Below are positions 1 to 64,000 of a stretch of DNA of 64,000 nt, one piece after another. How positions within the stretch are numbered: the first letter of the stretch is position 1; each line of letters opens with the position of its first letter. The DNA is from Celeribacter sp. PS-C1. Its GTDB lineage: Bacteria > Pseudomonadota > Alphaproteobacteria > Rhodobacterales > Rhodobacteraceae. The notes under the pieces were generated by a model. It ran no database searches, was not told the DNA's origin, and worked only from the letters and a program-made list of their open reading frames with translations. The stretch spans positions 1-64,000 of the forward strand of contig NZ_JAHXRW010000015.1 of assembly GCF_019429625.1 (NCBI RefSeq). The letters are read 5' to 3'. Made by a program: the position numbers and the translations under genes.

Positions 1-361
1 CACCTCGCTCACGCTTTCTGGCGGAGGTCGACATGAGCAAAGGCGCGAAGACCCTGCCAGACCCGACAAATTTTGAACGTTCCATGGCGGGCTGAACCGC
101 CCCCAAGCCGCATCATCGCGCGGCTTTTTCGGCATATCACTCCACGGAAGCCCGTCCGCGCGGATGCCTGTTCAACCGTGTTTCCCACCCTATGCAACAG
201 TGCAGCTTTGCTGGCTTCAATGAAAAGCAGATTGATTATCAAATCGTATCTGGCCGGTATCTCCGCAGCGACCGAGTGCTTCACTGATACATCAGCACGT
301 CATTACCCGTGCGCGATGAAATGTCTCTGTTTTTAGAGAAAGGGCGGCGTTACAAAAGCCT
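1..361. other. Left-edge stretch without a convincing gene
   Basis: Short reading frames on both strands here have no ribosome-binding site, no recognisable domain and overlap each other, so none is called. The one solid element is a hairpin with a T run at about 105-129, which suggests that a transcript entering from the left ends here. The mnmH leader occupies the right part. A structured RNA cut by the window edge is possible but was not recognised. Confidence 0.4.
105..129 (+). terminator. Rho-independent terminator
   Basis: A 7-bp stem (AAGCCGC / GCGGCTT) is followed directly by a T run. It would end a rightward transcript that starts left of the window. Confidence 0.5.
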
Positions 362-1417
362 ATGAGCATTTTTTTCTCCTCTGTGTCTGATGTTTTGAAT
401 GCAGGTTTCGACACGATCATCGACGTGCGCGCGCCATCGGAATTTGCCGAGGATCACATCCCCGGCGCGATCAATCTTCCGGTGCTGGATGACGCGGAAC
501 GTGCCCGTGTCGGCACGATCTATACGCAGCAATCGCCTTTTCTGGCGCGCAAACTCGGCGCCGCTTTGGTGGCGCGCAATGCCGCGAGCCACATCGAAGG
601 GCCTCTGGCGGAGAAAGAGGGCGGCTGGCGGCCCTTGGTCTATTGTTGGCGGGGTGGGCAGCGGTCGAATTCCTTCGCGATCATCTTGCGGCAGATCGGC
701 TGGCGGGTGGAGGTTCTGGACGGCGGCTACAAGTCGTGGCGTAGATTGGTGATCGGCATGTTGCACGATCAGGCTTTGCCGCATCGTCTCGTGCTGATCG
801 ACGGGAACACCGGCACCGCCAAGACCGATCTTTTGCATCGGGTCCGCTTGTTGGGCGCGCAGGTGCTCGACCTTGAAGGGCTGGCTCAGCATCGTGGGTC
901 GATTTTTGGCCCGATGGGAGAGCAGCCCGCGCAGAAAGGCTTTGAAAGCCGGTTGGCGGAGGTATTGAGCCGTCTCGATCCCGCGCGGCCCGTGTTGGTC
1001 GAGGCGGAAAGCTCACGCATCGGGGAGGTGACGATCCCGGCGCGACTTTGGCGGGCGATGTGTTCTGCGCCTCGGATCGACGTGACGGCCGGTTTGCCCT
1101 CGCGGGCACGTTATCTGGCAGAGGCCTATGCCGATCTGACCGAGGATGTCCCAACGATGCAGGCGCGTTTGGATCAACTGATCCCGCTTCAAGGCCATGC
1201 GCGGGTCAAAACCTGGCGTGAAATGGCGGAGCAGGGGGCCTTTGCTGCGCTGGCCGAGGCCCTGATGGGGCAGCATTACGATCCGCGCTATGAAAAGTCC
1301 CGCGCCCGCCATTCTCCGGATGTGATTGCAGATTTCGATCTTGGCGATCTGAGTGTCGGCGCCCGCGACGAGGTGGCGGGGCGGATCGTGAGCCTTTTGA
1401 ACTCGTGCTCAAATTAA
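362..1417 (+). CDS. mnmH: tRNA 2-selenouridine synthase
   Basis: Replaces the sulfur of 2-thiouridine at the wobble base of certain tRNAs with selenium, using selenophosphate. The 351-residue protein has an N-terminal rhodanese domain with the family signature CWRGGQRS (catalytic Cys95) and a C-terminal P-loop domain. The P-loop reads GNTGTAKT (148-155), with Ala where the classical motif has Gly before Lys; this may be normal for the family. It converges on selD, the selenophosphate source, and the palindrome TTAA at 1414-1417 supplies the stop codons of both genes. The ribosome-binding site is weak. Identity is secure from the rhodanese signature, domain order and neighbour. Confidence 0.93.
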   Translation: MSIFFSSVSDVLNAGFDTIIDVRAPSEFAEDHIPGAINLPVLDDAERARVGTIYTQQSPFLARKLGAALVARNAASHIEGPLAEKEGGWRPLVYCWRGGQRSNSFAIILRQIGWRVEVLDGGYKSWRRLVIGMLHDQALPHRLVLIDGNTGTAKTDLLHRVRLLGAQVLDLEGLAQHRGSIFGPMGEQPAQKGFESRLAEVLSRLDPARPVLVEAESSRIGEVTIPARLWRAMCSAPRIDVTAGLPSRARYLAEAYADLTEDVPTMQARLDQLIPLQGHARVKTWREMAEQGAFAALAEALMGQHYDPRYEKSRARHSPDVIADFDLGDLSVGARDEVAGRIVSLLNSCSN

Positions 1418-3594
1418 GGCTCGATAAACAAACGCGCCGGGCCTTCGGTGATCTCCCCGATGATTGCGGCCTCGTAGCCCGCCTCACGTAGTGCAGCCAG
1501 ACATTTCTCCGCCCGCATCGGCGAGACACAGGCCAAAAGCCCGCCCGCTGTTTGCGGGTCGAACAGCAAATCCGTCTCTGGCGTCTCCGGTCCCTCGTAG
1601 TCCGCGGCATAGGCGCGGTTGGCCGGGAAAATCGTCGAGCGCAGGCCGGCTTCGGCCAAGATCAAAGCGCCGGGAAGGAGCGGCACGTCTTGCAGTCGGA
1701 TCACGGCCCCAACCTCAGAGGCGCGGCAAATTCCCAAGAGATGTCCAGCCAGCCCGAAGCCTGTGACATCCGTCATCGCATGGGCATTGCACAAAATCCG
1801 CGACGCCTCGCCGGAGCTTTGCACCATGGAGGCATAGGCCCGTTCCAGATCGCGCCCATTGGCCTTCATCTCCATCTCCGCGGCCAGCATCACGCCGGTG
1901 CCGATGGGTTTGGTTAGCAGAATCTGATCTCCGGGGCGCGCGCCTTTGAGCGTGATCGGTTGTTCCAACAACCCGGTGACCGTGAAGCCGATCGCCAGCT
2001 CCGCCCCCATTGCGGTGTGTCCGCCGATGATCTCCGCACCCTCTGCGTCAAACACCTCGCGGGCCGTCTCCATGATTTCGGTGAGCCAGCTTTCTTGCAT
2101 GGCTTCGCTCATTTTTGGCAAAGTCACGGTGGCGAGTGCAGCCTGAGGCGCGGCCCCCATGGCCCAGATGTCGCCGAGCGCATGGATGGCGGTGATCCGG
2201 GTCATCAAAACGGGGTCTTCGACAAAAGCGCGCAGGTGATCGACGGAGGCCACCTGCCACGTGTCGCCATGGGTCAGAAGCGCCGCGTCATCGCCCGCCA
2301 GATGCAGCACGTCGCGCCGTTCCGGCCCCGGATGCGTGCTCAGAACGCGGCTCAAGATGTCGCCGCCCACCTTGGCGCCACAGGCGCCGCACATGGGCTT
2401 TTTGCCCTCGACCTCCTCGCGCAGCCCCTCGGCGACGAGTTCGGGCAGGGGCGGCGGCATCATTGCGGGCAGATCCTTGAGTTTGCGCATGAAGGCCCGG
2501 TCGATGTGATCTTTCCACTGCCACATCAAGGGGCCTTTGAGGCGCAGGCCGGACTTGTCCGCGAGCGCCGCTTTGCCGCCCAGAGAGATCAGTTTGAGAT
2601 AGTCCTTTTGCGGATGATAGGCTCGTAGCTTTGCTGCCGTGCCGACGCTCAAAATCCGGCGCAGGTTGTCGAACAAGACAGGCGCCTCGCGCACGGCATA
2701 AACCCCGGCTTTGGGACGTGGGTCATGGGACAGATGGGCGCAATCTCCGGCGGCGAAAATGCGCGGGTCTGAGCTTTGTAGGGTCTTGTTCACAGTGATG
2801 AAACCGTCGGTCAGGTCAAGTCCGGTGTCCTTGAGCCAACTATAGGGGCGTGCGCCCGCGGCCCCCAAAGTGAAGCGCGAGGACAGTGTGGTGCCATCCG
2901 CAAACAGGACCTCCTCCGAACGCACCTCTATGACCTGCGATTTCGGGCGCAGTTTGATGCCCGCATCCGTCAGGGCGCCCAGAACGGCGGTGCGCGTGGC
3001 GGGGTGCATCTCGGTGAGGATCTCGCCGTGATCCACCAGACAGACCTGCGTGTTCGGGATCGTTTTGAGGCTTTGCGCCATGGCCATCGCCAGCTCCGCG
3101 CCCGCGACACCGCCGCCGATCACGGTCACTTCGGGCGCGACCTCTCCGGCCAAGGCCTCTTTGCGAAACTGGTCCCATCGGCCAGCAAAGGCCTCAAGCG
3201 GTTTGGCGGGGATGCCATGCTCGGCAAAGCCGGTCAGGTCAGGCATTGCGGAGGTGATGCCGATGTCGATGGAGGCGATGTCATAGCGGATCGGTGGGCG
3301 GCCTTCGACATGGATGAGCCGCGCAGCGCGATCAATCCCTGTGGCGCGGCCCAACACTGCCCGCGCGCCCGCAAATCGCGCCAACTGCAAGAGGTCCAAT
3401 TCTAAGTCTTCGCGCTCATAATGTCCCGCCACAAACCCCGGCAACATCCCGGAATAGGCCGCCACGGCGCCGGGATTGATCACGGTGACACGCACACCGG
3501 GCAGAGGGCGCATGCCCCAGCGTTTCAGGATGAGCGCATGGCTGTGCCCGCCACCGATCAGGACGAGGTCTCGGGTCAGAGGGAAATCGAGCAT
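1414..3594 (-). CDS. selD: Fused FAD oxidoreductase / selenide, water dikinase
   Basis: Makes selenophosphate from selenide and ATP. This is a two-domain fusion of 726 residues from the chosen ATG. Residues 1-385 form a pyridine nucleotide-disulfide oxidoreductase of the NADH dehydrogenase type II kind, with FAD motif GGGHSHA (14-20), NAD motif VIGGGVAGAE (158-167) and the second FAD contact AAGDCAHL near 281. Residues 400-726 are SelD, whose catalytic position is Cys (CGACGAK, Cys402/Cys405) and not selenocysteine. The fused reductase may deliver reduced selenium; that is inference, though the fusion itself recurs in bacteria. The start at 3594 leaves out a 36-residue upstream extension that shows no domain. 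Only mnmH is nearby; no selA or selB is in the window. Confidence 0.93.
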   Translation of the reverse strand: MLDFPLTRDLVLIGGGHSHALILKRWGMRPLPGVRVTVINPGAVAAYSGMLPGFVAGHYEREDLELDLLQLARFAGARAVLGRATGIDRAARLIHVEGRPPIRYDIASIDIGITSAMPDLTGFAEHGIPAKPLEAFAGRWDQFRKEALAGEVAPEVTVIGGGVAGAELAMAMAQSLKTIPNTQVCLVDHGEILTEMHPATRTAVLGALTDAGIKLRPKSQVIEVRSEEVLFADGTTLSSRFTLGAAGARPYSWLKDTGLDLTDGFITVNKTLQSSDPRIFAAGDCAHLSHDPRPKAGVYAVREAPVLFDNLRRILSVGTAAKLRAYHPQKDYLKLISLGGKAALADKSGLRLKGPLMWQWKDHIDRAFMRKLKDLPAMMPPPLPELVAEGLREEVEGKKPMCGACGAKVGGDILSRVLSTHPGPERRDVLHLAGDDAALLTHGDTWQVASVDHLRAFVEDPVLMTRITAIHALGDIWAMGAAPQAALATVTLPKMSEAMQESWLTEIMETAREVFDAEGAEIIGGHTAMGAELAIGFTVTGLLEQPITLKGARPGDQILLTKPIGTGVMLAAEMEMKANGRDLERAYASMVQSSGEASRILCNAHAMTDVTGFGLAGHLLGICRASEVGAVIRLQDVPLLPGALILAEAGLRSTIFPANRAYAADYEGPETPETDLLFDPQTAGGLLACVSPMRAEKCLAALREAGYEAAIIGEITEGPARLFIEP

Positions 3595-3708
3595 GGCGCA
3601 TCCAGTTTTCGCAAGGGCAGGCAAGAGTGTTAGGCAAAAATCTGACCCGAAGTCCGCCGCTTGGCAAGGGTGCTGGACGCCGCATGCTGCGCGTGCCAAC
3701 ATTGCGCC

Positions 3709-4944
3709 ATGTTACGCACATCCTCCCCGATTGAGTCGATACGTGCCAAGGCGCGTGAAATTTTCCTCGAAGGTGTCGAAGCCGCCGATCCCGCCCATGC
3801 GGTCGAGACGGCGCTCAAGGGCCGCGAATTTAATGATCCGCTGATCATCGCCGTCGGCAAGGCCGCGCGCACCATGGCAGAGGCGGCGATGAAACATGTG
3901 ATCGCAGAACCCGTGATCGTGGTCACCAATTACGAAAACGCCCGGCCACTGGAAGGCGCCGAAGTGCGCGCTGCGGGCCATCCCGTACCCGATGCGGAAG
4001 GGGCGCGCGCAGCTCTGCGTGTCGAAGAGGCGCTGTCGCACGCCAAGGGCGATGTGATCGCGTTAATTTCGGGCGGTGGTTCGGCCTTGTTGCCCGCGCC
4101 GGTGGTCGGCGTGTCCTTAGAGGACAAGGCAGAGGTCAATCGGCTTTTGCTCGCCTCGGGCGCCGACATTGTGACGATGAATCTCGTGCGCCAGCAGCTC
4201 TCGCGCCTCAAAGGCGGCGGGCTGTTGCGGGCAGCCGCACCCGCGAAAGTCACGGCTTTGCTTCTCTCGGACGTGGTCTCTGATGATTTGCGGGCGATTG
4301 CCTCCGGGCCGACTGTCTCTCCCATCGGCACCCGCGCGGAGGCTGCCAAGGTGCTGCAAGACCTCGGACTTTGGGACAAGCTGCCGCATTCCGTCTCCGC
4401 TTACCTGGCGCGACCGCAGGCCGACCTTGGCGCGTTGCCTGACAGCGAGGTCGCTCTGATCGGCTCGAACAAAATCTCTGTGTCGGCTATGGCGCGCGCA
4501 GCAGGGCCGGAGGCGCATGTCGATGAAACGCCTTTAGAGGGCGATGTCGCGGAAGCCGCGCAGACCATCATTGATCGTGCGTTGGCGGGCGGTGCGGGAA
4601 CGTATCTGTTCGGCGGCGAAACCACCGTCAAACTCACCGGCGATGGTATGGGTGGGCGTAATCAAGAGCTTGCCTTGCGCGTGGCTTTGCTGGCTGAAGA
4701 GGCCGGGCTCACGGATTTCGTGTTCCTCTCCGGCGGCACAGACGGCCGCGACGGGCCGACGGATGCAGCGGGCGGGTTGGTCGACCCCGGCACGTTGGAC
4801 CGGATGCGCGCCGTGGGGCTTGATCCCGCCGAAGTGCTCAAACGCAACGACAGCTATCACGGACTTCAGGCCGCAGGGGATCTTCTGCAGATCGGCGCGA
4901 CGGGCACGAATGTGGCGGACCTTCAGGTCCTGATCCGCACCTGA
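3709..4944 (+). CDS. Glycerate 2-kinase / hydroxypyruvate reductase-like (MOFRL family)
   Basis: A member of the GckA/TtuD family, which phosphorylates D-glycerate to 2-phosphoglycerate; older annotations call it hydroxypyruvate reductase. The 411-residue protein shows the N-terminal kinase fold with ISGGGSALLPAP, the LKGGGLLRAA stretch, LLSDVVSDDLRAIASGPT, and the C-terminal MOFRL segment with GGETTVKLTGDGMGGRNQE and LSGGTDGRDGPTDAAGG. The ATG at 3709 is preferred over an upstream TTG because family proteins begin near it. It is divergent from selD and probably serves glycolate or serine-cycle carbon; it has no evident tie to the selenium genes. Confidence 0.88.
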   Translation: MLRTSSPIESIRAKAREIFLEGVEAADPAHAVETALKGREFNDPLIIAVGKAARTMAEAAMKHVIAEPVIVVTNYENARPLEGAEVRAAGHPVPDAEGARAALRVEEALSHAKGDVIALISGGGSALLPAPVVGVSLEDKAEVNRLLLASGADIVTMNLVRQQLSRLKGGGLLRAAAPAKVTALLLSDVVSDDLRAIASGPTVSPIGTRAEAAKVLQDLGLWDKLPHSVSAYLARPQADLGALPDSEVALIGSNKISVSAMARAAGPEAHVDETPLEGDVAEAAQTIIDRALAGGAGTYLFGGETTVKLTGDGMGGRNQELALRVALLAEEAGLTDFVFLSGGTDGRDGPTDAAGGLVDPGTLDRMRAVGLDPAEVLKRNDSYHGLQAAGDLLQIGATGTNVADLQVLIRT

Positions 4945-4978
4945 GCGCGTTTCCTTGGTTACGTAAAATACCCTTGGT

Positions 4979-6034
4979 TCAACGCGCGAAAGAGAAGCCG
5001 TAGATCAGTTGACGCAGACCCAAGGCCGCGCCGGCAATGATTGCGGCGATGGTCACGGGGGCTGAATATGCGAGGACGGAAAAGGCCGAAAGACCCTGTC
5101 CGACCGTGCAGCCAAAGGCCACCACAGCCCCTACACCCATGAAGGCCGCGCCCATGATCTGGCGCTTTAGTTCGCGCGGGTCTTCGCAGGCTTCCCAACG
5201 GAAATGTCCCTTGATCATTGATCCGATAGCGGCGCCGACGAGCACACCGATGACCGAACCAACGCCAAAGCCGGGGGAGGTGGCCGATGAGGTCATGAGG
5301 TAGAAAAGCGTGTCGCCGATGGGGGCCGCGAATGTGTGGGACACGACCTGTGTCGCCTCGAACGTCGCCTCGGACAGCCAAGCTGTGCCAGCCCAGCCGG
5401 ACGTGACGGCAAGACCCACGGCCACGCCCCAGAGGATGAGTTTGCGCTCAGCGCGAAAAGCGCGGGACGACAGCGCGATGCCAAGCAGGATAAGCCCGAT
5501 GCCGAGGCCGGTGGCCACGACGGGCAAGCCGAGGCTCTGGCCCAGCCCGTGCGCAAGACCGGGCAGGGGGCCTTCGGCGGGACGGGGCGGAAAGAGCGTG
5601 ACGCGAAGCTCGGCCAATGGGCCGTTCAAGGTGATGTAAGAGGTGAGACCCAAGACCAGAACGATGACGAAGTTGCGCAGATCACCGCCGCCCAGACGCG
5701 CCAGCGCACCAAAACCGCAATTGCCCGCCAAAGCCATGCCGTAGCCGAACAAAAGCCCGCCGAAGATCGAGGCCAGAGGCGACCAGGCGAGGGCAAGATA
5801 TGGCGTTCGGGTTGGGTCGAAGAAGCCGAGGCCGATGAGGCTAAAGCTGCCGATCAGGGCCACGCCCAACGCGATGCCCCATTGCCGGGCCCGCAAGTCC
5901 GAACCCTGATACAGCGCATCTTCTATGGCGCCCATGGAACAAAACCGGCCAAGACGGGCCGCCAATCCAAGGACAAGCCCACCAACAAGACCAATCAGGG
6001 CCGCAAGCAGCCCTGGAGCAACAGTGTCGAGCAT
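4979..6034 (-). CDS. YeeE/YedE-family thiosulfate uptake protein (TsuA-like)
   Basis: A 351-residue polytopic inner-membrane protein of the family shown to import thiosulfate. The three cysteines used for relay of thiosulfate through the pore are recognisable: GRFCSMGA (Cys32), GNCGFGALARLGGGDLR (Cys106) and AFGCTVGQG (Cys309). The repeated GxGxxxG-rich helices fit the family. It is the last gene of the leftward soxS/GlcG-like/soxR operon, so the likely cargo is thiosulfate or a related sulfur species. Because Sox acts in the periplasm, import may feed the SoxR sensor or sulfur assimilation; that is inference. Confidence 0.85.
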   Translation of the reverse strand: MLDTVAPGLLAALIGLVGGLVLGLAARLGRFCSMGAIEDALYQGSDLRARQWGIALGVALIGSFSLIGLGFFDPTRTPYLALAWSPLASIFGGLLFGYGMALAGNCGFGALARLGGGDLRNFVIVLVLGLTSYITLNGPLAELRVTLFPPRPAEGPLPGLAHGLGQSLGLPVVATGLGIGLILLGIALSSRAFRAERKLILWGVAVGLAVTSGWAGTAWLSEATFEATQVVSHTFAAPIGDTLFYLMTSSATSPGFGVGSVIGVLVGAAIGSMIKGHFRWEACEDPRELKRQIMGAAFMGVGAVVAFGCTVGQGLSAFSVLAYSAPVTIAAIIAGAALGLRQLIYGFSFAR

Positions 6035-6076
6035 GTCTCCTCCCTATGCCCGCGCATGATGTCCTTTTGCCTGAGT

Positions 6077-6445
6077 TCAGGCTTTCTTCGGGCCACCATC
6101 CACGGAACAGAACATGTCGTAGATCACTTCGAGAATGCGTTTCGGGCGATCATCCGTCAAAGAATAATAAATCGCCTTGCCTTCACGACGAGGGGTCACG
6201 AGGCCTTCGAGGCGCAGCCGGGCGAGCTGTTGACTCACCGCGGCCTGACGCGCGGACAGAAGGTCTTCAAGCTCCGTGACGGATTTCTCGCCGGTCACGA
6301 GATGACACAGGATCATCAGCCGACCCTCGTGAGAGAGGGCTTTCAAAAGCTGCGATGCGTCGCAGGCGCTTGACATCATCACATCCAAATCCTTTTCGGA
6401 CATGTTTTCAGTGACGATAGGTAAAGGCGAATTCACGTTGTCCAC
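6077..6445 (-). CDS. soxR: ArsR-family sulfur regulator SoxR
   Basis: A winged-helix repressor of the sox genes. The HTH reads SVTELEDLLSARQAAVSQQLARL in two parts, followed by the wing RREGKAIYYSL. Cysteines lie just before helix 2 (ACDAS), in ILCHL and near the C-terminus (MFCSV). In the related SqrR/BigR/SoxR proteins a Cys pair senses persulfide. A GTG start at 6445 follows GAGGA at good spacing; an ATG 48 bases upstream would overlap the preceding gene and has no ribosome site, and an ATG at 6403 is also possible. It sits in the soxS operon, and matching ATTC-N8-GAAT sites lie in the sox spacers. Confidence 0.85.
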   Translation of the reverse strand: MDNVNSPLPIVTENMSEKDLDVMMSSACDASQLLKALSHEGRLMILCHLVTGEKSVTELEDLLSARQAAVSQQLARLRLEGLVTPRREGKAIYYSLTDDRPKRILEVIYDMFCSVDGGPKKA

Positions 6446-6476
6446 CCCATGTTCCTCAAAGATATGGCTTCTGTCT

Positions 6477-6989
6477 CTAGAAGGCGATGTCATCCATTAT
6501 GGCATCGATGCCTGCTTGCGCGCAGTCGGCATCGAGGTCCGGTCCGGGTGCGCCTGAGACTCCGATCCCTGCTACTATAGAGCCTGACGCTTCAATCACA
6601 AGACCACCTCCGAGCGCCAGAGGCTCGCTCAGTTCGCGAATGCCTGCCATCATTTCACCGGGCGCGGTCAATTCGCCCAAGGACAGCGTGTCGGTTCGGA
6701 AGGAGACGGCGGTCCAGGCCTTGCGCCGGGCGGTCTCGAAGACGTGAAGACCGGCGAAGCGGTCGCGCACATAGACCTGCGGAATGCCGAAGCGGTCCAC
6801 CACCATGACGCCGACCTGATAGCCCGCCTCGCGACAGCTTTCCATTGCGGCGATGGCGGCGGTTTGGGCCACTTCGGGTTTCAGCACCTGAAAGGTGACG
6901 AAGGCGTCATCGTCCTGCGCCACGGCGCGCGCCGCGAAAAGTGTGGCGCTAACTGCAGCGCTTACCGCCATGAATTTAAATAGTTTCAT
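6477..6989 (-). CDS. Exported GlcG/HbpS-like (DUF336) protein in the sox regulatory operon
   Basis: The 170-residue protein has a cleavable signal peptide (residues 1-24, ending ARAVA-Q) and then a single GlcG/HbpS-like fold, with typical segments AAMESCREAGYQVGVMVVD, ARRKAWTA and the glycine-rich GVSGAPGPDLDADCAQAG near the C-terminus. Family members bind haem or corrinoids and some act with redox two-component systems. It sits between soxS and soxR, so a periplasmic role with Sox cytochromes or sulfur sensing is plausible but unproven. The two mature-region cysteines (SCREAG and DADCAQ) could be redox-active. Confidence 0.75.
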   Translation of the reverse strand: MKLFKFMAVSAAVSATLFAARAVAQDDDAFVTFQVLKPEVAQTAAIAAMESCREAGYQVGVMVVDRFGIPQVYVRDRFAGLHVFETARRKAWTAVSFRTDTLSLGELTAPGEMMAGIRELSEPLALGGGLVIEASGSIVAGIGVSGAPGPDLDADCAQAGIDAIMDDIAF

Positions 6990-7032
6990 TCTTTCCTCCC
7001 TTGAATGTCACAAGTGTCTTGTCACGCGTCCC

Positions 7033-7446
7033 TCACCCGCCCGGCGTCCCCTCCTGAACCTGTTCGGTGGTGCTAACCGCCTCGAAATCCGAATGATCGC
7101 GGAGCAACATCGTCAGCATGGTCCAGAACAATTCATCGCCCCCGTAGCCCTCGATCCGGCCCTGTTCCACCCCGTCCTCCACGAGAATGAATGTGGGCGT
7201 AAAGATCACCGGGCCCTTGAAGGTCAGGTCGTCGGGCAACGGCGCGCGCAGGCCCATACGGCGCAGCGGTGCATAGGCGCCTTCCGGTGTTTTCGGATAA
7301 ATTTCCGCGATCTCCGCATCCCAACGGGCGCAATATGCACAGCCGTGCTGCTCCACCATCACCAATTCCATGGTCGGTTCCATGGCGGTGGCGGGAAGAA
7401 TCAGGGCGATTAGGGTGGCGATCGTGGTTAGAATTCTTGTCAACAT
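7033..7446 (-). CDS. soxS: Periplasmic thioredoxin SoxS
   Basis: A 137-residue periplasmic thioredoxin-fold protein that keeps the carrier SoxY reductively active. The ATG at 7446 gives a clean signal peptide (cut after PATA near 21); the active site is CAYC (Cys36/Cys39). A cis-Pro follows at GPVIFTPTF. It heads the leftward operon soxS, GlcG-like, soxR, tsuA-like gene, divergent from soxV, which is the arrangement known in Paracoccus. The 169-base soxS-soxV spacer carries a near match to the SoxR-type operator. Confidence 0.88.
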   Translation of the reverse strand: MLTRILTTIATLIALILPATAMEPTMELVMVEQHGCAYCARWDAEIAEIYPKTPEGAYAPLRRMGLRAPLPDDLTFKGPVIFTPTFILVEDGVEQGRIEGYGGDELFWTMLTMLLRDHSDFEAVSTTEQVQEGTPGG

Positions 7447-7483
7447 ATGTATACCAATTGACGGGTGCGGCATAATCTACATA

Positions 7484-7499
7484 ATTTGAATATGTGAAT
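7484..7499. promoter_or_regulatory. Near-match SoxR-type operator in soxS-soxV spacer
   Basis: ATTT-N8-GAAT, one base off ATTC-N8-GAAT, lies between the divergent soxS and soxV genes. SoxR of Pseudaminobacter is known to bind both the soxS-V and soxW-X intergenic regions, which supports the assignment. Confidence 0.45.
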
Positions 7500-7615
7500 G
7501 ACACAAGTCGCGACGCGAAAGACCCGAGGTCTCCTACGCATGTGGCTTGCAGGGAAGAGGAGCCCTGCTCGGTGGATCGAAACTGGATCGCTGAGGGTCG
7601 CTTTGGGAGGGCTAT

Positions 7616-8371
7616 ATGCTGGATGTGACTTTTGTTTCCGCCCTTTTGGGCGGGTTGGTGGTGTTTTTCTCCCCCTGTATTTTGCCGATCGTGCCGTTTT
7701 ACCTGTCCTACATGGCGGGCACGTCGATGGCCGATATCAACGCCGAGGGCGAATTGGCGCCGGGGGCGCGCAAACGCGCGATTCTGTCGTCGGTGATGTT
7801 TTCTTTGGGGATCATCACGGTCTTTGTGCTGCTGGGCGCGGCGGCGTTTTCGCTCAGCCAAGCGTTTCGCAGTCATCAGGACATCTTTCGCATCGCCTCC
7901 GCCGCTATCGTCTTTGTCATGGGACTGCATTTTCTGGGCGTCATCCGCATCGGATTTCTCAACCGCCAGTTCCAGATGCAGGCGGGTGACACCCGCAATA
8001 TGACGATCTGGTCGTCCTATATCGTTGGCCTCGCCTTTGCCGCCGGATGGACGCCCTGTGTCGGGGGGGTCTTGGTCGGCGTGGTGATGATGGCCTCCAA
8101 CGAGGCGACTGCGATGCGCGGGCTGATTATGATGGTGGTCTTCGGCATCGGCATGACCGCGCCCTTCGTGGTGGCCGCCGTCTTTATTAAACCCTTCCTC
8201 AAATTTGCGGCCAAATTCCGCCGTCATTTGCCGAAGGTCGAAAAGGTGATGGGGCTTTTCCTCATCCTCTTCGCTATATTGATCGTCACCAATTCGGTGA
8301 ACGTGATTGCGGCGTGGATGTTGGAGACCTTCCCCTCTTTCGCGAAAATCGGATCAAACGGGAGCCTTTAA
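7616..8371 (+). CDS. soxV: CcdA-family thiol transporter SoxV
   Basis: Carries reducing equivalents from cytoplasmic thioredoxin across the inner membrane to SoxW and SoxS. At 251 residues it has six predicted membrane helices and the two conserved cysteines of the CcdA fold, FFSPCILP (Cys21) and AGWTPCVGG (Cys148). A strong ribosome site (GGGAGG) precedes the ATG. The start codon of soxW follows the stop by two bases, so the two are translationally coupled. A general CcdA for cytochrome c maturation is the alternative, but the position makes SoxV clear. Confidence 0.92.
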   Translation: MLDVTFVSALLGGLVVFFSPCILPIVPFYLSYMAGTSMADINAEGELAPGARKRAILSSVMFSLGIITVFVLLGAAAFSLSQAFRSHQDIFRIASAAIVFVMGLHFLGVIRIGFLNRQFQMQAGDTRNMTIWSSYIVGLAFAAGWTPCVGGVLVGVVMMASNEATAMRGLIMMVVFGIGMTAPFVVAAVFIKPFLKFAAKFRRHLPKVEKVMGLFLILFAILIVTNSVNVIAAWMLETFPSFAKIGSNGSL

Positions 8372-8373
8372 CC

Positions 8374-8970
8374 ATGTTTAACCTCGCACGACGTACTCTT
8401 CTGTCTCTGAGCCTCGCTGCCTTTGCCTTTCCCGCGCTGGCGGTGGAAATGGGCGATGACGGGCTGCACAAGACCGCGTGGCAGCGCGACACCTTCAAGG
8501 ACCTGCGCGAAGATCTGGCCGAGGCCAATGCGGAGGGCAAACGCCTCTTGGTGATGGTCGAGCAGCGCGGCTGTATCTACTGCAAAAAAATGCATGAAGA
8601 GGTCTTCCCGGACCCTGAGATCACCCAGATGATCGAGGAGAATTTCTTCGTCCTTCAGATCAACATGTTTGGCGATGTCGAGGTGACGGATTTCGATGGC
8701 GAGAGCCTGCCGGAAAAAGACATGGTTCAGAAGTGGGGCACGCTGTTCACGCCGACGATTCTCTTCTTCCCCGAAGAGGTGGCCGAAGATGTCTCCGCCA
8801 AGGACGCCGCAGTGTCGACCGTGCCGGGGGCCTTCGGAAAACTGACGACCTACAATATGATGCAATGGGTTTTGGATCATGGCTACGACGGAGATGAGCC
8901 GTTTCAAAAATACCATGCGCGCCAAGTGTTTAAGCAGCAGGAACAAGGCGTGTTAAACGTCGGCGAATGA
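8374..8970 (+). CDS. soxW: Periplasmic thioredoxin SoxW
   Basis: A 198-residue thioredoxin-fold protein that takes electrons from SoxV. It has a signal peptide (1-23, ending FPALA), the redox motif CIYC (Cys67/Cys70) preceded by MVEQRG as in SoxS, and a cis-Pro region TLFTPTILFF. The ATG at 8374 directly follows the soxV stop; an upstream in-frame ATG inside soxV is not used. The substrate is thought to be the SoxYZ complex or its oxidised dead-end forms. Confidence 0.9.
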   Translation: MFNLARRTLLSLSLAAFAFPALAVEMGDDGLHKTAWQRDTFKDLREDLAEANAEGKRLLVMVEQRGCIYCKKMHEEVFPDPEITQMIEENFFVLQINMFGDVEVTDFDGESLPEKDMVQKWGTLFTPTILFFPEEVAEDVSAKDAAVSTVPGAFGKLTTYNMMQWVLDHGYDGDEPFQKYHARQVFKQQEQGVLNVGE

Positions 8971-9008
8971 TATATGTTAGCGCAAAATCAACGCTGCGGC
9001 GCAGAAAA

Positions 9009-9024
9009 ATTCAAGTATTTGAAT
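9009..9024. promoter_or_regulatory. SoxR-type operator upstream of soxX
   Basis: ATTC-N8-GAAT lies at the centre of a 20-base palindrome (9007-9026) with 8-base perfect arms, AAATTCAA and TTGAATTT. It is 94 bases before soxX, in the soxW-X spacer where SoxR binds in Pseudaminobacter. The form equals the SqrR/BigR box reported for related ArsR proteins. Confidence 0.7.
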
Positions 9025-9119
9025 TTGTCTCTTGCTCTGCGACAGATTGGCACGCTACGGTATGCAAAACAAACAACGCAGATATGCGGGAATGTAAGTA
9101 CAGTCTTTAGGGAGGAGAC

Positions 9120-9596
9120 ATGAAACGTATCGCAACCTGTCTTGTTGCACTCGGTCTGAGCACCGGTGTGGCAATGGCCGAAACGGCCCCCGGCGACGTT
9201 CAGTTCGACGACTACGGCGCGATTGAGGCCTCTCTGACCGGCACGCCGGGCAACCCCGAGGAAGGGCGCAAGATCCTGACCACGAAATCCATGGGCAACT
9301 GCGTCTCTTGCCATGCCGCCGATGCCTATGCTGATGTGCCGTTCCACGGCGAGGTCGGTCCTTGGCTCGATGGCGCGGGGTCGCGCTGGTCTGCGGCCGA
9401 GTTGCGTGGTCTCGTTGTCAACGCCAAGATGACGTTCGAGGGCACTGTGATGCCGGCCTTCTACAAGGTCGATGGTTTCACCCGTCCGGGTGATGCCTAC
9501 ACGGGCAAGGCCGCGCCGGCCGATCTGCCGCCGATCCTGTCGGCTCAGCAGGTTGAGGATGTGGTCGCCTATCTGATGACGCTGACGGACGAGTGA
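9120..9596 (+). CDS. soxX: Sulfur oxidation monohaem cytochrome SoxX
   Basis: The small subunit of the SoxAX cytochrome, which joins thiosulfate to the SoxY cysteine and accepts the electrons. At 158 residues it has a signal peptide (cut after AMA, residue 20), one haem site CVSCH (61-65) and the distal ligand Met111 in GTVMPAFY. It is the first gene of the structural operon XYZA, with a consensus GGGAGGAG ribosome site and the SoxR-type palindrome upstream. Confidence 0.95.
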   Translation: MKRIATCLVALGLSTGVAMAETAPGDVQFDDYGAIEASLTGTPGNPEEGRKILTTKSMGNCVSCHAADAYADVPFHGEVGPWLDGAGSRWSAAELRGLVVNAKMTFEGTVMPAFYKVDGFTRPGDAYTGKAAPADLPPILSAQQVEDVVAYLMTLTDE

Positions 9597-9637
9597 TCTT
9601 CCGTCGGACCCTGACACTTAGAACTTAGGAGCAAACC

Positions 9638-10054
9638 ATGAATCTCACACGACGTGACGCTCTGGCTCTGGGCCTCGGTGCGACCGCGGCGGCGCTTTTG
9701 CCGCTGAGTGCGACCGCCGCCGCCGAAGACGCCATTGCCGCATTCACCGGGGGTGCCGAGGCGGGCGCGGGCGATCTGACCCTGACCGCACCGGAGATCG
9801 CCGAAAACGGCAACACTGTGCCGATCACAGTTAACGCCCCTGGCGCCACGGCCATCGCCGTGTTCGCCACCGGCAACCCGACGCCCGAAGTGGTCGTGTT
9901 CAACTTCGGACCGCTGGCAGGCAGCCAGGCGGCCTCGACCCGCATCCGTCTCGCAGGCACGCAAGACGTTGTGGCGGTCGCGAAAATGGCCGACGGCTCT
10001 TTCGTGCAGACCTCCGCGACGGTCAAGGTGACCATCGGCGGCTGCGGCGGCTAA
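9638..10054 (+). CDS. soxY: Sulfur covalent carrier protein SoxY
   Basis: Carries pathway intermediates on the cysteine of its C-terminal swinging arm. The 138-residue protein ends in GGCGG (Cys136), the exact hallmark. A twin-arginine signal (TRRDALAL) at the N-terminus indicates folded export, probably with SoxZ as a hitch-hiker since SoxZ lacks a signal. It is followed after 25 bases by soxZ. Confidence 0.96.
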   Translation: MNLTRRDALALGLGATAAALLPLSATAAAEDAIAAFTGGAEAGAGDLTLTAPEIAENGNTVPITVNAPGATAIAVFATGNPTPEVVVFNFGPLAGSQAASTRIRLAGTQDVVAVAKMADGSFVQTSATVKVTIGGCGG

Positions 10055-10079
10055 CCCGATTTTTTAGGAGACAAAGACA

Positions 10080-10409
10080 ATGGCATCTGGTGTCAAACCC
10101 CGCGTGAAAGTCCCCAAGTCGGCGTCTGCCGGTGAGGTGATCACGATCAAGACCCTCATTTCGCATCCGATGGAATCCGGGCAGCGCAAGGACAGCGACG
10201 GCAACGTCATTCCGCGTTCGATCATCAACCGTTTTACCTGTGAGTTTAACGGCGAAAGCGTGATCGACGTGACGCTCGAACCGTCGATCTCGACCAACCC
10301 TTACATTGAATTTGACGCGACTGTGCCCGAGGCCGGGACGTTCAAATTCACCTGGTATGACGATGACGGCTCCGTCTACGAGGATTCCAAAGAGATCGCG
10401 ATTGCCTGA
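10080..10409 (+). CDS. soxZ: SoxY partner protein SoxZ
   Basis: A 109-residue immunoglobulin-like protein that forms the SoxYZ heterodimer. It starts with the family-typical KPRVKVPKSASAGEVITIKTL region and contains HPMESGQRKD and FTWYDDDGSVYE. No signal peptide is present, as expected if it leaves the cell bound to Tat-targeted SoxY. GGAG precedes the start. Confidence 0.95.
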   Translation: MASGVKPRVKVPKSASAGEVITIKTLISHPMESGQRKDSDGNVIPRSIINRFTCEFNGESVIDVTLEPSISTNPYIEFDATVPEAGTFKFTWYDDDGSVYEDSKEIAIA

Positions 10410-10445
10410 TACGGTTGATCGGGTCGGCTTTGCCGCACCAAGGTC

Positions 10446-10471
10446 GTGTGCGCCCGGGGAGGGGCGCACAC
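10446..10471 (+). promoter_or_regulatory. Hairpin in soxZ-soxA spacer
   Basis: A 10-base perfect stem (GTGTGCGCCC / GGGCGCACAC) with a six-base loop and no T run after it, 24 bases before the soxA start. It could protect the soxYZ message end or lower read-through into soxA, but is not a classical terminator. Confidence 0.5.
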
Positions 10472-10495
10472 AATTCCCAGGGAGGAGAGATACGC

Positions 10496-11344
10496 ATGAA
10501 AATCAATAAAATGCTCAGCACAGCCGCGGCTTTGACGGCACTCGCACTGCCTGCCTTCGCCGATGAGGATGCAGAGCTTGTCATCAATGGCGAGATCGAG
10601 ATCGTGACCAAGACGGCAGCCCCCGCGCATCTCGACGGGCATCTGAGTGAAATCATGTCCGGCTGGCGTTTCCGCTCGGATGACACGCAGGCTATGGAGA
10701 TGGATGATTTCGACAACCCGGGGATGCTGGGTGCCGAAGCCGGGTTCGAGCAGTTCGAAACCGTGATGGGGTCAGAGGGCAAATCCTGTATGGATTGCCA
10801 CGACGGCGCCGAAAGCCTCGCCAATGTGCGCCCGACCTATCCGAAATGGAACGAAGACAAGGAACAAGTCTACACCATCCAGATGCAGATCAACGACTGC
10901 CTGACGGAACAGATGGGCGCTGAGCCGGAAAAATATGACAGCAACGCCATGCTGAACTTCGAAGCGGCGCTGGCCTCCGTCTCGCGCGGCATGCCGGTGA
11001 ATGTCGCCATCGACGGCCCGGCCCAGTCCATCTGGGAGCAGGGCAAGGAGATGTATTACACGCGCTACGGTCAGCTGGATTTGTCCTGCGCCAACTGCCA
11101 CGAGCAGAACTACGGCAACATGATCCGCGCCGACCATCTGTCGCAGGGTCAGATCAATGCCTTCCCGGCCTACCGTCTGAAAAACGCCAAACTCAACGGC
11201 GCGCATGGGCGGTTCAAGGGCTGTATCCGCGATACCCGTGCGGAGACCTTCGCCGCCGGTTCGCCGGAATTCGTGGCGCTTGAGCTTTATGTGGCGTCCC
11301 GTGGCAATGGCCTGTCGGTCGAAGGCCCGTCCGTTCGCAACTGA
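10496..11344 (+). CDS. soxA: Sulfur oxidation dihaem cytochrome SoxA
   Basis: The catalytic subunit of SoxAX. At 282 residues from the ATG behind GGGAGGAG, it has a signal peptide (cut after AFA, residue 22) and two haem sites, CMDCH (98-102) and CANCH (198-202). Cys135 (QINDCL) is the likely axial ligand of the first haem. Cys242 (FKGCIRD) is the active-site cysteine that becomes the persulfide ligand of the second haem. Two CXXCH sites place it in the dihaem SoxA class. Confidence 0.94.
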   Translation: MKINKMLSTAAALTALALPAFADEDAELVINGEIEIVTKTAAPAHLDGHLSEIMSGWRFRSDDTQAMEMDDFDNPGMLGAEAGFEQFETVMGSEGKSCMDCHDGAESLANVRPTYPKWNEDKEQVYTIQMQINDCLTEQMGAEPEKYDSNAMLNFEAALASVSRGMPVNVAIDGPAQSIWEQGKEMYYTRYGQLDLSCANCHEQNYGNMIRADHLSQGQINAFPAYRLKNAKLNGAHGRFKGCIRDTRAETFAAGSPEFVALELYVASRGNGLSVEGPSVRN

Positions 11345-11355
11345 TCTTTGACGGG

Positions 11356-11382
11356 GCCCCGCTTGGCGACGAGCGGGGCTTT
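11356..11382 (+). terminator. Terminator after soxA
   Basis: An 8-base stem GCCCCGCT / AGCGGGGC followed by a short T-rich tract. It separates XYZA from soxB, which then probably has its own promoter in the remaining spacer. Confidence 0.6.
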
Positions 11383-11396
11383 GTCTTCCACAATAT

Positions 11397-11412
11397 ATTC
11401 AATTTTACGCAT
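11397..11412. promoter_or_regulatory. Weak SoxR-type half-match before soxB
   Basis: ATTC-N8-GCAT, one base away from ATTC-N8-GAAT, 51 bases upstream of soxB. It is listed only because exact or near copies occur in three other sox spacers. Confidence 0.25.
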
Positions 11413-11462
11413 GAAACTTTGGGAAACGCTCAGGTTTCTGCGTACGACAACGGAGTTTCCGC

Positions 11463-13160
11463 ATGATTTCACGTCGTGATTTCCTTCAGGTGTCCATGGC
11501 TGCGTCCGCCATGGTGGGCGCGTCCGGCTTTGGCAACTGGGCCCGACTGGCGGCGCAACAGGCGCTGACGCAGGACCAGCTTCTGGAATTCGACACCTTC
11601 GGGAACGTGTCCCTGATCCACGTCACCGACATTCATGCACAACTCAAACCGATCTATTTCCGCGAGCCGGAGATCAACATCGGCGTTGGTGGAAACAAGG
11701 GCGCGGTGCCGCATGTCACGGGCGCGGAGTTCCGCAAACTTTACGGCATAGAGGACAATTCCCCCTCGGCTTATGCGTTGAGCTACAATGATTTTTCCGC
11801 CTTGGGCAAAGCTTACGGCAAGGTCGGCGGCCTCGACCGCGTCGCCACCGTGATCAACTCGATCCGTGCGGCACGTCCCGACGCGCTGTTGCTCGATGGC
11901 GGCGACACCTGGCACGGCTCCTACACCTGCTACCACACGGCAGGACAGGACATGGTCAATGTGATGAACGCGCTCAAACCCGATGCGATGACCTTCCACT
12001 GGGAGTTCACGCTTGGCTCCGAGCGCGTCCGCGAAGTGGTGGCCGATCTGCCCTTCGCCGCACTGGGGGCCAATATCTATGACGCCGAATGGGATGAACC
12101 GGCGGAGGATTTTGCACCCTATAAGTTCTTTGAGCGTGGAGGTGTGAAAATCGCCGTGATCGGCCAGGCCTTCCCCTATATGCCCATCGCCAACCCTGGC
12201 TGGATGTTCCCGGAATACTCCTTTGGCATTCGCACCGAGCGGATGCAGGAGGTCGTGGACGAGGTGCGGGGGATGGGCGCGGAGCTGGTCGTTCTGCTGT
12301 CCCACAACGGCTTTGACGTGGACAAAAAGATGGCGAGCCTCGTGAGCGGCATCGACGTTGTGCTGTCGGGTCACACCCATGACGCGCTGCCGGAACCGGT
12401 TCTGGTGGGCGAGACGATCATCATTGCCTCGGGGTCCAACGGCAAATTTGTTTCGCGTGTGGATTTGGACGTGCGCGACGGGCGGATGATGGGTTTCCGC
12501 CACAAGTTGATCCCAATCTTCTCCGATGTGATAGAGCCGGACAAAGAGGTCTCGGCGCTGATCAACGAACAACGCGCGCCCTACGAGGAGGCGATGGGCG
12601 AGGTGATCGGCCAGACCGACAGCCTCTTGTACCGTCGCGGCAATTTCAACGGCACTTGGGACGATCTGATCTGTGACGCGCTGTTGAGCGAGCGCGAGGC
12701 GGACATCGCCATGTCTCCGGGTGTGCGTTGGGGGCCGAGCCTCCTGCCGGGGGACAACATCACCCGCGAGGACATCTGGAACGCCACCTCAATGACCTAT
12801 GGCAAGGCGTATCGGAGCGAGATGACCGGCGAGTTCATCCATACGATTATGGAAGACGTGGCCGACAACATCTTTAACCCCGATCCCTATTACCAGCAGG
12901 GCGGCGATATGGTGCGGATGGGTGGCCTTGGCTACCGGATCGACATCACCAAGCCTCAGGGTGAGCGGATTTCTGAGCTGACGCTACTCAAGACCGGCGA
13001 GAAACTTGATCCGGCGAAGAACTACGTCGTTGCGGGCTGGGCCTCGGTCAATGAGGGCACCGAAGGGCCGCAGATCTGGGATGTGGTGGAGGATCACATC
13101 CGCAAACAGGGCACCGTCACAGTCGCGCCGAACACTTCGGTCGAGGTCATCGGCGCCTGA
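11463..13160 (+). CDS. soxB: Thiosulfohydrolase SoxB
   Basis: Hydrolyses the terminal sulfate from SoxY-bound S-thiosulfonate. At 565 residues it starts with a Tat signal (ISRRDFLQ) and follows the 5'-nucleotidase/calcineurin fold: metal ligands in HVTDIHAQL, DGGDTWHGS, FHWEFTLG, LSHNGFDVDKK and LSGHTHDALPEP, and then the 5'-nucleotidase C-terminal domain from about 385. The dimanganese centre is inferred from these residues. Confidence 0.96.
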   Translation: MISRRDFLQVSMAASAMVGASGFGNWARLAAQQALTQDQLLEFDTFGNVSLIHVTDIHAQLKPIYFREPEINIGVGGNKGAVPHVTGAEFRKLYGIEDNSPSAYALSYNDFSALGKAYGKVGGLDRVATVINSIRAARPDALLLDGGDTWHGSYTCYHTAGQDMVNVMNALKPDAMTFHWEFTLGSERVREVVADLPFAALGANIYDAEWDEPAEDFAPYKFFERGGVKIAVIGQAFPYMPIANPGWMFPEYSFGIRTERMQEVVDEVRGMGAELVVLLSHNGFDVDKKMASLVSGIDVVLSGHTHDALPEPVLVGETIIIASGSNGKFVSRVDLDVRDGRMMGFRHKLIPIFSDVIEPDKEVSALINEQRAPYEEAMGEVIGQTDSLLYRRGNFNGTWDDLICDALLSEREADIAMSPGVRWGPSLLPGDNITREDIWNATSMTYGKAYRSEMTGEFIHTIMEDVADNIFNPDPYYQQGGDMVRMGGLGYRIDITKPQGERISELTLLKTGEKLDPAKNYVVAGWASVNEGTEGPQIWDVVEDHIRKQGTVTVAPNTSVEVIGA

Positions 13161-13166
13161 AATCTG

Positions 13167-13198
13167 CCGCTCTGACACCAGTGTTGGAGCGGTTTTTA
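13167..13198 (+). terminator. Terminator after soxB
   Basis: The stem CCGCTC / GAGCGG with an inner ACAC / GTGT pair is followed by GTTTTTAT. It implies that soxCD has a promoter of its own in the next 90 bases. Confidence 0.65.
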
Positions 13199-13210
13199 TA
13201 GAATGAATTC

Positions 13211-13226
13211 ATTCACATCAGAGAAT
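13211..13226. promoter_or_regulatory. SoxR-type operator upstream of soxC
   Basis: A second exact ATTC-N8-GAAT match, 59 bases before the soxC start. It partly overlaps a 14-base perfect palindrome (GAATGAATTCATTC, 13201-13214). Confidence 0.55.
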
Positions 13227-13284
13227 GAGAGAATTCATGCACAGCATGAAAGCACAGGATTCAAATCGGAGGGAGACACGAGAG

Positions 13285-14583
13285 ATGAGTGAGACCCAAA
13301 ACGACAAACCGGGCACCGGCCAGGGGACGAGCCGTCGCGCGTTTCTGCGTGGGGCTGCGGCCACCGGGGTGGGGCTGGCGGCGAGCCATGCCTCTGCCGA
13401 AGGCCCCGATCCGCTGATCACCGAGAAACAGGACTGGGCAATGGGCCTTGGCGATGGTGTTGATGCAACGCCCTATGGTCTGCCGATCAAATACGAGGGC
13501 GATGTCATTCGCCGCAACGTGCCGTGGCTGACGGCCGATCCGATCTCTTCGATCAACTTCACGCCGATCCATGCGCTTGACGGCACGATCACGCCGCAGG
13601 GCTGTGCCTTTGAGCGGCATCACTCCGGGGCGATTGAACTGAAAAAAGAAGACTATCGCCTGATGATCAACGGGTTGGTCGATACGCCGCTGGTCTTTAC
13701 CTATGAGGATCTCGAACGCTTCCCGCGGGTGAACAAGACCTTCTTCCTCGAATGTGCGGCCAACACCGGCATGGAATGGGCTGGCGCGCAATTGAACGGC
13801 TCGCAATTCACCCATGGCATGATCCACAACATGGAATACACCGGCGTCACTTTGCGCACTCTGTTGGAAGAGGCGGGGCTGGATGCGGCCGGTGATCTGG
13901 CGGACAAATGGGTCTATGTCGAGGGCGCGGATGCCTCCTCGAACGGGCGCTCAATCCCGATGGAAAAGGCGCTGGATGACTGCATGATCGCGTTCAAGGC
14001 CAATGGCGAAGCGCTGCGCATGGAGCATGGCTATCCGGTGCGTCTGGTCGTGCCCGGCTGGGAAGGCAACATGTGGGTGAAATGGCTGCGCCGCATCGAA
14101 GTGACCGCACAAGCCATTGAATCGCGTGAAGAGACCTCGAAATACACCGACACTCTGGCAGATGGCACCTCGCGCAAATGGACCTGGGTCATGGATGCGA
14201 AATCTGTGGTGACCTCTCCCAGCCCGCAGATGCCGATCAAGCATGGCAAGGGGCCTTTGGTGATCACAGGTCTGGCGTGGTCGGGCCGTGGCGCCATCAC
14301 CGGCGTCGATGTGTCGAAGGACGGCGGCAAGACCTGGGAAAAGGCCCGTCTGGCCAATCCCGGCGAACCGATGGCGCTGACGCGGTTCTATCTTGATACC
14401 ACTTGGGACGGTGAGGAAATGCTCCTGCAAAGCCGTGCTCATGACGACACGGGTTATGTTCAGCCGACCAAGGCGCAGCTTAGAGAAGTGCGCGGCGAGA
14501 ACTCCGTCTATCACAACAACTGTATCCAAACCTGGCATGTCAAATCGAACGGGGAGGCGGAAAATGTCGAAGTTTCTTCCTAA
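13285..14583 (+). CDS. soxC: Sulfane dehydrogenase molybdenum subunit SoxC
   Basis: With SoxD it oxidises the SoxY-bound sulfane sulfur, giving six further electrons per thiosulfate. At 432 residues it has a Tat signal (SRRAFLRGA) and then a sulfite-oxidase-type molybdopterin domain with the molybdenum-ligand cysteine in FLECAANTG, SSNGRSIPMEKAL and VVPGWEGNMWVKWLRRIE, and a C-terminal dimerisation domain. The ATG at 13285 with GGAGGGAGA upstream is preferred over one at 13225. It overlaps soxD by 20 bases. Confidence 0.95.
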   Translation: MSETQNDKPGTGQGTSRRAFLRGAAATGVGLAASHASAEGPDPLITEKQDWAMGLGDGVDATPYGLPIKYEGDVIRRNVPWLTADPISSINFTPIHALDGTITPQGCAFERHHSGAIELKKEDYRLMINGLVDTPLVFTYEDLERFPRVNKTFFLECAANTGMEWAGAQLNGSQFTHGMIHNMEYTGVTLRTLLEEAGLDAAGDLADKWVYVEGADASSNGRSIPMEKALDDCMIAFKANGEALRMEHGYPVRLVVPGWEGNMWVKWLRRIEVTAQAIESREETSKYTDTLADGTSRKWTWVMDAKSVVTSPSPQMPIKHGKGPLVITGLAWSGRGAITGVDVSKDGGKTWEKARLANPGEPMALTRFYLDTTWDGEEMLLQSRAHDDTGYVQPTKAQLREVRGENSVYHNNCIQTWHVKSNGEAENVEVSS

Positions 14584-15634
14584 ACTGATCCTCACCACAG
14601 CTCTCTCCGCGACATTGGCGATGCCTGCTTTCGCGGAAAAATTCGGCCTCGGTCGTGCGGCTTTGCCCGAAGAAATCGCCGCGTGGAACCACGATATTTC
14701 GCCCAATGGTGACGGGCTGCCCATTGGCTCCGGCTCTGTTGAAGATGGCGAGATGATTTTCTCGGAAAACTGCGCCGTGTGTCATGGCGAATTCGCCGAA
14801 GGGGTCGGGAATTGGCCGAAACTGGCTGGTGGTGATGGCACTTTGGCCGACAAAGATCCGCTGAAAACCGTGGGCTCCTACTGGCCGTATCTCTCGACGG
14901 TCTATGACTATGTCCGTCGCTCGATGCCCTTTGGCGCGGCGCAGACCATGTCGGACGACGATGTCTACGCGATCACGGCCTATATCCTTTATTCGAACTA
15001 CATCGTTGAAGATGATTTCGTGCTCTCGAATGAGAACTTCCTCGAAGTCGAGATGCCGAATGCCGAGGGCTTTATCACCGATGATCGCGCCGAGACGGAA
15101 TACACGATCTTCACCGAAGACAACGCTTGCTACGAGAACTGCAAGGAGACGGTCGAGATCACCAAACGTGCGACCGTTCTCGATGTGACGCCGGAGGAGG
15201 AGACGACGGAAACCGCCGCAGAGCCTGCAACCGATGAGACGGTTCAGGTCGCGATGGCCGAAGAGGCCCCCGCAGAGGAGGCGCCTGTCGAGGTTGCCGC
15301 CGCCGCGTTTGACGAGGCTTTGGCTGCCGAGGGCGAGAATGTCTTCAAAAAGTGCAAAGCCTGTCACCAAGTGGGCGAGGGTGCCAAGAACCGCACCGGA
15401 CCTGTCCTCAACGGCGTGCTTGGTGCGACCATCGGTCATGTGGAAGATTTCAAATATTCCAACGATTTCACGGATGCTCGCGAGGAAGGTTTCACCTGGA
15501 CCGAAGAGAACCTGACCGCCTATCTGCACAAACCAAAAGCGATGTTCCCGCGGACCAAAATGTCCTTCGCCGGTTTGAAAAGCGACGAGGATATTGCAGC
15601 GGTGATCGAATATCTTAAGGCCACGACGCAATAA
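14564..15634 (+). CDS. soxD: Sulfane dehydrogenase dihaem cytochrome SoxD
   Basis: Electron-accepting partner of SoxC. At 356 residues it has a signal peptide (cut after PAFA, residue 24), a first cytochrome domain with CAVCH (70-74), an acidic Ala/Glu/Pro linker (about 208-246) and a second cytochrome c domain with CKACH (264-268) and a distal Met in MSFAGL. The ATG is inside the soxC end, preceded by GGGGAGG, so the pair is translationally coupled. Confidence 0.94.
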   Translation: MSKFLPKLILTTALSATLAMPAFAEKFGLGRAALPEEIAAWNHDISPNGDGLPIGSGSVEDGEMIFSENCAVCHGEFAEGVGNWPKLAGGDGTLADKDPLKTVGSYWPYLSTVYDYVRRSMPFGAAQTMSDDDVYAITAYILYSNYIVEDDFVLSNENFLEVEMPNAEGFITDDRAETEYTIFTEDNACYENCKETVEITKRATVLDVTPEEETTETAAEPATDETVQVAMAEEAPAEEAPVEVAAAAFDEALAAEGENVFKKCKACHQVGEGAKNRTGPVLNGVLGATIGHVEDFKYSNDFTDAREEGFTWTEENLTAYLHKPKAMFPRTKMSFAGLKSDEDIAAVIEYLKATTQ

Positions 15635-15652
15635 GCGTAGATATGACTTCGA

Positions 15653-15680
15653 AAGGGCGGCTATCTGGCCGCCCTTTTTT
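15653..15680 (+). terminator. Terminator after soxD
   Basis: A 9-base perfect stem AAGGGCGGC / GCCGCCCTT running into six T. It closes the sox structural block. Confidence 0.85.
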
Positions 15681-15712
15681 CGTGGTAGGATAAATACAGG
15701 GAGGATTTTTCA

Positions 15713-16162
15713 ATGAAACCAATCTTCAATGCGATTGCGCTTTGCGCTTTTCTCTCATCGCCCGCCTTGGCCAGCGATCTGGAAAATGATCAGGCGATCA
15801 CTTTTGACTTTGACGGCACATTCGAGGACGCGACCTTTGCGATTGAGAATGCGATCGTCTCCAAAGGTCTCGTGATCGACTATCGCTCACATACGGGCGA
15901 TATGTTGGAACGCACGAAGGAGGATGTCGGCTCCGAGGTGACGATTTTCGATGCGGCGGATATCTTCCTCTTTTGCTCGGCGCTTGTGTCGCGGCAAGTG
16001 ATGGAGGCCGATCCCAGCAATATCGTCCATTGCCCCTATGCGATCTATGTCGCGGATCGAGAGGGCAAGGTCACCATCGGCTTCCGAGACTATCCCGATG
16101 GCCCGATGCAAGCGGTCGAAGATTTGCTGACAGAGATTGTCGAAGAGGCCACAAGCTTTTAA
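15713..16162 (+). CDS. Exported DUF302 protein
   Basis: A 149-residue protein with a signal peptide (cut after ALA near 20) and the single alpha/beta DUF302 fold, including FEDATFAIENAI, IFDAADIFLFCSALVSR and IVHCPYAIYV. Family members often neighbour sulfur and redox genes but have no established biochemical role. Two cysteines (FLFCSAL and IVHCPYA) are conspicuous. A GGGAGG ribosome site and its place between soxD and the Crp gene suggest a sulfur-linked job. Confidence 0.75.
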   Translation: MKPIFNAIALCAFLSSPALASDLENDQAITFDFDGTFEDATFAIENAIVSKGLVIDYRSHTGDMLERTKEDVGSEVTIFDAADIFLFCSALVSRQVMEADPSNIVHCPYAIYVADREGKVTIGFRDYPDGPMQAVEDLLTEIVEEATSF

Positions 16163-16193
16163 ATATCCCTTCTGACGATGGAAGGGATAAAAG

Positions 16194-16850
16194 ATGGATT
16201 GGATCGACCGGTTTGCGGGGCTCTCGACACTTGAGCCCAAGGTGCGCGAGCGTCTCGTGACGCAGTCGCAGATCGTTCACCTTCCTGCCGGGACCATTTT
16301 GTTCGGCCCCGGCAAGAGCCCGGAAAACCTACTGATGCTGATTGAGGGCACGGTGCGGGTGCAACAGACCACTGAATCCGGCCGCGAGATCGTGCTTTAT
16401 CGGGTGCATGCGGGGGAGAGCTGTGTGATGACCACGGCCTGCCTTCTGGCCTATGAGGATTACAGCGCCGAGGGCATCGCCGAGACGGAGGTCGATGCCG
16501 TCGCCATTCCGCGCCGTGTGTTCGACGATCTGGTGGCCACCTCGCAGAGCTTTCGCAATTTCGTGTTCTCCGCCTATTCGCGCCGGATCACCGATCTCTT
16601 TCATGTGATTGAGGAAATCGCCTTTCAAAAGATCGATATCCGGCTGGCGCAAAAGCTATTGGAGCTGACGAACGGTGGGCCGGTGCTCAAGGCAACGCAT
16701 GCGCAACTGGCCGCAGAACTGGGGTCCGCTCGTGAGGTGATTTCACGCCAGCTACAGGAATTCCAGCGCCGCGGATGGGTCCAAACCGCCCGCGGCGAGG
16801 TCAAATTGACGGACCGCGAGGCGCTGGACGCACTCGCGCATTCCGGCTGA
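16194..16850 (+). CDS. Crp/Fnr-family transcription regulator
   Basis: At 218 residues it has a cNMP-like sensor barrel (about 20-115), the dimer helix and a C-terminal winged HTH with THAQLAAELGSAREVISRQLQEF. It lacks the N-terminal Cys cluster of Fnr. Two cysteines, Cys77 and Cys83 in GESCVMTTACLL, lie on a barrel strand where a redox or persulfide sensor could act; this is inference. Its stop abuts the stop of the convergent DUF2892 gene with no gap. The DUF302 gene upstream is probably co-transcribed. Confidence 0.82.
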   Translation: MDWIDRFAGLSTLEPKVRERLVTQSQIVHLPAGTILFGPGKSPENLLMLIEGTVRVQQTTESGREIVLYRVHAGESCVMTTACLLAYEDYSAEGIAETEVDAVAIPRRVFDDLVATSQSFRNFVFSAYSRRITDLFHVIEEIAFQKIDIRLAQKLLELTNGGPVLKATHAQLAAELGSAREVISRQLQEFQRRGWVQTARGEVKLTDREALDALAHSG

Positions 16851-17051
16851 TTATTTCATCTTGCAGGTGTTGATCCCGAAAATCGAATAGAGCGGGCAAG
16901 AGGACATCAGCCCGGTCACAAGCGGGATGATCCCGATCAGATAGAGCCAGCGCAGGGACGCATCGGCGTTCATGAAAAAGCCGAGGATGAGGGCAAGGCC
17001 AACTACGATACGCAGGACGCGGTCAATGCCGCCGACATTCTTTTTAAGCAT
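16851..17051 (-). CDS. DUF2892 (YgaP-like) small membrane protein
   Basis: A 66-residue protein with two predicted membrane helices (about 12-32 and 35-52) around the N-terminal KKNVGGIDRVLRIVVG signature, and two C-terminal cysteines (SSCPLYS and NTCKMK). The family is the membrane anchor half of YgaP-type sulfurtransferases; here the rhodanese half is absent. The ATG at 17051 is the family-typical start (MLKKNVG). It probably belongs with the sulfur genes to its left. Confidence 0.8.
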   Translation of the reverse strand: MLKKNVGGIDRVLRIVVGLALILGFFMNADASLRWLYLIGIIPLVTGLMSSCPLYSIFGINTCKMK

Positions 17052-17191
17052 GGAACTCTCCATTGGTGAACCAGCTGTAGGCTACCGCTCCACGTGCCCG
17101 CCTGTCTGTAACAAACTCACATCCAGCACAAAGAGGGGCAATTTTTCCGACGCCGGTGTGAAACGGGCAGAATGTTCGATTTGTACAAAAG

Positions 17192-17219
17192 AAAAGCGGG
17201 GCCTCGCATGAGACCCCGC
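17192..17219 (-). terminator. Terminator after mmsA
   Basis: GCGGGG-x-CTC-GCAT-GAG-x-CCCCGC hairpin with one mismatch, followed on the minus strand by a T-rich tract. Confidence 0.65.
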
Positions 17220-17242
17220 CAATTGGTTCGAAAAGTGATGGT

Positions 17243-18742
17243 TTAGTCCATCGCTTTGAAGTTCAGAGCAACACCGTCTTTGATGCCGGAGAACCAGCGG
17301 GCAGTGACTTTTTTCGTCTTGGTGTAGAATTTGAACGCGTCCGGCCCGTATTGGTCGAGATCGCCAAAGGCGGATTTTTTCCAGCCGCCGAAGGAGAAGT
17401 AGGACAGCGGCACAGGGATCGGGAAGTTGATGCCGACCATGCCCACATCGACGCGGGCGGCAAAGTCACGTGCAGTGTCGCCATCGGCGGTGTAGATCGC
17501 GGTGCCGTTACCATATTGGTTGTCGAGGATCAGGTTGAGCGCGTCCTCATAGCTGTCCATCCGCACAGTGGAGAGCACTGGGCCGAAGACCTCTTCCTTA
17601 TAGATGTCCATCTCCGGGGTGACGTTGTCAAAGAGCGTCGGGCCAACGAAATAGCCGTTCTCATAGCCTTGGATCTTCATGCCGCGGCCATCGGTCAAAA
17701 GCGTCGCGCCCTGGTCTACACCGGAGGTGATAAGGCCTTCGATGCGCTCTTTGGCCTGCGCGGTGATCACCGGGCCGTAATCCGTGTCTTCACCGGCGGT
17801 GTAAGGGGCCACTTTGAGCTTTTCGATCTTCGGCACCAGCTTTTCGATCAGGCGATCTGCGGTTTCTTTGCCCACAGGCACTGCGACGGACACGGCCATG
17901 CAGCGTTCGCCAGCGGCGCCGAAACCGGCACCCACCAGCGCATCGGCGGCCTTGTCGAGATCGGCGTCGGGCATGATGATCATGTGGTTTTTCGCGCCAC
18001 CGAAACACTGTGCGCGTTTGCCGTTGGTGGCGGCGCGACCGTAGATATATTGCGCGATGGGCGTGGAGCCGACAAAGCCCACAGCTTGGATGGTCTCGTT
18101 GTCGAGGATCGCATCGACCGCCTCTTTGTCACCATGCACGACCTGCAAGACGCCATCGGGCAAACCGGCTTGTTGGATCAGCTCGGCGAGCATCAGGGAC
18201 GTCATCGGCGTGCGCTCGGACGGCTTCAGGATCATTGCGTTGCCGGAGGCAATCGCGGGCGCCATTTTCCAGAGCGGGATCATCGCAGGGAAGTTGAATG
18301 GCGTGATGCCGGCCACGACGCCAAGCGGTTGGCGGATGGAGTAGAGATCGATACCCGGCCCCGCGTCACCGACGAATTCGCCTTTTAGCAAAGCGGGCGC
18401 GCCCATACAGACCTCGACCACTTCGAGGCCACGCTGCACATCGCCTTTGGCGTCGGGGAGCGTCTTGCCGTGCTCGCGCGACAGGCATTCGGCCAGAGCG
18501 TCCATGTTCTCGTTGATCAGTTGACCGAACTTCATGAAAACGCGGGCGCGGCGCTGCGGGTTCACCTTGGCCCATTCTTTTTGGGCGACAGCTGCTTTTT
18601 CGACTGCATCGGCCATTTCGGCAGGCGTGGCGAGCGGCACTTTGGCGATGACTTCGCCGGTGGCCGGGTTGCGCACCTCTGAGAATCGGCCGGATGTGCC
18701 AGCGACATAGGCGCCGTTGATGAAGTGTTTGAGTTCTTGCAT
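17243..18742 (-). CDS. mmsA: Methylmalonate-semialdehyde dehydrogenase (CoA-acylating)
   Basis: Converts methylmalonate semialdehyde, or malonate semialdehyde, to propionyl-CoA or acetyl-CoA in valine and beta-alanine or inositol breakdown. The 499-residue protein is a class of aldehyde dehydrogenase with TPFNFPAMIPLW, FVGSTPIAQYIYGRA and catalytic Cys281 in GERCMAVS; the absence of the usual general-base Glu context (CFGGAKNHM instead) is typical of MmsA. It is divergent from a LysR gene that may control it. Confidence 0.93.
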   Translation of the reverse strand: MQELKHFINGAYVAGTSGRFSEVRNPATGEVIAKVPLATPAEMADAVEKAAVAQKEWAKVNPQRRARVFMKFGQLINENMDALAECLSREHGKTLPDAKGDVQRGLEVVEVCMGAPALLKGEFVGDAGPGIDLYSIRQPLGVVAGITPFNFPAMIPLWKMAPAIASGNAMILKPSERTPMTSLMLAELIQQAGLPDGVLQVVHGDKEAVDAILDNETIQAVGFVGSTPIAQYIYGRAATNGKRAQCFGGAKNHMIIMPDADLDKAADALVGAGFGAAGERCMAVSVAVPVGKETADRLIEKLVPKIEKLKVAPYTAGEDTDYGPVITAQAKERIEGLITSGVDQGATLLTDGRGMKIQGYENGYFVGPTLFDNVTPEMDIYKEEVFGPVLSTVRMDSYEDALNLILDNQYGNGTAIYTADGDTARDFAARVDVGMVGINFPIPVPLSYFSFGGWKKSAFGDLDQYGPDAFKFYTKTKKVTARWFSGIKDGVALNFKAMD

Positions 18743-18908
18743 GGAAACCTCCTGATCTTTGAGACGATCTTAACTTTGCGTTTTTGTCTTAAAAAGATAG
18801 AAGATTTCAAAAACATTTTGCATTCTTGCAATGGTCTATGTTTGCTTGAGGCCATACGGTGGCGACTTTCGCGCGCGCCTGTCGAAAGAGAATGCGAGGC
18901 AAAAGGCG

Positions 18909-19802
18909 ATGAATTGGGATGATTTACGGGTGTTTCTGGCGGTGGCACGCACGGAAAGCCTGTCGGGGGCCGGGAGGCAGTTGAAGATTGATCCGGCCAC
19001 GGTAGGGCGGCGTATTGCTCGGCTCGAGGAAGGGCTGGGCGCGCCTCTGTTTGCGAAATCACCGCAGGGCTATGAGCTGACGCGGGACGGCGGTCGGCTT
19101 TTGGCCCATGCGGAGGCGGCGGAGCAGGCGGTGTCTTTGGGGCTCGATGACCTGACTGGAGATGGCGATGAGCAGCTCAAAGGTGTGATCCGCATCGGCG
19201 CGCCGGATGGCTGTGCGAACTATGTGCTTCCGCGCGTTGTGGCGCGAATCGCCGAGGAACATCCCGACCTTGAGGTGCAGATCATTGCGCAACCGCGGCT
19301 CTTCAGCCTGTCGAAACGCGAGGTCGACCTCTATGTCAGCGTCTCACCGCCAACCTCCGGGCGTTTGCTGGTGCAGAAGATTACGGACTATCATCTCTCG
19401 CTCGCGGGGATGCGGTGGTATCTGCGCCAGAACGAGGACATTGTGACGCGAGAGGATTTGAAGCGTCACAAATTGGTCGGCTATGTGCCCGATCTGATTT
19501 TCGACAAAGAACTCGACTATCTTGAGGAAATTGGCGCCAGCGAGGCCGATTATACGTCGAATTCGGTCTCCGTGCAGCTCAACATGATCCGGGCGGGGCT
19601 TGGGATCGGGGTCGTGCATGACTTTTGCCTGCCTTATGTGAATCGCATGGTGCGGGTGCTGCCGGACGAAGTGCGGCTCAAGCGGGCCTTTTATTTGGTG
19701 CGCCATGCGGATGACCGCAAAGTCGAACGCCTTTCGCGGTTTTCCGAGGTTTTGTGCCAAAGCATGCGCGAGGTGGTCGAACGTCTTGAACGCGAAGCTT
19801 GA
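18909..19802 (+). CDS. LysR-family regulator divergent from mmsA
   Basis: A 297-residue protein with an N-terminal HTH (LSGAGRQLKIDPATVGRRIA) and an effector-binding domain. The ATG at 18909 gives the family-typical MNWDDLRVFLAV opening; an upstream ATG adds a non-homologous extension. Divergent placement 166 bases from mmsA suggests control of that gene, though the inducer is unknown. Confidence 0.85.
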   Translation: MNWDDLRVFLAVARTESLSGAGRQLKIDPATVGRRIARLEEGLGAPLFAKSPQGYELTRDGGRLLAHAEAAEQAVSLGLDDLTGDGDEQLKGVIRIGAPDGCANYVLPRVVARIAEEHPDLEVQIIAQPRLFSLSKREVDLYVSVSPPTSGRLLVQKITDYHLSLAGMRWYLRQNEDIVTREDLKRHKLVGYVPDLIFDKELDYLEEIGASEADYTSNSVSVQLNMIRAGLGIGVVHDFCLPYVNRMVRVLPDEVRLKRAFYLVRHADDRKVERLSRFSEVLCQSMREVVERLEREA

Positions 19803-19818
19803 CAGATTGTCGTGGGCG

Positions 19819-19832
19819 GTGAACGCTAACAT
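19819..19832. promoter_or_regulatory. CceR-like palindrome upstream of CBS gene
   Basis: GGTGAACGCTAACA, 12 of 14 positions of the palindrome TGTTAACGCTAACA type, 56 bases before the CBS-domain gene. Low confidence alone; see the similar sites near the gap genes. Confidence 0.3.
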
Positions 19833-19888
19833 CAGGGAGACACAGGAAAAACGCGCGGCAGCGCATCAGATATTTTTAGGGAGGACAC

Positions 19889-20323
19889 ATGATCGTAGGA
19901 CAGATTCTGAAAGCCAAGGCCATTGACGAGACCATCACCATTGGGCCGGACGTGACCGTGGGCGAGGCAGCGAAAATCTTGTCGAGTCGAAAGATCGGCG
20001 CGGTGATCGTTGCAACTGATCCGAAGCACCCCGAGGGCATCCTGTCGGAACGTGACATCGTGCGCGAATTGGGTAAGACCGGCAGCGAGGTTCTGGCGCA
20101 CAAAGTGTCGGATTTCATGACGCGCAAGCTGGTGTCCTGCCGGCCCGACGATACGGCCTTGGCCGTTCTGGAGCGGATGAGCACCGGTCGCTTCCGCCAC
20201 ATGCCAGTGATGAGCGACGACGAGATGATCGGTCTTGTTTCTATCGGTGACGTGGTCAAAGCGCGGCTGGAACAGCTTGCGATGGAGAACAAATCGCTCG
20301 AAGGCATGATCATGGGGCACTGA
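19889..20323 (+). CDS. CBS-domain pair protein
   Basis: A 144-residue stand-alone Bateman module with two CBS repeats (about 8-63 and 75-130). The signatures are ILSSRKIGAVIVATD with GILSERDIVRELG, and TGRFRHMPVMSDDEMIGLVSIGDVVK. Such proteins bind adenosyl nucleotides and regulate partner enzymes; no partner is fused or adjacent. A strong GGGAGG ribosome site is present. Confidence 0.88.
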   Translation: MIVGQILKAKAIDETITIGPDVTVGEAAKILSSRKIGAVIVATDPKHPEGILSERDIVRELGKTGSEVLAHKVSDFMTRKLVSCRPDDTALAVLERMSTGRFRHMPVMSDDEMIGLVSIGDVVKARLEQLAMENKSLEGMIMGH

Positions 20324-20488
20324 CACATGAGGCCCGCGATCTAAGTCTCGGGTTTCACGAGTTTTGCCGAGAATACAAAGAAATTATGACATGTAACGGG
20401 GCGTTAGCGCCCCAATACGCCCCAAACCTCTTGATTTCGCACCTGCAATATTGTTGCGTGCGCAGAAGAAAGAGGAGGAGACCACCCC

Positions 20489-20983
20489 ATGCGTATTGGT
20501 TTGTATCCCGGCACATTCGATCCGGTGACCCACGGCCATGGCGACATCATTCGCCGGGCCTGTGCTTTGGTGGATCGTCTGGTGATCGGCGTGGCGATCA
20601 ACCGGGACAAGGGGCCATTGTTCACCCTCGAAGAGCGTGTCGAGATGCTGGCGGAGTATACGGCAAGGCTTGCCGCAGACACCGGTTGTGAGATCGTGGT
20701 GCATCCGTTCGAGAACCTGTTGATCCAATGCGCGCGCGATGTGAATGCCTCGATCATCATTCGCGGTCTGCGCGCTGTTGCCGATTTCGAATATGAATAT
20801 CAGATGGTTGGCATGAACCGCGCGCTCGACAGCAAGATCGAGACGGTGTTCCTGATGGCCGATGCGCGGCATCAGGCGATTGCCTCGAAGCTGGTGAAAG
20901 AGATCGCGCGCCTCGATGGGGATATTTCCAAATTCGTGGCGCCAGAGGTGGAAAAGCGGCTTTTGGCCAAGTTCAAAGCCTGA
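20489..20983 (+). CDS. coaD: Phosphopantetheine adenylyltransferase
   Basis: Catalyses the fourth step of coenzyme A synthesis, dephospho-CoA from 4'-phosphopantetheine and ATP. At 164 residues it has the nucleotidyl-transferase GTFDPVTHGH motif (9-18), IIRGLRAVADFEYEYQM and the KLVKEIA segment. The ATG follows GAGGAGACC. A strong terminator follows. Confidence 0.95.
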   Translation: MRIGLYPGTFDPVTHGHGDIIRRACALVDRLVIGVAINRDKGPLFTLEERVEMLAEYTARLAADTGCEIVVHPFENLLIQCARDVNASIIIRGLRAVADFEYEYQMVGMNRALDSKIETVFLMADARHQAIASKLVKEIARLDGDISKFVAPEVEKRLLAKFKA

Positions 20984-21003
20984 GGTTTTCAAAGCCAGAT
21001 ATG

Positions 21004-21040
21004 AAAACGCCCCACAGGAGGAGGACTGTGGGGCGTTTTT
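21004..21040. terminator. Bidirectional terminator between coaD and DUF1127 gene
   Basis: A 14-base perfect stem AAAACGCCCCACAG / CTGTGGGGCGTTTT with an A run on one side and a T run on the other, serving the convergent coaD and DUF1127 genes. Confidence 0.9.
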
Positions 21041-21059
21041 CTTTTGTGGTGTCTAAGTC

Positions 21060-21218
21060 TTAGCCGTAGATCGCGTCATGCGCCATTTGGCGTGCGCGGA
21101 TGTCGTCGATGTTAAGGTCAGCTTTGACCTTGGCCGAAAGGCCGTCGAGTTCGGCGAGAGTGCGGCGATAAGCGGCCCGTTTGCGGGCGGCGGTAGCGAG
21201 GGAGACGAGCGTTTTCAT
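21060..21218 (-). CDS. DUF1127 (YjiS-like) microprotein
   Basis: A 52-residue basic protein starting MKTLVSLATAARKRAAYRRT and ending DDIRARQMAHDAIYG. This is the DUF1127 pattern: an Arg-rich helix, an L-x-x-L core and the closing D-I-x-x-R motif. In alphaproteobacteria DUF1127 proteins act in RNA turnover or phosphate and carbon stress responses, some by binding sRNAs; the role here is not known. A CceR-like palindrome lies 53 bases upstream. Confidence 0.8.
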   Translation of the reverse strand: MKTLVSLATAARKRAAYRRTLAELDGLSAKVKADLNIDDIRARQMAHDAIYG

Positions 21219-21270
21219 GATGCCGATCCTTTGGGTCCAGTCTGTGTTTTCTGGCCCCTATATGCGCCCG

Positions 21271-21284
21271 CATTAGCGCTAACA
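21271..21284. promoter_or_regulatory. CceR-like palindrome upstream of DUF1127 gene
   Basis: CATTAGCGCTAACA matches 12 of 14 positions of TGTTAGCGCTAACA, a LacI-family operator form. It lies upstream of the DUF1127 microprotein. Confidence 0.4.
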
Positions 21285-21365
21285 CCAATGCCGGTTCGCC
21301 AAAATCGCTATGCGTTTTGCGCATGGGTTTTCTGAGGGTGCATGGCTTTTGCGGAGAAGGGTCGG

Positions 21366-22016
21366 TTAAAACGAGGGGATCACCCCGATCGCGACAAAGC
21401 CGTTAAGGACCGCATCCACGGCGACGGCGGCCAGAACCATGCCCATGACTCGGGATACGATGGCGGCACCCGTATCGCCGATGACGCGCAGGATCGGTTG
21501 CGCGGCCAGAAGGATCACTAGGGTGATCAAAAGCACGACGACCATGATCGCGGCGGTCATCGCCTGATGGGCGACGGAAAAGCGGTCGTTGTCTGTGAGC
21601 ATGACCACGGCCAACATCGCGCCAGGCGACGCGATAGAGGGCATGGCAAGAGGAAAGACGGAGACGCGGCGGGCCTGAGCCTGTTGATCGCTGCGGGGCT
21701 TTTCGACTTGGGCGGTTTCATGAGACGGTTTGCCGTCGCCGAAGATCATCGTGAGCGCGAAGAGGAAAAGCACCAGCCCCCCCGCGATCTGGAAGGATGG
21801 GAGGCCGAGGCCGAGGGCATCCAGCACCACCTGACCCAACAAGATGAAGGTCAAGAGGATCACAAAGGCGATCACCACAGCGCGCGCCGCCGCCATACGT
21901 GCCAGACGCGGCGCAAGACCGGCGGTGGCGGCGATAAAGACGGGCAGGGTGCCGATCGGGTCGATGACAACCCAAAGCGTGATGAATTCGCTGATGATGG
22001 TCGAAAAGCTGGGCAT
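21366..22016 (-). CDS. MarC-family integral membrane protein
   Basis: A 216-residue protein with six predicted helices and the MarC signature WVVIDPIGTLPVF near residue 15 and PLAMPSIASPGAM near 125. The family was once linked to multiple antibiotic resistance but its transport role is unproven. It is downstream of gap1 but separated by a perfect terminator. Confidence 0.85.
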   Translation of the reverse strand: MPSFSTIISEFITLWVVIDPIGTLPVFIAATAGLAPRLARMAAARAVVIAFVILLTFILLGQVVLDALGLGLPSFQIAGGLVLFLFALTMIFGDGKPSHETAQVEKPRSDQQAQARRVSVFPLAMPSIASPGAMLAVVMLTDNDRFSVAHQAMTAAIMVVVLLITLVILLAAQPILRVIGDTGAAIVSRVMGMVLAAVAVDAVLNGFVAIGVIPSF

Positions 22017-22075
22017 GTGTGGCTCGCGGATGTTTGTACGTCACATAACATCGCTCAGACGTCGAGCAATAGAAA

Positions 22076-22099
22076 ACGCCCCGGAAATTTCCGGGGCGT
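22076..22099 (-). terminator. Terminator after gap1
   Basis: A 24-base perfect palindrome (ACGCCCCGGAAA / TTTCCGGGGCGT) with a T-rich minus-strand tail, 37 bases beyond the gap1 stop. Confidence 0.85.
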
Positions 22100-22135
22100 C
22101 TCCTTCTCCCGTTCGCGCGGGATAACTTATGCGTT

Positions 22136-23137
22136 TTAGAGGAACTTGCTCATGGCGACAGCCGTGTCTGCCATACGGTTCGAGAAGCCCCATTCGTTGT
22201 CATACCAGGTCAGGATACGGCACATGGTGCCTTCCATGACTTTGGTCTGATCGGTGTGGAAGATCGAGCTGTGCGGATCGTGGTTGAAATCCGAGGACAC
22301 GAGCTTGCGGTCGGTATAGCCGAGAATGCCTTTGAGCGGGCCATCGGCGGCAGCTCGGATTTTCTCGTTGATCTCTTCGACCGTGGTCTCGCGGGCGGCC
22401 TCGAAGGTCAGGTCGACGACGGAAACATTCGGCGTCGGCACGCGGATCGCCACGCCGTCCAGCTTGCCGGCCAGTTCCGGAAGCACCAGACCCACGGCCT
22501 TGGCGGCACCGGTGGACGTCGGGATCATCGACAGGGCGGCGGCACGGGCGCGATACAGGTCTTTGTGCATCGTGTCCAAGGTCGGCTGGTCGCCGGTGTA
22601 GCTGTGGATCGTGGTCATGAAGCCTTTCACGATGCCGATTTCGTCGTTCAGCACTTTGACGACCGGTGAGAGGCAGTTCGTGGTGCAGGACGCGTTGGAG
22701 ACCACGACGTCTTCGGCGGTGAGCACGTCATCGTTGACACCGTAGACGATGGTTTTGTCGGCACCGGCGGACGGCGCGGAGACCAGCACACGGGACGCGC
22801 CGTTTTCGAGGTGGATCGCGGCCTTGTCACGGGCGGTGAAGATACCGGTGCATTCCATCACCACGTCGATATGCGACCAAGGCAGTTCGGCAGGGTTGCG
22901 GATCGCGGTCACGGCAATCGGGCCACGGCCAACATCGATGGTGTCTTCGGTGTATTTCACCTCGACCGGGAAACGGCCGTGCACGCTATCGAACTGCAAC
23001 AGATGGGCGTTGGTTTCCACCGGACCCAGATCGTTGATCGCGACCACTTCGACATCGGTCCGGCCCGATTCGATGATGGCGCGCAATACGTTACGCCCGA
23101 TACGCCCAAATCCATTGATTGCAACTTTCACGGCCAT
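22136..23137 (-). CDS. gap: Glyceraldehyde-3-phosphate dehydrogenase, NAD-type
   Basis: Oxidises glyceraldehyde 3-phosphate to 1,3-bisphosphoglycerate. The 333-residue protein shows the Rossmann GFGRIGR, catalytic Cys151 in SNASCTTNC, and the C-terminal [12 protein letters not shown]. After strand B it reads AINDLG; Asp here is the residue that favours NAD over NADP. A paralogue lies just upstream with Ala at this place. GAGGTGC precedes the ATG. Confidence 0.95.
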
Positions 23138-23245
23138 GTCAGCACCTCCTTGACGCGATGGCTAGTGAGAGAACGGGGAGGGTGTTCTCTCGCTCATAAA
23201 ATCTTGAGGCCGGTTTTCGGCCTTTGATTGTCGTTGGCCTCATAC

Positions 23246-23259
23246 TGTTAGCGCTACCT
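23246..23259. promoter_or_regulatory. CceR-like palindrome between gap1 and the microprotein
   Basis: TGTTAGCGCTACCT, 12 of 14 positions of TGTTAGCGCTAACA, located 109 bases before gap1. CceR, a LacI-type regulator of central carbon genes in Rhodobacter, is known to use sites of this shape. Confidence 0.45.
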
Positions 23260-23288
23260 TGCGGGAAACGCCATCGGAAACCTTAAAT

Positions 23289-23432
23289 TCAGCGCCAGAA
23301 TGCGATCCAATGGATCAGTCGTAGGATTTCGCGGGCCAAAAAAAGCGACCCCGCTCCTCCGTTGAGGCCAAAATCAAGGCCGAGCGTGATCGCGATCACG
23401 ATGGCAAGCCCGACGGCGATTGAGTTGGTCAT
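23289..23432 (-). CDS. 47-residue membrane microprotein between the two gap genes
   Basis: The ORF starts MTNSIAVGLAIVIAITLGLD and ends LIHWIAFWR. It has one hydrophobic helix (about 5-21) followed by a Gly-rich turn (GLNGGAGS), an amphipathic segment FLAREILRLI and an aromatic end. Short proteins with the same opening and the same W-x-A-F-W-R ending are recalled from other Rhodobacteraceae genomes, which supports it as a real gene. Function is unknown. Its fixed place between GAPDH genes suggests a link to carbon metabolism or membrane anchoring. Confidence 0.65.
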   Translation of the reverse strand: MTNSIAVGLAIVIAITLGLDFGLNGGAGSLFLAREILRLIHWIAFWR

Positions 23433-23609
23433 GTTCTGCGCTTTTGTCTGTCTTGCAGGCACAATGCGTCAGGGGTGTGAAGAAAAAAAGGGGGCAGATC
23501 AAAAAAAGCAGAAAAGAGCCCAAAGGTTTCCCTTTGGACTTCACGTTGGTGTGCAGAGATGAGACAGGGCGAAGGCTCCTCTTCCTCCGCCCTGTGACCG
23601 GGCCTGCGC

Positions 23610-24608
23610 TTATGACAGGCGGCCCATGGCGGCGGCGACATCGGCCATACGCGCCGAGAAGCCCCATTCGTTGTCGTACCAAGCGAGCACGCGCACGGTG
23701 CGGCCGACGACTTTGGTCTGGTCGGGGGCGAAGATCGACGACTCAGTGGTGTGGTTGAAGTCGATGGAGACCTTCGGCTCCGGATCATAACCCAGAACAG
23801 CGCCCATGTGCCCGGCGGCGGCTTCGCGCACGACCTCGTTCACGTCTTCGACGGTGACGTCTTTGGACGCTTGGAAGGTCAGATCGACACAGGACACGTT
23901 CGGGGTCGGCACGCGAATCGAGGTGCCGTCCAATTTGCCTTTGAGTTCCGGCAGAACGAGCCCCAGTGCCTTGGCGGCACCTGTCGAGGTCGGGATCATC
24001 GCCATGGAGGCGGCGCGGGCACGATACAGGTCTTTGTGGCGGCGGTCATGGGTGGACTGGTCGCCGGTGTAGGAGTGGATCGTGGTCATGATGCCGCTCT
24101 CGATGCCGATGCCATCGTTCAGCACTTTCGCCAGCGGCGCGAGGCAGTTGGTGGTGCAGGAGCCGTTGGAGATGATTTTATCTTCAGCCAGAATATCGCG
24201 GTGGTTCACGCCAAAGACCACGGTGCGGGCCACATTAGTCGCAGGCGCGGAAATCAGCACCTTTTTTGCGCCATTGCGCAGGTGAACGGCGGATTTTTCG
24301 CCATCGTTGAACTTGCCGGAGCATTCAAGCACCACATCGACACCTTCCCAATCCAGTTCTTCGGGATTGTAGGTGGACATCACTTCGATCGGGCCCTGGC
24401 CCAGATCCATGGTGTTGCCCGCCACCTTGACGGAGCCGTTGAAGCGGCCATGGACCGAGTCGTACTTTAGCAGGTGCGCGTTGGTCTCGATGGGGCCGGT
24501 GGCGTTGATCTTGACCACTTCCACTTCATTGAGACCGGCTTCAGAAATATGTGCCAGCGTGCAGCGGCCGATGCGGCCAAAGCCATTGATCCCGAGTTTG
24601 ATGGTCAT
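23610..24608 (-). CDS. gap: Second glyceraldehyde-3-phosphate dehydrogenase (possible NADP-type)
   Basis: A 332-residue paralogue of the neighbouring gap with the same catalytic Cys151 (SNGSCTTNC) and C-terminal [12 protein letters not shown]. Strand B is followed by KINATG, with Ala where NAD-specific enzymes have Asp; Bacillus GapB, which uses NADP in gluconeogenesis, also lacks the Asp. NADP preference is therefore likely but not shown. Three CceR-like elements lie upstream. It could serve the anabolic direction while gap1 serves glycolysis. Confidence 0.92.
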   Translation of the reverse strand: MTIKLGINGFGRIGRCTLAHISEAGLNEVEVVKINATGPIETNAHLLKYDSVHGRFNGSVKVAGNTMDLGQGPIEVMSTYNPEELDWEGVDVVLECSGKFNDGEKSAVHLRNGAKKVLISAPATNVARTVVFGVNHRDILAEDKIISNGSCTTNCLAPLAKVLNDGIGIESGIMTTIHSYTGDQSTHDRRHKDLYRARAASMAMIPTSTGAAKALGLVLPELKGKLDGTSIRVPTPNVSCVDLTFQASKDVTVEDVNEVVREAAAGHMGAVLGYDPEPKVSIDFNHTTESSIFAPDQTKVVGRTVRVLAWYDNEWGFSARMADVAAAMGRLS

Positions 24609-24685
24609 GAGTGAGTCTCCAAGCTTGATCTGAGTGGCGTGGGTCTTTGGGGGTCCGTATACAAAGGTGTGCTATTTCGGAAAAG

Positions 24686-24733
24686 TGTTTAACGCCAACA
24701 TGTTGGCGCAAACATTTTTGTTATCGCAAACAT
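24686..24733. promoter_or_regulatory. Cluster of CceR-like repeats upstream of second gap
   Basis: Two 15-mers, TGTTGGCGCAAACAT (24701-24715) and TGTTATCGCAAACAT (24719-24733), differ at two bases and lie 18 bases apart. A third related element, TGTTTAACGCCAACA, starts at 24686. The repeat lies 78-125 bases before the gene and resembles half-degenerate copies of the TGTTAGCGCTAACA palindrome. Confidence 0.45.
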
Positions 24734-24813
24734 TGGGCGCCTCATGTGCGATATACGCGGTGCAAGTCCCTCCTGCTCGGATATCTATCGACAAAAGAAT
24801 GCGGCAAAAAAGA

Positions 24814-24840
24814 AAAGGCCCGCCGGAACAGCGGGCCTTT
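24814..24840 (-). terminator. Terminator after tkt
   Basis: A 10-base stem AAAGGCCCGC / GCGGGCCTTT with a T-rich minus-strand tail, 22 bases beyond the tkt stop. Confidence 0.8.
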
Positions 24841-24861
24841 CTGATGTCGATGTGGATGGGT

Positions 24862-26883
24862 TTAGCCCAAGAGCGCTTTGACCTGAGCCACCACGTTCTC
24901 GGCGGTGATGCCGAATTTCTCGTAAAGCTCTTCGGCAGGTGCAGAAGCGCCAAAGCGGGTCATGCCGACAAAGGCCTGTTTCGCTTCGCGGCCACGCTCG
25001 CCCAAAAGCCAGCGGTCCCAGCCGCCGTCACGCACGGCGGCCTCGACGCCGACACGCACCGGACCTGCGGGCAGGACCTTGCGACGGTAGGCTTCGTCTT
25101 GCTCGGCGAAAAGCTCCATACAGGGCATGGAAACGACGCGGGTGCCGATGCCGTTCTCTTGCAGGAGTTTGCGGGCTTCCATGGCAATCGCCACTTCAGA
25201 GCCGGTGGCGATCAGGATCGCTTCGCGTTTGCCTTCGGCCTCGGCCAGCACATAGGCGCCTTTGGACACAAGGTTGGTGTTCTTGTGCTCAGTGCGCAGC
25301 GTCGGGACGCCCTGACGGGTCAGCACCAAAACGGAGGGGGTCTTTTGCGCGGTCAGCGCGATTTCCCAGGCCTCTGCGGTCTCGACCGTGTCACAGGGAC
25401 GAATGGTCAGCGTGTTCGGCGTCGCACGGCAGATGGCGAGATGCTCGACCGGCTGGTGGGTCGGGCCGTCTTCGCCCAGACCGATGGAGTCGTGGGTCAT
25501 CACGTAAGTCACCGGGATCTGCATCAGAGCCGAGAGACGCATCGCCGGGCGCGCGTAATCGGTGAAGCAGAAGAAGGTGCCGGAGTAGGGACGGATACCG
25601 CCATGAAGCGCCATGCCGTTCATCGTGGCGGCCATGCCGTGTTCGCGGATGCCGTAATAGACGTAGCGGCCCTTGCGGTTGGTCTCGTCAAACACACCCA
25701 TGTCGCCGGTGAGCGTGTTGTTCGAGCCGGTGAGGTCGGCGGAGCCGCCGATGGTCTCGGGCATGATCGGGTTGATCACTTCGAGCACTTTTTGCGAGGA
25801 CGAGCGCGTGGCCAGCTTCGGCTGCTCTTCGGAGATCTGTTTCTTGAACGCTTTGATGATGGCGGAGAGTTTCTTCGGCGCCTCACCTGCGAAAACGCGG
25901 TTGAACTCGGCCTGACGGCGCTCGGATTGCTCTTCGAAACGGGCTTCCCAGGCGACGCGCTCTTCGCGGCCTTTGGCGCCGATCTCTTCCCACTGGGATT
26001 TGACGTCTTCGGCAACCTGATAGGCGCCCCAGTTCACGCCATAGGCGGCTTTGGCGGCGGCCAGTTGGTCGGCATCGGTCAGTGCGCCGTGGCCTTTGGA
26101 GGTGTCCTGTGCCGCGTGACCCAGAGCGATGTGGGTTTTGCAGGCGATCATCGACGGTTTCTTGGATTTTTTCGCGGCCTCGATGGCGGCGTCGATCTGT
26201 TCCGGGTCATGGCCGTCGATGGATTGAACATGCCAGCCGGAGGCTTTGAAGCGCGCCACCTGATCGGTGCGGTCGGCGATGTCTACGGTGCCGTCGATGG
26301 TGATGTTGTTGTTGTCCCAGAAAACGATCAGCTTGCCGAGTTTCTGACGACCGGCGAGCGCGATGGCTTCTTGCGACACACCTTCCATGAGACAGCCGTC
26401 GCCGGCCATCACATAGGTGTGGTGGTTCTGAAGCTTGGAACCGAAACGGGCGCGGAGCGATTCCTCTGCCATGGCGAAGCCGACGGCGTTGGAGATGCCC
26501 TGTCCGAGCGGACCGGTGGTGGTTTCAACTCCATCCAGCAGGAAGTTCTCCGGGTGACCGGCGGTTTTCGCGCCCATCTGGCGGAAGTTCTTGATCTGCT
26601 CGAGCGGCATTGCTTTGTAGCCGGTCAAATAGAGCAGGGAGTAGATCAGCATGGAGCCGTGGCCCGCCGACAGGATGAAGCGGTCGCGGTCCGGCCAAAG
26701 CGGAGCCGAGGCATCGAATTTCAGGTGCTTTTCAAACAGCACGGTGGCCACATCGGCCATGCCCATCGGCATGCCGGAGTGACCGGAATTGGCACCGGCG
26801 ACGGCATCGAGCGTCAGGGTGCGGATGGCGGCGGCACGCATCCAGTGATCGGGGTGCGCCTCGCGCAGGGTTGCGATGTCCAC
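24862..26883 (-). CDS. tkt: Transketolase
   Basis: Transfers two-carbon units between sugar phosphates in the pentose phosphate pathway. At 673 residues it has the thiamine diphosphate site [13 protein letters not shown], the DxxxN-like [13 protein letters not shown], and the pyrimidine domain with [19 protein letters not shown] start at 26883 is chosen because AAAGGAGAT sits 8 bases before it; the ATG at 26907 lies upstream of that ribosome site. It is the first gene of a leftward group with the two gap genes, each with its own signals. Confidence 0.94.
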
Positions 26884-27266
26884 GGGCGGATCTCCTTTAG
26901 CTCCCATATGAGGCCAAAATCACGGTTGATCCCCGCGATGTCTGGCCTTTCGGGCCTTCTGATAACGATGTTGGGCCAAAGTGCAAGCCGCGAGGCGGCA
27001 TGATCGGCCCCTGTGGCTCAATGAGGGCGCTGAGAAACGGGCCGGGCGGGCGGATTTCGCCGGTTTTGCCTTCGCATATTGGTAAATCCTGCCCTTTAGG
27101 CTAGGCTCACGAATCAAGAGAAAAGAGATGTTCCCGCGGATGAGCCTTGTGCGCTTCGCCCTTGAGGATAAAGGAAGTTTCGAGTTTCCTTTTCCAAAGA
27201 CGGGGCGGCATGAAAACGCAGGCGGGGCGTTGAGACAAAGACTGAGCAGAGTGTGAGTAGACGGCA
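26884..27266. other. Divergent tkt / coiled-coil gene spacer
   Basis: 383 bases with no convincing gene. A 42-codon plus-strand frame starting at 27128 was considered and not called. The spacer should hold the tkt promoter at the left and the promoter of the zapA pair at the right. An imperfect hairpin GGAA / TTCC lies near 27174-27190. Confidence 0.5.
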
Positions 27267-27842
27267 ATGAGCGAGATTTCCGATTTCGAAGCCCGGATCA
27301 CGGCGGCGCTGGAGCGGATCGGGCGCGCGGTGGCAGTGGCCGAAGAGCGCGCCGAGGCGGCCACAGAAGCGGCCAGTGAAGCCCCCGTTGGCGGAATCGC
27401 CAGCGAGGCGGCCGAGGCCGAGATCGCCCGTCTGCACGATGCCCTGGAGGAAGAGAAATCGGCCAACAGCCAGCTTGAAGAACGGGTGAAGGCGATTCAC
27501 GATCGTCAGGAAAGCCATGTTGCCGCCCTTGAGGACGAGGTCGAGACGCTTCGCCGACAGCTGATGGATCATGACCGCGAGATGCAAAAGCTGCGCCATG
27601 TGAACACCCAGCTGCGCGACAACAACGCGGCGCTGCGGGCGGCCAATGCCGAAGGTGTCGGGGATGCCGGTCTGATTGACGCGGGGCTTCATGCGGAAGT
27701 TGAGGCGCTGCGCGTTGCGCGTGCATCCGATGTCACCGAGCTGGATGCAATCCTGACCGAACTGCGCGCTGTTGTGTCGCGCCACGGGACCGAAGCGCCC
27801 GCTGTGCCGGGGGCAGACCAACGCCCGCGCGAGGAGTATTAA
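27267..27842 (+). CDS. Coiled-coil protein upstream of zapA
   Basis: A 191-residue soluble, acidic protein, mostly helical. Long heptad-like stretches run from about 45 to 130 (ARLHDALEEEKSANSQLEER, then LEDEVETLRRQLMDHDREMQ). Its stop is three bases from the zapA start, so the two are co-translated. Alphaproteobacterial zapA is often preceded by such a protein, in the manner of ZapB-like division factors; that role is inference. No enzyme motif was seen. Confidence 0.75.
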   Translation: MSEISDFEARITAALERIGRAVAVAEERAEAATEAASEAPVGGIASEAAEAEIARLHDALEEEKSANSQLEERVKAIHDRQESHVAALEDEVETLRRQLMDHDREMQKLRHVNTQLRDNNAALRAANAEGVGDAGLIDAGLHAEVEALRVARASDVTELDAILTELRAVVSRHGTEAPAVPGADQRPREEY

Positions 27843-27845
27843 GCG

Positions 27846-28259
27846 ATGCCCGAAGTGAAAATCTCCATCGGTGGCCGTGAATTCGATGTGGCCTGTCAGG
27901 CTGGCGAAGAGCATTTCCTGAAATCCGCAGCCGAACTTTTGGACAATGAGGCCTCTGTGCTTTCGAGTCAGATTGGGCGCCTGCCGGCTGAGCGGATGCT
28001 TTTGATGGCAGGCTTGATGCTTGCGGATAAGACCGCGGGTATGGAAGAGCAGATGCGCAGCCTTGAAGCCAAGCTTGGTGCGCAGGAAGCCTTGATCGAG
28101 GAAATGCGCGCGCGTCCCGAGCCGGAGCCGCAAAAGGTCGAGGTGCCTGTGGTGCCCAACGAGGTTATGGACACACTGGCCGAAATGGCGGCACGGACCG
28201 AGGCGATGGCGGCGGCCTTCGAAGAGCGTCTGGGTGTGACGGATAGTTTCGAGGCCTAA
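27846..28259 (+). CDS. zapA: Cell division protein ZapA
   Basis: Bundles FtsZ filaments at the division site. The 137-residue protein starts with the ZapA domain (VKISIGGREFDVACQAGEE, then AAELLDNEAS and ERMLLMAGLMLADK), followed by a coiled coil to the C-terminus. Adjacent to its coiled-coil partner gene; a terminator follows. Confidence 0.88.
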   Translation: MPEVKISIGGREFDVACQAGEEHFLKSAAELLDNEASVLSSQIGRLPAERMLLMAGLMLADKTAGMEEQMRSLEAKLGAQEALIEEMRARPEPEPQKVEVPVVPNEVMDTLAEMAARTEAMAAAFEERLGVTDSFEA

Positions 28260-28281
28260 GGGCCCAAGCATAAGACAGCAG

Positions 28282-28306
28282 AAAGGCGCACCGAAGTGCG
28301 CCTTTT
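28282..28306 (+). terminator. Terminator after zapA
   Basis: A 10-base stem AAAGGCGCAC / GTGCGCCTTT with loop CGAA and a T run. Confidence 0.85.
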
Positions 28307-28343
28307 GTATTTGAGGCCGTCGGACAGAAATGTTGGGCCGAAA

Positions 28344-28703
28344 TCAGGCGTTCGCTGCGCGAATCTGGTCGGCTTTTTCGGTGTCGAAAGCAACACCTTT
28401 GTCCGCCAACATCTGGTCCAGCTCGCCAGAGAGCGTCATTTCGATCACGATGTCACAACCGCCGATGAATTCACCTTTAACGTAAAGCTGCGGGATGGTC
28501 GGCCAGTCGGAGAAGTCTTTGATGCCCTGGCGGATCTCCTGATCTGCCAGCACGTTCACGTCGAGATATTCGACGCCCATGAAGTTCAGGATGCCCGCCA
28601 CTTTCGACGAGAACCCGCATTGCGGCATCTGCGAGGTGCCTTTCATGAAGAGCACGACATCATTGTCGTCGACGGTTTTCTGGATGGTTTCCTGAGCGGA
28701 CAT
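28344..28703 (-). CDS. grxD: Monothiol glutaredoxin
   Basis: A CGFS-type glutaredoxin (119 residues) that holds and delivers iron-sulfur clusters with glutathione and BolA. It has KGTSQMPQCGFSSKV with the monothiol active site near Cys33, WPTIPQLYVKGEFIGGCD and the C-terminal helix. bolA lies immediately upstream, the usual Grx4-BolA pairing. Confidence 0.94.
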   Translation of the reverse strand: MSAQETIQKTVDDNDVVLFMKGTSQMPQCGFSSKVAGILNFMGVEYLDVNVLADQEIRQGIKDFSDWPTIPQLYVKGEFIGGCDIVIEMTLSGELDQMLADKGVAFDTEKADQIRAANA

Positions 28704-28786
28704 ATGCGTTTTCCTTTGGTCGTCAGTGCATTCTGCGCCGACATGAGAATTAAGGCTCCGGCGCGAACGGCCAGTAAGCGGTGCGT

Positions 28787-29017
28787 TTAGTCGGGGGCGC
28801 GGGTGGTCAAAGCCAACGCGTGCAATTCGCCGCTGTCGAGCTTTTCCTTCAGCGTCGCATTCACGGCGCGTTGTTGCTGCACCCGGTTCATGCCTTTGAA
28901 CGAAGCGTCGATCACTTCGGCGGCGAAATGCTGACCGTCATCTCCCTGAACGATGATCTGGGCGTCTGGAAAGCCTTCGCGGATCAGGTGTTCGATATCG
29001 GTGGCGGTGATGGCCAT
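28787..29017 (-). CDS. BolA-family protein
   Basis: A 76-residue BolA/IbaG-like protein that forms a [2Fe-2S] heterodimer with monothiol glutaredoxin. It has the class II KH-like fold with the conserved HFAAEVIDASFKGMNRVQQQR, including the His cluster ligand and the FxG turn. The ATG at 29017 follows GGAGCG; a longer upstream frame is not supported. Confidence 0.9.
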   Translation of the reverse strand: MAITATDIEHLIREGFPDAQIIVQGDDGQHFAAEVIDASFKGMNRVQQQRAVNATLKEKLDSGELHALALTTRAPD

Positions 29018-29082
29018 GTAGGGCGCTCCTTGGTTGGTCGTCGGAATGAAATGTAAGGGTTGCCGCGCGGGCCTGCAAGCGT

Positions 29083-29568
29083 TCAGGCGCGGCTGTGCTG
29101 TGCAAGCGCGCTCAGGAACTGCTCGTAGTCTGATGCAAGCGTGGGCGTGTCGTCCCAAAGACGCGCGCATTTGCGCAAGAGGCGCTGGCGCTCGGCCTCC
29201 AAGGTGTCATTCAGCGCGAGGCTTTCGGCCTCGATCAACTGTTTCATGCGCTCGTGAAGGGGTTTGAGCCGCTCGAAATCCCGGATCATGGCGGGCAAAA
29301 GTGTCGGATCATGGCGCCAGCTTTCGCCGTTGAACCGCATTTGCGTGACGCGTTGCCCGGCGCCTGCGCAGTCATAAAGCACACAGCCATGATTGCCGAT
29401 CTCGTCGAGCTGATCGTGGCACGAACAGAGATGCCCATCAAGATTGGGGCAGGGCGTGCCCGCCGGTTTGTCGAAGGAAAACAGATCGCCCTTGTCGAGC
29501 GTCAGCCCAACGCAGCAGAGCGCTGCGCATTGGGAACAATCGGAGGTGAGGTCGGGCAGGTCGATCAT
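29083..29568 (-). CDS. Cys-rich YkgJ-like metal-binding protein
   Basis: A 161-residue cytoplasmic protein whose N-terminal 67 residues hold nine cysteines in the order CSQC, CC, CPNL, CSCH, GCVLYDC. This spacing resembles the YkgJ family of putative Fe/Zn-binding proteins. The rest is a helical, charged tail. It sits between purL and the bolA-grxD pair, which handle iron-sulfur clusters, so a metal-cluster role is a reasonable guess only. There is no signal peptide. Confidence 0.65.
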   Translation of the reverse strand: MIDLPDLTSDCSQCAALCCVGLTLDKGDLFSFDKPAGTPCPNLDGHLCSCHDQLDEIGNHGCVLYDCAGAGQRVTQMRFNGESWRHDPTLLPAMIRDFERLKPLHERMKQLIEAESLALNDTLEAERQRLLRKCARLWDDTPTLASDYEQFLSALAQHSRA

Positions 29569-29584
29569 AAAGCCTTCTTAACGT

Positions 29585-29613
29585 AAAAGGCCCGCCAGAG
29601 CAGCGGGCCTTTT
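29585..29613. terminator. Bidirectional-type terminator after purL
   Basis: An 11-base stem AAAAGGCCCGC / GCGGGCCTTTT. It has T runs on both strands and separates purL from the Cys-rich protein gene. Confidence 0.8.
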
Positions 29614-29614
29614 T

Positions 29615-29636
29615 GAGTATTTTTTCCAAGAAGAAG
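29615..29636. repeat. 3'-flank repeat, copy 1
   Basis: The 22-mer beginning GAGTATTTTT and ending AAGAAGAAG directly precedes the purL stop on the plus strand. A copy with 20 of 22 identical bases lies at 63498-63519, in the same place relative to trpD. Confidence 0.55.
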
Positions 29637-29637
29637 T

Positions 29638-31797
29638 TTAGCCGAAAATCTCGCCGAAAGTGCCGCGATAGAGGGCGGAAAGCTCGGAGAGCGGCGCGCT
29701 AGAGCTGCCGAAGCTGACCGTGTCACCGGCGAATTTGCCGACGGTGGCCAGCGGCACACCGGCTTGGGCCGCGGCGGCCATGAGAGCTTCGGCTTGGTCG
29801 AAGGAGCAGGCGACGAGGTAGCGGGCCTGATCTTCGCCAAAGAGCGTTGCTGTGTCGCCGCTGTCGAGATGGACGCCGACGCCAGCCTCTTCGGCCATTT
29901 CAAAGGCAGCAAGAGCCAGGCCGCCATCAGAAAGATCGGTCACGGCGTTGAACAGCGCACCGTTGGCGCGGATGAACTCGCCGTTGCGTTTTTCGGCGGC
30001 CAAATCCACATGCGGGGCATCGCCATCTTGGCGGTTGAACACCTCGTAGAGCAGGGCGGATTGACCCAGAAGACCTTCGGTTTCGCCGATCAGCACAGCG
30101 ACGTCGCCGTCCTGCGCCAGACCGGAGATCAGATCGTCCTCAGAGGCGATGAGGCCCACGGCACCGATGGTCGGGGTCGGCAGGATGCCTTCGCCGTCGG
30201 TCTCGTTGTAGAGCGAGACGTTGCCCGACACGATCGGCATGTCGAGGAAGGCAACCGCTTGGCCGATGCCGTCCAGAGCGCCGACGAATTGGCCCATGAT
30301 TTCAGGCTTTTCGGGATTTCCGAAGTTCAGGTTGTCGGTGGTCGCGAGAGGTTTCGCGCCGACAGCGGAAAGGTTGCGGTAGGCTTCGGCGACGGCTTGT
30401 TTGCCGCCCTCAATGGGGTTCGCCTTGACGTAGCGCGGGGTCACGTCGGAGGTGAAGGCCAGCATTTTGCCGGTGTCATGCACGCGGATCACCCCCGCGC
30501 CGAGGCCCGGTTTGCGCACCGTGTCGGCCATGACTTGGGTGTCGTATTGCTCGTAGACCCAGGCTTTGGAGGCGTAGTTCGGCGAAGAGATCAGGCCTTT
30601 GAGGCCGTCGATGCCGTCGATCTGGGGCACGTCGGCGACTTGCTCTGCGACAGGTGTCGGCACCCACGGACGGTCGTATTCCGGCGCGGAGGAGGCCAGC
30701 GTCGAGAGTGGGAGATCGGCCATACAGGTGCCGTTGTGCATGATGAGGAAGCGGTCCTCGGAGATGGTTTCGCCGACGATGGCGAAATCCAGATCCCACT
30801 TCTCGAAAACGGCGCGGGCCTCGGCCTCTTTCTCGGGCTTCAGAACCATGAGCATCCGTTCCTGAGACTCGGAGAGCATCATCTCATAGGCGGTCATGTT
30901 CTCTTCGCGCTGCGGCACGTTTTCGAGATCAAGGCGAATGCCGAGTTTGCCCTTGTCGCCCATTTCGACGGCGGAACATGTCAGGCCAGCGGCGCCCATG
31001 TCCTGGATCGAGATCACGGCGCCGGTGGCCATCAACTCAAGGGTGGCTTCCATCAGGCATTTCTCGGTGAACGGGTCACCAACCTGAACGGTGGGGCGTT
31101 TGTCCTCGATGGTGTCGTCGAATTCTGCAGACGCCATGGTCGCGCCACCGACGCCATCGCGGCCGGTTTTTGCGCCGAGGTAGACGACGGGCATGCCGAC
31201 GCCAGAGGCCGCCGAGTAGAAGATTTTGTCGGTTTCGGCCAGACCCGCCGCAAAGGCGTTCACAAGGCAGTTGCCGTTATAGGCCTCATGGAACCGAACT
31301 TCGCCGCCCACGGTTGGCACGCCGAAACAGTTGCCGTAGCCGCCGACGCCTTCGACGACGCCATGGACGAGCTGTTTGGTTTTCTTGTGATCTTTGACGC
31401 CGAAGGACAGTGAGTTCATCGCCGCAATGGGGCGTGCACCCATTGTGAAGACGTCGCGCAGAATGCCGCCCACGCCGGTGGCAGCACCTTGATAGGGCTC
31501 GATGTAGGAGGGGTGGTTGTGGCTTTCCATTTTGAAGACCACGCATTGCCCATCGCCGATGTCGACGATGCCTGCGTTTTCGCCCGGGCCACAGATGACT
31601 TGCGGGCCAGAGGTCGGCAGGCCGCGCAGGTGTTTCTTGGAGGACTTATAAGAACAGTGCTCGTTCCACATCGCGGAAAAGATGCCAAGCTCCGTGAAGG
31701 TCGGCTCCCGGTTCAGAATACGCAGGATCTCGGCGTATTCGTCGGGTTTGAGGCCATGGGCGGCGATGATCTCTTCGGTGATGGCGGGCTCGGTCAT
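29638..31797 (-). CDS. purL: Phosphoribosylformylglycinamidine synthase subunit PurL
   Basis: ATP-dependent amidation of FGAR in purine synthesis, acting with PurQ and PurS. The 719-residue length is the small-PurL form. Landmarks are SYKSSKKHL near the N-terminus, [33 protein letters not shown] and [27 protein letters not shown] precedes the ATG weakly. A terminator follows. Confidence 0.96.
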
Positions 31798-32218
31798 GTG
31801 GGTCCCCTAAACGGCAGCTTCGCTTTGGCGTCCTCTTAGGCTGTTTGTGGCTTTGGGGAAAGAGGGAATGGCGCTGAAAGGCCTTGAAATCAGGGGCCGG
31901 GGGCGAAGCTGAAGGAAAAGAGGGAGGCTCTGAAAACCGCATTGGGGGCGTTTCGCGCGTTGCGACCGAAATTGGGGAGCGGATTTATAGCGCAGACGAA
32001 AAAAAAGGCCGAGCAAAGCTCGGCCTAAGTCCAACAGGGAGGTAAAACCGCCGCGAGTTTCCTCAATTGGCGGCCTCAGTGCTGCATTTAGGGGCAGTTT
32101 ATGAATCGTTCAAGGGATTTTCTGCGATTGCAGTGCAATGCTGTCATGCAGAAATCGCATAGCCAGAAGGGCATACCCCAACTCGCGGTCAAGAGACGGT
32201 GGACATTGGTCCTTGGGT
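31798..32218. other. Spacer between purL and LysR genes
   Basis: 421 bases with no convincing protein gene. The right part (32006-32090) shows two adjacent hairpins and a minus-strand T run that could be the 3' half of a small RNA; the rest holds the purL promoter region. Weak plus-strand frames overlap the hairpins and are not called. Confidence 0.4.
32001..32026 (-). terminator. Minus-strand terminator 190 bases beyond the LysR gene
   Basis: A 9-base stem AGGCCGAGC / GCTCGGCCT followed on the minus strand by eight T. It is too far from the LysR stop to be only its end; an independent small transcript from 32.1 kb is possible. Confidence 0.7.
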
Positions 32219-33127
32219 TTAGGCGTTCTCGTCCTCGTCGCGCATGTTGCGACGGTGGGCGTTGATTTCTTCGGTGATGAAATCGCGGAACACTTCGATC
32301 CGTTTCGAATGCCGCAGTTCTTCGGGGTAGGCGAGGAACACGGGCACTTCGCCACTCTCCAGATTGGGCAGCACCCGCACCAGATGCGGCGCGCTTTCGA
32401 CAAGGTAATCGGGCAGAACACCGATGCCGAGATGGTTCAACACAGCCTGAAGCACGCCGAAGTAGTTGTTCACGAACAACTTGGATCGAATGTCATGTTC
32501 GTTGAGCTCTTCAACCAGACGCGCCCCGGCGGCGACCTGATGTGCATTCGGGTTCTGACAGATCAGACGATGGGTCGAGAGATCGTCGACACTCGCGGGG
32601 GTGCCGTGCTTATCGAGATATTCCTGAGTGGCGAACAGGCGCATGCGAATGTTCATCAGGCGCTTGCGAATGAGATCGGCCTGCGACGGCTCTTTCATCC
32701 GAATGGCAACGTCCGCCTCACGCATCGGCAGGTCGAGCACGCGCTCTTCGAGCATCAGGTCGATCTTGAGGTCAGGGTATTTGTCATAGAGCTTGGACAG
32801 GCGTGGCGCGAGCCAGAGCGTGCCAAAGCCGGTCGCCGAGGTGACGCGCAGCTCGCCATAAACCTCTTCTTCGCTGTCGCGAATGCGCGCGGCGGCGGCG
32901 TCGAGACGTTTCGCCATAGAGCGGGTGGCCTCAAAGAGCAATTCGCCCTGTTCGGTGAGAATCAACCCGCGGGCATGGCGGTGGAACAGGGTGGTGGAGA
33001 GCGATTCTTCCAGCGCGCGGATCTGGCGCGACACGGCGGATTGGCTCAAATGCAGGGTATCCCCGGCATGAGTCAGCGATCCAGCATCTGCAACCGCGTG
33101 GAAAATTCTCAGTTTGTCCCAGTCCAT
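32219..33127 (-). CDS. LysR-family regulator
   Basis: A 302-residue protein with HTH LTHAGDTLHLSQSAVSRQIR at the N-terminus and a type-2 periplasmic-binding-like effector domain. The ATG at 33127 is preceded by AGGTGAC at good spacing; a GTG nine bases upstream is possible. It is divergent from the acyltransferase gene. The target is unknown. Confidence 0.87.
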   Translation of the reverse strand: MDWDKLRIFHAVADAGSLTHAGDTLHLSQSAVSRQIRALEESLSTTLFHRHARGLILTEQGELLFEATRSMAKRLDAAAARIRDSEEEVYGELRVTSATGFGTLWLAPRLSKLYDKYPDLKIDLMLEERVLDLPMREADVAIRMKEPSQADLIRKRLMNIRMRLFATQEYLDKHGTPASVDDLSTHRLICQNPNAHQVAAGARLVEELNEHDIRSKLFVNNYFGVLQAVLNHLGIGVLPDYLVESAPHLVRVLPNLESGEVPVFLAYPEELRHSKRIEVFRDFITEEINAHRRNMRDEDENA

Positions 33128-33366
33128 ACCCGTCACCTGCTTCGATCTACCGTCACTTTACACAATATAGGGGCTGACGGCGCGTTTTGGCCGCTTCTTT
33201 CGTTTTTTTTGCTCAGACCGCAAGTGAAATGCTTTGCGCCAACACAAATTACCGTAGGAAAGTTGAGCATTTGCAAATTTTTCAGGCGATGTTTCCGTTT
33301 GGCTTTGGCTTGGCCTTGATGCGGATTTTTCATATCGTTTTCGTGACGATCGGGGAGGATCGGGAG

Positions 33367-34335
33367 ATGTATCTCAAAGATCATGGCGTAGCCCGCTTGC
33401 CGGGAAAATTAGGGCTCCGTTCCGGTGCTTTTGACGCCGGACGGGCCGCGCGCGACATCTCCTATGCGAGTTCGGCCGCGACACGGTCAGGGCGCGTTCT
33501 GATCCGTTTGATGGAGAACGCCACCGGGCGTCTGGGCGTGATCCGCCGCGCCAAAGGCTATGACGCGGAGGTGGCCGCAGGGCGTGATTTCTGGGCGGTG
33601 ATGGCCGAGCGTTATGGGCTAAGCCTAGAGGTGATCCGGGGCAGTCTTGCCGATATTCCAGCAGAAGGCCCGCTGATCGTGGTGGCCAACCATCCCTATG
33701 GCATCCTCGATGGGCTGATGCTGGGGCATATCCTGTCGCTGGCACGTGGGGATTTTCGCATTCTGGCGCATCGCGTGTTCAAGAAGGCGGAGGACATCGA
33801 CCGGGTGATCCTGCCGATTTCTTTCGAGGAGACCAAAGAGGCGGTGGCGCTCAACCTAGAGACCCGCAAGGAGGCGCTGCGCTATCTGGCAGACGGCGGT
33901 TGTATCGGCATTTTTCCGGGGGGCACAGTATCGACCTCCGCCAAGCCTTTGGGACAACCTCTCGACCCCGGTTGGCGGGCGTTCACCGCGAAAATGGTGG
34001 CGAAATCCGGCGCCACGGTAGTGCCGATCTATTTCGACGGGGCCAATTCGCGCCTGTTTCAACTGGCGAGCCATGTGCATGCGACTTTGCGGATGGGGTT
34101 GTTGATCCGGGAATTCCGCCGCAACCTCGGCACGCCGGTGCGGGTGGCCATTGGCGATCCCATCGGGCCGGAGCGTCTGGCCGAATTCCGGGGGGATGCG
34201 AAAAAGTTGATGGATTTTCTGCGCGCCGAGACCTATTCACTATCGTCAAAGCCTTTGGTGAAGGCCGGGCTGGGCTTTGAATTCGAAGCGAAACATGGCG
34301 CAAAGGTCCGACAGGGCCTGAAGGATCGGTATTGA
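33367..34335 (+). CDS. Lysophospholipid acyltransferase-family protein
   Basis: A 322-residue PlsC-type acyltransferase: the NHPYGILD box (NHX4D) near residue 110 and the later FPGGTVSTS region (block III-like). No strong N-terminal helix is seen, so membrane contact is probably peripheral. The ATG at 33367 follows GGGAGGAT. murI starts one base after its stop, so the two are coupled. The acceptor lipid is not predictable; ornithine-lipid OlsA-like or hemolysin-like proteins have this architecture. Confidence 0.82.
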
Positions 34336-34336
34336 G

Positions 34337-35149
34337 ATGGCAGTCGGTATTTTTGACAGTGGTTTGGGCGGGTTGACGGTCTATGACGCGGTGTCGAAAC
34401 GTCTGCCCGACGTGCCGCTCGTCTATTTCGGTGACAATGCGCATGCGCCTTACGGGGTGCGGACGGCGGATGATATTTACGACCTGACCACGACGGCGGT
34501 GGAGCGGCTTTGGGAGGCGGGCTGCGATCTCGTTATTCTCGCCTGTAACACTGCCTCTGCGGCGGCGTTGCGGCGGATGCAGGAAAGCTGGATCCCGCGC
34601 GAGAAACGCGTCTTGGGAGTTTTTGTGCCGTTGATCGAGGCGCTGACGGAACGGCAATGGGGCGACAACTCGCCGCCACGCGAAGTCGATGTGAAACATG
34701 TGGCGCTGTTTGCGACGCCTGCGACCGTGGCGTCCCGGGCGTTTCAACGCGAGCTGGCGTTCCGCGCCATCGGTGTCGATGTCGAGGCGCAGGCCTGTGG
34801 CGGTGTGGTCGACGCGATTGAAGACGGCGATATGATCCTCGCTGACGCTCTAGTGCGCTCGCATGTTGACGCACTCAAACGCAAGATGCCGACGCCGGAC
34901 GCGGCCATTCTGGGCTGCACCCACTATCCGATGATGGAAGAGGTGTTTCAGGATGCGCTCGGCTCGGACGTGAAAGTGTTCAGCCAAGCCAATCTGGTGG
35001 CCTCTTCTCTCGACGACTACCTGAAACGTCATCCGCAGATGGTAGGGCCGGGCACCGAGTCGATGTTTCTGACCACGGGCGATCCGGTCAAAGTGTCACG
35101 CGGGGCGACGCAGTTTTTGCGACGAAAAGTCGAGTTCATCAAAGCGTGA
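34337..35149 (+). CDS. murI: Glutamate racemase
   Basis: Makes D-glutamate for peptidoglycan. At 270 residues it has [12 protein letters not shown] at the N-terminus, [11 protein letters not shown], the first catalytic Cys in [11 protein letters not shown] and the second in LGCTHYPMM. It is translationally coupled to the acyltransferase upstream. Confidence 0.95.
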
Positions 35150-35262
35150 TCGGCCCATTGCCCTGCGCCCACCCGTCGCAATTGCGATAAAATCAGAATT
35201 CTTCTAAATTGAGGGCCTTCGATGCGGATGGTGCAGCGGGGCCGATATGAAAGACGACCGAC

Positions 35263-36291
35263 ATGACCTATAAAATCGCCATTCTTGGAGCCTCCGGCTA
35301 TACGGGCGCCGAACTTGTCCGCCTGATCGCGACCCATCCTATGATGGAGATCGTGGCGCTTTCGGGTGACCGCAAGGCGGGCATGGAAATGAGCGAGGTC
35401 TATCCGCACCTGCGCCACATGGACCTGCCGGCGCTCTGCAAGATTGAGGACATTGATTTCGCGAGCATCGATCTGGCGTTTTGCGCATTGCCGCATGCGA
35501 CCTCGCAAGCGGTGATTAAGGATTTGCCATCGACGACGAAAGTGGTGGACCTGTCCGCCGACTTCCGTCTGCGCGATCCGGCGGAATATGAAAAATGGTA
35601 CGGCAAGCCGCATTCGGCGGTCGAGATTCAGAAAGAGGCTGTCTATGGCCTGACTGAATTCTACCGCGAAGACATCAAAGCCGCGCGTCTGGTCGCTGGT
35701 ACGGGTTGTAACGCAGCAACGGGGCAATTCGTCTTGCGGCCCCTGATTGCTGCGGGCGTGATTGACCTCGACCAGATCATTCTCGATCTCAAGGTGGCCG
35801 TGTCGGGCGCCGGACGGTCGTTGAAAGAACATCTCTTGTACGGCGAGCTGGAAGACAACGCCTTTGGCTATTCCGTGGGCGGCAAGCACCGGCATTTGGG
35901 GGAATTCGATCAGGAATTCTCTAAAGTTGCGGGCCGTGACGTCCGCATCCAGTTTACGCCGCATCTCGTGCCCGCAACTCGCGGTATCCTCGCCACCGCC
36001 TATGTGCAGGGTGAGGCCTCAGCCGTGCATTACGCGCTGGCCGACGCCTATATGAACGAGCCCTTCATCCAAGTGCTGCCCTATGGCCAAGTGCCCGCGA
36101 TGAAGCAGGTGCGCGGCTCGAATTTCTGTCACATCGGCGTGGTGGAAGACCGCATTCCGGGCCGCACGATTGTGATCGCGGCTCTTGATAATCTGACCAA
36201 AGGCTCGTCCGGTCAGGCGATCCAGAACGCCAACCTGATGCTGGGGCTCGACGAGACCACGGGTCTCATGAACGTGCCTATGTATCCGTAA
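35263..36291 (+). CDS. argC: N-acetyl-gamma-glutamyl-phosphate reductase
   Basis: Third step of arginine synthesis. The 342-residue protein has the NADP motif [13 protein letters not shown], catalytic Cys in [12 protein letters not shown] and [14 protein letters not shown], and belongs to the long-type (type 1) ArgC. No other arg gene is in the window. ccmE follows after 36 bases. Confidence 0.95.
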
Positions 36292-36327
36292 CCTATCCGT
36301 AATTCAGGGACCTGAGGAGGAGACCCC

Positions 36328-36780
36328 ATGGCCGGTTTAAAAAACCTTAAAAAGAAACGCCGCGTTCAGGTGTTCGCCATCGCCGCCGTGGCGCTGTTGG
36401 TCTCCGTCTCCCTCATTGGCTACGCGTTTCGTGATGGCATCAACCTTTACCGTGACCCGTCGAAAGTCGTTGCCGAACCGCCGCGCGAGGGTGAGATTTT
36501 CCGTCTTGGCGGTCTGGTCGCGGACGGCACTCTGGTGCGCGGCGAAGGCACCTATGTGACCTTCTCTGTGACCGACGGCGCGGAAACCATCCCGGTCACT
36601 TTCGAAGGCGTTCTGCCGGATTTGTTTGGCGAAAACCAAGGCATGATCGGAACCGGATCGATGGTCGGCGGCACATTTGTGGCGACCGAAATTCTGGCGA
36701 AACACGACGAGACCTATATGCCGAAAGAGGTGATGGACAGCCTTAAGGAAACCGGTGTTTATAAAGAACCGGAGAGCTAA
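36328..36780 (+). CDS. ccmE: Haem chaperone CcmE
   Basis: Binds haem covalently in the periplasm and passes it to CcmF/CcmH for attachment to apocytochromes c. The 150-residue protein has an N-terminal anchor helix (about 14-34) and an OB-fold with FRLGGLVADGTLVRG. The haem-binding His is in AKHDETYMPKE. GGAGGAG precedes the start. The other cytochrome maturation genes (ccmF, ccmH) resume 2.2 kb downstream beyond the lysis cassette. The Sox cytochromes depend on this pathway. Confidence 0.94.
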   Translation: MAGLKNLKKKRRVQVFAIAAVALLVSVSLIGYAFRDGINLYRDPSKVVAEPPREGEIFRLGGLVADGTLVRGEGTYVTFSVTDGAETIPVTFEGVLPDLFGENQGMIGTGSMVGGTFVATEILAKHDETYMPKEVMDSLKETGVYKEPES

Positions 36781-36807
36781 GGTTCTCTGAATAAAACGTA
36801 AATCGGG

Positions 36808-36840
36808 ACGCGCGCGGTGATTTCCACGCGCGTTAACCTT
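36808..36840 (+). terminator. Hairpin after ccmE
   Basis: The stem ACGCGCG / CGCGCGT with an inner GTG / CAC continuation and TAACCTTTTT after it. A plausible terminator between ccmE and the lysis cassette; TTAACC at 36833-36838 within it also looks like a CtrA half-site. Confidence 0.5.
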
Positions 36841-36883
36841 TTTGCGTCAGCTTCAACTCATCAATTTGGTGGGATTGAGGCAG

Positions 36884-37495
36884 ATGAAAACAGTACAGCA
36901 AATCGCGATGGAGATCGTCGCCCGCGAGGGCGGCTACGTCAACGATCCGGATGATCCGGGTGGGGCCACGAAATATGGGGTCACGCTGGGGACGATGCAG
37001 CGTCTTGGGATTGATCTGGACGGCAATGGCCGCGTGAGCGAGGTCGACGTCAAACGGCTGACCCGGGCCAAAGCGCGCGACATCTTCATTGAGCATTACT
37101 TTCACAGACCCCGTATCGACGAGTTGCCGCCGGTGCTGCAGGCTTCCGTGTTCGACATGTATGTCAACGCGGGCGCCAATGCGGTGCGGATTTTGCAGCG
37201 GCTTTTGAACGAGATGGGGCAACGCATCGCCATCGACGGCAGCATCGGGCCGCAGACGATTGAGGCGTCCTTTATCGCGCAATCGCTGGCTCCGGCCTAT
37301 CTGGCGGATGCTTACGGCATTGCGCGGCGCAACTACTATTACGCACTGGCGGATCGCCGTCCGAGTTCGCGCAAATATGCCCGGCGGCGGGATGGCGGCA
37401 AGGGCGGCTGGATCACCCGCGCCGAAGAGTTCATTTCCCCGCGCTATCACCTGACGGAGGCCGAGCATGCCGCCCGGGTGGCGACATGGGGTTGA
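36884..37495 (+). CDS. GTA-type endolysin (GH108 N-acetylmuramidase)
   Basis: A 203-residue peptidoglycan hydrolase with the GH108 catalytic Glu15 in REGGYVND, GGATKYGVTLGT, FDMYVNAGANAV, and a C-terminal peptidoglycan-binding domain (YYYALADRRPSS, then GGWITRAEEF). It lacks a signal peptide, so export relies on the holin coded next, which overlaps by 10 bases. In Rhodobacter capsulatus the equivalent pair releases gene transfer agent particles. No capsid gene is in the window. Confidence 0.88.
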   Translation: MKTVQQIAMEIVAREGGYVNDPDDPGGATKYGVTLGTMQRLGIDLDGNGRVSEVDVKRLTRAKARDIFIEHYFHRPRIDELPPVLQASVFDMYVNAGANAVRILQRLLNEMGQRIAIDGSIGPQTIEASFIAQSLAPAYLADAYGIARRNYYYALADRRPSSRKYARRRDGGKGGWITRAEEFISPRYHLTEAEHAARVATWG

Positions 37496-38082
37496 TCGGC
37501 AAAGTGTTCGAACTGCTCTTTGGCGACGGGCGCAATGTGATCCGGGACACGGCGGAGGTGTTTTTCGAGAACTCGGAGAATTCCGCCGACCGGGAGGCCA
37601 AGACACGCGCGGCGGCTTTGCAGCAATTCGCCTCCGAATTCGCGATGGAGCGCAAAGGCTATTTCGACCGCTTCATGGATGCGCTCAATCGCGTACCGCG
37701 TCCGCTGATGGCTTTTGGCACCATAGGTCTTTGCATTTCGGCCATGGTCGATCCGATCTGGTTCGCGTCTCGGATGCAGGGCGTCGCGCTTGTCCCGGAG
37801 CCTTTGTGGTGGCTGTTGGGCACCATCGTGTCGTTCTATTTCGGGGCGCGCTATCAGGTGAAGTCGCAGGAATTTCAACGCTCTGTCGCAGCGACCGTGG
37901 CGCAGGCGCCGAAGGTGACGGCCAATATCGCCGCGCTCAAGGCGCTGGAGGTCGGGGCCAGTGGCGCCGGTGTGCCGGGGGCGACAACCTGGGATGCAGC
38001 GCCGGTGGAGCCCAGCGAGGTGCCGGGCGCAGAGGCGCCAAACCCCGCGCTTTTGGCATGGAGAGAGGGCCGTGATGAGTGA
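37486..38082 (+). CDS. GTA-type holin (three-helix family)
   Basis: A 198-residue protein of the GTA_holin_3TM kind. An amphipathic N-terminus with FFENSENSADREAKTRAAAL, then hydrophobic helices at about 74-95 (LMAFGTIGLCISAMVDPIWF) and 103-121 (LWWLLGTIVSFYFGARYQVK), with an Ala/Pro-rich tail. It makes inner-membrane holes for the endolysin. ATG overlaps the endolysin stop and its own stop overlaps the next gene by 8 bases. Confidence 0.85.
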   Translation: MGLIGKVFELLFGDGRNVIRDTAEVFFENSENSADREAKTRAAALQQFASEFAMERKGYFDRFMDALNRVPRPLMAFGTIGLCISAMVDPIWFASRMQGVALVPEPLWWLLGTIVSFYFGARYQVKSQEFQRSVAATVAQAPKVTANIAALKALEVGASGAGVPGATTWDAAPVEPSEVPGAEAPNPALLAWREGRDE

Positions 38083-38251
38083 TGTGCTGGTGCGCGCCCT
38101 GTCTGAGCATGGGCCCTGGGTCTTGATGGTGTTCTTTCTGCTCTACCGCGATCTGCAAAAGGATCAGGCGACCCGCGCGGTGCTCGACAAGAACACGCAG
38201 ATCCTCGTGGAAATGACCACAATGATCCGCGAACGGCTGCCACGAGGATGA
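38075..38251 (+). CDS. 58-residue membrane microprotein of the lysis cassette
   Basis: MSDVLVRALSEHGPWVLMVF opens a protein with one hydrophobic helix (about 13-24), followed by a charged cytoplasmic-type helix DLQKDQATRAVLDKNTQILV and a basic end RERLPRG. It overlaps the holin gene by 8 bases. Its shape recalls the haemolysin XhlA or pinholin-antiholin type of short phage protein, but no family can be named with certainty. Confidence 0.65.
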   Translation: MSDVLVRALSEHGPWVLMVFFLLYRDLQKDQATRAVLDKNTQILVEMTTMIRERLPRG

Positions 38252-38255
38252 GGAG

Positions 38256-38402
38256 ATGACGGAGATGGCGCTTCTCATGAGGTGGATTTGGCAGAAATTA
38301 CGGGAGCTTTGGCTCGGCGAGGCGCTGAGCAAGGCTTTGAAACGGAACCGGGAGGCGGCGGCCGCTTTGGACGCTGTCGTCAAGGAGATGTTGGAACAAT
38401 GA
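38256..38402 (+). CDS. 48-residue amphipathic protein of the lysis cassette
   Basis: A short ORF (MTEMALLMRWIWQKLRELWL start) with tryptophans early and a Lys/Arg/Glu-rich helix after (KALKRNREAAAALDAVVKEM). It begins 5 bases after the previous stop behind GAGGA and its stop overlaps the next start in ATGA, so it lies in a tightly packed operon and is likely real. The function is unknown. Confidence 0.55.
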   Translation: MTEMALLMRWIWQKLRELWLGEALSKALKRNREAAAALDAVVKEMLEQ

Positions 38403-38821
38403 AACAGGTGATGACACTTTACGGTCTCGTCTTGGCGGCGGCCGGGATGGCGGTGGCGGCCCTCGGGCCAGAGCAAGCGCTGTTGCTGGCCTATGGGGCG
38501 ATCTCGCTCATGGCCTTGATGATCTCGGCCACATTCCTCTGGCTGTGGCAGGTGCGGGCGACACCTTTGGCCTTGGGCATGTCTTTGTCCTGGGCGGGAT
38601 CGGGTCTGACGATCGGCTGGTGGTGGGCCATGCAGATCGCGCAGAGCCCCGTTTGGGGCATGGAGGCGGCGATGATTTTCGTGTTTCTGTCCTTGTTGAT
38701 CGCGGGAGCGGTGCTTCACTTTTCGGTGATTCAGGGCAGCTTCGGCCTCTCGGGGCTGAGTTTCCTATGGCCGGTTATGGGCGCGTTGCTTGTCTCTTTT
38801 GGGGTCCTGTTGGTGCTGTAA
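38399..38821 (+). CDS. Four-helix membrane protein of the lysis cassette
   Basis: A 140-residue highly hydrophobic protein with four predicted membrane helices (about 5-24, 30-50, 55-77 and 86-139 as two). It is translationally coupled (ATGA) to the previous gene. A similar gene seems to accompany the GTA lysis pair ahead of ccmF in related bacteria, from memory. No enzymatic motif is visible. Confidence 0.6.
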   Translation: MKQVMTLYGLVLAAAGMAVAALGPEQALLLAYGAISLMALMISATFLWLWQVRATPLALGMSLSWAGSGLTIGWWWAMQIAQSPVWGMEAAMIFVFLSLLIAGAVLHFSVIQGSFGLSGLSFLWPVMGALLVSFGVLLVL

Positions 38822-38997
38822 AGCGCGCGGGGTGGTGGGAAGAGACGGGGAAGGGGGCCGCACTGGCCCCTTTTCCTTTACGTCCTGCCTTATGCTCCGG
38901 CCCTACGACCTTCGTTCATTTCCTTGCGACATCCGCGCGCAGCCCATTGGCGCAGCCTCTCCAACCGGCTAGAACTAAGCCCAACAGGGAGGCGCCT

Positions 38998-40968
38998 ATG
39001 CTTGTAGAACTCGGACATTTCGCTCTGGTCATGGCCTTTATCGTGGCCATCGCCCAAACCGTTTTGCCGCTTTGGGGCGCGCAAGCCCGCAACCGGGCGC
39101 TGATGGCTGTGGGCGAACCTGCGGCGATGATCCAACTCGTGCTGATCGCCTTTTCCTTTGGCGCGCTGACCTATGCTTTCGTGACCTCGGATTTTTCGCT
39201 CAAAGTCGTGGTCGACAACTCTCATACGCTCAAACCGATGCTCTACAAGGTCTCCGGCGTTTGGGGCAATCATGAGGGCTCGATGCTATTGTGGGTGTTG
39301 ATCCTCGCGTTGTTTGGTGGGGCTGCGGCGCTTTTCGGCCAGAATATTCCCGCCACGCTCCGCGCTCGTGTGATCGGCATTCAAGGCTCCATCGGCGTCG
39401 CGTTTCTGGCCTTTATCCTCTTCACGTCAAACCCGTTTTTGCGCCTGGCCATGCCGCCGATGGATGGGCAAGACCTCAACCCTCTGTTGCAAGACCCCGG
39501 TCTCGCCTTCCACCCGCCGTTCCTTTACCTTGGCTACGTCGGCCTCTCGATGACCTTCTCCTTCGCTGTCGCCGCCCTGCTTGAGGGGCGTGTCGACGCC
39601 GCTTGGGGACGATGGGTGCGGCCCTGGACTTTGGCGGCATGGGTGTTCCTGACTATCGGCATCGGGCTTGGTTCCTGGTGGGCCTATTACGAGCTGGGTT
39701 GGGGCGGCTTCTGGTTCTGGGATCCGGTCGAAAACGCTTCCTTCATGCCTTGGCTCTTCGCCGCCGCGCTTTTGCATTCCGCCATCGTGGTCGAGAAACG
39801 TGAGACGCTCAAAAGCTGGACCATCCTACTGGCCATCATGGCCTTCGGGTTTTCGCTCATTGGCACCTTCCTCGTGCGCTCGGGCGTGATCACTTCCGTC
39901 CACGCTTTCGCCAACGATCCGGAACGTGGCATTTTCATCCTTTTGATCCTCGCGATCTTCATGGGCGGCGCACTCACGCTGTTCTCTTTCCGCGCGGGCG
40001 TCATGCAGGCCAAGGGCGTCTTTTCCGTCGTCTCGCGTGAAAGCGCCTTGGTGATCAACAACATCCTTCTGGCCGTGTCGTCGCTTGTGGTCTTCATCGG
40101 CACCATCTGGCCGCTGGTGGCCGAAGCCTTTTGGGACCGCAAACTCTCCGTCGGCCCACCGTTTTTCGATGCCGCCTTCACGCCCTTCTTCGTGGTGCTG
40201 GCAGTGCTCTTGCCGATCGGGGCGATCCTGCCGTGGAAGCGCGCGCGTCTCGGCGTGACCGTCAAGAAACTCACCCCGTCGATTATCCTAGCCGTCGCGG
40301 TCATGGGGCTCGTCTGGTCGATGCAGACCGAGAAATCTCTGCTGGGTCCCATTGGCCTCGCGCTTGGCACATGGCTCGTGGCGGGGGCAATCCAGGACAT
40401 TCTCCTGCGTACCGGCAAGACCATGAACCTTGGCCGTCTTACCCGTCTGCCGCGCGCCGACTGGGGCCGCCTTCTGGCCCATGGCGGCCTTGGCATCACT
40501 ATGGCGGGCATCGCGGGCCTCACCGCTTGGACGGTCGAAGACATCCGCGTTGTGCAGGTCGGCGAGACCTTTGACGTGGCGGGCTACACCATCGCGCTCG
40601 AAGATGTCGAACGCGCCCAAGGCCCGAACTACATCACCACAATGGCCTCTTTGGCGGTGTTCCAAGGCGTCCGGAAAATCGCCACGCTGCATCCTGAAAA
40701 ACGCTCCTATCCGGTGGCGCAAATGCCGACCACCGAGGCAGGGATCGACAACGGGTTCCTGCGCGACGTCTACCTTGTGATCGGCGATGTGCAATCCAAC
40801 GGCGGATGGGCCGTGCGCACCTATATCAAGCCGTTGGCGAACTGGATTTGGGGCGGCACGATCATTATGGCCATTGGCGGTTTCCTGTCGCTCTCTGACC
40901 GCCGCTACCGCGTTGCTGCGGGCGCGCGCAAAGCCGAAACCGCGCCCAAGGGAGTGCCCGCAGAATGA
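38998..40968 (+). CDS. ccmF: Cytochrome c haem lyase subunit CcmF
   Basis: Integral membrane haem ligase subunit that attaches haem to apocytochromes c. The 656-residue protein has about 15 helices and the WWD motif WGGFWFWDPVENASFMPW near 235-250, with conserved His residues in HPPFLYLGYVG and SVHAFA. The ATG at 38998 follows AGGGAGG; the long upstream frame is not homologous. ccmH overlaps its stop by 4 bases. Confidence 0.95.
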   Translation: MLVELGHFALVMAFIVAIAQTVLPLWGAQARNRALMAVGEPAAMIQLVLIAFSFGALTYAFVTSDFSLKVVVDNSHTLKPMLYKVSGVWGNHEGSMLLWVLILALFGGAAALFGQNIPATLRARVIGIQGSIGVAFLAFILFTSNPFLRLAMPPMDGQDLNPLLQDPGLAFHPPFLYLGYVGLSMTFSFAVAALLEGRVDAAWGRWVRPWTLAAWVFLTIGIGLGSWWAYYELGWGGFWFWDPVENASFMPWLFAAALLHSAIVVEKRETLKSWTILLAIMAFGFSLIGTFLVRSGVITSVHAFANDPERGIFILLILAIFMGGALTLFSFRAGVMQAKGVFSVVSRESALVINNILLAVSSLVVFIGTIWPLVAEAFWDRKLSVGPPFFDAAFTPFFVVLAVLLPIGAILPWKRARLGVTVKKLTPSIILAVAVMGLVWSMQTEKSLLGPIGLALGTWLVAGAIQDILLRTGKTMNLGRLTRLPRADWGRLLAHGGLGITMAGIAGLTAWTVEDIRVVQVGETFDVAGYTIALEDVERAQGPNYITTMASLAVFQGVRKIATLHPEKRSYPVAQMPTTEAGIDNGFLRDVYLVIGDVQSNGGWAVRTYIKPLANWIWGGTIIMAIGGFLSLSDRRYRVAAGARKAETAPKGVPAE

Positions 40969-41414
40969 AATACCTGCTCCTCGTCCTTGCCCTTCTAACC
41001 GCTACGCCAACGTTTGCGGTGCAACCCGACGAAGTCCTCCCGGACGCCGCGCTTGAAACGCGCGCGCGTGACATTTCGCAAGGCTTGCGCTGCCTCGTCT
41101 GTCGCAATGAAAATATCGACGAATCCAACGCAGAGCTTGCCAAAGACCTGCGCCTTCTGGTGCGCGAACGTCTTGTGGCGGGGGACACGAACGACGAAGT
41201 GGTAGACTATGTGGTAGATCGCTACGGCGAATTCGTCTTGTTGAAACCGACGCTCACGGGCGCCAACAAACTCCTGTGGATCGCCGGGCCTGTCATGCTG
41301 ATCCTTGCGCTGATCATCGGCCTCACCTTCATCCAACGCCGTGGGAAGGAACCCGAGGTCGCCGATCTGACCGAGGACGAAGAGGCCCGCCTCGCGCGGC
41401 TGATGAACGACTAA
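40965..41414 (+). CDS. ccmH: Cytochrome c-type biogenesis thiol protein CcmH
   Basis: Reduces the cysteines of apocytochromes c for haem attachment. The 149-residue protein has a signal peptide (cut after TFA, residue 18), the redox motif LRCLVCRNENIDESNA, and a C-terminal membrane helix at about 103-125. It starts in the ATGA overlap with ccmF. A terminator follows. Confidence 0.94.
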   Translation: MKYLLLVLALLTATPTFAVQPDEVLPDAALETRARDISQGLRCLVCRNENIDESNAELAKDLRLLVRERLVAGDTNDEVVDYVVDRYGEFVLLKPTLTGANKLLWIAGPVMLILALIIGLTFIQRRGKEPEVADLTEDEEARLARLMND

Positions 41415-41442
41415 GGTCTTCATTGCAGCTCAAATACTCACG

Positions 41443-41476
41443 AAACCCCGCCGCTGGACAGACCACGGCGGGTTTT
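41443..41476 (+). terminator. Terminator after ccmH
   Basis: AAACCC-x-GCCG / CGGCGGGTTT stem with one bulge and four T. Confidence 0.6.
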
Positions 41477-41643
41477 CTATATCTGTCCCCACGGTCCACA
41501 GTTCACCGAGTCGCTGCCAGCCTATTCATAGGCCATGCTGAACCTGCTTTGACATCTCACCATCTGGTATTTCCGCGCGTCACACCCCGCGTGGCAAGGG
41601 CAGCTCCCCGCAAGACAAGAGACGCGATCAACGGAGAAAACCG

Positions 41644-42213
41644 ATGACTCGTGAGTGTATTTCCCTCACCCTTCCCGATGTGTCCGCCTTTGCGCGCGCA
41701 TTGAAATCTGAATTTGGCGATGCCAATTCCGAGGCCCCCGGCCATCAAAGCCTGCTGAATGCCATTGCGCGGGCAGGCGGTTATCGCAATTTTCAGCACC
41801 TCAAAGCCACCCAGACCGGCGCCGATCCTGTGACGCCCGCCGAAGGCCGCGCTGTCACGCGGGCCATGGCACGGTTCGATGAGGCGGGGCTTATGACTTC
41901 ATGGTCGACGAAGCGCAAAGTGCGGCAACATTGCCTCTGGGCGCTTTGGGCGCAGGTGCCCGCGCGCAAAGAGTTCACTGAGCGTGAAATCTCGACGCTC
42001 TTCGACAGTATGACGGCATTTCGAGACCCCGCCCAAATCCGGCGCTCTCTGATCGAGGACGGGTTGTTGGAGCGCAATCTTGATGGGTCGATCTATCGCC
42101 GCCTCGAGGCTGAGCCGGACGAGACCGCCAAAGCCGTGATCCGCGCCGTCAAACGTCGTCGCGACGTGAACCCGGATGTGCCAGAGCGCGCCTCTGCAGT
42201 TTTGGGCCTGTAA
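41644..42213 (+). CDS. DUF2087 protein with N-terminal helical domain
   Basis: A 189-residue protein. Residues 6-55 contain HQSLLNAIARAGGYRNFQHL, a helical motif found in several alphaproteobacterial proteins. Residues 90-165 form a DUF2087 winged-helix-like domain (KRKVRQHCLWALWAQV, REISTLFDSMTAFRDPAQIR, RRSLIEDGLLERNLDGSIYR). DUF2087 often occurs in small regulators. No signal or membrane segment is present. The function is unknown. Confidence 0.7.
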   Translation: MTRECISLTLPDVSAFARALKSEFGDANSEAPGHQSLLNAIARAGGYRNFQHLKATQTGADPVTPAEGRAVTRAMARFDEAGLMTSWSTKRKVRQHCLWALWAQVPARKEFTEREISTLFDSMTAFRDPAQIRRSLIEDGLLERNLDGSIYRRLEAEPDETAKAVIRAVKRRRDVNPDVPERASAVLGL

Positions 42214-42305
42214 ACGTCACTGCAAACAGTCAAGTGACGGGGCGTCTCTCTTCCTTTCCGCGTGGGTCTCACTATCTTGAGGACACCGTAGAGGGAGAGA
42301 GACGC

Positions 42306-43082
42306 ATGCAGTATGAGACCATCCGCTTTGAGCAAGCCCATGACGTCGCCGTTGTGACGCTCAACCGTCCGGAGGTGATGAATGCGCTCAACACGCAGAT
42401 GCGCGCCGAAATCACCCATGCGGTGCGCGATGCCTCGAAATCTGCCCGCGTGATCGTGTTGACCGGCGAAGGCCGCGCTTTTTGTTCGGGGCAGGATCTC
42501 GGCGATGGCGTTGATGCCGCCACCGCCGATCTCGAACGCACTCTCCGCGATGAATACGAACCCATGGTGCATGCAATCCACGACAGCCCGGTGCCGACGA
42601 TTGCCGCCGTCAATGGCACGGCCGCGGGGGCGGGGGCCTCTTTGGCGCTGTCTTGCGATGTGGTGATCGCCGCACAATCCGCCGTCTTCCTTCAGGCCTT
42701 CTCCCGCATCGGTCTCATCCCTGACGCGGGCGGCACCTATATGTTGCCGCGTCTCGTCGGGCTGGCCCGCGCCATGGGCGCCTCGCTCTTCGCCGATGAA
42801 ATCACCGCCGCGCAGGCCGCGCAGTGGGGCATGATCTATGAGGCCGTCGAGGATGCCGATTTCGAGGCCCATTGGCGCGCGCGGGCGGGGTATCTCGCCA
42901 AAGGTCCGACGGTCTCCTATCGCCATCTCAAAGACGCCATGCACGCCTCCTATGACAACACGCTCAAGGATCAGCTGGCGCTTGAGGCCAAGCTGCAGAA
43001 TCGCTGCGGTCAGACCCGTGATTTCAAAGAGGGCGTCATGGCTTTCCTCGAGAAACGCAAGCCGCACTACGAGGGTCGCTAA
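42306..43082 (+). CDS. Enoyl-CoA hydratase/isomerase (PaaG-like)
   Basis: A 258-residue crotonase-fold enzyme with LNRPEVMNALNTQM, the oxyanion-hole segments GRAFCSGQDLGDG and NGTAAGAGASLALSCDVVIA, and FSRIGLIPDAGGTYMLPRLVG. The Asp in IPDAGG and the overall sequence are closest to PaaG, the ring-1,2-epoxyphenylacetyl-CoA isomerase, though no other paa gene is nearby. The ATG at 42306 follows AGGGAGAG. It overlaps the marR stop by four bases. Confidence 0.83.
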   Translation: MQYETIRFEQAHDVAVVTLNRPEVMNALNTQMRAEITHAVRDASKSARVIVLTGEGRAFCSGQDLGDGVDAATADLERTLRDEYEPMVHAIHDSPVPTIAAVNGTAAGAGASLALSCDVVIAAQSAVFLQAFSRIGLIPDAGGTYMLPRLVGLARAMGASLFADEITAAQAAQWGMIYEAVEDADFEAHWRARAGYLAKGPTVSYRHLKDAMHASYDNTLKDQLALEAKLQNRCGQTRDFKEGVMAFLEKRKPHYEGR

Positions 43083-43531
43083 ACCTCTGAGAGGTTCGCG
43101 ATCACCTGTGACATCAGCGTGGTGAACTCCGTGCGCTGCTGTTCGCTCATGCCTCGGGTCGCCAGATTATTGACCTCTGTTGCGGCCTCAATCGCGGGTT
43201 CTCTCAGCCCCCACGCGCGCTCCGTCAGCCAGACGGTCTGCACCCGCGCATCAGCCTCATGTGAGCGCCGGATCACCAAGCCGTCGCGCTCCATCCGGGA
43301 CAGTGTATTGGCCATCGTCGCCTGCTCGACACCCAGTTCCTGAACCAGCTCGCGCTGCGTCTGTCCTTCTTTCTCCCATAGCGCCAGCATCACCGGAAAG
43401 GTCCCCGTGGAGAGGCCTAGAGGTTTGATTCGCTCCTGAATGGCGCGGATAAAGAGTCGGGCCATGTGGTTTACCTGATAGCCTTCGGACTGGGCCCGGG
43501 AAAATTTCGCTGAGAAGTTTGGGTCTGTCAT
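43079..43531 (-). CDS. MarR-family regulator
   Basis: A 150-residue winged-helix repressor: QTQRELVQELGVEQATMANT as HTH, followed by the wing MERDGLVIRRSHEADARVQ. It is divergent from a small membrane protein and the 70-base spacer has two identical inverted 12-base palindromes, likely its operator. The ligand is unknown. Confidence 0.87.
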   Translation of the reverse strand: MTDPNFSAKFSRAQSEGYQVNHMARLFIRAIQERIKPLGLSTGTFPVMLALWEKEGQTQRELVQELGVEQATMANTLSRMERDGLVIRRSHEADARVQTVWLTERAWGLREPAIEAATEVNNLATRGMSEQQRTEFTTLMSQVIANLSEV

Positions 43532-43550
43532 GCGACTTGTTTTTCATAAT

Positions 43551-43584
43551 ATAGCTTGCTATGCAAATATATATAGCAAGCTAT
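43551..43584. promoter_or_regulatory. Double MarR operator
   Basis: ATAGCTTGCTAT (43551-43562) and ATAGCAAGCTAT (43573-43584) are perfect reverse complements. Each is itself a near-palindrome (ATAGC-NN-GCTAT), with centres 22 bases apart, two helical turns. They lie between the divergent marR and membrane protein genes and are a strong candidate binding site for the MarR protein on one face of the DNA. Confidence 0.75.
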
Positions 43585-43601
43585 CTAAGTGGAGACTCAC
43601 C

Positions 43602-44045
43602 ATGCTGCCCAAAATTCACGCCGCGTTCGGAGCGGCAGCTCTTCTAATCATCGCGACCTTCTGGACCGCCACCGTCACCACCATTGTGATCGGCGATAAA
43701 TACCTGATTGCCATGGCGAAACTCGGCATCGCCTGGGGCCTCTTGGCGCTTATTCCGGTGCTGATCCTCACCGGTGTCTCGGGTTCCCGCCTCCGTCAAA
43801 CCATGCGCGGGGCTCTGGTTGGCGCTAAACAAAAGCGGATGAAGATCATCGCCTTCAACGGCATCGTCTTCCTCGTGCCCTCCGCGCTGATCCTCCTGCC
43901 GCTCGCGATGCAGGGGCAGGGCGGTCAGCTCTATTGGGCCATCCAGACCGTCGAGCTTTTGGCCGGTGCCACCAATTTGACGCTTCTGGGCCTCAACATG
44001 CGCGAAGGTCTGCGCCTCTCGCGCCGCCGCATGGTTGCGGCGTAA
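43602..44045 (+). CDS. Four-helix membrane protein controlled by MarR
   Basis: A 147-residue protein with predicted membrane helices at about 5-25, 37-58, 85-105 and 110-132. There are no obvious catalytic residues. It is transcribed away from marR across the double operator, so it is the probable target. The ATG at 43602 lies 17 bases past the operator. Function is unknown. Confidence 0.7.
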   Translation: MLPKIHAAFGAAALLIIATFWTATVTTIVIGDKYLIAMAKLGIAWGLLALIPVLILTGVSGSRLRQTMRGALVGAKQKRMKIIAFNGIVFLVPSALILLPLAMQGQGGQLYWAIQTVELLAGATNLTLLGLNMREGLRLSRRRMVAA

Positions 44046-44079
44046 CTCGTGTCCTTCGCTGTCGAAAGCACGCAAAGAA

Positions 44080-44105
44080 AAACCCGCCTCAAAAGAGGCG
44101 GGTTT
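44080..44105. terminator. Terminator between membrane protein gene and gltA
   Basis: An 11-base stem AAACCCGCCTC / GAGGCGGGTTT around a loop of four A. It serves both convergent genes. Confidence 0.85.
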
Positions 44106-44131
44106 CGCAGTTTCAAAATGCCGAGAGCGTC

Positions 44132-45427
44132 TTAGCGGTCTTCGACATTTACATAGGGACGTTCGGTCGCGCCGGTGTAGAGCTGACGCGGACGGCCGAT
44201 TTTCATTGCCGGATCCTCGATCTGCTCTTTCCACTGGGAAATCCAGCCGACGGTGCGCGACAGCGCGAAGATCGGGGTGAACATCGCAGTCGGGAAGCCC
44301 ATGGCCTCCAGGATGATACCGGAATAGAAGTCGACGTTCGGGAAGAGTTTCTTCTCCGCGAAATACGGATCGGCCAGAGCGGCTTTCTCAAGCTCTTTGG
44401 CGACCTGCAGCGTCGGGTTGTTTTCCACGCCCAGAAGCTCAAGCACCTCGTCGGCGGACTGTTTCATCACGGTCGCGCGCGGGTCGAAGTTTTTGTAGAC
44501 GCGGTGACCGAAGCCCATCAGACGGAACGGATCGTTCTTGTCTTTCGCGCGGGCGATGAATTCCGGGATACGATCCACGGAGCCGATTTCACGCAGCATC
44601 TCGAGACATGCTTGGTTCGCACCACCGTGTGCCGGCCCCCAGAGACAGGCGATACCAGCGGCGATACAGGCAAACGGGTTCGCACCAGAAGAGGACGCCA
44701 AACGCACGGTCGAGGTCGAGGCGTTCTGCTCGTGGTCGGCGTGGAGCGTAAAGATACGGTCCATAGCGCGCGACAGGATCGGGTTGACCTCATAGTCTTC
44801 CGCCGGGACGGAGAAACACATGTTGAGGAAGTTCGACGCGTAGTCAAGGTTGTTGCGCGGATACACAAACGGCTGACCGATGGTGTATTTATAGGCCATC
44901 GCAGCGATCGTCGGCATTTTCGCGATCAAACGGATAGTCGCTACTTCGCGCTGATGCGCGTCAGAGATGTCGATGGAATCGTGGTAGAAGGCGGACATGG
45001 CGCCAACCACACCAACCATGATCGCCATCGGGTGGGCGTCACGACGGAAACCGGTGAAGAATTTGAGCATCTGCTCGTGCACCATGGTGTGATGCGTCAC
45101 GAGGCTCTCGAATTTCTCCATCTCGGCGGCCGTCGGCAGTTCCCCGTACAGCAGCAGGAAGCAGACTTCGAGGAAATGCGATTTTTCGGCCAGATCGCCG
45201 ATCGTGTAACCGCGGTGCAGAAGAATGCCTGCGTCGCCATCAATATAGGTGATCGCGCTTTCGCAAGACGCCGTGGAGGTGAAGCCCGGGTCATAAGTGA
45301 ACACGCCAGCCTGGCCATAAAGCTTACGGATATCGAGAACATCCGGGCCCGCGGTGGGGGAGTAAACGGGAAGATCGTAGGTCTGTCCGTCAAGCGAAAG
45401 GGTCGCGGTTTTCTGAGTGTCTGCCAT
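44132..45427 (-). CDS. gltA: Citrate synthase
   Basis: Condenses acetyl-CoA and oxaloacetate in the TCA cycle. The 431-residue type II enzyme contains [26 protein letters not shown] and [11 protein letters not shown]. The ATG at 45427 follows GAAGGAA. An in-frame extension upstream is GC-rich leader sequence. Confidence 0.96.
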
Positions 45428-45753
45428 CGTCGTTCCTTCGGTTGTCAGCGGTGCCTCCATCGCGGTGAATGCGCGATGCAGTCGCTGGTGGTCTGGCGGG
45501 CGCCCGGGCGTATCCCGGACATCCTTTGGGCTTTGGACCCGCATCTGGGTCCTTTGTCTGGCCTATGGTCCGGAAGGCACGAGCGCCCCCGGACCTTTCT
45601 TGGCCCGAACCGAAGCGCAGTCGCCCCGGTCGCAAATTTCTAACCCCGCGCCTTAAACCGCCCTCTAGGAACGTCCCGGTCGCATGCGCCCTCACTGGGC
45701 GCTATTGAGACTGGGTTGGCACAGTCAGGCAAGGTCAGAAACGACCTCACCCC
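45428..45753. other. gltA leader and gltX end spacer
   Basis: 326 bases with no gene; the gltA promoter and leader should lie here. GC-rich short hairpins occur but no known riboswitch or clear terminator was recognised. Confidence 0.4.
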
Positions 45754-47196
45754 TTAATCTTGCGTCGCTTGCTCCGAAATCAAAGCCCGGAAATCTTCGA
45801 TCCGCGCGAGAGTTTCCTCTCGGCCGAGGACCAACATCATGTCGAGGACACTGGGTGTGACAGCGCGACCTGCGAGGGCGGATCTCAAAGGCCCGGCGAC
45901 TTTCCCGAACCCAAGCTCCAGCGTCTCCATCACGCGGCCAACCGCCTCCTCCAATGCGTTGCGCTCCCAGCTAGCATTTTGCAGGTGCGGCGTCAATTCT
46001 TCCAGTATACCGTTGGATACAGAAACCACTTGTTTTTGCGCTTTCTCATCCATGGCCACCGGACGGGACACCAATGCAAATTGTGCTTTTTCAATGAGTT
46101 GCGGGTAGGTTTTGGCCGATCCTTTCAGGAAGGAGAGGGACTCTGAAAGACGCGATTTTTGCTCTGGAAGCAGCGCGTCGGAGCCCGAAGCCTCAAGGTA
46201 TCCATCGATTTCGCTCAAGATTTCATCGTCCACCAGAATTGCGATATGCTGGCCACAGATATTCTCAAGTTTCTTGGTGTCAAATCGGGCAGGGGCCTTG
46301 TTGATTCCATCGAGATCGAACCACTCCATCGCCTGCGCGTCGGTGAAGAATTCGTCATCGCCGTGGGACCAGCCCAGACGCGCCAGATAGTTGCGCATGC
46401 CAGACGCCGGATAGCCCATGGCCTGATATTCCTTAACGCCGACCGCGCCGTGACGTTTCGACATTTTCTTACCATCAGGGCCGAAAATCAGCGGAATATG
46501 CGCGTAAACCGGCAGCGGCCAGCCCATCGCCTCATAGATCGTCATTTGGCGCGCGGCATTGGCCAGGTGGTCATCGCCCCGGATCACATGGGTTACGCCC
46601 ATATCATGGTCATCGACAACAACAGCCAGCATGTAGGTCGGTGTGCCATCCGAGCGTAACAGGATCATGTCGTCGAGCTGATCGTTCTGAAACGTCACGT
46701 CGCCTTGCACCTTATCCGCCACCACGGTCGAACCTTCGCGCGGCGCCTTGACGCGGATCACATAGGGCGCATCCGGGTAGGTCGACGGGTCCGCATCGCG
46801 CCAGGGCGAGCGATAGAGCGTGCTTTCCTTCTTGGCGCGGGCCTCTTCGCGAAAGGCTTCAATCTCTTCTTGCGTGGCAAAACATTTGTAGGCCTTGCCG
46901 TTCGCCAACATCTCGCGGGCCACTTCGGCGTGACGCTCTGCGCGCTCGAACTGGCTCACCGCCTCGCCATCGTAATCGAGCCCAAGCCAGGCCATGCCGT
47001 CGAGAATCCCCTGCGTCGCCTCGGGCGTCGAGCGCGCGCGATCGGTGTCTTCGATCCGAAGCAGGAACTTTCCACCGCGACCGCGGGCATAGAGCCATGA
47101 GAACAGCGCCGTGCGGGCGGTGCCGATGTGCATGTCGCCGGTGGGCGATGGGGCGATGCGGGTGACGACGGGCGTTTGGGAAGCGGCTTCGGACAT
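45754..47196 (-). CDS. gltX: Glutamyl-tRNA synthetase
   Basis: Charges tRNA-Glu (and often tRNA-Gln in these bacteria). The 480-residue class I synthetase shows the HIGH-type motif [13 protein letters not shown] near 22, [15 protein letters not shown] with the KMSKS-type loop, and the helical anticodon-binding C-terminus. Many Rhodobacteraceae carry two gltX genes. Confidence 0.95.
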
Positions 47197-47203
47197 GGGG
47201 AAA

Positions 47204-47218
47204 TTAACCCTTTAGTAA
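47204..47218. promoter_or_regulatory. CtrA-like box upstream of comEC
   Basis: TTAA-N7-GTAA (TTAACCCTTTAGTAA), three of four bases right in the second half. It is 60-74 bases before the comEC start and only 8 bases from gltX. In Rhodobacter capsulatus, comEC and other DNA-uptake genes need CtrA. Confidence 0.35.
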
Positions 47219-47277
47219 CCATGTTGGCAGATGATTTTCGTCACCGGGCATAAGCGAAGGCGGAAGGGGAAACAAGG

Positions 47278-49439
47278 GTGCGCGCCCTCACGAGACTTGT
47301 ACAGATCCCCCTCGACATCGTCGATGGACAACACGGGCGTTTGTTCCTGTGGCTGCCCGTGTGCTTTGGCACGGGCGCGGGGCTGTTCTTCGCCCAGTCG
47401 CTTGAACCCTCTCGCGTGCTTCTCTTGACATTGGCAGTGCTGAGTCTTCTGACCGCGCTGCTCCTGATCAAAACACCGCCCCGCGTGGCGCCTCTTTTGG
47501 TCGCGGCGCTGGCCGTCACTTTGGGCTTTCTATCCGCGGGTCTGCGCACCCAACTGGTGGCCGAACCCGTTCTGACATTCCGCTACTACGGCCCCGTTGA
47601 GGGACGGGTGATCAAGATCGACCGCTCCGCCTCCGACGCCCTGCGCCTGACCCTTGATCAAGTCACCCTGCGCGATTTTGCGTCCTCTCGCACTCCCGCG
47701 CGGGTCCGCATCTCGCTTCATGGCTCGCAAGATTTTGTGACACCCGAGCCCGGGCTCCGCCTTGCCATGACCGCGCATCTCTCGCCGCCGCCCGGTCCCA
47801 CGGAACCCGGTGGGTTCGATTTCCAGCGCATGGCCTGGTTCGATCGTTTGGGCGCGGTGGGCTACACCCGCACGCCCGTCTTGCGCGCCGCAGAGGTCGA
47901 TCCCTCGCCGCTCTTGTGGGTGCATCGCCTGCGCCAGACGCTCTCGACATCGTTGCAAAACCAACTCCCCGGCGAGATCGGCGCCTTTGCTGCGGCGATC
48001 CTTACGGGTGACCGCTCCGGCATTTCGCAAGAGACCGCCGAGCACCTGAGAGGCGCGAACCTTTCGCATCTTTTGGCCATTTCAGGCCTGCACATGGGGC
48101 TTCTGACCGGCGCGGTGTTCTTTGCGCTGCGGCTCATGTTGGCGATGATCCCCGGTGCTGCGCTCAAATGGCCGTTGAAGAAACTCGCCGCCGGGGGTGC
48201 CTTGGCGGCAGGGGCCTTCTACCTCGCCCTGTCCGGCTTTAATGTGGCGACAGAGCGCGCCTTTGTCATGGTCTCCGTCATGCTCGTGGCGGTGCTTTTG
48301 GATCGTCAGGCCATTTCCTTGCGGGCCGTCGCCATCGCCGCCCTCATCCTTTTGGTCTTGCAACCCGAAGTGCTTCCCGAACCGGGCTTCCAGATGTCTT
48401 TCGCCGCCACCACGGCCCTCGTCGCGGTCTTCAGCCTCGTGCGGCGGATGAATCTCATGGTGCGTTGGCCGAACTGGCTCAGAGCGGTGGCAACTGTCAT
48501 TCTGTCCTCTGCCGTTGCGGGCATCGCCACTGCCCCAGTCGCCGCCGCGCATTTCAACCGGATCGCGGATTTCGGCTTGATCGCCAATGTCGCCGCCGTC
48601 CCGATCATGGGCGCGCTCGTGATGCCTGCTGCCATTGTGGCCGTGCTGCTCACGCCTTTCGGGCTCCAGGGCTTCGCTTTGTTCGTCATGGGTCTGGGCT
48701 TCGCTGGATTCTCTTTGTCGCCGAAACTGTGTCCTCTTGGGAGGGCGCCGTGAGCCGCATCGTCTCGCCGCCGCCCGCGACCTTGCCTTTGATCGCGCTG
48801 GGTGCCTTGTTCGTCATTCTTTGGCGCGGGCGCTGGCAAAATCTTGGCGTTCTGCCGGTCTGCGCCGGGCTTTTACTATGGGCGACACATGAGCGGCCTG
48901 CGCTTTTGATTTCTGACGATGGCGGTTTGGTGGGCCGGATGGCATCTGAGGGCCGCGCGCTGTCAAAGCCTAAAGGAGCGGGCTTTGCGGCCACTGTTTG
49001 GCTCGAAAACGATGGCGATGTTCCTGATCAGGCCATGGCCGCCCAACGTTCCATGCCCGCTTTGGATGTTGGGCCGGTTCGGGTGGTGCAAGTCACCGGG
49101 CGTGGTTGGCAAGAGGTGGCGCGGGAGGCTTGTGGGATTGCGGATCTGGTGATCCTCAACAAACTTTGGGAAGAGGAGAGGCCTGACGACTGTCTCTTGA
49201 TTGATCTCGGGTTTCTGCGAGAAAGCGGAGCTTTGGCATTGAGTGAGATGGACGGCGAGGTGCGGTTGCGCACCGCTTATGCCGTCTCCGGTGTGCGCTA
49301 TTGGAATACGCCCGCTTTGCGAGGAGAGAGGGGCGTGACGGCACGAGTGGCCCGTGCAGAGCGTTTGCCCGCTGCCATGGGGCTGTGGTTCGGTCAGACT
49401 GACGCGCAAGCGACGCGTTTCGCATTTGCCAAGCGCTAA
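47278..49439 (+). pseudogene. comEC: comEC/rec2 DNA-uptake channel gene with a one-base frameshift
   Basis: ComEC carries single-stranded DNA across the inner membrane during transformation and, in Rhodobacter, GTA uptake. From a GTG at 47278 the frame codes about 476 residues of Competence domain (GDRSGISQETAEHLRGANLS, then HLLAISGLHMG) up to MGLGFA at 48705. It then runs in a wrong frame to a stop at 48753. Stepping back one base at 48705 restores WILFVAETVSSWEG and continues 244 residues to 49437, including ALLISDDGGLVGRMASEGRA. A metallo-beta-lactamase domain is absent. Either a real one-base deletion or a sequence error explains the break. Confidence 0.8.
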
Positions 49440-49443
49440 AAGC

Positions 49444-49473
49444 AAAGCGCCGCACGGGAATGTGCGGCGCTTT
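49444..49473. terminator. Terminator between comEC and lexA
   Basis: A 12-base perfect stem AAAGCGCCGCAC / GTGCGGCGCTTT, serving both convergent genes. Confidence 0.9.
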
Positions 49474-49496
49474 CCGAGCGAACTCATTGAGTTGTG

Positions 49497-50210
49497 TCAG
49501 TAGCTTCGGATCAGACCGACCAGTTTGCCCTGCACCTCGACCATATCGGAGGGCAGCACACGGGTCTCAAACGCCGGGTTGGCGGCTTCGAGCGCAATCA
49601 TGTCGCCTTGGCGTTTGTAGCGTTTCAACGTGGTTTCGTAGCCTTCGACCATGGCAACGACGATGTCGCCGTCTTTGGCTTGGCTGGTTTCACGAATGAC
49701 CACGATGTCGCCATGGTTGATCCCGGCCTCGATCATGGATTCGCCTTTGACCTCAAGCGCATAGTGATTGCCGCGCCCCGAGAGCATAGACCCCGGCACT
49801 GCGACATTCACAGCACCGTCGGACACCGCCTCGATCGGAACACCAGCTGCGATTTTGCCCATGATCGGCAGGTTGATTGCGGTGACGGTCTCGATATCGA
49901 GCGCGGCTGCGGGCGGCGGGGTGTCCGGGCGGTCGCCATCGATCACACGCGGGCTGAACCCGCCAGAGGTCGGCGCCGAGGGCGCACCGCCGAGGCTCTC
50001 GGGCAGTTTCACGATCTCGATGGCACGCGCGCGATGCGCCAGACGACGAATAAACCCGCGTTCTTCGAGCGCGGTGATCAGCCGGTGAATGCCCGACTTG
50101 GAGCGCAGATCGAGCGCCTCTTTCATTTCGTCGAAAGACGGCGGCACCCCGTCACGCTGCATTCGTGTGTTGATGAACTCCAAAAGCTGGAGTTGCTTTT
50201 TCGTCAGCAT
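49497..50210 (-). CDS. lexA: LexA repressor
   Basis: Represses the SOS regulon and cleaves itself with RecA. At 237 residues it has an N-terminal winged HTH ([20 protein letters not shown]), the cleavage site Ala122-Gly123 in IAAGVPI, and a serine-lysine dyad at Ser158 (GESM) and Lys196 (TTLKRYKR). The ATG at 50210 is the family start; a long upstream frame is non-homologous. The triple SOS box lies 258 bases upstream. Confidence 0.95.
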
Positions 50211-50674
50211 CGGCTCGTTCCTCTCGTCGCCCCGGTTTTGTCTCCCGGGGGTGTTTTCCGCTTCAATAGGCGCCTGACCCTTAGCCTCATGGTGGTCCGA
50301 AGACACCCAATGCACAGGGACCGGGGGAATCGCCCCCGATATACGCATTTTCGGCGGTCGGCCCGTCACCACATGCCCGTTTGGTCGCTCCTGCACCGCA
50401 ACGCTGCTGCGATGAAACCGTACAGGGCCGCCAGAATGGGTCAAACCCCAGATGGGTTTAGCTCTATGTTCTGATAATGTTCTACCGCTGTTCTCGAAAT
50501 GTGTCAATTGTCCTGTCCCTAATCCAACACGCGCGTCAAACGCTGCCTTTGCGCATGTGCCGCTATGATGCGGCGTTGCGCTGAGCTTGGCGGGAAGTTG
50601 GTTAAGGCGAGGTTAAAACGGAAATGTTGGGCGCAGGAATATGCACTGCGCTGCCCGTCAGGGTGGTTCGGGGC
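50211..50674. other. lexA leader and promoter spacer
   Basis: 464 bases between moeA and lexA. It contains the triple SOS box at 50468-50493 and then roughly 250 bases with no gene before the lexA start, which would be an unusually long leader. The leader is GC-rich with small hairpins. Confidence 0.5.
50468..50493. promoter_or_regulatory. Triple SOS box (LexA operator)
   Basis: Three GTTC repeats at 50468, 50479 and 50490, each separated by seven bases, giving two overlapping GTTC-N7-GTTC alphaproteobacterial LexA sites with 11-base period. It lies upstream of lexA and should serve autoregulation. Confidence 0.85.
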
Positions 50675-51847
50675 TTAGAGGGAGATCACATCCACCGTCT
50701 CGCCTACCTCACGCGCCGGATCATGCGGTGGGCGCACCAAAAGCGCGTTGGCGTTGGAAAGGATCGACAAAAGCGAGCTGTCCTGACGGGCGAAGGGCTG
50801 AACACCCTCTGCTGTCAAAATGGCGCGCATGTAATGTTCACGCGGGCCATTGTCAGACACGGGTTGCAACAGCACGGCTTTCTGGCGCGGCGCGGGTTGC
50901 GGGGGCAGCCCCTGAAGCGCGCCAATCACCGGCACCATGAACAGCTTAGCCGTGATCATCGCGGAGACCGGATTGCCGGGCAGGCCCAGCATCACGGTGT
51001 CTCCCAGACGCCCGGCCATCAGAGGTTTGCCGGGGCGCATGGCGACTTTGTAAAAGGCGCGTTCCATGCCCAGTTCTTCGACCACCTTGCCAACCAGATC
51101 GTGATCGCCCACCGAGGCACCGCCGATCGAGACGATCACATCCGCCTCCATCGCCATCTCGAAGGTCGCGCGCAGCAGGGTCATGTCATCGGGCGCAATC
51201 GGCAGCATGCGTGCGATGCCGCCCGCCTGTTCGACCATGGCGGCCAATCCAAAGGCGTTGGACGCAATGATTTGCGAGGGGCGGGGTGTTTCGCCCGGCA
51301 ACACCAATTCATCGCCCGTCGAAATGATCGCCACGACAGGACGACGCCCGACGGAAACCTCGGCATGGTTCATCGCGGCCAGAAGTGCGACGTCCTGCGG
51401 GGACAGGCGGCGGGGTGCAGACAGGCCATCTGTGGGGCCGAAATCATTGCCGGCGGGACGGATATTGCGATTGTCAGAGGGCGTGCAGGTGAGCGTGATG
51501 CGGTTGCCTTCGCGGGTGACGTCCTCTTGGATGATCACGCGGTCGGCGCCTGCGGGCAGGGGGGCACCGGTGAAAATCCGCACGGCGCTGCCTTGGCTCA
51601 CAGTGCCGGAAAACCCATGTCCGGCGGCACTTTCTCCAATCACCTCAAAACCCGCGCCCTCGGTAGTGTCGGCATCGCGCACCGCATAGCCGTCCATGGC
51701 GGAGGCATCAAAAGGCGGCTGCACCATACGCGCCATTGCGGTTTCGGCCAGAACCCGACCCGAGGCCGCGCGCAAAGGCACGGTCTCATTGTCCAATGGC
51801 GTGCAAAGCGCAAACAAATGCGCGAGGGCGTCCTGAACGGAAATCAT
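50675..51847 (-). CDS. moeA: Molybdopterin molybdenumtransferase
   Basis: Inserts molybdate into adenylated molybdopterin. The 390-residue protein shows FDASAMDGYAVRDAD, IFTGAPLPAGAD, the central STGDEL and SIGGASVGDHD, and GLPGNPVSAM. It provides cofactor for SoxC among others. It starts one base after moaC ends and is followed by the lexA promoter. Confidence 0.95.
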   Translation of the reverse strand: MISVQDALAHLFALCTPLDNETVPLRAASGRVLAETAMARMVQPPFDASAMDGYAVRDADTTEGAGFEVIGESAAGHGFSGTVSQGSAVRIFTGAPLPAGADRVIIQEDVTREGNRITLTCTPSDNRNIRPAGNDFGPTDGLSAPRRLSPQDVALLAAMNHAEVSVGRRPVVAIISTGDELVLPGETPRPSQIIASNAFGLAAMVEQAGGIARMLPIAPDDMTLLRATFEMAMEADVIVSIGGASVGDHDLVGKVVEELGMERAFYKVAMRPGKPLMAGRLGDTVMLGLPGNPVSAMITAKLFMVPVIGALQGLPPQPAPRQKAVLLQPVSDNGPREHYMRAILTAEGVQPFARQDSSLLSILSNANALLVRPPHDPAREVGETVDVISL

Positions 51848-51848
51848 G

Positions 51849-52325
51849 TCAGTCTCTCTCGTAGATGCCGGATTTGCCGCCTTCTTTGCGCAAGAGCCGT
51901 GTCTGGACGATCTCCATGCCCTTCTCGGCGGCTTTGAGCATGTCGTAGACGGTCAGCGCCGCGACGCTGGCGGCGGTCAGGGCTTCCATCTCGACACCCG
52001 TTTGACCAGAGGTCTTGACGGTGGCGCGAATGCGAATGCCCGGCAAGGTGGCGTCCGGTTCCAGATCGAGCGTCACCTTGGTGATCGGCAGCGGGTGGCA
52101 CAGCGGGATCAGATCAGAAGTGCGTTTCGCCCCCATGATGCCCGCCAGTCTCGCGACTCCCAGAACATCGCCCTTTTTCGCCGTGCCTTCGGTGACGAGC
52201 GCCAGCGTTTCCGGCGTCATCTTCACGGCGCTTTCGGCGGTGGCGAGGCGGTCAGTCACCGCCTTGTCCGACACATCGACCATATGGGCGTTGCCCTCCC
52301 CGTCGAAATGCGTGAGCTCCGCCAT
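51849..52325 (-). CDS. moaC: Cyclic pyranopterin monophosphate synthase accessory protein
   Basis: Second step of molybdopterin synthesis, forming cyclic pyranopterin monophosphate. At 158 residues it has [36 protein letters not shown] and the C-terminal GKSG segment. Its start overlaps the trpC stop (TGATG) and its stop abuts moeA, so the three genes form one operon. Confidence 0.95.
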
Positions 52326-53125
52326 CAGGCTGGCACCGGATTGGCAAGCAACGCGCGGGTCGCGGCCTCAACATCGTCCTGACGCATCAGGCTTTCGCCG
52401 ATGAGGAAACAGCGCGCGCCGTAGTCGGCCATATCGGCGAGGTCTTGGGGCGTGAACAGCCCGCTTTCGCAGACCAGCGTCCGATCCGCAGGCGACAGTT
52501 TCGACAGCTCACGCGTGGTGTCGAGTGTCGTCTCAAAGGTCTTCAGGTTGCGGTTGTTGACCCCCAGCAGCGGGGATTTGAGTTTCAACGCCCGCTCCAG
52601 CTCCTTGGCATCATGCACCTCGATCAGCACATCCATGCCGTAGCCAAAGGCCGCGTCTTCCAATTCGGCGGCCAGCCCGTCTTCGACGGAGGCCATGATG
52701 ATAAGGATTGCGTCGGCGCCCCAAGCGCGGGCCTCGGCCACCTGATAGGTGTCATACATGAAGTCTTTGCGCAGCACCGGGAGCGAGACCTCGGCGCGGG
52801 CCTGTTTCAAAAACTCCGGCGAGCCTTGGAACGACGGCGTGTCGGTCAGGACGGACAAGCACGTCGCACCGCCGGCCTCATAGGCGCGGGCGATGGCGGG
52901 CGGGTTGAAATCCGGGCGGATGAGGCCCTTGGACGGGGAGGCCTTTTTGACCTCCGCGATCAGGCCGTAGCCTGTGCGCGCGGCGGATTGCAATGCGGTG
53001 GCAAAGCCTCGCGTGGGGCTTTGCTCGGCGGCCTGCGCCTCAAGATCGTAAAGCGCCACGGCGGCTTTCGCGCTGGCGACTTCTTCGAGCTTATAGGCTT
53101 TGATTTTATCGAGAACATTGGACAT
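52325..53125 (-). CDS. trpC: Indole-3-glycerol phosphate synthase
   Basis: Closes the indole ring in tryptophan synthesis. The 266-residue TIM barrel contains [41 protein letters not shown] and [10 protein letters not shown]. The ATG at 53125 lies at the edge of the inserted block, and the divergent spacer (53126-53341) must supply a promoter because trpD, normally its upstream neighbour, is 10.4 kb away and ends in a terminator. Confidence 0.95.
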
Positions 53126-53341
53126 GCGCACTTGATACAGGGCGGCGCGAAGTAAGGGAAGATGGCAATGGTGTAGAGACACAGAGGGATTATTGAGAAC
53201 ATATTGAGGATAGTCATTCAACAATAAGACCATTTTGTTGTTAGTTTGGATTTCGTAATCTCTATTCATCGAAGGGGCGCAACACCGCAAACCTTTCGCA
53301 ACCAAATGAAAACGTTACAAAATACAGCTTGGAGATCACCC

Positions 53342-54379
53342 ATGTTCCGCATCAAAACGCTCACCTCCGCTCTGGCGCTCGGTCTTGCTCTGGCAACGCC
53401 CTCCTTCGCACAAGGTATTCAGGAAGCCCCCTCGACGGTCGGTGCCACCTATGTCGCCGAATCCGCCACCGATGCCCTCGCACCGGGCGAGAAAATCGAA
53501 AACCTCTACACCAAGAACGTTTCTCAGGACTACATCCTGCAAAAGCTGACGGACCGCGTGTATTTCTACCAGCGTCAGTTCTACGGCACGATCTTTTACG
53601 TCGGTGACGAAGGCGTCCTGATGATCGACGCGCTCGAAGGCCGCGCTGACACGCTCAAAGCCGCCGTTGCCGAGGTGACCGACCTGCCGATCACCGCGAT
53701 CCTCTACTCCCACGACCACGCCGACCACATCGCCGATGCTGGCAAGCTTCTGGAGAGCTTCCCCGATGCCCGTGTCATTGCGACCGACGCCACCGTGGAA
53801 GTGATGGGTGAGACCGGCTCCAACATTCCGAGCCCGACAGAGATCATCCCCTCGGACGTCAACAGCTTTGCGTTTGAGGACATGACCGTTCGCGTTGTGC
53901 CCTTCGCCGAGACCGCCCATGCTCATGACCACGCCATGTATGTGCTCGAAGGCACCGGCGTTGTGCATGTGCCGGACGTGATCAACCCGGATCAGCCGCC
54001 GTTCTGGTCCTTTGCAGGCGCCGAAGGCTACATGGGATATTCCGACATGATCGACCACATCGGCGATCTGGAATGGGACTACCTGTCGGGTGGCCACGGC
54101 AACGTCGGTTCGCGCGCTGATGTGGAGTTCTATCAGACCTTCCTCGACGATCTCGAAGCCGCCGTTGGTGAAGCACTTGGCAACGTGCCGTGGGGTGCCG
54201 GTATCGAGGCTCCCGAAGAGCTGAACGCCCACACCGCGTATCTGTCGAACTGGATCGCAGAGGTCGGCAAATACGCCACCAACGTGCTGCGTCCGAAATA
54301 CGGTGAGTACTACGGGTTCGAATACGCCACGCCGAAGAACGCCGAACTCGTGGGCATGTACATGTTCTCCTACCGCTAA
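53342..54379 (+). CDS. Secreted metallo-beta-lactamase-fold hydrolase
   Basis: A 345-residue periplasmic protein with a signal peptide (cut after SFA, residue 23) and the zinc-binding motif SHDHADH (His124, His126, Asp128, His129). Further ligands are probably in TAHAHDH and the GGHGNVG loop. Family members hydrolyse many esters, thioesters and sulfates; the substrate is not predictable. It stands alone on the plus strand ahead of a perfect terminator and opposite a P450 gene. Confidence 0.82.
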   Translation: MFRIKTLTSALALGLALATPSFAQGIQEAPSTVGATYVAESATDALAPGEKIENLYTKNVSQDYILQKLTDRVYFYQRQFYGTIFYVGDEGVLMIDALEGRADTLKAAVAEVTDLPITAILYSHDHADHIADAGKLLESFPDARVIATDATVEVMGETGSNIPSPTEIIPSDVNSFAFEDMTVRVVPFAETAHAHDHAMYVLEGTGVVHVPDVINPDQPPFWSFAGAEGYMGYSDMIDHIGDLEWDYLSGGHGNVGSRADVEFYQTFLDDLEAAVGEALGNVPWGAGIEAPEELNAHTAYLSNWIAEVGKYATNVLRPKYGEYYGFEYATPKNAELVGMYMFSYR

Positions 54380-54441
54380 GGCGGGCCACTTATCAGGCAC
54401 CTCTTTGGTCACGGACCAGGGCCAGAGGGGTTAAAACAAAG

Positions 54442-54474
54442 ACGCACCGGGAGACGATCCCGGTGCGTTTTTTG
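54442..54474 (+). terminator. Terminator after the metallo-hydrolase
   Basis: An 11-base perfect stem ACGCACCGGGA / TCCCGGTGCGT with GACGA loop and six T. Confidence 0.92.
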
Positions 54475-54498
54475 TTTGGTCTTAAATGTTTGCGTGGA

Positions 54499-55680
54499 TT
54501 AGGTCGTGACCCTCAGTTCTGCGAGCCCGTGGAAGTGCCATGTGTCGGCATAGCGTGGCGGTTTGGTGAGGCGCAGATTTGGACAGCGTTCGAACAACCG
54601 GGGCAGGGCGACGCGCATTTCCAACCGAGCAAGCGGCGCACCAACGCAGAAATGGATGCCCGCGCCGAAAGCTGCGTTCTGTTTCACCTTGCGGCTCGGA
54701 TCAAAACGATTGGGATCGTCCCACGTGTCTTCGTCGCGGTTGGCGGCGGCCAGCAAAAGCCCGATTTTGTCACCGCGTTTCAGCTCTTGGCCAAGGAAAG
54801 TCGTATCCTCGTAAACCCAGCGCTGAAATAGGTGCAGCGGCGGGTCAAAGCGGAGCAATTCTTCGATGGTGCCGTCGATCTTCTCGTCCGAGAGAAGGTC
54901 CCGCGGCGTCTCATGCTCCAAAAGCGTTTTCACCGCGATGCCAAGGCTGTGCACCGTCGCTTCATGGCCCGCGTTTAGCAAAAGGATACAGGTGGTGATC
55001 AGCTCATCCGTGGTCAGTTTCTCGCCCTCGGATTCCGCCGCAATGAGCGAGGTGATCAGATCGTCCGCCGGTTGTGAACGGCGCGTCTCGACATAGGCGC
55101 GCATGAAGTCGGAGAACTCCGTGGCGGCTTGTGAGGCGGCCTCTTCGATTTCGCGCGTGCGGGTCGGGGTGTAAACCGCGACCATGGCGTTGGACCATGT
55201 CAAAAGCTGCTCCGACATCTCTTCGGGCACGCCCAAAAGGCGACAGATGATCCGAACCGGCACCATTTTCGCAAACGTGGGCATGAGGTCGAACTCACCC
55301 TCGGGAAAGCGATCCATCAGGTCGTCAACGATCTCTTCGAGATCCGGGACCAGCGCCTTGATCCGGCGCGAGGTAAACGCGCGCAACACCAAAGACCGCA
55401 GCCGACGGTGTCGTTCGCCTTCTAGCTCCAGCATCGAATGATCTTCAATGTCGTAAAAGGCGCGCAGATGGTCCGGTATGTCGGGCGCGAACCCCTCAGG
55501 CGCCTGACGCCCAAAGCGATTGTCCCGCAGCGCCATCGACACCCCGTCATAGCCCGCAATCACCGGCAGGGTCAGTTCCTCCCAGAACACCATTCGACCA
55601 CCAGCGCGCAGTTGGTCGTAAAACGGGTAGGGGTTCTGGACAAAGGTGGGATCGTTCGGGGCGCAGGAAAAACGTTTCAT
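54499..55680 (-). CDS. Cytochrome P450
   Basis: A 393-residue soluble class I bacterial P450. The I-helix has LNAGHEAT, the K-helix EELLRF, and the haem loop FGAGIHFCVGAPLAR with proximal Cys345. No ferredoxin or ferredoxin reductase gene is adjacent, so redox partners must be elsewhere. It lies within the block that splits the trp genes. A substrate cannot be predicted. Confidence 0.9.
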   Translation of the reverse strand: MKRFSCAPNDPTFVQNPYPFYDQLRAGGRMVFWEELTLPVIAGYDGVSMALRDNRFGRQAPEGFAPDIPDHLRAFYDIEDHSMLELEGERHRRLRSLVLRAFTSRRIKALVPDLEEIVDDLMDRFPEGEFDLMPTFAKMVPVRIICRLLGVPEEMSEQLLTWSNAMVAVYTPTRTREIEEAASQAATEFSDFMRAYVETRRSQPADDLITSLIAAESEGEKLTTDELITTCILLLNAGHEATVHSLGIAVKTLLEHETPRDLLSDEKIDGTIEELLRFDPPLHLFQRWVYEDTTFLGQELKRGDKIGLLLAAANRDEDTWDDPNRFDPSRKVKQNAAFGAGIHFCVGAPLARLEMRVALPRLFERCPNLRLTKPPRYADTWHFHGLAELRVTT

Positions 55681-55750
55681 AACCCCTCTTTGACTGCGAA
55701 GCGCTTTCCTTTGCAAGCGGGGTTTTCTACTCTGTCTCCATGAAAGGCCG

Positions 55751-57535
55751 ATGATGGACAAGACCGCTCTCCCAGATGATGCCCCTGCGCCGCCGCGCCA
55801 TCGCCTGTTCTGGGCGCTGGGCGGGGTTTTGGCCGTGGCCCTCTTGGGGCTTTCGGTTTTTGTCCTGAGTTTTCGCGCCGAATTGGATCAGGCCAGCGAA
55901 CGCGGGTCTTCTGACTTGGCGCTCGCCTCCGATCGGCTGACCACCGGGTTGCAACGATATCGCGAATTGGCGGTGTTTCTTTCGGATCACCCGACGGTTC
56001 TGGCATTGGTCTTTGCGCAAGCGCCCGGTGACAGCCCGAAGCAGGCGACTTCGGATCTGTTGCAAGGGTTGTCCGACAAGACCGGCGCGCATTCTCTGAT
56101 GGTGATCGGCGGCGCGGGGCAGGTTTTGGCCACCGCCGGAGAAACCCGCTTGCCCACGGGCGCCCGCGCAGCTGTGACCCGGGCGATGGACGGGGCCTTG
56201 GGCGTCGCGCATTTCGTCGATCTTGAGGGACGCAGGCGCTACGTCTTTGCAGCGCCCGTGTTTTCCCCCGGTGGACCCGCGCGGGGCGCCGTGGTGGTCA
56301 ATGTCGACATCGGGCTGTTGGAATGGGGCTGGCCGACCGAGGCCTCGGCGATCTATTTCACCGATCAATACGGCGTGGTCTTTGTCACCAATCGCTCCGA
56401 ACTTGTCTTGCGCGGCGGCAGTGCCGGGCCCTTGCCCGTGACCCACAGGTATACCGTCTCCGACCATGACATCTGGCGCCATCAAGCCGGGCCCTACATC
56501 CCGTCGCCCGCTTTGCACCTGACGCAGCCACTGCCAGTTGTGGGGTTAGAGGCGGAGTTGCTCATGGATTTGCGCCCAGTTCTGTCGATGGCGGGGCTGC
56601 AAGCCGGAATGGCCTCTGCGCTCGCGCTTGTTTTCGCGGCGTTCCTGTTTTTTGCCAAGGAGCGGCGGCGCACCTTGGCGGAGGCCAACGCGCGGCTGGA
56701 GGCCCGTGTCGCAGCGCGGACCGAGGCCTTGGAACTGGCCAACCGCGAGTTGCAACATGAGGTCCACGAACGCCACGAGGCCGAAGCCCGCCTCAAACGC
56801 GCGCAGGCCGATCTGGTGCAGGCCGGAAAGCTCTCTGCGCTGGGCGAAATGTCGGCGGGGATCAGCCATGAATTGAACCAGCCACTGATGGCGATCCGGT
56901 CTTTTGCGGAAAATGCGCAGGCCTTTCTGGAGCGTGAAAATCCGCAGAAGGCCGCTGACAATCTCGGCCGCATTTCCGAACTTGCCCGCCGCATGGGGCG
57001 GATCATCAAGAACCTGCGCGCTTTTGCCCGCCAAGAGCCTGAGACGATCACGGATGTGGAATTGACCAGCGTGATCGAGGCCGCATTGGAAATGACGCAG
57101 GCGAAAATCTCCAACGCGGGTGTGACACTCGACTGGACACCCGGGGCGCAGGTCTGGGTTCGGGGCGGTGAAGTGCGCTTGCAGCAGGTGGTGATGAACC
57201 TCCTGTCCAATGCCGTTGACGCCATGAGCGATGCGTCAGACAAACGGATTGAAATTCGGCTCTCTCCCGGAGATCCCACGCGGCTCACCATTTCTGACAG
57301 CGGCCCCGGCATTTCCGAGCCGGAGAAAATCTTTGACCCGTTCTACACCACCAAAGAGGTTGGCGCTTCTGAGGGCATGGGGCTTGGCCTGTCGATTTCC
57401 TACGGGCTTGTGCAGAGCTTCGGCGGGCGGATTCGCGGTGAGAACCGATCTGGCGGTGGGGCCGTGTTCACCATAGAATTGCAGCCCGCCATAAGGGGTG
57501 AGCCGCAAAAGGAGAGCCTTGATGCCACATATTGA
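55751..57535 (+). CDS. dctB: DctB-like sensor histidine kinase
   Basis: A 594-residue membrane kinase for C4-dicarboxylate-type signals. Layout: helix at about 20-40, periplasmic sensor domain (about 45-275), helix at about 279-299, coiled-coil linker, HisKA with His373 in GISHELNQPL, and HATPase with VVMNLLSNAVDAM and GMGLGLSI. It overlaps the regulator gene by 14 bases. It controls the TRAP transporter genes downstream by context. Confidence 0.9.
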   Translation: MMDKTALPDDAPAPPRHRLFWALGGVLAVALLGLSVFVLSFRAELDQASERGSSDLALASDRLTTGLQRYRELAVFLSDHPTVLALVFAQAPGDSPKQATSDLLQGLSDKTGAHSLMVIGGAGQVLATAGETRLPTGARAAVTRAMDGALGVAHFVDLEGRRRYVFAAPVFSPGGPARGAVVVNVDIGLLEWGWPTEASAIYFTDQYGVVFVTNRSELVLRGGSAGPLPVTHRYTVSDHDIWRHQAGPYIPSPALHLTQPLPVVGLEAELLMDLRPVLSMAGLQAGMASALALVFAAFLFFAKERRRTLAEANARLEARVAARTEALELANRELQHEVHERHEAEARLKRAQADLVQAGKLSALGEMSAGISHELNQPLMAIRSFAENAQAFLERENPQKAADNLGRISELARRMGRIIKNLRAFARQEPETITDVELTSVIEAALEMTQAKISNAGVTLDWTPGAQVWVRGGEVRLQQVVMNLLSNAVDAMSDASDKRIEIRLSPGDPTRLTISDSGPGISEPEKIFDPFYTTKEVGASEGMGLGLSISYGLVQSFGGRIRGENRSGGGAVFTIELQPAIRGEPQKESLDATY

Positions 57536-58751
57536 TCGCGTGCTTCTGGTCGATGACGATGCCTCCGTGCGCGAAGCGCTGGGGCAGACGTTGGAGTTAG
57601 CTGATCTCAGCGCCACGCTTGCGGGCAGCTACATTGAGGCCAAGGATCACATTTCTCGCGACTTTCCCGGCGTTGTGGTTTCCGACATCCGCATGCCCGG
57701 CAAGGACGGCTTTGCGCTTTTGGCCTTTGCGCAATCAGTCGATCCGGAACTTCCGGTGATTTTGTTGACCGGCGAGGGCGACGTGCCCATGGCGGTGCGC
57801 GGCATTTCCGAAGGTGCGTTTGATTTCCTTGAAAAACCCTGCGCGCCACAGGACTTGATCGCTGTCGTCGAAAAGGCTTTGAAAACCCGCTCTCTCGTGT
57901 TGGAAAACCGCCGCCTCAAACGACAGGTCGAACAGGGCGACGCCGCCGCGCGGCTCTTGCGCGGCTCTTCCGATCTGTCGAAACGCATGCGCGAAGAGGC
58001 CCGCGCGGTGGCGCGCTCTGCCGCCGATGTGTTGGTCACCGGCGAGCCGGGGGTGGGAACCGCGAAAATGGCCGAGGTGGTGCATCTCCTGTCGGCGGGT
58101 TCCATGGCGCCCTTCGTCAAATACCCGGCCTCTGCCATGACGGCCGAGACCCTGTCGCAGGCATTTGCGGCCGCGAAAGGCGGCTCCGTGTTTCTCGATG
58201 AGATTGCTGGCCTGTCGTCACCCGCGCAATTCGCGCTTTTGGAAGAGTTGGAAAGCCACGATCGTCCGCGCCTGATCGCCGGGACCTATGCCGATCTGAG
58301 CGAGGCGGCACGGGAAGGGCGGTTTTCGCCCGATCTGTTCTATCGGTTGGAGGCCGCCGTGATCCGCATCCCGCCACTGCGCGAGCGCCGCGAGGACATT
58401 CCGGTGCTGTTTCGCCACTACGTCAACATCGCTTGCGAGCAATCGGACCTTCCGGTGCCAGAGATCACCTCTGAGGTCATTTCAAACCTTTTGGCACAGG
58501 ATTGGCCTGGCAATGCGCGCTCGCTGATGAACGCGGCGATGCGCTTTGCAATGGGGCTGACGGAAGGCGAGGCGCAGGAGGAACTGGGCTTGGCCGAACA
58601 ACTGGCGCAGGTCGAGCGGTCCTTGTTGATCGCGGCGCTGCAACGTCACCACGGAAATGCGACTGAGGCGGCGAAGGGCCTGAAACTGCCGCGCAAGACC
58701 TTTTATGACAAGCTGACGCGGCATGGGGTGAAGGCGGAGGTGTATCGCTAA
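57522..58751 (+). CDS. dctD: DctD-like response regulator lacking the GAFTGA motif
   Basis: A 409-residue protein with a receiver domain (Asp55 in SDIRMPG, Lys105 in EKP), an AAA+ domain and a C-terminal Fis-type HTH (NATEAAKGLKLPRKTFYDKL). Within the AAA+ domain Walker B is kept (VFLDEI, 223-228) and PPLRERREDI is kept. The GAFTGA loop that contacts sigma-54 is missing, and Walker A reads GEPGVGTAKM (174-183) in place of GxxGxGKE. Sigma-54 activation is therefore unlikely, as with the GAFTGA-less NtrC of Rhodobacter capsulatus. Confidence 0.85.
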   Translation: MPHIDRVLLVDDDASVREALGQTLELADLSATLAGSYIEAKDHISRDFPGVVVSDIRMPGKDGFALLAFAQSVDPELPVILLTGEGDVPMAVRGISEGAFDFLEKPCAPQDLIAVVEKALKTRSLVLENRRLKRQVEQGDAAARLLRGSSDLSKRMREEARAVARSAADVLVTGEPGVGTAKMAEVVHLLSAGSMAPFVKYPASAMTAETLSQAFAAAKGGSVFLDEIAGLSSPAQFALLEELESHDRPRLIAGTYADLSEAAREGRFSPDLFYRLEAAVIRIPPLRERREDIPVLFRHYVNIACEQSDLPVPEITSEVISNLLAQDWPGNARSLMNAAMRFAMGLTEGEAQEELGLAEQLAQVERSLLIAALQRHHGNATEAAKGLKLPRKTFYDKLTRHGVKAEVYR

Positions 58752-58899
58752 GGCCGCCACCGGCGCGCCGTTCCTACCTACGATGCGCGTTGCAAACTGC
58801 AAAAGCATCACCTGATACCTTGCTTAAATTCGGTGCGATCTGTCACCTGTCCCCGACCCGGATGGGAGTGATCCGGGATGGACTTATGGGAGGTACATC

Positions 58900-59901
58900 A
58901 TGAAATTTCTGACTTGCGCGCTGGCCGCCAGCGCCATCATTTCGTCTGCCGGAACGGCCTTTGCGGCCTGCGATCCGGGCGAGATCGTCATCAAGTTCAG
59001 TCATATCGTCAACACGGACAAACACCCGAAAGGCATCGCAGCTTCGCTGCTGATGGAGCGGGTGAATACCGAGATGGACGGCAAGGCCTGTATGGAGATG
59101 TATCCGAACGCTACCCTCTACAATGACGATCAGGTGCTTGAGGCGATGCTTCAGGGCGATGTGCAACTGGCGGCGCCGTCGCTGTCGAAATTCGAAACCT
59201 TCACCAAGCAATTCCGGATTTTCGATCTGCCGTTCATGTTCAAGAACATCGAGGCTGTCGACGAGTTCCAAAACTCGGAAACCGGGCAGGCGATGAAAGA
59301 AGGAATGGTGCGGCGTGGCCTCTTGGGGCTGGAGTTCTGGCACAATGGCCTGAAACAGATCACGGCGGACCGTCCGGTTCAGATGCCGGAAGACCTCGAA
59401 GGGCTCAAGATGCGGGTGCAACCTGCCGAGGTGATCATCGAACAGATGCGCGCGCTCAAGGCCAATCCGCAGCCGATGGCTTTCCCCGAAGTTTACGGCG
59501 CGCTTCAGACCGGCGTGGTCGACGGCCAGCAGAATACCTATTCCAACATCTATGGTCAGAAATTCTTCGAGGTGCAGGACGGTGTGACGGAAACCAACCA
59601 CCTGCTGCTTGACTATATGGTCGTGACCTCGGTCGATTGGTGGGACAGCCTGCCCGAGGATGTGCGCACGCAATTCGGCACCATCCTGCATGAGGTGACT
59701 GTGGCCCGTAACGGGGAGTCCGAGCGTGTGAACATGGAAGCGAAACAGGGCATCCTCGATGCTGGTGGTGTCGTGCGCGAACTGACCGAAGACCAGCGGA
59801 CGGCCTGGGTCGAGGCGATGAAACCCGTCTGGGCGATCTTCGAAGAAGAAGTCGGTGCCGAGAACATCGCCGCCGCCCAAGAGATCAATGCGCGGCATTG
59901 A
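58900..59901 (+). CDS. dctP: TRAP transporter solute-binding protein, first copy
   Basis: A 333-residue periplasmic DctP-family receptor with a signal peptide (cut after AFA, residue 22) and the typical VIKFSHIVNTDKHPKG opening. Its conserved Arg in MRVQPAEV near 168 binds the substrate carboxylate. GGGAGG precedes the start. It is aligned along its whole length, without gaps, with the next gene. Confidence 0.92.
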   Translation: MKFLTCALAASAIISSAGTAFAACDPGEIVIKFSHIVNTDKHPKGIAASLLMERVNTEMDGKACMEMYPNATLYNDDQVLEAMLQGDVQLAAPSLSKFETFTKQFRIFDLPFMFKNIEAVDEFQNSETGQAMKEGMVRRGLLGLEFWHNGLKQITADRPVQMPEDLEGLKMRVQPAEVIIEQMRALKANPQPMAFPEVYGALQTGVVDGQQNTYSNIYGQKFFEVQDGVTETNHLLLDYMVVTSVDWWDSLPEDVRTQFGTILHEVTVARNGESERVNMEAKQGILDAGGVVRELTEDQRTAWVEAMKPVWAIFEEEVGAENIAAAQEINARH

Positions 59902-59927
59902 TCGCAGAACGACCTCTTGAGTCGATC

Positions 59928-59978
59928 TGTGCGATTTTCCGCACATGCGCAATTTTCTTGCGTGCGGAAAATCGCACA
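59928..59978. promoter_or_regulatory. 17-base perfect inverted repeat between the dctP copies
   Basis: TGTGCGATTTTCCGCAC (59928-59944) and its exact complement GTGCGGAAAATCGCACA (59962-59978) flank a 17-base loop. There is no T run after it, and it sits about 200 bases before the second dctP. It could be a regulator-binding site for the DctD-like protein or a message-end hairpin after dctP1. Confidence 0.6.
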
Positions 59979-60180
59979 CTTGCGTTGGACGCATGGCCGA
60001 TATGCATTTTTGCGTTCTCTTAACATGCTGACATTAAAGGGTTTTCAAGAAATTTTTAACATTTCTTCACCTCCCCTTGATGCAAAGTGAAGCGCTTTGT
60101 TTTCTCTGCCAAGAGCCTGTCGGGGCCGTTCCGTCCCGATATGCGCCAGATCTTTCGATTTCATGACAGGGAGGATACCC

Positions 60181-61182
60181 ATGAAATTTCTCGCAACCGC
60201 TGCAACGGCCCTTGCGCTTTCCGTGACCGCTACCACCGCTTTCGCCGCCTGTGACGACGGCGAAATGGTGATCAAGTTCAGCCACGTCACCAACACCGAC
60301 AAGCACCCCAAAGGCATCGCCGCCAACCTGTTCATGGAACGCGTGAACGCTGAGATGGACGGCAAGGTCTGTGTCGAGGTCTACCCGAACTCCACGCTCT
60401 ACAACGACGATCAGGTGCTCGAGGCGATGCTTCAGGGCGACGTTCAGATGGCGGCTCCGTCGCTGTCGAAATTCGAGACCTTCTCCAAAGTTTACCGCAT
60501 CTTCGATCTGCCCTTCATGTTCAAAAACATGGACGCCGTGGAAGAGTTCCAATCCTCCGAGGCCGGTCAGAACATGAAAGAGGCCATGGTGCGTCGTGGT
60601 CTGTTGGGCCTTGGTTTCTGGCACAACGGTCTGAAACAATTCTCCGCCAACAAGCCGCTTCTGGAGCCGGGTGACGCCGCCGGTCTCAAGTTCCGTGTGC
60701 AGCCCTCCGACGTGCTCGTTGCGCAGATGAACGCGCTCGACGCCTCCCCGCAGCCGATGGCCTTCTCCGAGGTCTACGGCGCGCTGCAAACCGGCGTTGT
60801 GGACGGTCAGGAAAACACCTGGTCCAACATCTACGGCCAGAAATTCTTTGAAGTTCAAGACGGCATCACCGAGACCAACCACGGTCTCCTTGACTACATG
60901 GTCGTGACCTCCGTTGATTGGTGGGAAGGCTTGGACGCCGACATCCGCGACCAGCTCGCCACCATCATGAATGAAGTGACCGCCGACCGGAACGCCGCCA
61001 TCGCCGAAGTCGACGCCGACAACCGTCAGGCCGTGCTGGACGCCGGCGGTGTGATCCGCGAGCTGAGCGACGAGCAGCGTCAGGCTTGGGTCGATGTGAT
61101 GAAGCCGGTTTGGGCCGAGTTCGAAGGCGACGTGGGCGCCGACAACATCGCGCTGGCACAAGAAATCAACGCCAAACACTAA
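60181..61182 (+). CDS. dctP: TRAP transporter solute-binding protein, second copy
   Basis: A 333-residue paralogue of the previous gene, with the same length, signal peptide and motifs (MVIKFSHVTNTDKHPKG, FRVQPSDV). Differences gather in the region around 150-170 (ANKPLLEPGDAAG against ADRPVQMPEDLEG), near the ligand pocket, so ligand range may differ. The ATG at 60181 follows GGGAGG. It lies next to dctQ and is the more likely core partner of the transporter. Confidence 0.92.
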   Translation: MKFLATAATALALSVTATTAFAACDDGEMVIKFSHVTNTDKHPKGIAANLFMERVNAEMDGKVCVEVYPNSTLYNDDQVLEAMLQGDVQMAAPSLSKFETFSKVYRIFDLPFMFKNMDAVEEFQSSEAGQNMKEAMVRRGLLGLGFWHNGLKQFSANKPLLEPGDAAGLKFRVQPSDVLVAQMNALDASPQPMAFSEVYGALQTGVVDGQENTWSNIYGQKFFEVQDGITETNHGLLDYMVVTSVDWWEGLDADIRDQLATIMNEVTADRNAAIAEVDADNRQAVLDAGGVIRELSDEQRQAWVDVMKPVWAEFEGDVGADNIALAQEINAKH

Positions 61183-61296
61183 GCGCGTTTGACACGATTG
61201 ACGGGGCCCTGCCTGCGGGACGGGGCCTCGTTCGCACCCTTTCGGGTGAATGGGTCTGCGGCGTGCAGACCGGAGGGGCAAAAGGGGTCACTCATC

Positions 61297-61986
61297 ATGA
61301 CACAATACCAAGATAATCAGCCGAAAACGGCGACAGCGCGGTTCTTTGACGGGCTCGAAGAAAACATCATCGCGCTGATCCTCGGGCTTATGACGCTCAT
61401 CACCTTCGTAAACGTGGTGCTGCGCTATGTGTTCAACCATTCCCTGATCTGGGGCCTTGAAGTGGTGCTGATCCTCTTCGCCTGGCTCGTGCTTCTGGGG
61501 ATTTCCTACGGGTTCAAAAAGACTTCGCATCTGGGCGTCGACGCGGTGATCAACATCCTGCCGTCGCGCGGTCAGCGGGTGCTCGCCATCATTTCCGCCA
61601 TTGCCTGTCTGGCCTATGCGGGTCTCCTGATGAAAGGCGCTTGGGACTACTGGGCTCCCTTTGCGGCATTGCAGCCGACCGAGGGTCGTTGGTTCCCGCT
61701 GGGCTTCACCGAGGGGGTGCGCGACCGGGCATTCTATGTCACCGATCAGGTGCCGATGCTGGGCATTTTCCGCTGGCTTGAGGACGCGATCAACTATGGC
61801 GACAGCTATGACAAGCTGCCCCGCGTAGTGCCCTATTTCATCATTCCCTTCTCGGCGGCGCTGATCCTTCTGCGCGTGGTGCAGGCCACCATCCGCATTC
61901 TCAAAGGCACACAGCACTCCCTGATCGTCTCTCACGAGGCCGAAGACGAAGTCGAGCGCGTGGCGCACGGCGAATACGAGGAATAA
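61297..61986 (+). CDS. dctQ: TRAP transporter small membrane subunit DctQ
   Basis: A 229-residue membrane protein with four predicted helices (about 20-40, 52-70, 95-115 and 180-200) and the family stretch VLRYVFNHSLIWGLEV. Compared with compact DctQ proteins it has an extended periplasmic part (about 125-175). The ATG at 61297 is chosen; an upstream frame has no homology. It is five bases from dctM. Confidence 0.9.
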   Translation: MTQYQDNQPKTATARFFDGLEENIIALILGLMTLITFVNVVLRYVFNHSLIWGLEVVLILFAWLVLLGISYGFKKTSHLGVDAVINILPSRGQRVLAIISAIACLAYAGLLMKGAWDYWAPFAALQPTEGRWFPLGFTEGVRDRAFYVTDQVPMLGIFRWLEDAINYGDSYDKLPRVVPYFIIPFSAALILLRVVQATIRILKGTQHSLIVSHEAEDEVERVAHGEYEE

Positions 61987-61991
61987 CCCCA

Positions 61992-63386
61992 ATGGATGTC
62001 GTCTTTCTCTTTGTCATGGTCATTGGCCTCCTGCTGATCGGCGTGCCGATCGCGGTCTCTCTCGGCCTCTCCTCCATGATCTTCCTTTTGGTGTTCTCGG
62101 ACACCTCTCTGGCCTCCGTGGCGCAGTCGCTCTATCAGGCGATGGCCGGGCACTATACGCTTCTGGCCATTCCGTTCTTCATTCTTGCCTCCTCGTTCAT
62201 GTCGACGGGCGGCGTGGCCAAACGCATTGTGCGCTTTGCCATCGCCTGTGTGGGGCATTTCCATGGTGGTCTGGCGATTGCGGGCGTTTTTGCCTGTATG
62301 ATCTTTGCCGCACTTTCCGGCTCGTCGCCCGCGACCGTGGTCGCCATCGGCTCCATCGTCATCGCTGCGATGCGCCAAATGGGCTACACCAAAGACTTCG
62401 CCGCCGGTGTCATTGCTAACGCAGGCACCTTGGGCATCCTGATCCCGCCCTCCATCGTGATGGTGGTTTACGCCTCCGCCACCGACGTCTCCGTTGGCCG
62501 GATGTTCCTCGCGGGCGTTATTCCGGGCCTTTTGGCTGGCACCATGCTGATGCTGGCGATCTACGTGATCGCACGGATCAAAAAGCTGCCGAAAGGTGAA
62601 TGGGCTGGTTGGAGCGAAATCGGGCGCGCGTTCCGCGAAGCCTTCTGGGGCCTCATGCTCATCGTCATCATCATGGTCGGCATTTACGGTGTGCCGGGTG
62701 TGACGGGCGCGATCTTCACGCCGACCGAAGCCGCCGCTGTGGCCTCGATCTACGCCTTCCTCGTGGCTTCCTTTGTCTATCGTGACATGGGGCCGCTGGC
62801 AGATCGCGATGGCACCGGGCCGACCTCGTTGATGAGCAAACCCTACGCGCTGGTCACGGCCTTCTTCCACAAGGACACGCGCCACACGCTGTTCGATGCG
62901 GGCAAGCTTACGATCATGCTGATGTTTATCATCGCCAACGCGCTGATCCTGAAACATGTGCTGACCGACGAACAAATTCCGCAGCAAATCGCCCAGGCGA
63001 TGCTGTCGGCGGGCTTCGGCAAGATCATGTTCCTGATCATGGTCAACGTGATCCTCTTGATCGGTGGCCAGTTCATGGAACCCTCGGGCCTGATCGTGAT
63101 CGTCGCACCGCTGGTGTTCCCGATCGCCATCGAGTTGGGCGTCGATCCGATCCACCTCGGCATCATCATGGTGGTGAACATGGAGATCGGCATGATCACG
63201 CCGCCTGTGGGGCTGAACCTCTTCGTCACCTCGGGCGTTGCCGGGATGCCGATGATGGCCGTGGTCCGCGCCGCCCTGCCGTTCCTCGCGATCCTCTTCG
63301 TCTTCCTGATCCTTGTCACCTATGTGCCCGCGATCTCGACCTACCTGCCCACGACGCTGATGGGGCCGGAGATCATCACGAACTGA
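61992..63386 (+). CDS. dctM: TRAP transporter large membrane subunit DctM
   Basis: The sodium-driven translocating subunit. At 464 residues with about 12 helices it contains the family core ALSGSSPATVVAIGSI, IIPPSIVMVVYA-type segment and GMITPPVGLNLFVTSG. An insertion at about 260-300 (YRDMGPLADRDGTGPTSLM) makes it longer than typical 425-residue DctM. A terminator follows. Confidence 0.93.
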   Translation: MDVVFLFVMVIGLLLIGVPIAVSLGLSSMIFLLVFSDTSLASVAQSLYQAMAGHYTLLAIPFFILASSFMSTGGVAKRIVRFAIACVGHFHGGLAIAGVFACMIFAALSGSSPATVVAIGSIVIAAMRQMGYTKDFAAGVIANAGTLGILIPPSIVMVVYASATDVSVGRMFLAGVIPGLLAGTMLMLAIYVIARIKKLPKGEWAGWSEIGRAFREAFWGLMLIVIIMVGIYGVPGVTGAIFTPTEAAAVASIYAFLVASFVYRDMGPLADRDGTGPTSLMSKPYALVTAFFHKDTRHTLFDAGKLTIMLMFIIANALILKHVLTDEQIPQQIAQAMLSAGFGKIMFLIMVNVILLIGGQFMEPSGLIVIVAPLVFPIAIELGVDPIHLGIIMVVNMEIGMITPPVGLNLFVTSGVAGMPMMAVVRAALPFLAILFVFLILVTYVPAISTYLPTTLMGPEIITN

Positions 63387-63408
63387 CGAAATGTTCGATA
63401 TGGATAAG

Positions 63409-63433
63409 AAAAGGGGCCTCCGGGCCCCTTTTT
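63409..63433 (+). terminator. Terminator after dctM
   Basis: A 10-base stem AAAAGGGGCC / GGCCCCTTTT with loop TCCG and five T. Confidence 0.9.
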
Positions 63434-63463
63434 ACGTCTTCATTGCGGGGAAAATACTCAAAT

Positions 63464-63497
63464 AAAAACGGCGCGTCCTGTTGAGAGGGCGCGCCGT
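63464..63497 (-). terminator. Terminator after trpD
   Basis: Stem ACGGCGCG / CGCGCCGT with a T-rich minus-strand tail. It ends the trpD transcript before the inserted block. Confidence 0.7.
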
Positions 63498-63519
63498 GAG
63501 TATTTTTACTAAGAAGAAG
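63498..63519. repeat. 3'-flank repeat, copy 2
   Basis: GAGTATTTTTACTAAGAAGAAG, 20 of 22 bases equal to the copy beside purL, immediately beyond the trpD stop on the plus strand. Confidence 0.55.
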
Positions 63520-63522
63520 CGG

Positions 63523-64000
63523 TTAGGTGTGAGACGTTAGCGCCGCCAGCGCATCGAGTTTCTTGAGCGCTTCACCGGAGGCGATGCTCTCAGCCGCAAT
63601 TTCGACGCCTTCCTTGAGGGTGGCGGCCTTGTCGGCGACCACCAAAGCGGCGGCGGCGTTCATCAGCACAGCGTCACGGTAGGCGCCGGTTTCACCCATA
63701 AGCAAGTTCCGAAGCGCCTTGCCATTTTCCTCGGGCGTGCCGCCGAGTATGTCCTTGAGCGGATGTACCGGAAGACCTGCATCCTCGGGGTGGAGTTCCA
63801 TCGAGCGGATGTCGCCATTCTCCAGAGCCGCCACAGAGGTCGCGCCGGTAATCGACACTTCGTCCATGCCCTCGTGACCGTAGACCAGCCAGGCCTTCTC
63901 GGAGCCGAGCATTTGGAGCACCTCGGCCATCGGCCAGATCAGATCGGGGGCGAAGGCACCCGTGAGCTGGCGTTTGACGCCTGCCGGGTTGGTCAGCGGG
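63523..64000 (-). CDS. trpD: Anthranilate phosphoribosyltransferase, partial (C-terminal part)
   Basis: Transfers phosphoribose to anthranilate in tryptophan synthesis. The gene runs off the right edge; the visible part begins at [14 protein letters not shown], where the family has a conserved GPLTNP, and includes [14 protein letters not shown] and [17 protein letters not shown]. The stop at 63523 is followed by a terminator, so it does not read into trpC, its usual downstream neighbour. Confidence 0.94.

Follow-up and report, generated by a model that had tools for sequence, protein, structure and literature searches.

A regulator of the DctD type normally hydrolyses ATP to start the sigma-54 RNA polymerase, and the locus studied here raises the question of how such a protein could control transport genes once its GAFTGA loop and the Walker A lysine have both gone. 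The window, a 64,000-nucleotide stretch of DNA from Celeribacter sp. PS-C1, holds a gene set of DctB, DctD, dctP1, dctP2, dctQ and dctM (TRAP operon), with the stop codon of dctB overlapping the start of dctD (Table 1). The sensor domain of DctB matched entry 3by9 weakly (E 7e-4), and all 58 loci analysed from the branch to which this regulator belongs, here termed class d, have a kinase match upstream of dctD in the same orientation. Pfam resolved DctD into receiver, sigma-54 activator, AAA+ lid and Fis HTH domains, and the combination of receiver, AAA+ and Fis HTH beside a sensor kinase and predicted dicarboxylate-type transport genes is that of a DctD. The best NCBIfam model was PgtA (NF047793), equally short and aligned over its full length (6-409 to 7-414); its score of 281.8 bits falls short of the 650-bit cut-off, and the protein is not a member of that family.

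Table 1. Features of the dctBD-dctPQM locus (window positions; operator, promoter and IHF-like entries are predictions)
Feature	Position	Strand	Basis or remark
DctB-like sensor histidine kinase, putative partner	55751..57535	+	HisKA + HATPase
DctD-like regulator, 409 aa, without GAFTGA, altered Walker A	57522..58751	+	ORF translation, Pfam, alignment
Degenerate P-loop GEPGVGTAKM, residues 174-183	58041..58070	+	T180 in place of the Walker A lysine; K182 specific to the class
Site of missing L1/GAFTGA loop, around Q213/A214	58155..58166	+	19 empty alignment columns
First Arg finger lost, S269	58326..58328	+	alignment
Fis-type HTH	58602..58721	+	PF02954, E 1.5e-10
dctP1, additional solute-binding protein copy, between dctD and operator	58900..59901	+	
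DctD operator site 1 (predicted), TGTGCGATTTTCCGCACA, centre about -176	59928..59945	+	
DctD operator site 2 (predicted), CGTGCGGAAAATCGCACA, centre about -143	59961..59978	+	
IHF-like site (putative), reverse-complement orientation, 2 mismatches	60021..60033	+	position conserved in many class-d loci
-35 element CTTGAT	60076..60081	+	CTTG invariant in 19 genus-level loci; phased in class d
-10-like element TTTTCT, 17-bp spacer	60100..60105	+	fixed-spacing test
dctP2, solute-binding protein	60181..61182	+	TIGR00787
dctQ, small permease	61297..61986	+	
dctM, large permease	61992..63386	+	TIGR00786

The initial annotation had described a regulator with a deleted GAFTGA loop and a broken Walker A but with receiver Asp55, Walker B and the DNA-binding HTH intact, and alignment bore this out on every point. 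D55, the Walker B FLDE (residues 224-227) and the HTH motif PRKTFYDKL (from residue 390) are all in place, and both lesions were common to all 76 aligned class-d orthologues, none of which carries a lysine at position 180. For ATP hydrolysis, sigma-54 bEBPs require two Arg fingers besides the Walker A lysine. The second finger (R275) is retained in the window protein, while position 269, the first finger by analogy with PspF-type bEBPs, is serine; all 28 proteins of classes a, b and c have arginine there, against 0 of 76 in class d. This finger loss and the tandem operator before dctP2 described below are additions to the initial annotation. In an AF2 model built from an alignment of 42 rows (mean pLDDT 88.1, pTM 0.55) the AAA+ fold is intact, and 204 residues superpose on FlrC at 1.5 A (Z 24.6). 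A GAFTGA-equivalent loop, which the initial annotation had named as counting against its reading, was not seen in this model, where a single helix (208-217) lies between strands 198-202 and 222-226.

Both the missing loop and the altered P-loop were common to 58 orthologues drawn from the family and 17 more from the genus, which excludes chance or a sequencing lesion. Across the class, the receiver Asp was found in 76/76, the Walker B Asp in 74/76 and K182 in 75/76, with G174 and G177 invariant and G179 almost so in 42 sequences; position 182 is hydrophobic in most other classes. Class d was found here only in Rhodobacteraceae, mostly marine bacteria, in more than 50 genera. A DctD match of at least 400 bits was present in 124 of 295 family genomes, and all 58 of these that were read were class d. 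A full Sigma54_DBD match was absent from 97 of the 124 carriers, and from 87 of the 113 carriers of at least 95% completeness, when partial matches (E 1e-4 to 1e-3 in G075, G095, G110, G115, G190 and G255) were scored absent; at 23.2 bits G075 slightly exceeds the cut-off of 22.8, and scoring it present gives 96/124 and 86/113. Although the window's own genome has rpoN, sigma-54 cannot be the partner of DctD in the genomes that lack it. The tree supported two separate losses, one in clade b and one in clade c/d/e. Class d is strongly supported, at the level of sequence, as a DctD branch that left sigma-54.

The promoters changed along with the protein. Using weights that we set from the -24/-12 consensus, a promoter of this type was found before dctP in 7 of 8 loci with a GAFTGA-intact DctD, in none of the 4 Thr-substituted loci, in none of 3 class c loci (loop loss, intact P-loop) and in 1 of 58 class-d upstream regions. 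Intact loci thus differ from all those with a deleted or Thr-substituted loop (1/65) with a Fisher p of 3.9e-8, a value that is indicative only, since the classes share phylogeny and are not independent. The class-d set comprised the leader of the window's dctP1 together with the 57 regions used for the operator (56 fetched loci and the window's dctP2; L047 and L084, without dctP in range, were excluded). From one set of 14 fetched loci, the 7 with a readable DctD loop motif beside dctP were counted and 7 were not; L143, L144, L147, L149-L151, L154, L155 (GAFTGA-intact, no downstream dctP) and L152 were unusable. In the window itself, as the initial annotation had it, the interval from dctD to dctP2 held no -24/-12 match at up to 2 mismatches, the nearest, at 58492, lying inside dctD.

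What precedes dctP2 instead is a tandem of predicted operator sites with the consensus TGTGCGG-N4-CCGCACA, including a perfect 17-bp inverted repeat. At least one such site occurred in 57 of 57 class-d regions (shuffle mean 12.6, maximum 17), and a pair 32-34 bp apart in 51 of them. The operator-type palindrome was absent from the leader of dctP1, and the unit under DctD control in the window is probably dctP2-dctQ-dctM. A genome scan for other DctD targets gave one more exact palindrome (C38:51425), lacking a second site, with counts equal to those of a reversed-pattern control. In Sinorhizobium medicae, the perfect site found before the window's dctP2 also stands before a dicarboxylate symporter gene (PF00375) divergent from a GAFTGA-intact DctD; a weaker second site follows after 33 bp, and the region holds a -24/-12 element with a top score. 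Among the 8 GAFTGA-intact loci with dctP, only 4 had an operator at up to 3 mismatches, which slightly reduces our confidence in the explanation preferred below.

Downstream of the operator, the pattern TTG[ACT]NN-N17-TTNNNT occurred in 23 loci out of 56, against a mean of 1.3 and at most 5 in shuffled sequences and 0 to 4 loci at neighbouring spacings. It would place the transcription start of the window's operon at about 60113. In 46 of 57 loci, [CG]TTG begins 96-99 or 84-88 bp past site 2 (shuffle mean 4.05, maximum 9), so that the operator-promoter distance falls into two helical-phase classes about 11 bp apart; the phased TTG was missing from 9 of the 57. A free EM search for the promoter dyad was only weakly better than a random start (likelihood 86.2 against 84.1), and the promoter call therefore rests on the fixed-spacing and phasing tests. 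Sigma-70 promoters are expected to have A at position 2 of the -10, and the -10-like element here, TTYNCT, does not, which leaves room for error in the choice of sigma factor or in the exact element. Between operator and promoter, a motif matching an IHF consensus that we set was found at up to 2 mismatches in 48 of 57 loci, a moderate excess over shuffled sequences (mean 25.3, maximum 32); the opposite orientation, with 35 of 57, is in excess as well (mean 23.9, maximum 32). A stronger point in the motif's favour than its count is that, in one orientation, it keeps a fixed position, 42-43 bp past site 2 in 22 loci and 31-33 bp in 8.

The explanation that we prefer, with a probability of roughly 75%, is that class-d DctD is a phosphorylation-controlled activator of a sigma-70-type promoter, acting independently of ATP hydrolysis. 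It builds on the loss of the loop, the Walker A lysine and the first Arg finger, the loss of -24/-12 elements, the spacing and phasing of the operator and the absence of rpoN from most carriers, all of which were read from the sequences. DctB would phosphorylate DctD at D55, and DctD would bind the two tandem sites through its little-changed Fis-type HTH, with the AAA+ domain serving as an oligomerisation and scaffold module that does not hydrolyse ATP. IHF would probably bend the DNA between operator and promoter, so that DctD, from about -143/-176, could contact a housekeeping-type RNA polymerase at TTGANN-N17-TTNNNT and thereby activate dctPQM. The initial annotation had proposed either a switch to sigma-70 control or action as a repressor; independence from sigma-54 is strongly supported by the rpoN-less carriers, the loss of -24/-12 elements together with GAFTGA and the constant distance that separates the operator from a sigma-70-type dyad. 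Between activation and repression, which the initial annotation left undecided, activation is favoured.

Repression, with DctD on the operator silencing dctPQM until a DctB signal arrives, is improbable. In its favour, GAFTGA-less relatives such as TyrR can act as repressors. The NtrC of Caulobacter represses some sigma-70 promoters (PMC10274813). The operators, however, do not cover the promoter, being some 100-140 bp away on the upstream side of the -35, and their long, phase-locked spacing suits a contact. Mutants of Ruegeria pomeroyi also favour activation, though indirectly: a mutant of SPO2630, annotated as a dicarboxylate transport sensor, had values near those of dctM and dctP mutants on fumarate and succinate (PMC10130141), and a dctD-2 mutant had the same fitness sign as its own dctP and dctM (PMC10041152). 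SPO2629, presumably the regulator beside SPO2630, would be class d judging by gene order; dctD-2 is itself loop-deleted but retains Walker A and thus informs on loop loss only. That DctD is instead a cryptic sigma-54 activator with a substitute loop is very hard to credit, even with rpoN in the window's genome and an AAA+ fold that the AF2 model keeps like that of FlrC, given the lack of rpoN in most class-d carriers, the lack of a -24/-12 promoter before dctP2 and the single helix at the loop position. Equally remote is a decaying, non-functional regulator, which would account for the loss of several ATPase motifs but not for a receiver Asp kept in 76/76 proteins, K182 in 75/76 and the operator in 57/57 regions, across more than 50 genera.

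Within the preferred reading of phosphorylation-controlled activation, it is possible, though on balance rather unlikely, that ATP must be bound without being hydrolysed, K182 substituting for the Walker A lysine. With K182 and the glycines of the P-loop conserved, the protein may still bind a nucleotide or phosphate to some degree; the Walker B Asp is nearly always kept; and for the NtrC of R. capsulatus, ATP binding is reported to be required and its hydrolysis not (as cited in PMC10274813). Against this, the canonical lysine is missing in 76/76, position 182 is hydrophobic in most other classes, the first Arg finger is lost, and the Walker A mutant K178A of Caulobacter NtrC showed no growth with ammonium as sole nitrogen source (PMC10274813). 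More tentatively than the activator reading as a whole, and at somewhat under even odds, we propose a pseudo-ATPase lineage that reuses the sigma-54 enhancer layout of tandem sites and IHF-like bend, locked in helical phase, for the activation of a sigma-70-type promoter, mostly in genomes that have lost sigma-54; K182, perhaps paired with Walker B D226, might replace the nucleotide in the AAA+ oligomer, and phosphorylation alone might drive activation at a distance.

One locus offers a natural series, from GAFTGA with a -24/-12 promoter through loop loss with intact ATPase motifs to loss of the Walker A lysine, with a sister clade in which Walker B was lost instead; class d retains the operator and the TRAP transporter downstream. 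With this series one can test directly how an ATPase that binds enhancers turns into an activator that works on the housekeeping polymerase and hydrolyses no ATP, and what ties the spacing of the enhancer to the helical phase. Class-d DctD probably turns on acid-uptake genes by a simpler route, and many Rhodobacteraceae proteins annotated as 'sigma-54 dependent', a label carried by R. pomeroyi SPO_RS21020, probably are not.

Among known systems, DctD of Sinorhizobium shares with the window protein the receiver (S. meliloti 1qkk: 1.7 A over 139 residues, 47% identity), the partner kinase, the HTH PRKTFYDKL, the TGTGCGG-N4-CCGCACA operator and the 33-bp tandem spacing. In contrast, both GAFTGA and the Walker A lysine are present in S. 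medicae DctD, with a top-scoring -24/-12 promoter before the divergent symporter gene, whereas the window protein lacks the two motifs and lies at a sigma-70-type promoter before a TRAP operon. HupR of R. capsulatus and TyrR and DhaR of E. coli are GAFTGA-defective EBP homologues reported to depend on sigma-70 (PMC3162934), but serve other regulons. VpsR of Vibrio cholerae (VspR in PMC10274813) is a GAFTGA-less bEBP of sigma-70 promoters for which neither ATP nor phosphorylation is reported to be needed; class d differs in that it has a partner kinase and keeps the receiver Asp, and the window DctD is 20-21% identical to VpsR structures. The parallel drawn by the initial annotation with the NtrC of R. 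capsulatus, in which GAFTGA is deleted, action is through sigma-70 and phosphorylation is needed (as cited in PMC10274813), holds at the level of sequence for loop loss, upstream sites and a sigma-70-type promoter, albeit with an atypical -10; it fails for ATP binding, which that NtrC requires in the same source, as class d lacks the Walker A lysine. A GAFTGA-less sigma-70 regulator was already known in R. capsulatus NtrC, and it is the class-d variant that is new.

The dctD reading frame encodes a protein in which a profile search recognised a receiver, an AAA+ domain, a lid and a Fis HTH. The initial annotation had described this DctD as lacking GAFTGA, which was borne out by alignment, and the altered P-loop, the receiver aspartate, Walker B and the HTH were all found as it had reported. 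Its closest named relatives, among the matches listed, were Celeribacter species at no more than 97% identity. The predicted model retained both the AAA+ fold (Z 24.6 against FlrC, 1.5 A over 204 residues) and the receiver fold (Z 23.9, 1.7 A over 139 residues, 47% identity to a DctD receiver). Sigma-54 activators carry a helix-L1-helix in the AAA+ domain; in the model of the window DctD this region is predicted to form a single helix (208-217) instead.

Features of the dctD-dctP region, in nucleotides of the window or residues of DctD
Feature	Position	Remark
dctD reading frame	57522-58751	409 aa
DctD receiver Asp	D55	
DctD P-loop GEPGVGTAKM	residues 174-183	
DctD Walker B FLDE	residues 224-227	
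dctP1	58900-59901	between dctD and the operator
Predicted operator pair	59928 and 59961	before dctP2, not before dctP1
GCAT-N7-ATGC palindrome	59991-60005	directly after operator site 2

A sample of 295 Rhodobacteraceae genomes was searched and 124 were found to carry a match at 400 bits or more; loci were fetched for 58 of these. To them were added 22 more distant loci, 17 of the genus and 13 that belong to other families within the same taxonomic class. The window protein, the 58 and the 17 were aligned as class d (n=76). GAFTGA was absent from all 76, and the Walker A lysine position held T in 47, I in 17, V in 5, N in 4 and S, M or L in one each, while residue 182 was K in 75 and R in one. 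None had R as the first Arg finger; the receiver Asp was retained throughout, and Walker B kept its D in 74 and its E in 69. No class d protein was found outside the family among 13 loci from 11 genomes (drawn from 240 genomes of the class, matches at E<=1e-65).

The remaining DctD-like proteins fell into four classes. Class a, with GAFTGA or GSFTGA, numbered 13 proteins, counting L152, where the motif search gave no clear GAFTGA. Class b (12 proteins) had the Thr of GAFTGA replaced, mostly as GAFPGA; Pro, Ala or Val for Thr was seen in this clade at L107, L110-L112, L114-L119, L121, L123, L239, L240 and L250. In the three class c proteins the loop was shortened and the ATPase motifs were intact, and in the seven of class e both loop and Walker B were lost, Walker A having K in five and R in two. 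This sister class (L105, L106, L108, L113, L120, L122, L146) had K for the Walker B aspartate in 7/7, and the sensor II Arg was missing along with the two Arg fingers.

A tree was built from 79 proteins over 376 columns, omitting the P-loop and those loop columns that were rich in gaps, and was rooted by choice in classes a and b. From the root came the GAFTGA-intact L109 of the same family, then the three members of class c one after another (with supports of 99, 99 and 100), and then e (100) and d (96), with clade b separate (support 100). This branching order indicates that the loop was lost first and the ATPase motifs later, by different routes in d and e.

The sigma-54 gene, rpoN, is present in the Celeribacter sp. 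PS-C1 genome. Seven NtrC-type proteins besides DctD (L001-L007) were also found there. The one with an intact motif, L001, has GSFTGA and shares a contig with rpoN, L003 has GALPGL, and the loop is deleted in the other five. Of the 295 genomes sampled, only 93 scored above the cut-off of the sigma-54 profile Sigma54_DBD, sigma-54 thus being missing from about two thirds, and 8 of 12 class b carriers in the family were without rpoN. Among class d carriers, 97/124 lacked a full Sigma54_DBD match, or 87/113 at completeness of at least 95%, with borderline partial matches counted as absence.

Promoters of the -24/-12 type were scored with our own weights based on a consensus sequence, and significance was taken against shuffles. 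The positive control was the dicarboxylate symporter gene of S. medicae WSM419 (PF00375, E 1e-109; upstream of and divergent from the regulator locus in a record without annotation), which by its position we take to be dctA and which gave the maximal score of 15.6. Such a promoter preceded dctP in 7/8 GAFTGA-intact loci at p<=0.005, the eighth, L249, reaching p 0.065; none was found before dctP in four class b or three class c loci, and of 58 class d upstream regions only one had p<=0.05, which is below chance expectation.

A shared predicted operator, TGTGCGG-N4-CCGCACA with up to four mismatches, lay upstream of dctP in 57/57 class d regions (shuffle mean 12.6, maximum 17). Two or more sites were present in 53 of these (shuffle maximum 6), and in 51 a pair was spaced 32-34 bp apart. 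The S. medicae symporter gene had an identical perfect site and a weaker one 33 bp off; at <=3 mismatches the operator was found in 6/7 class e loci, and GAFTGA-intact loci with dctP had it in four of eight (L109, L145, L251, L252). From these shared sites the recognition sequence seems to be older than class d, yet not universal. At class e loci a divergent dctP accompanied the operator in 6/7, and in three of the loci a pair of sites was spaced by 41 bp. The palindrome after site 2 was conserved in most of 19 aligned genus-level loci. The window dctP1 is 72% identical to dctP2 and had a match in 8/17 genus loci; it is placed between dctD and the operator as though inserted or duplicated.

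The same 19 aligned genus-level loci shared an invariant CTTG and, where a -10 would be expected, a TGT-type stretch that was conserved; the distance from the operators was almost constant. In class d, [CG]TTG began 96-99 or 84-88 bp past site 2 in 46/57 regions (shuffle mean 4.05, maximum 9), with a single start between these ranges; counting position 100, the phased element was present in 48/57 (36 far, 12 near), of which 29 had T----T 17 bp further on. The full pattern TTG[ACT]NN-N17-TTNNNT occurred in 23/56 class d loci (shuffle mean 1.3, maximum 5). Over these loci and the window, 24 in all, site 2 lay at -142 to -146 from the predicted start in 16, at -131 to -134 in six and elsewhere in two (L078, with one operator site detected, and L088), the two groups being one helical turn apart. 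An IHF-like site followed site 2 by 42-43 bp, or by 31-33 bp in a second group. The phased -35 was found in 32/40 loci of rpoN-less genomes and 16/17 of rpoN-bearing ones. As the -10-like element lacks the usual A at its second position, 'sigma-70-type' here refers to the geometry and the -35 only.

The direction of control was considered from Ruegeria pomeroyi, where SPO2630 is termed a C4-dicarboxylate transport sensor (PMC4809877) and the numbering SPO2626 (dctM), 2627 (dctQ), 2628 (dctP) and 2630 agrees with the order of the window locus. In a table of PMC10130141, with values taken here as growth loss, the SPO2630 mutant on fumarate gave 96.9 and 94.9, next to 96.7 and 95.0 for the dctP mutant, and on succinate the two gave 81.8 and 58.0, and 75.2 and 50.8, respectively; on malate one column was not significant for either mutant. 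On the megaplasmid, SPO_RS21020 has the loop deleted and Walker A intact, and no convincing -24/-12 precedes its dctP (best score 9.9 of 15.6); from its place before dctP it is taken to be SPOA0237 (dctD-2). Co-culture fitness values in PMC10041152 have the same sign for SPOA0237 (-0.27, -0.25, -0.22), SPOA0238 dctP (-0.18, -0.2, -0.18) and SPOA0240 dctM (-0.14), and PMC3162934 gives R. pomeroyi only one true sigma-54 enhancer-binding protein (bEBP). These data point, indirectly, to activation by DctD.

Among the literature matches listed, drawn mostly from outside subscription papers, none dealt with a GAFTGA-less DctD branch or a phase-locked promoter geometry. GAFTGA-less bEBPs acting with sigma-70 are already known in R. 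capsulatus NtrC and VpsR (PMC10274813), as are the GAFTGA-defective, sigma-70-acting homologues HupR of R. capsulatus and TyrR (PMC3162934). Sigma-70-acting GAFTGA-less bEBPs as such are therefore rated as known, and the GAFTGA-less DctD branch with its phase-locked promoter as a new form of this known theme.
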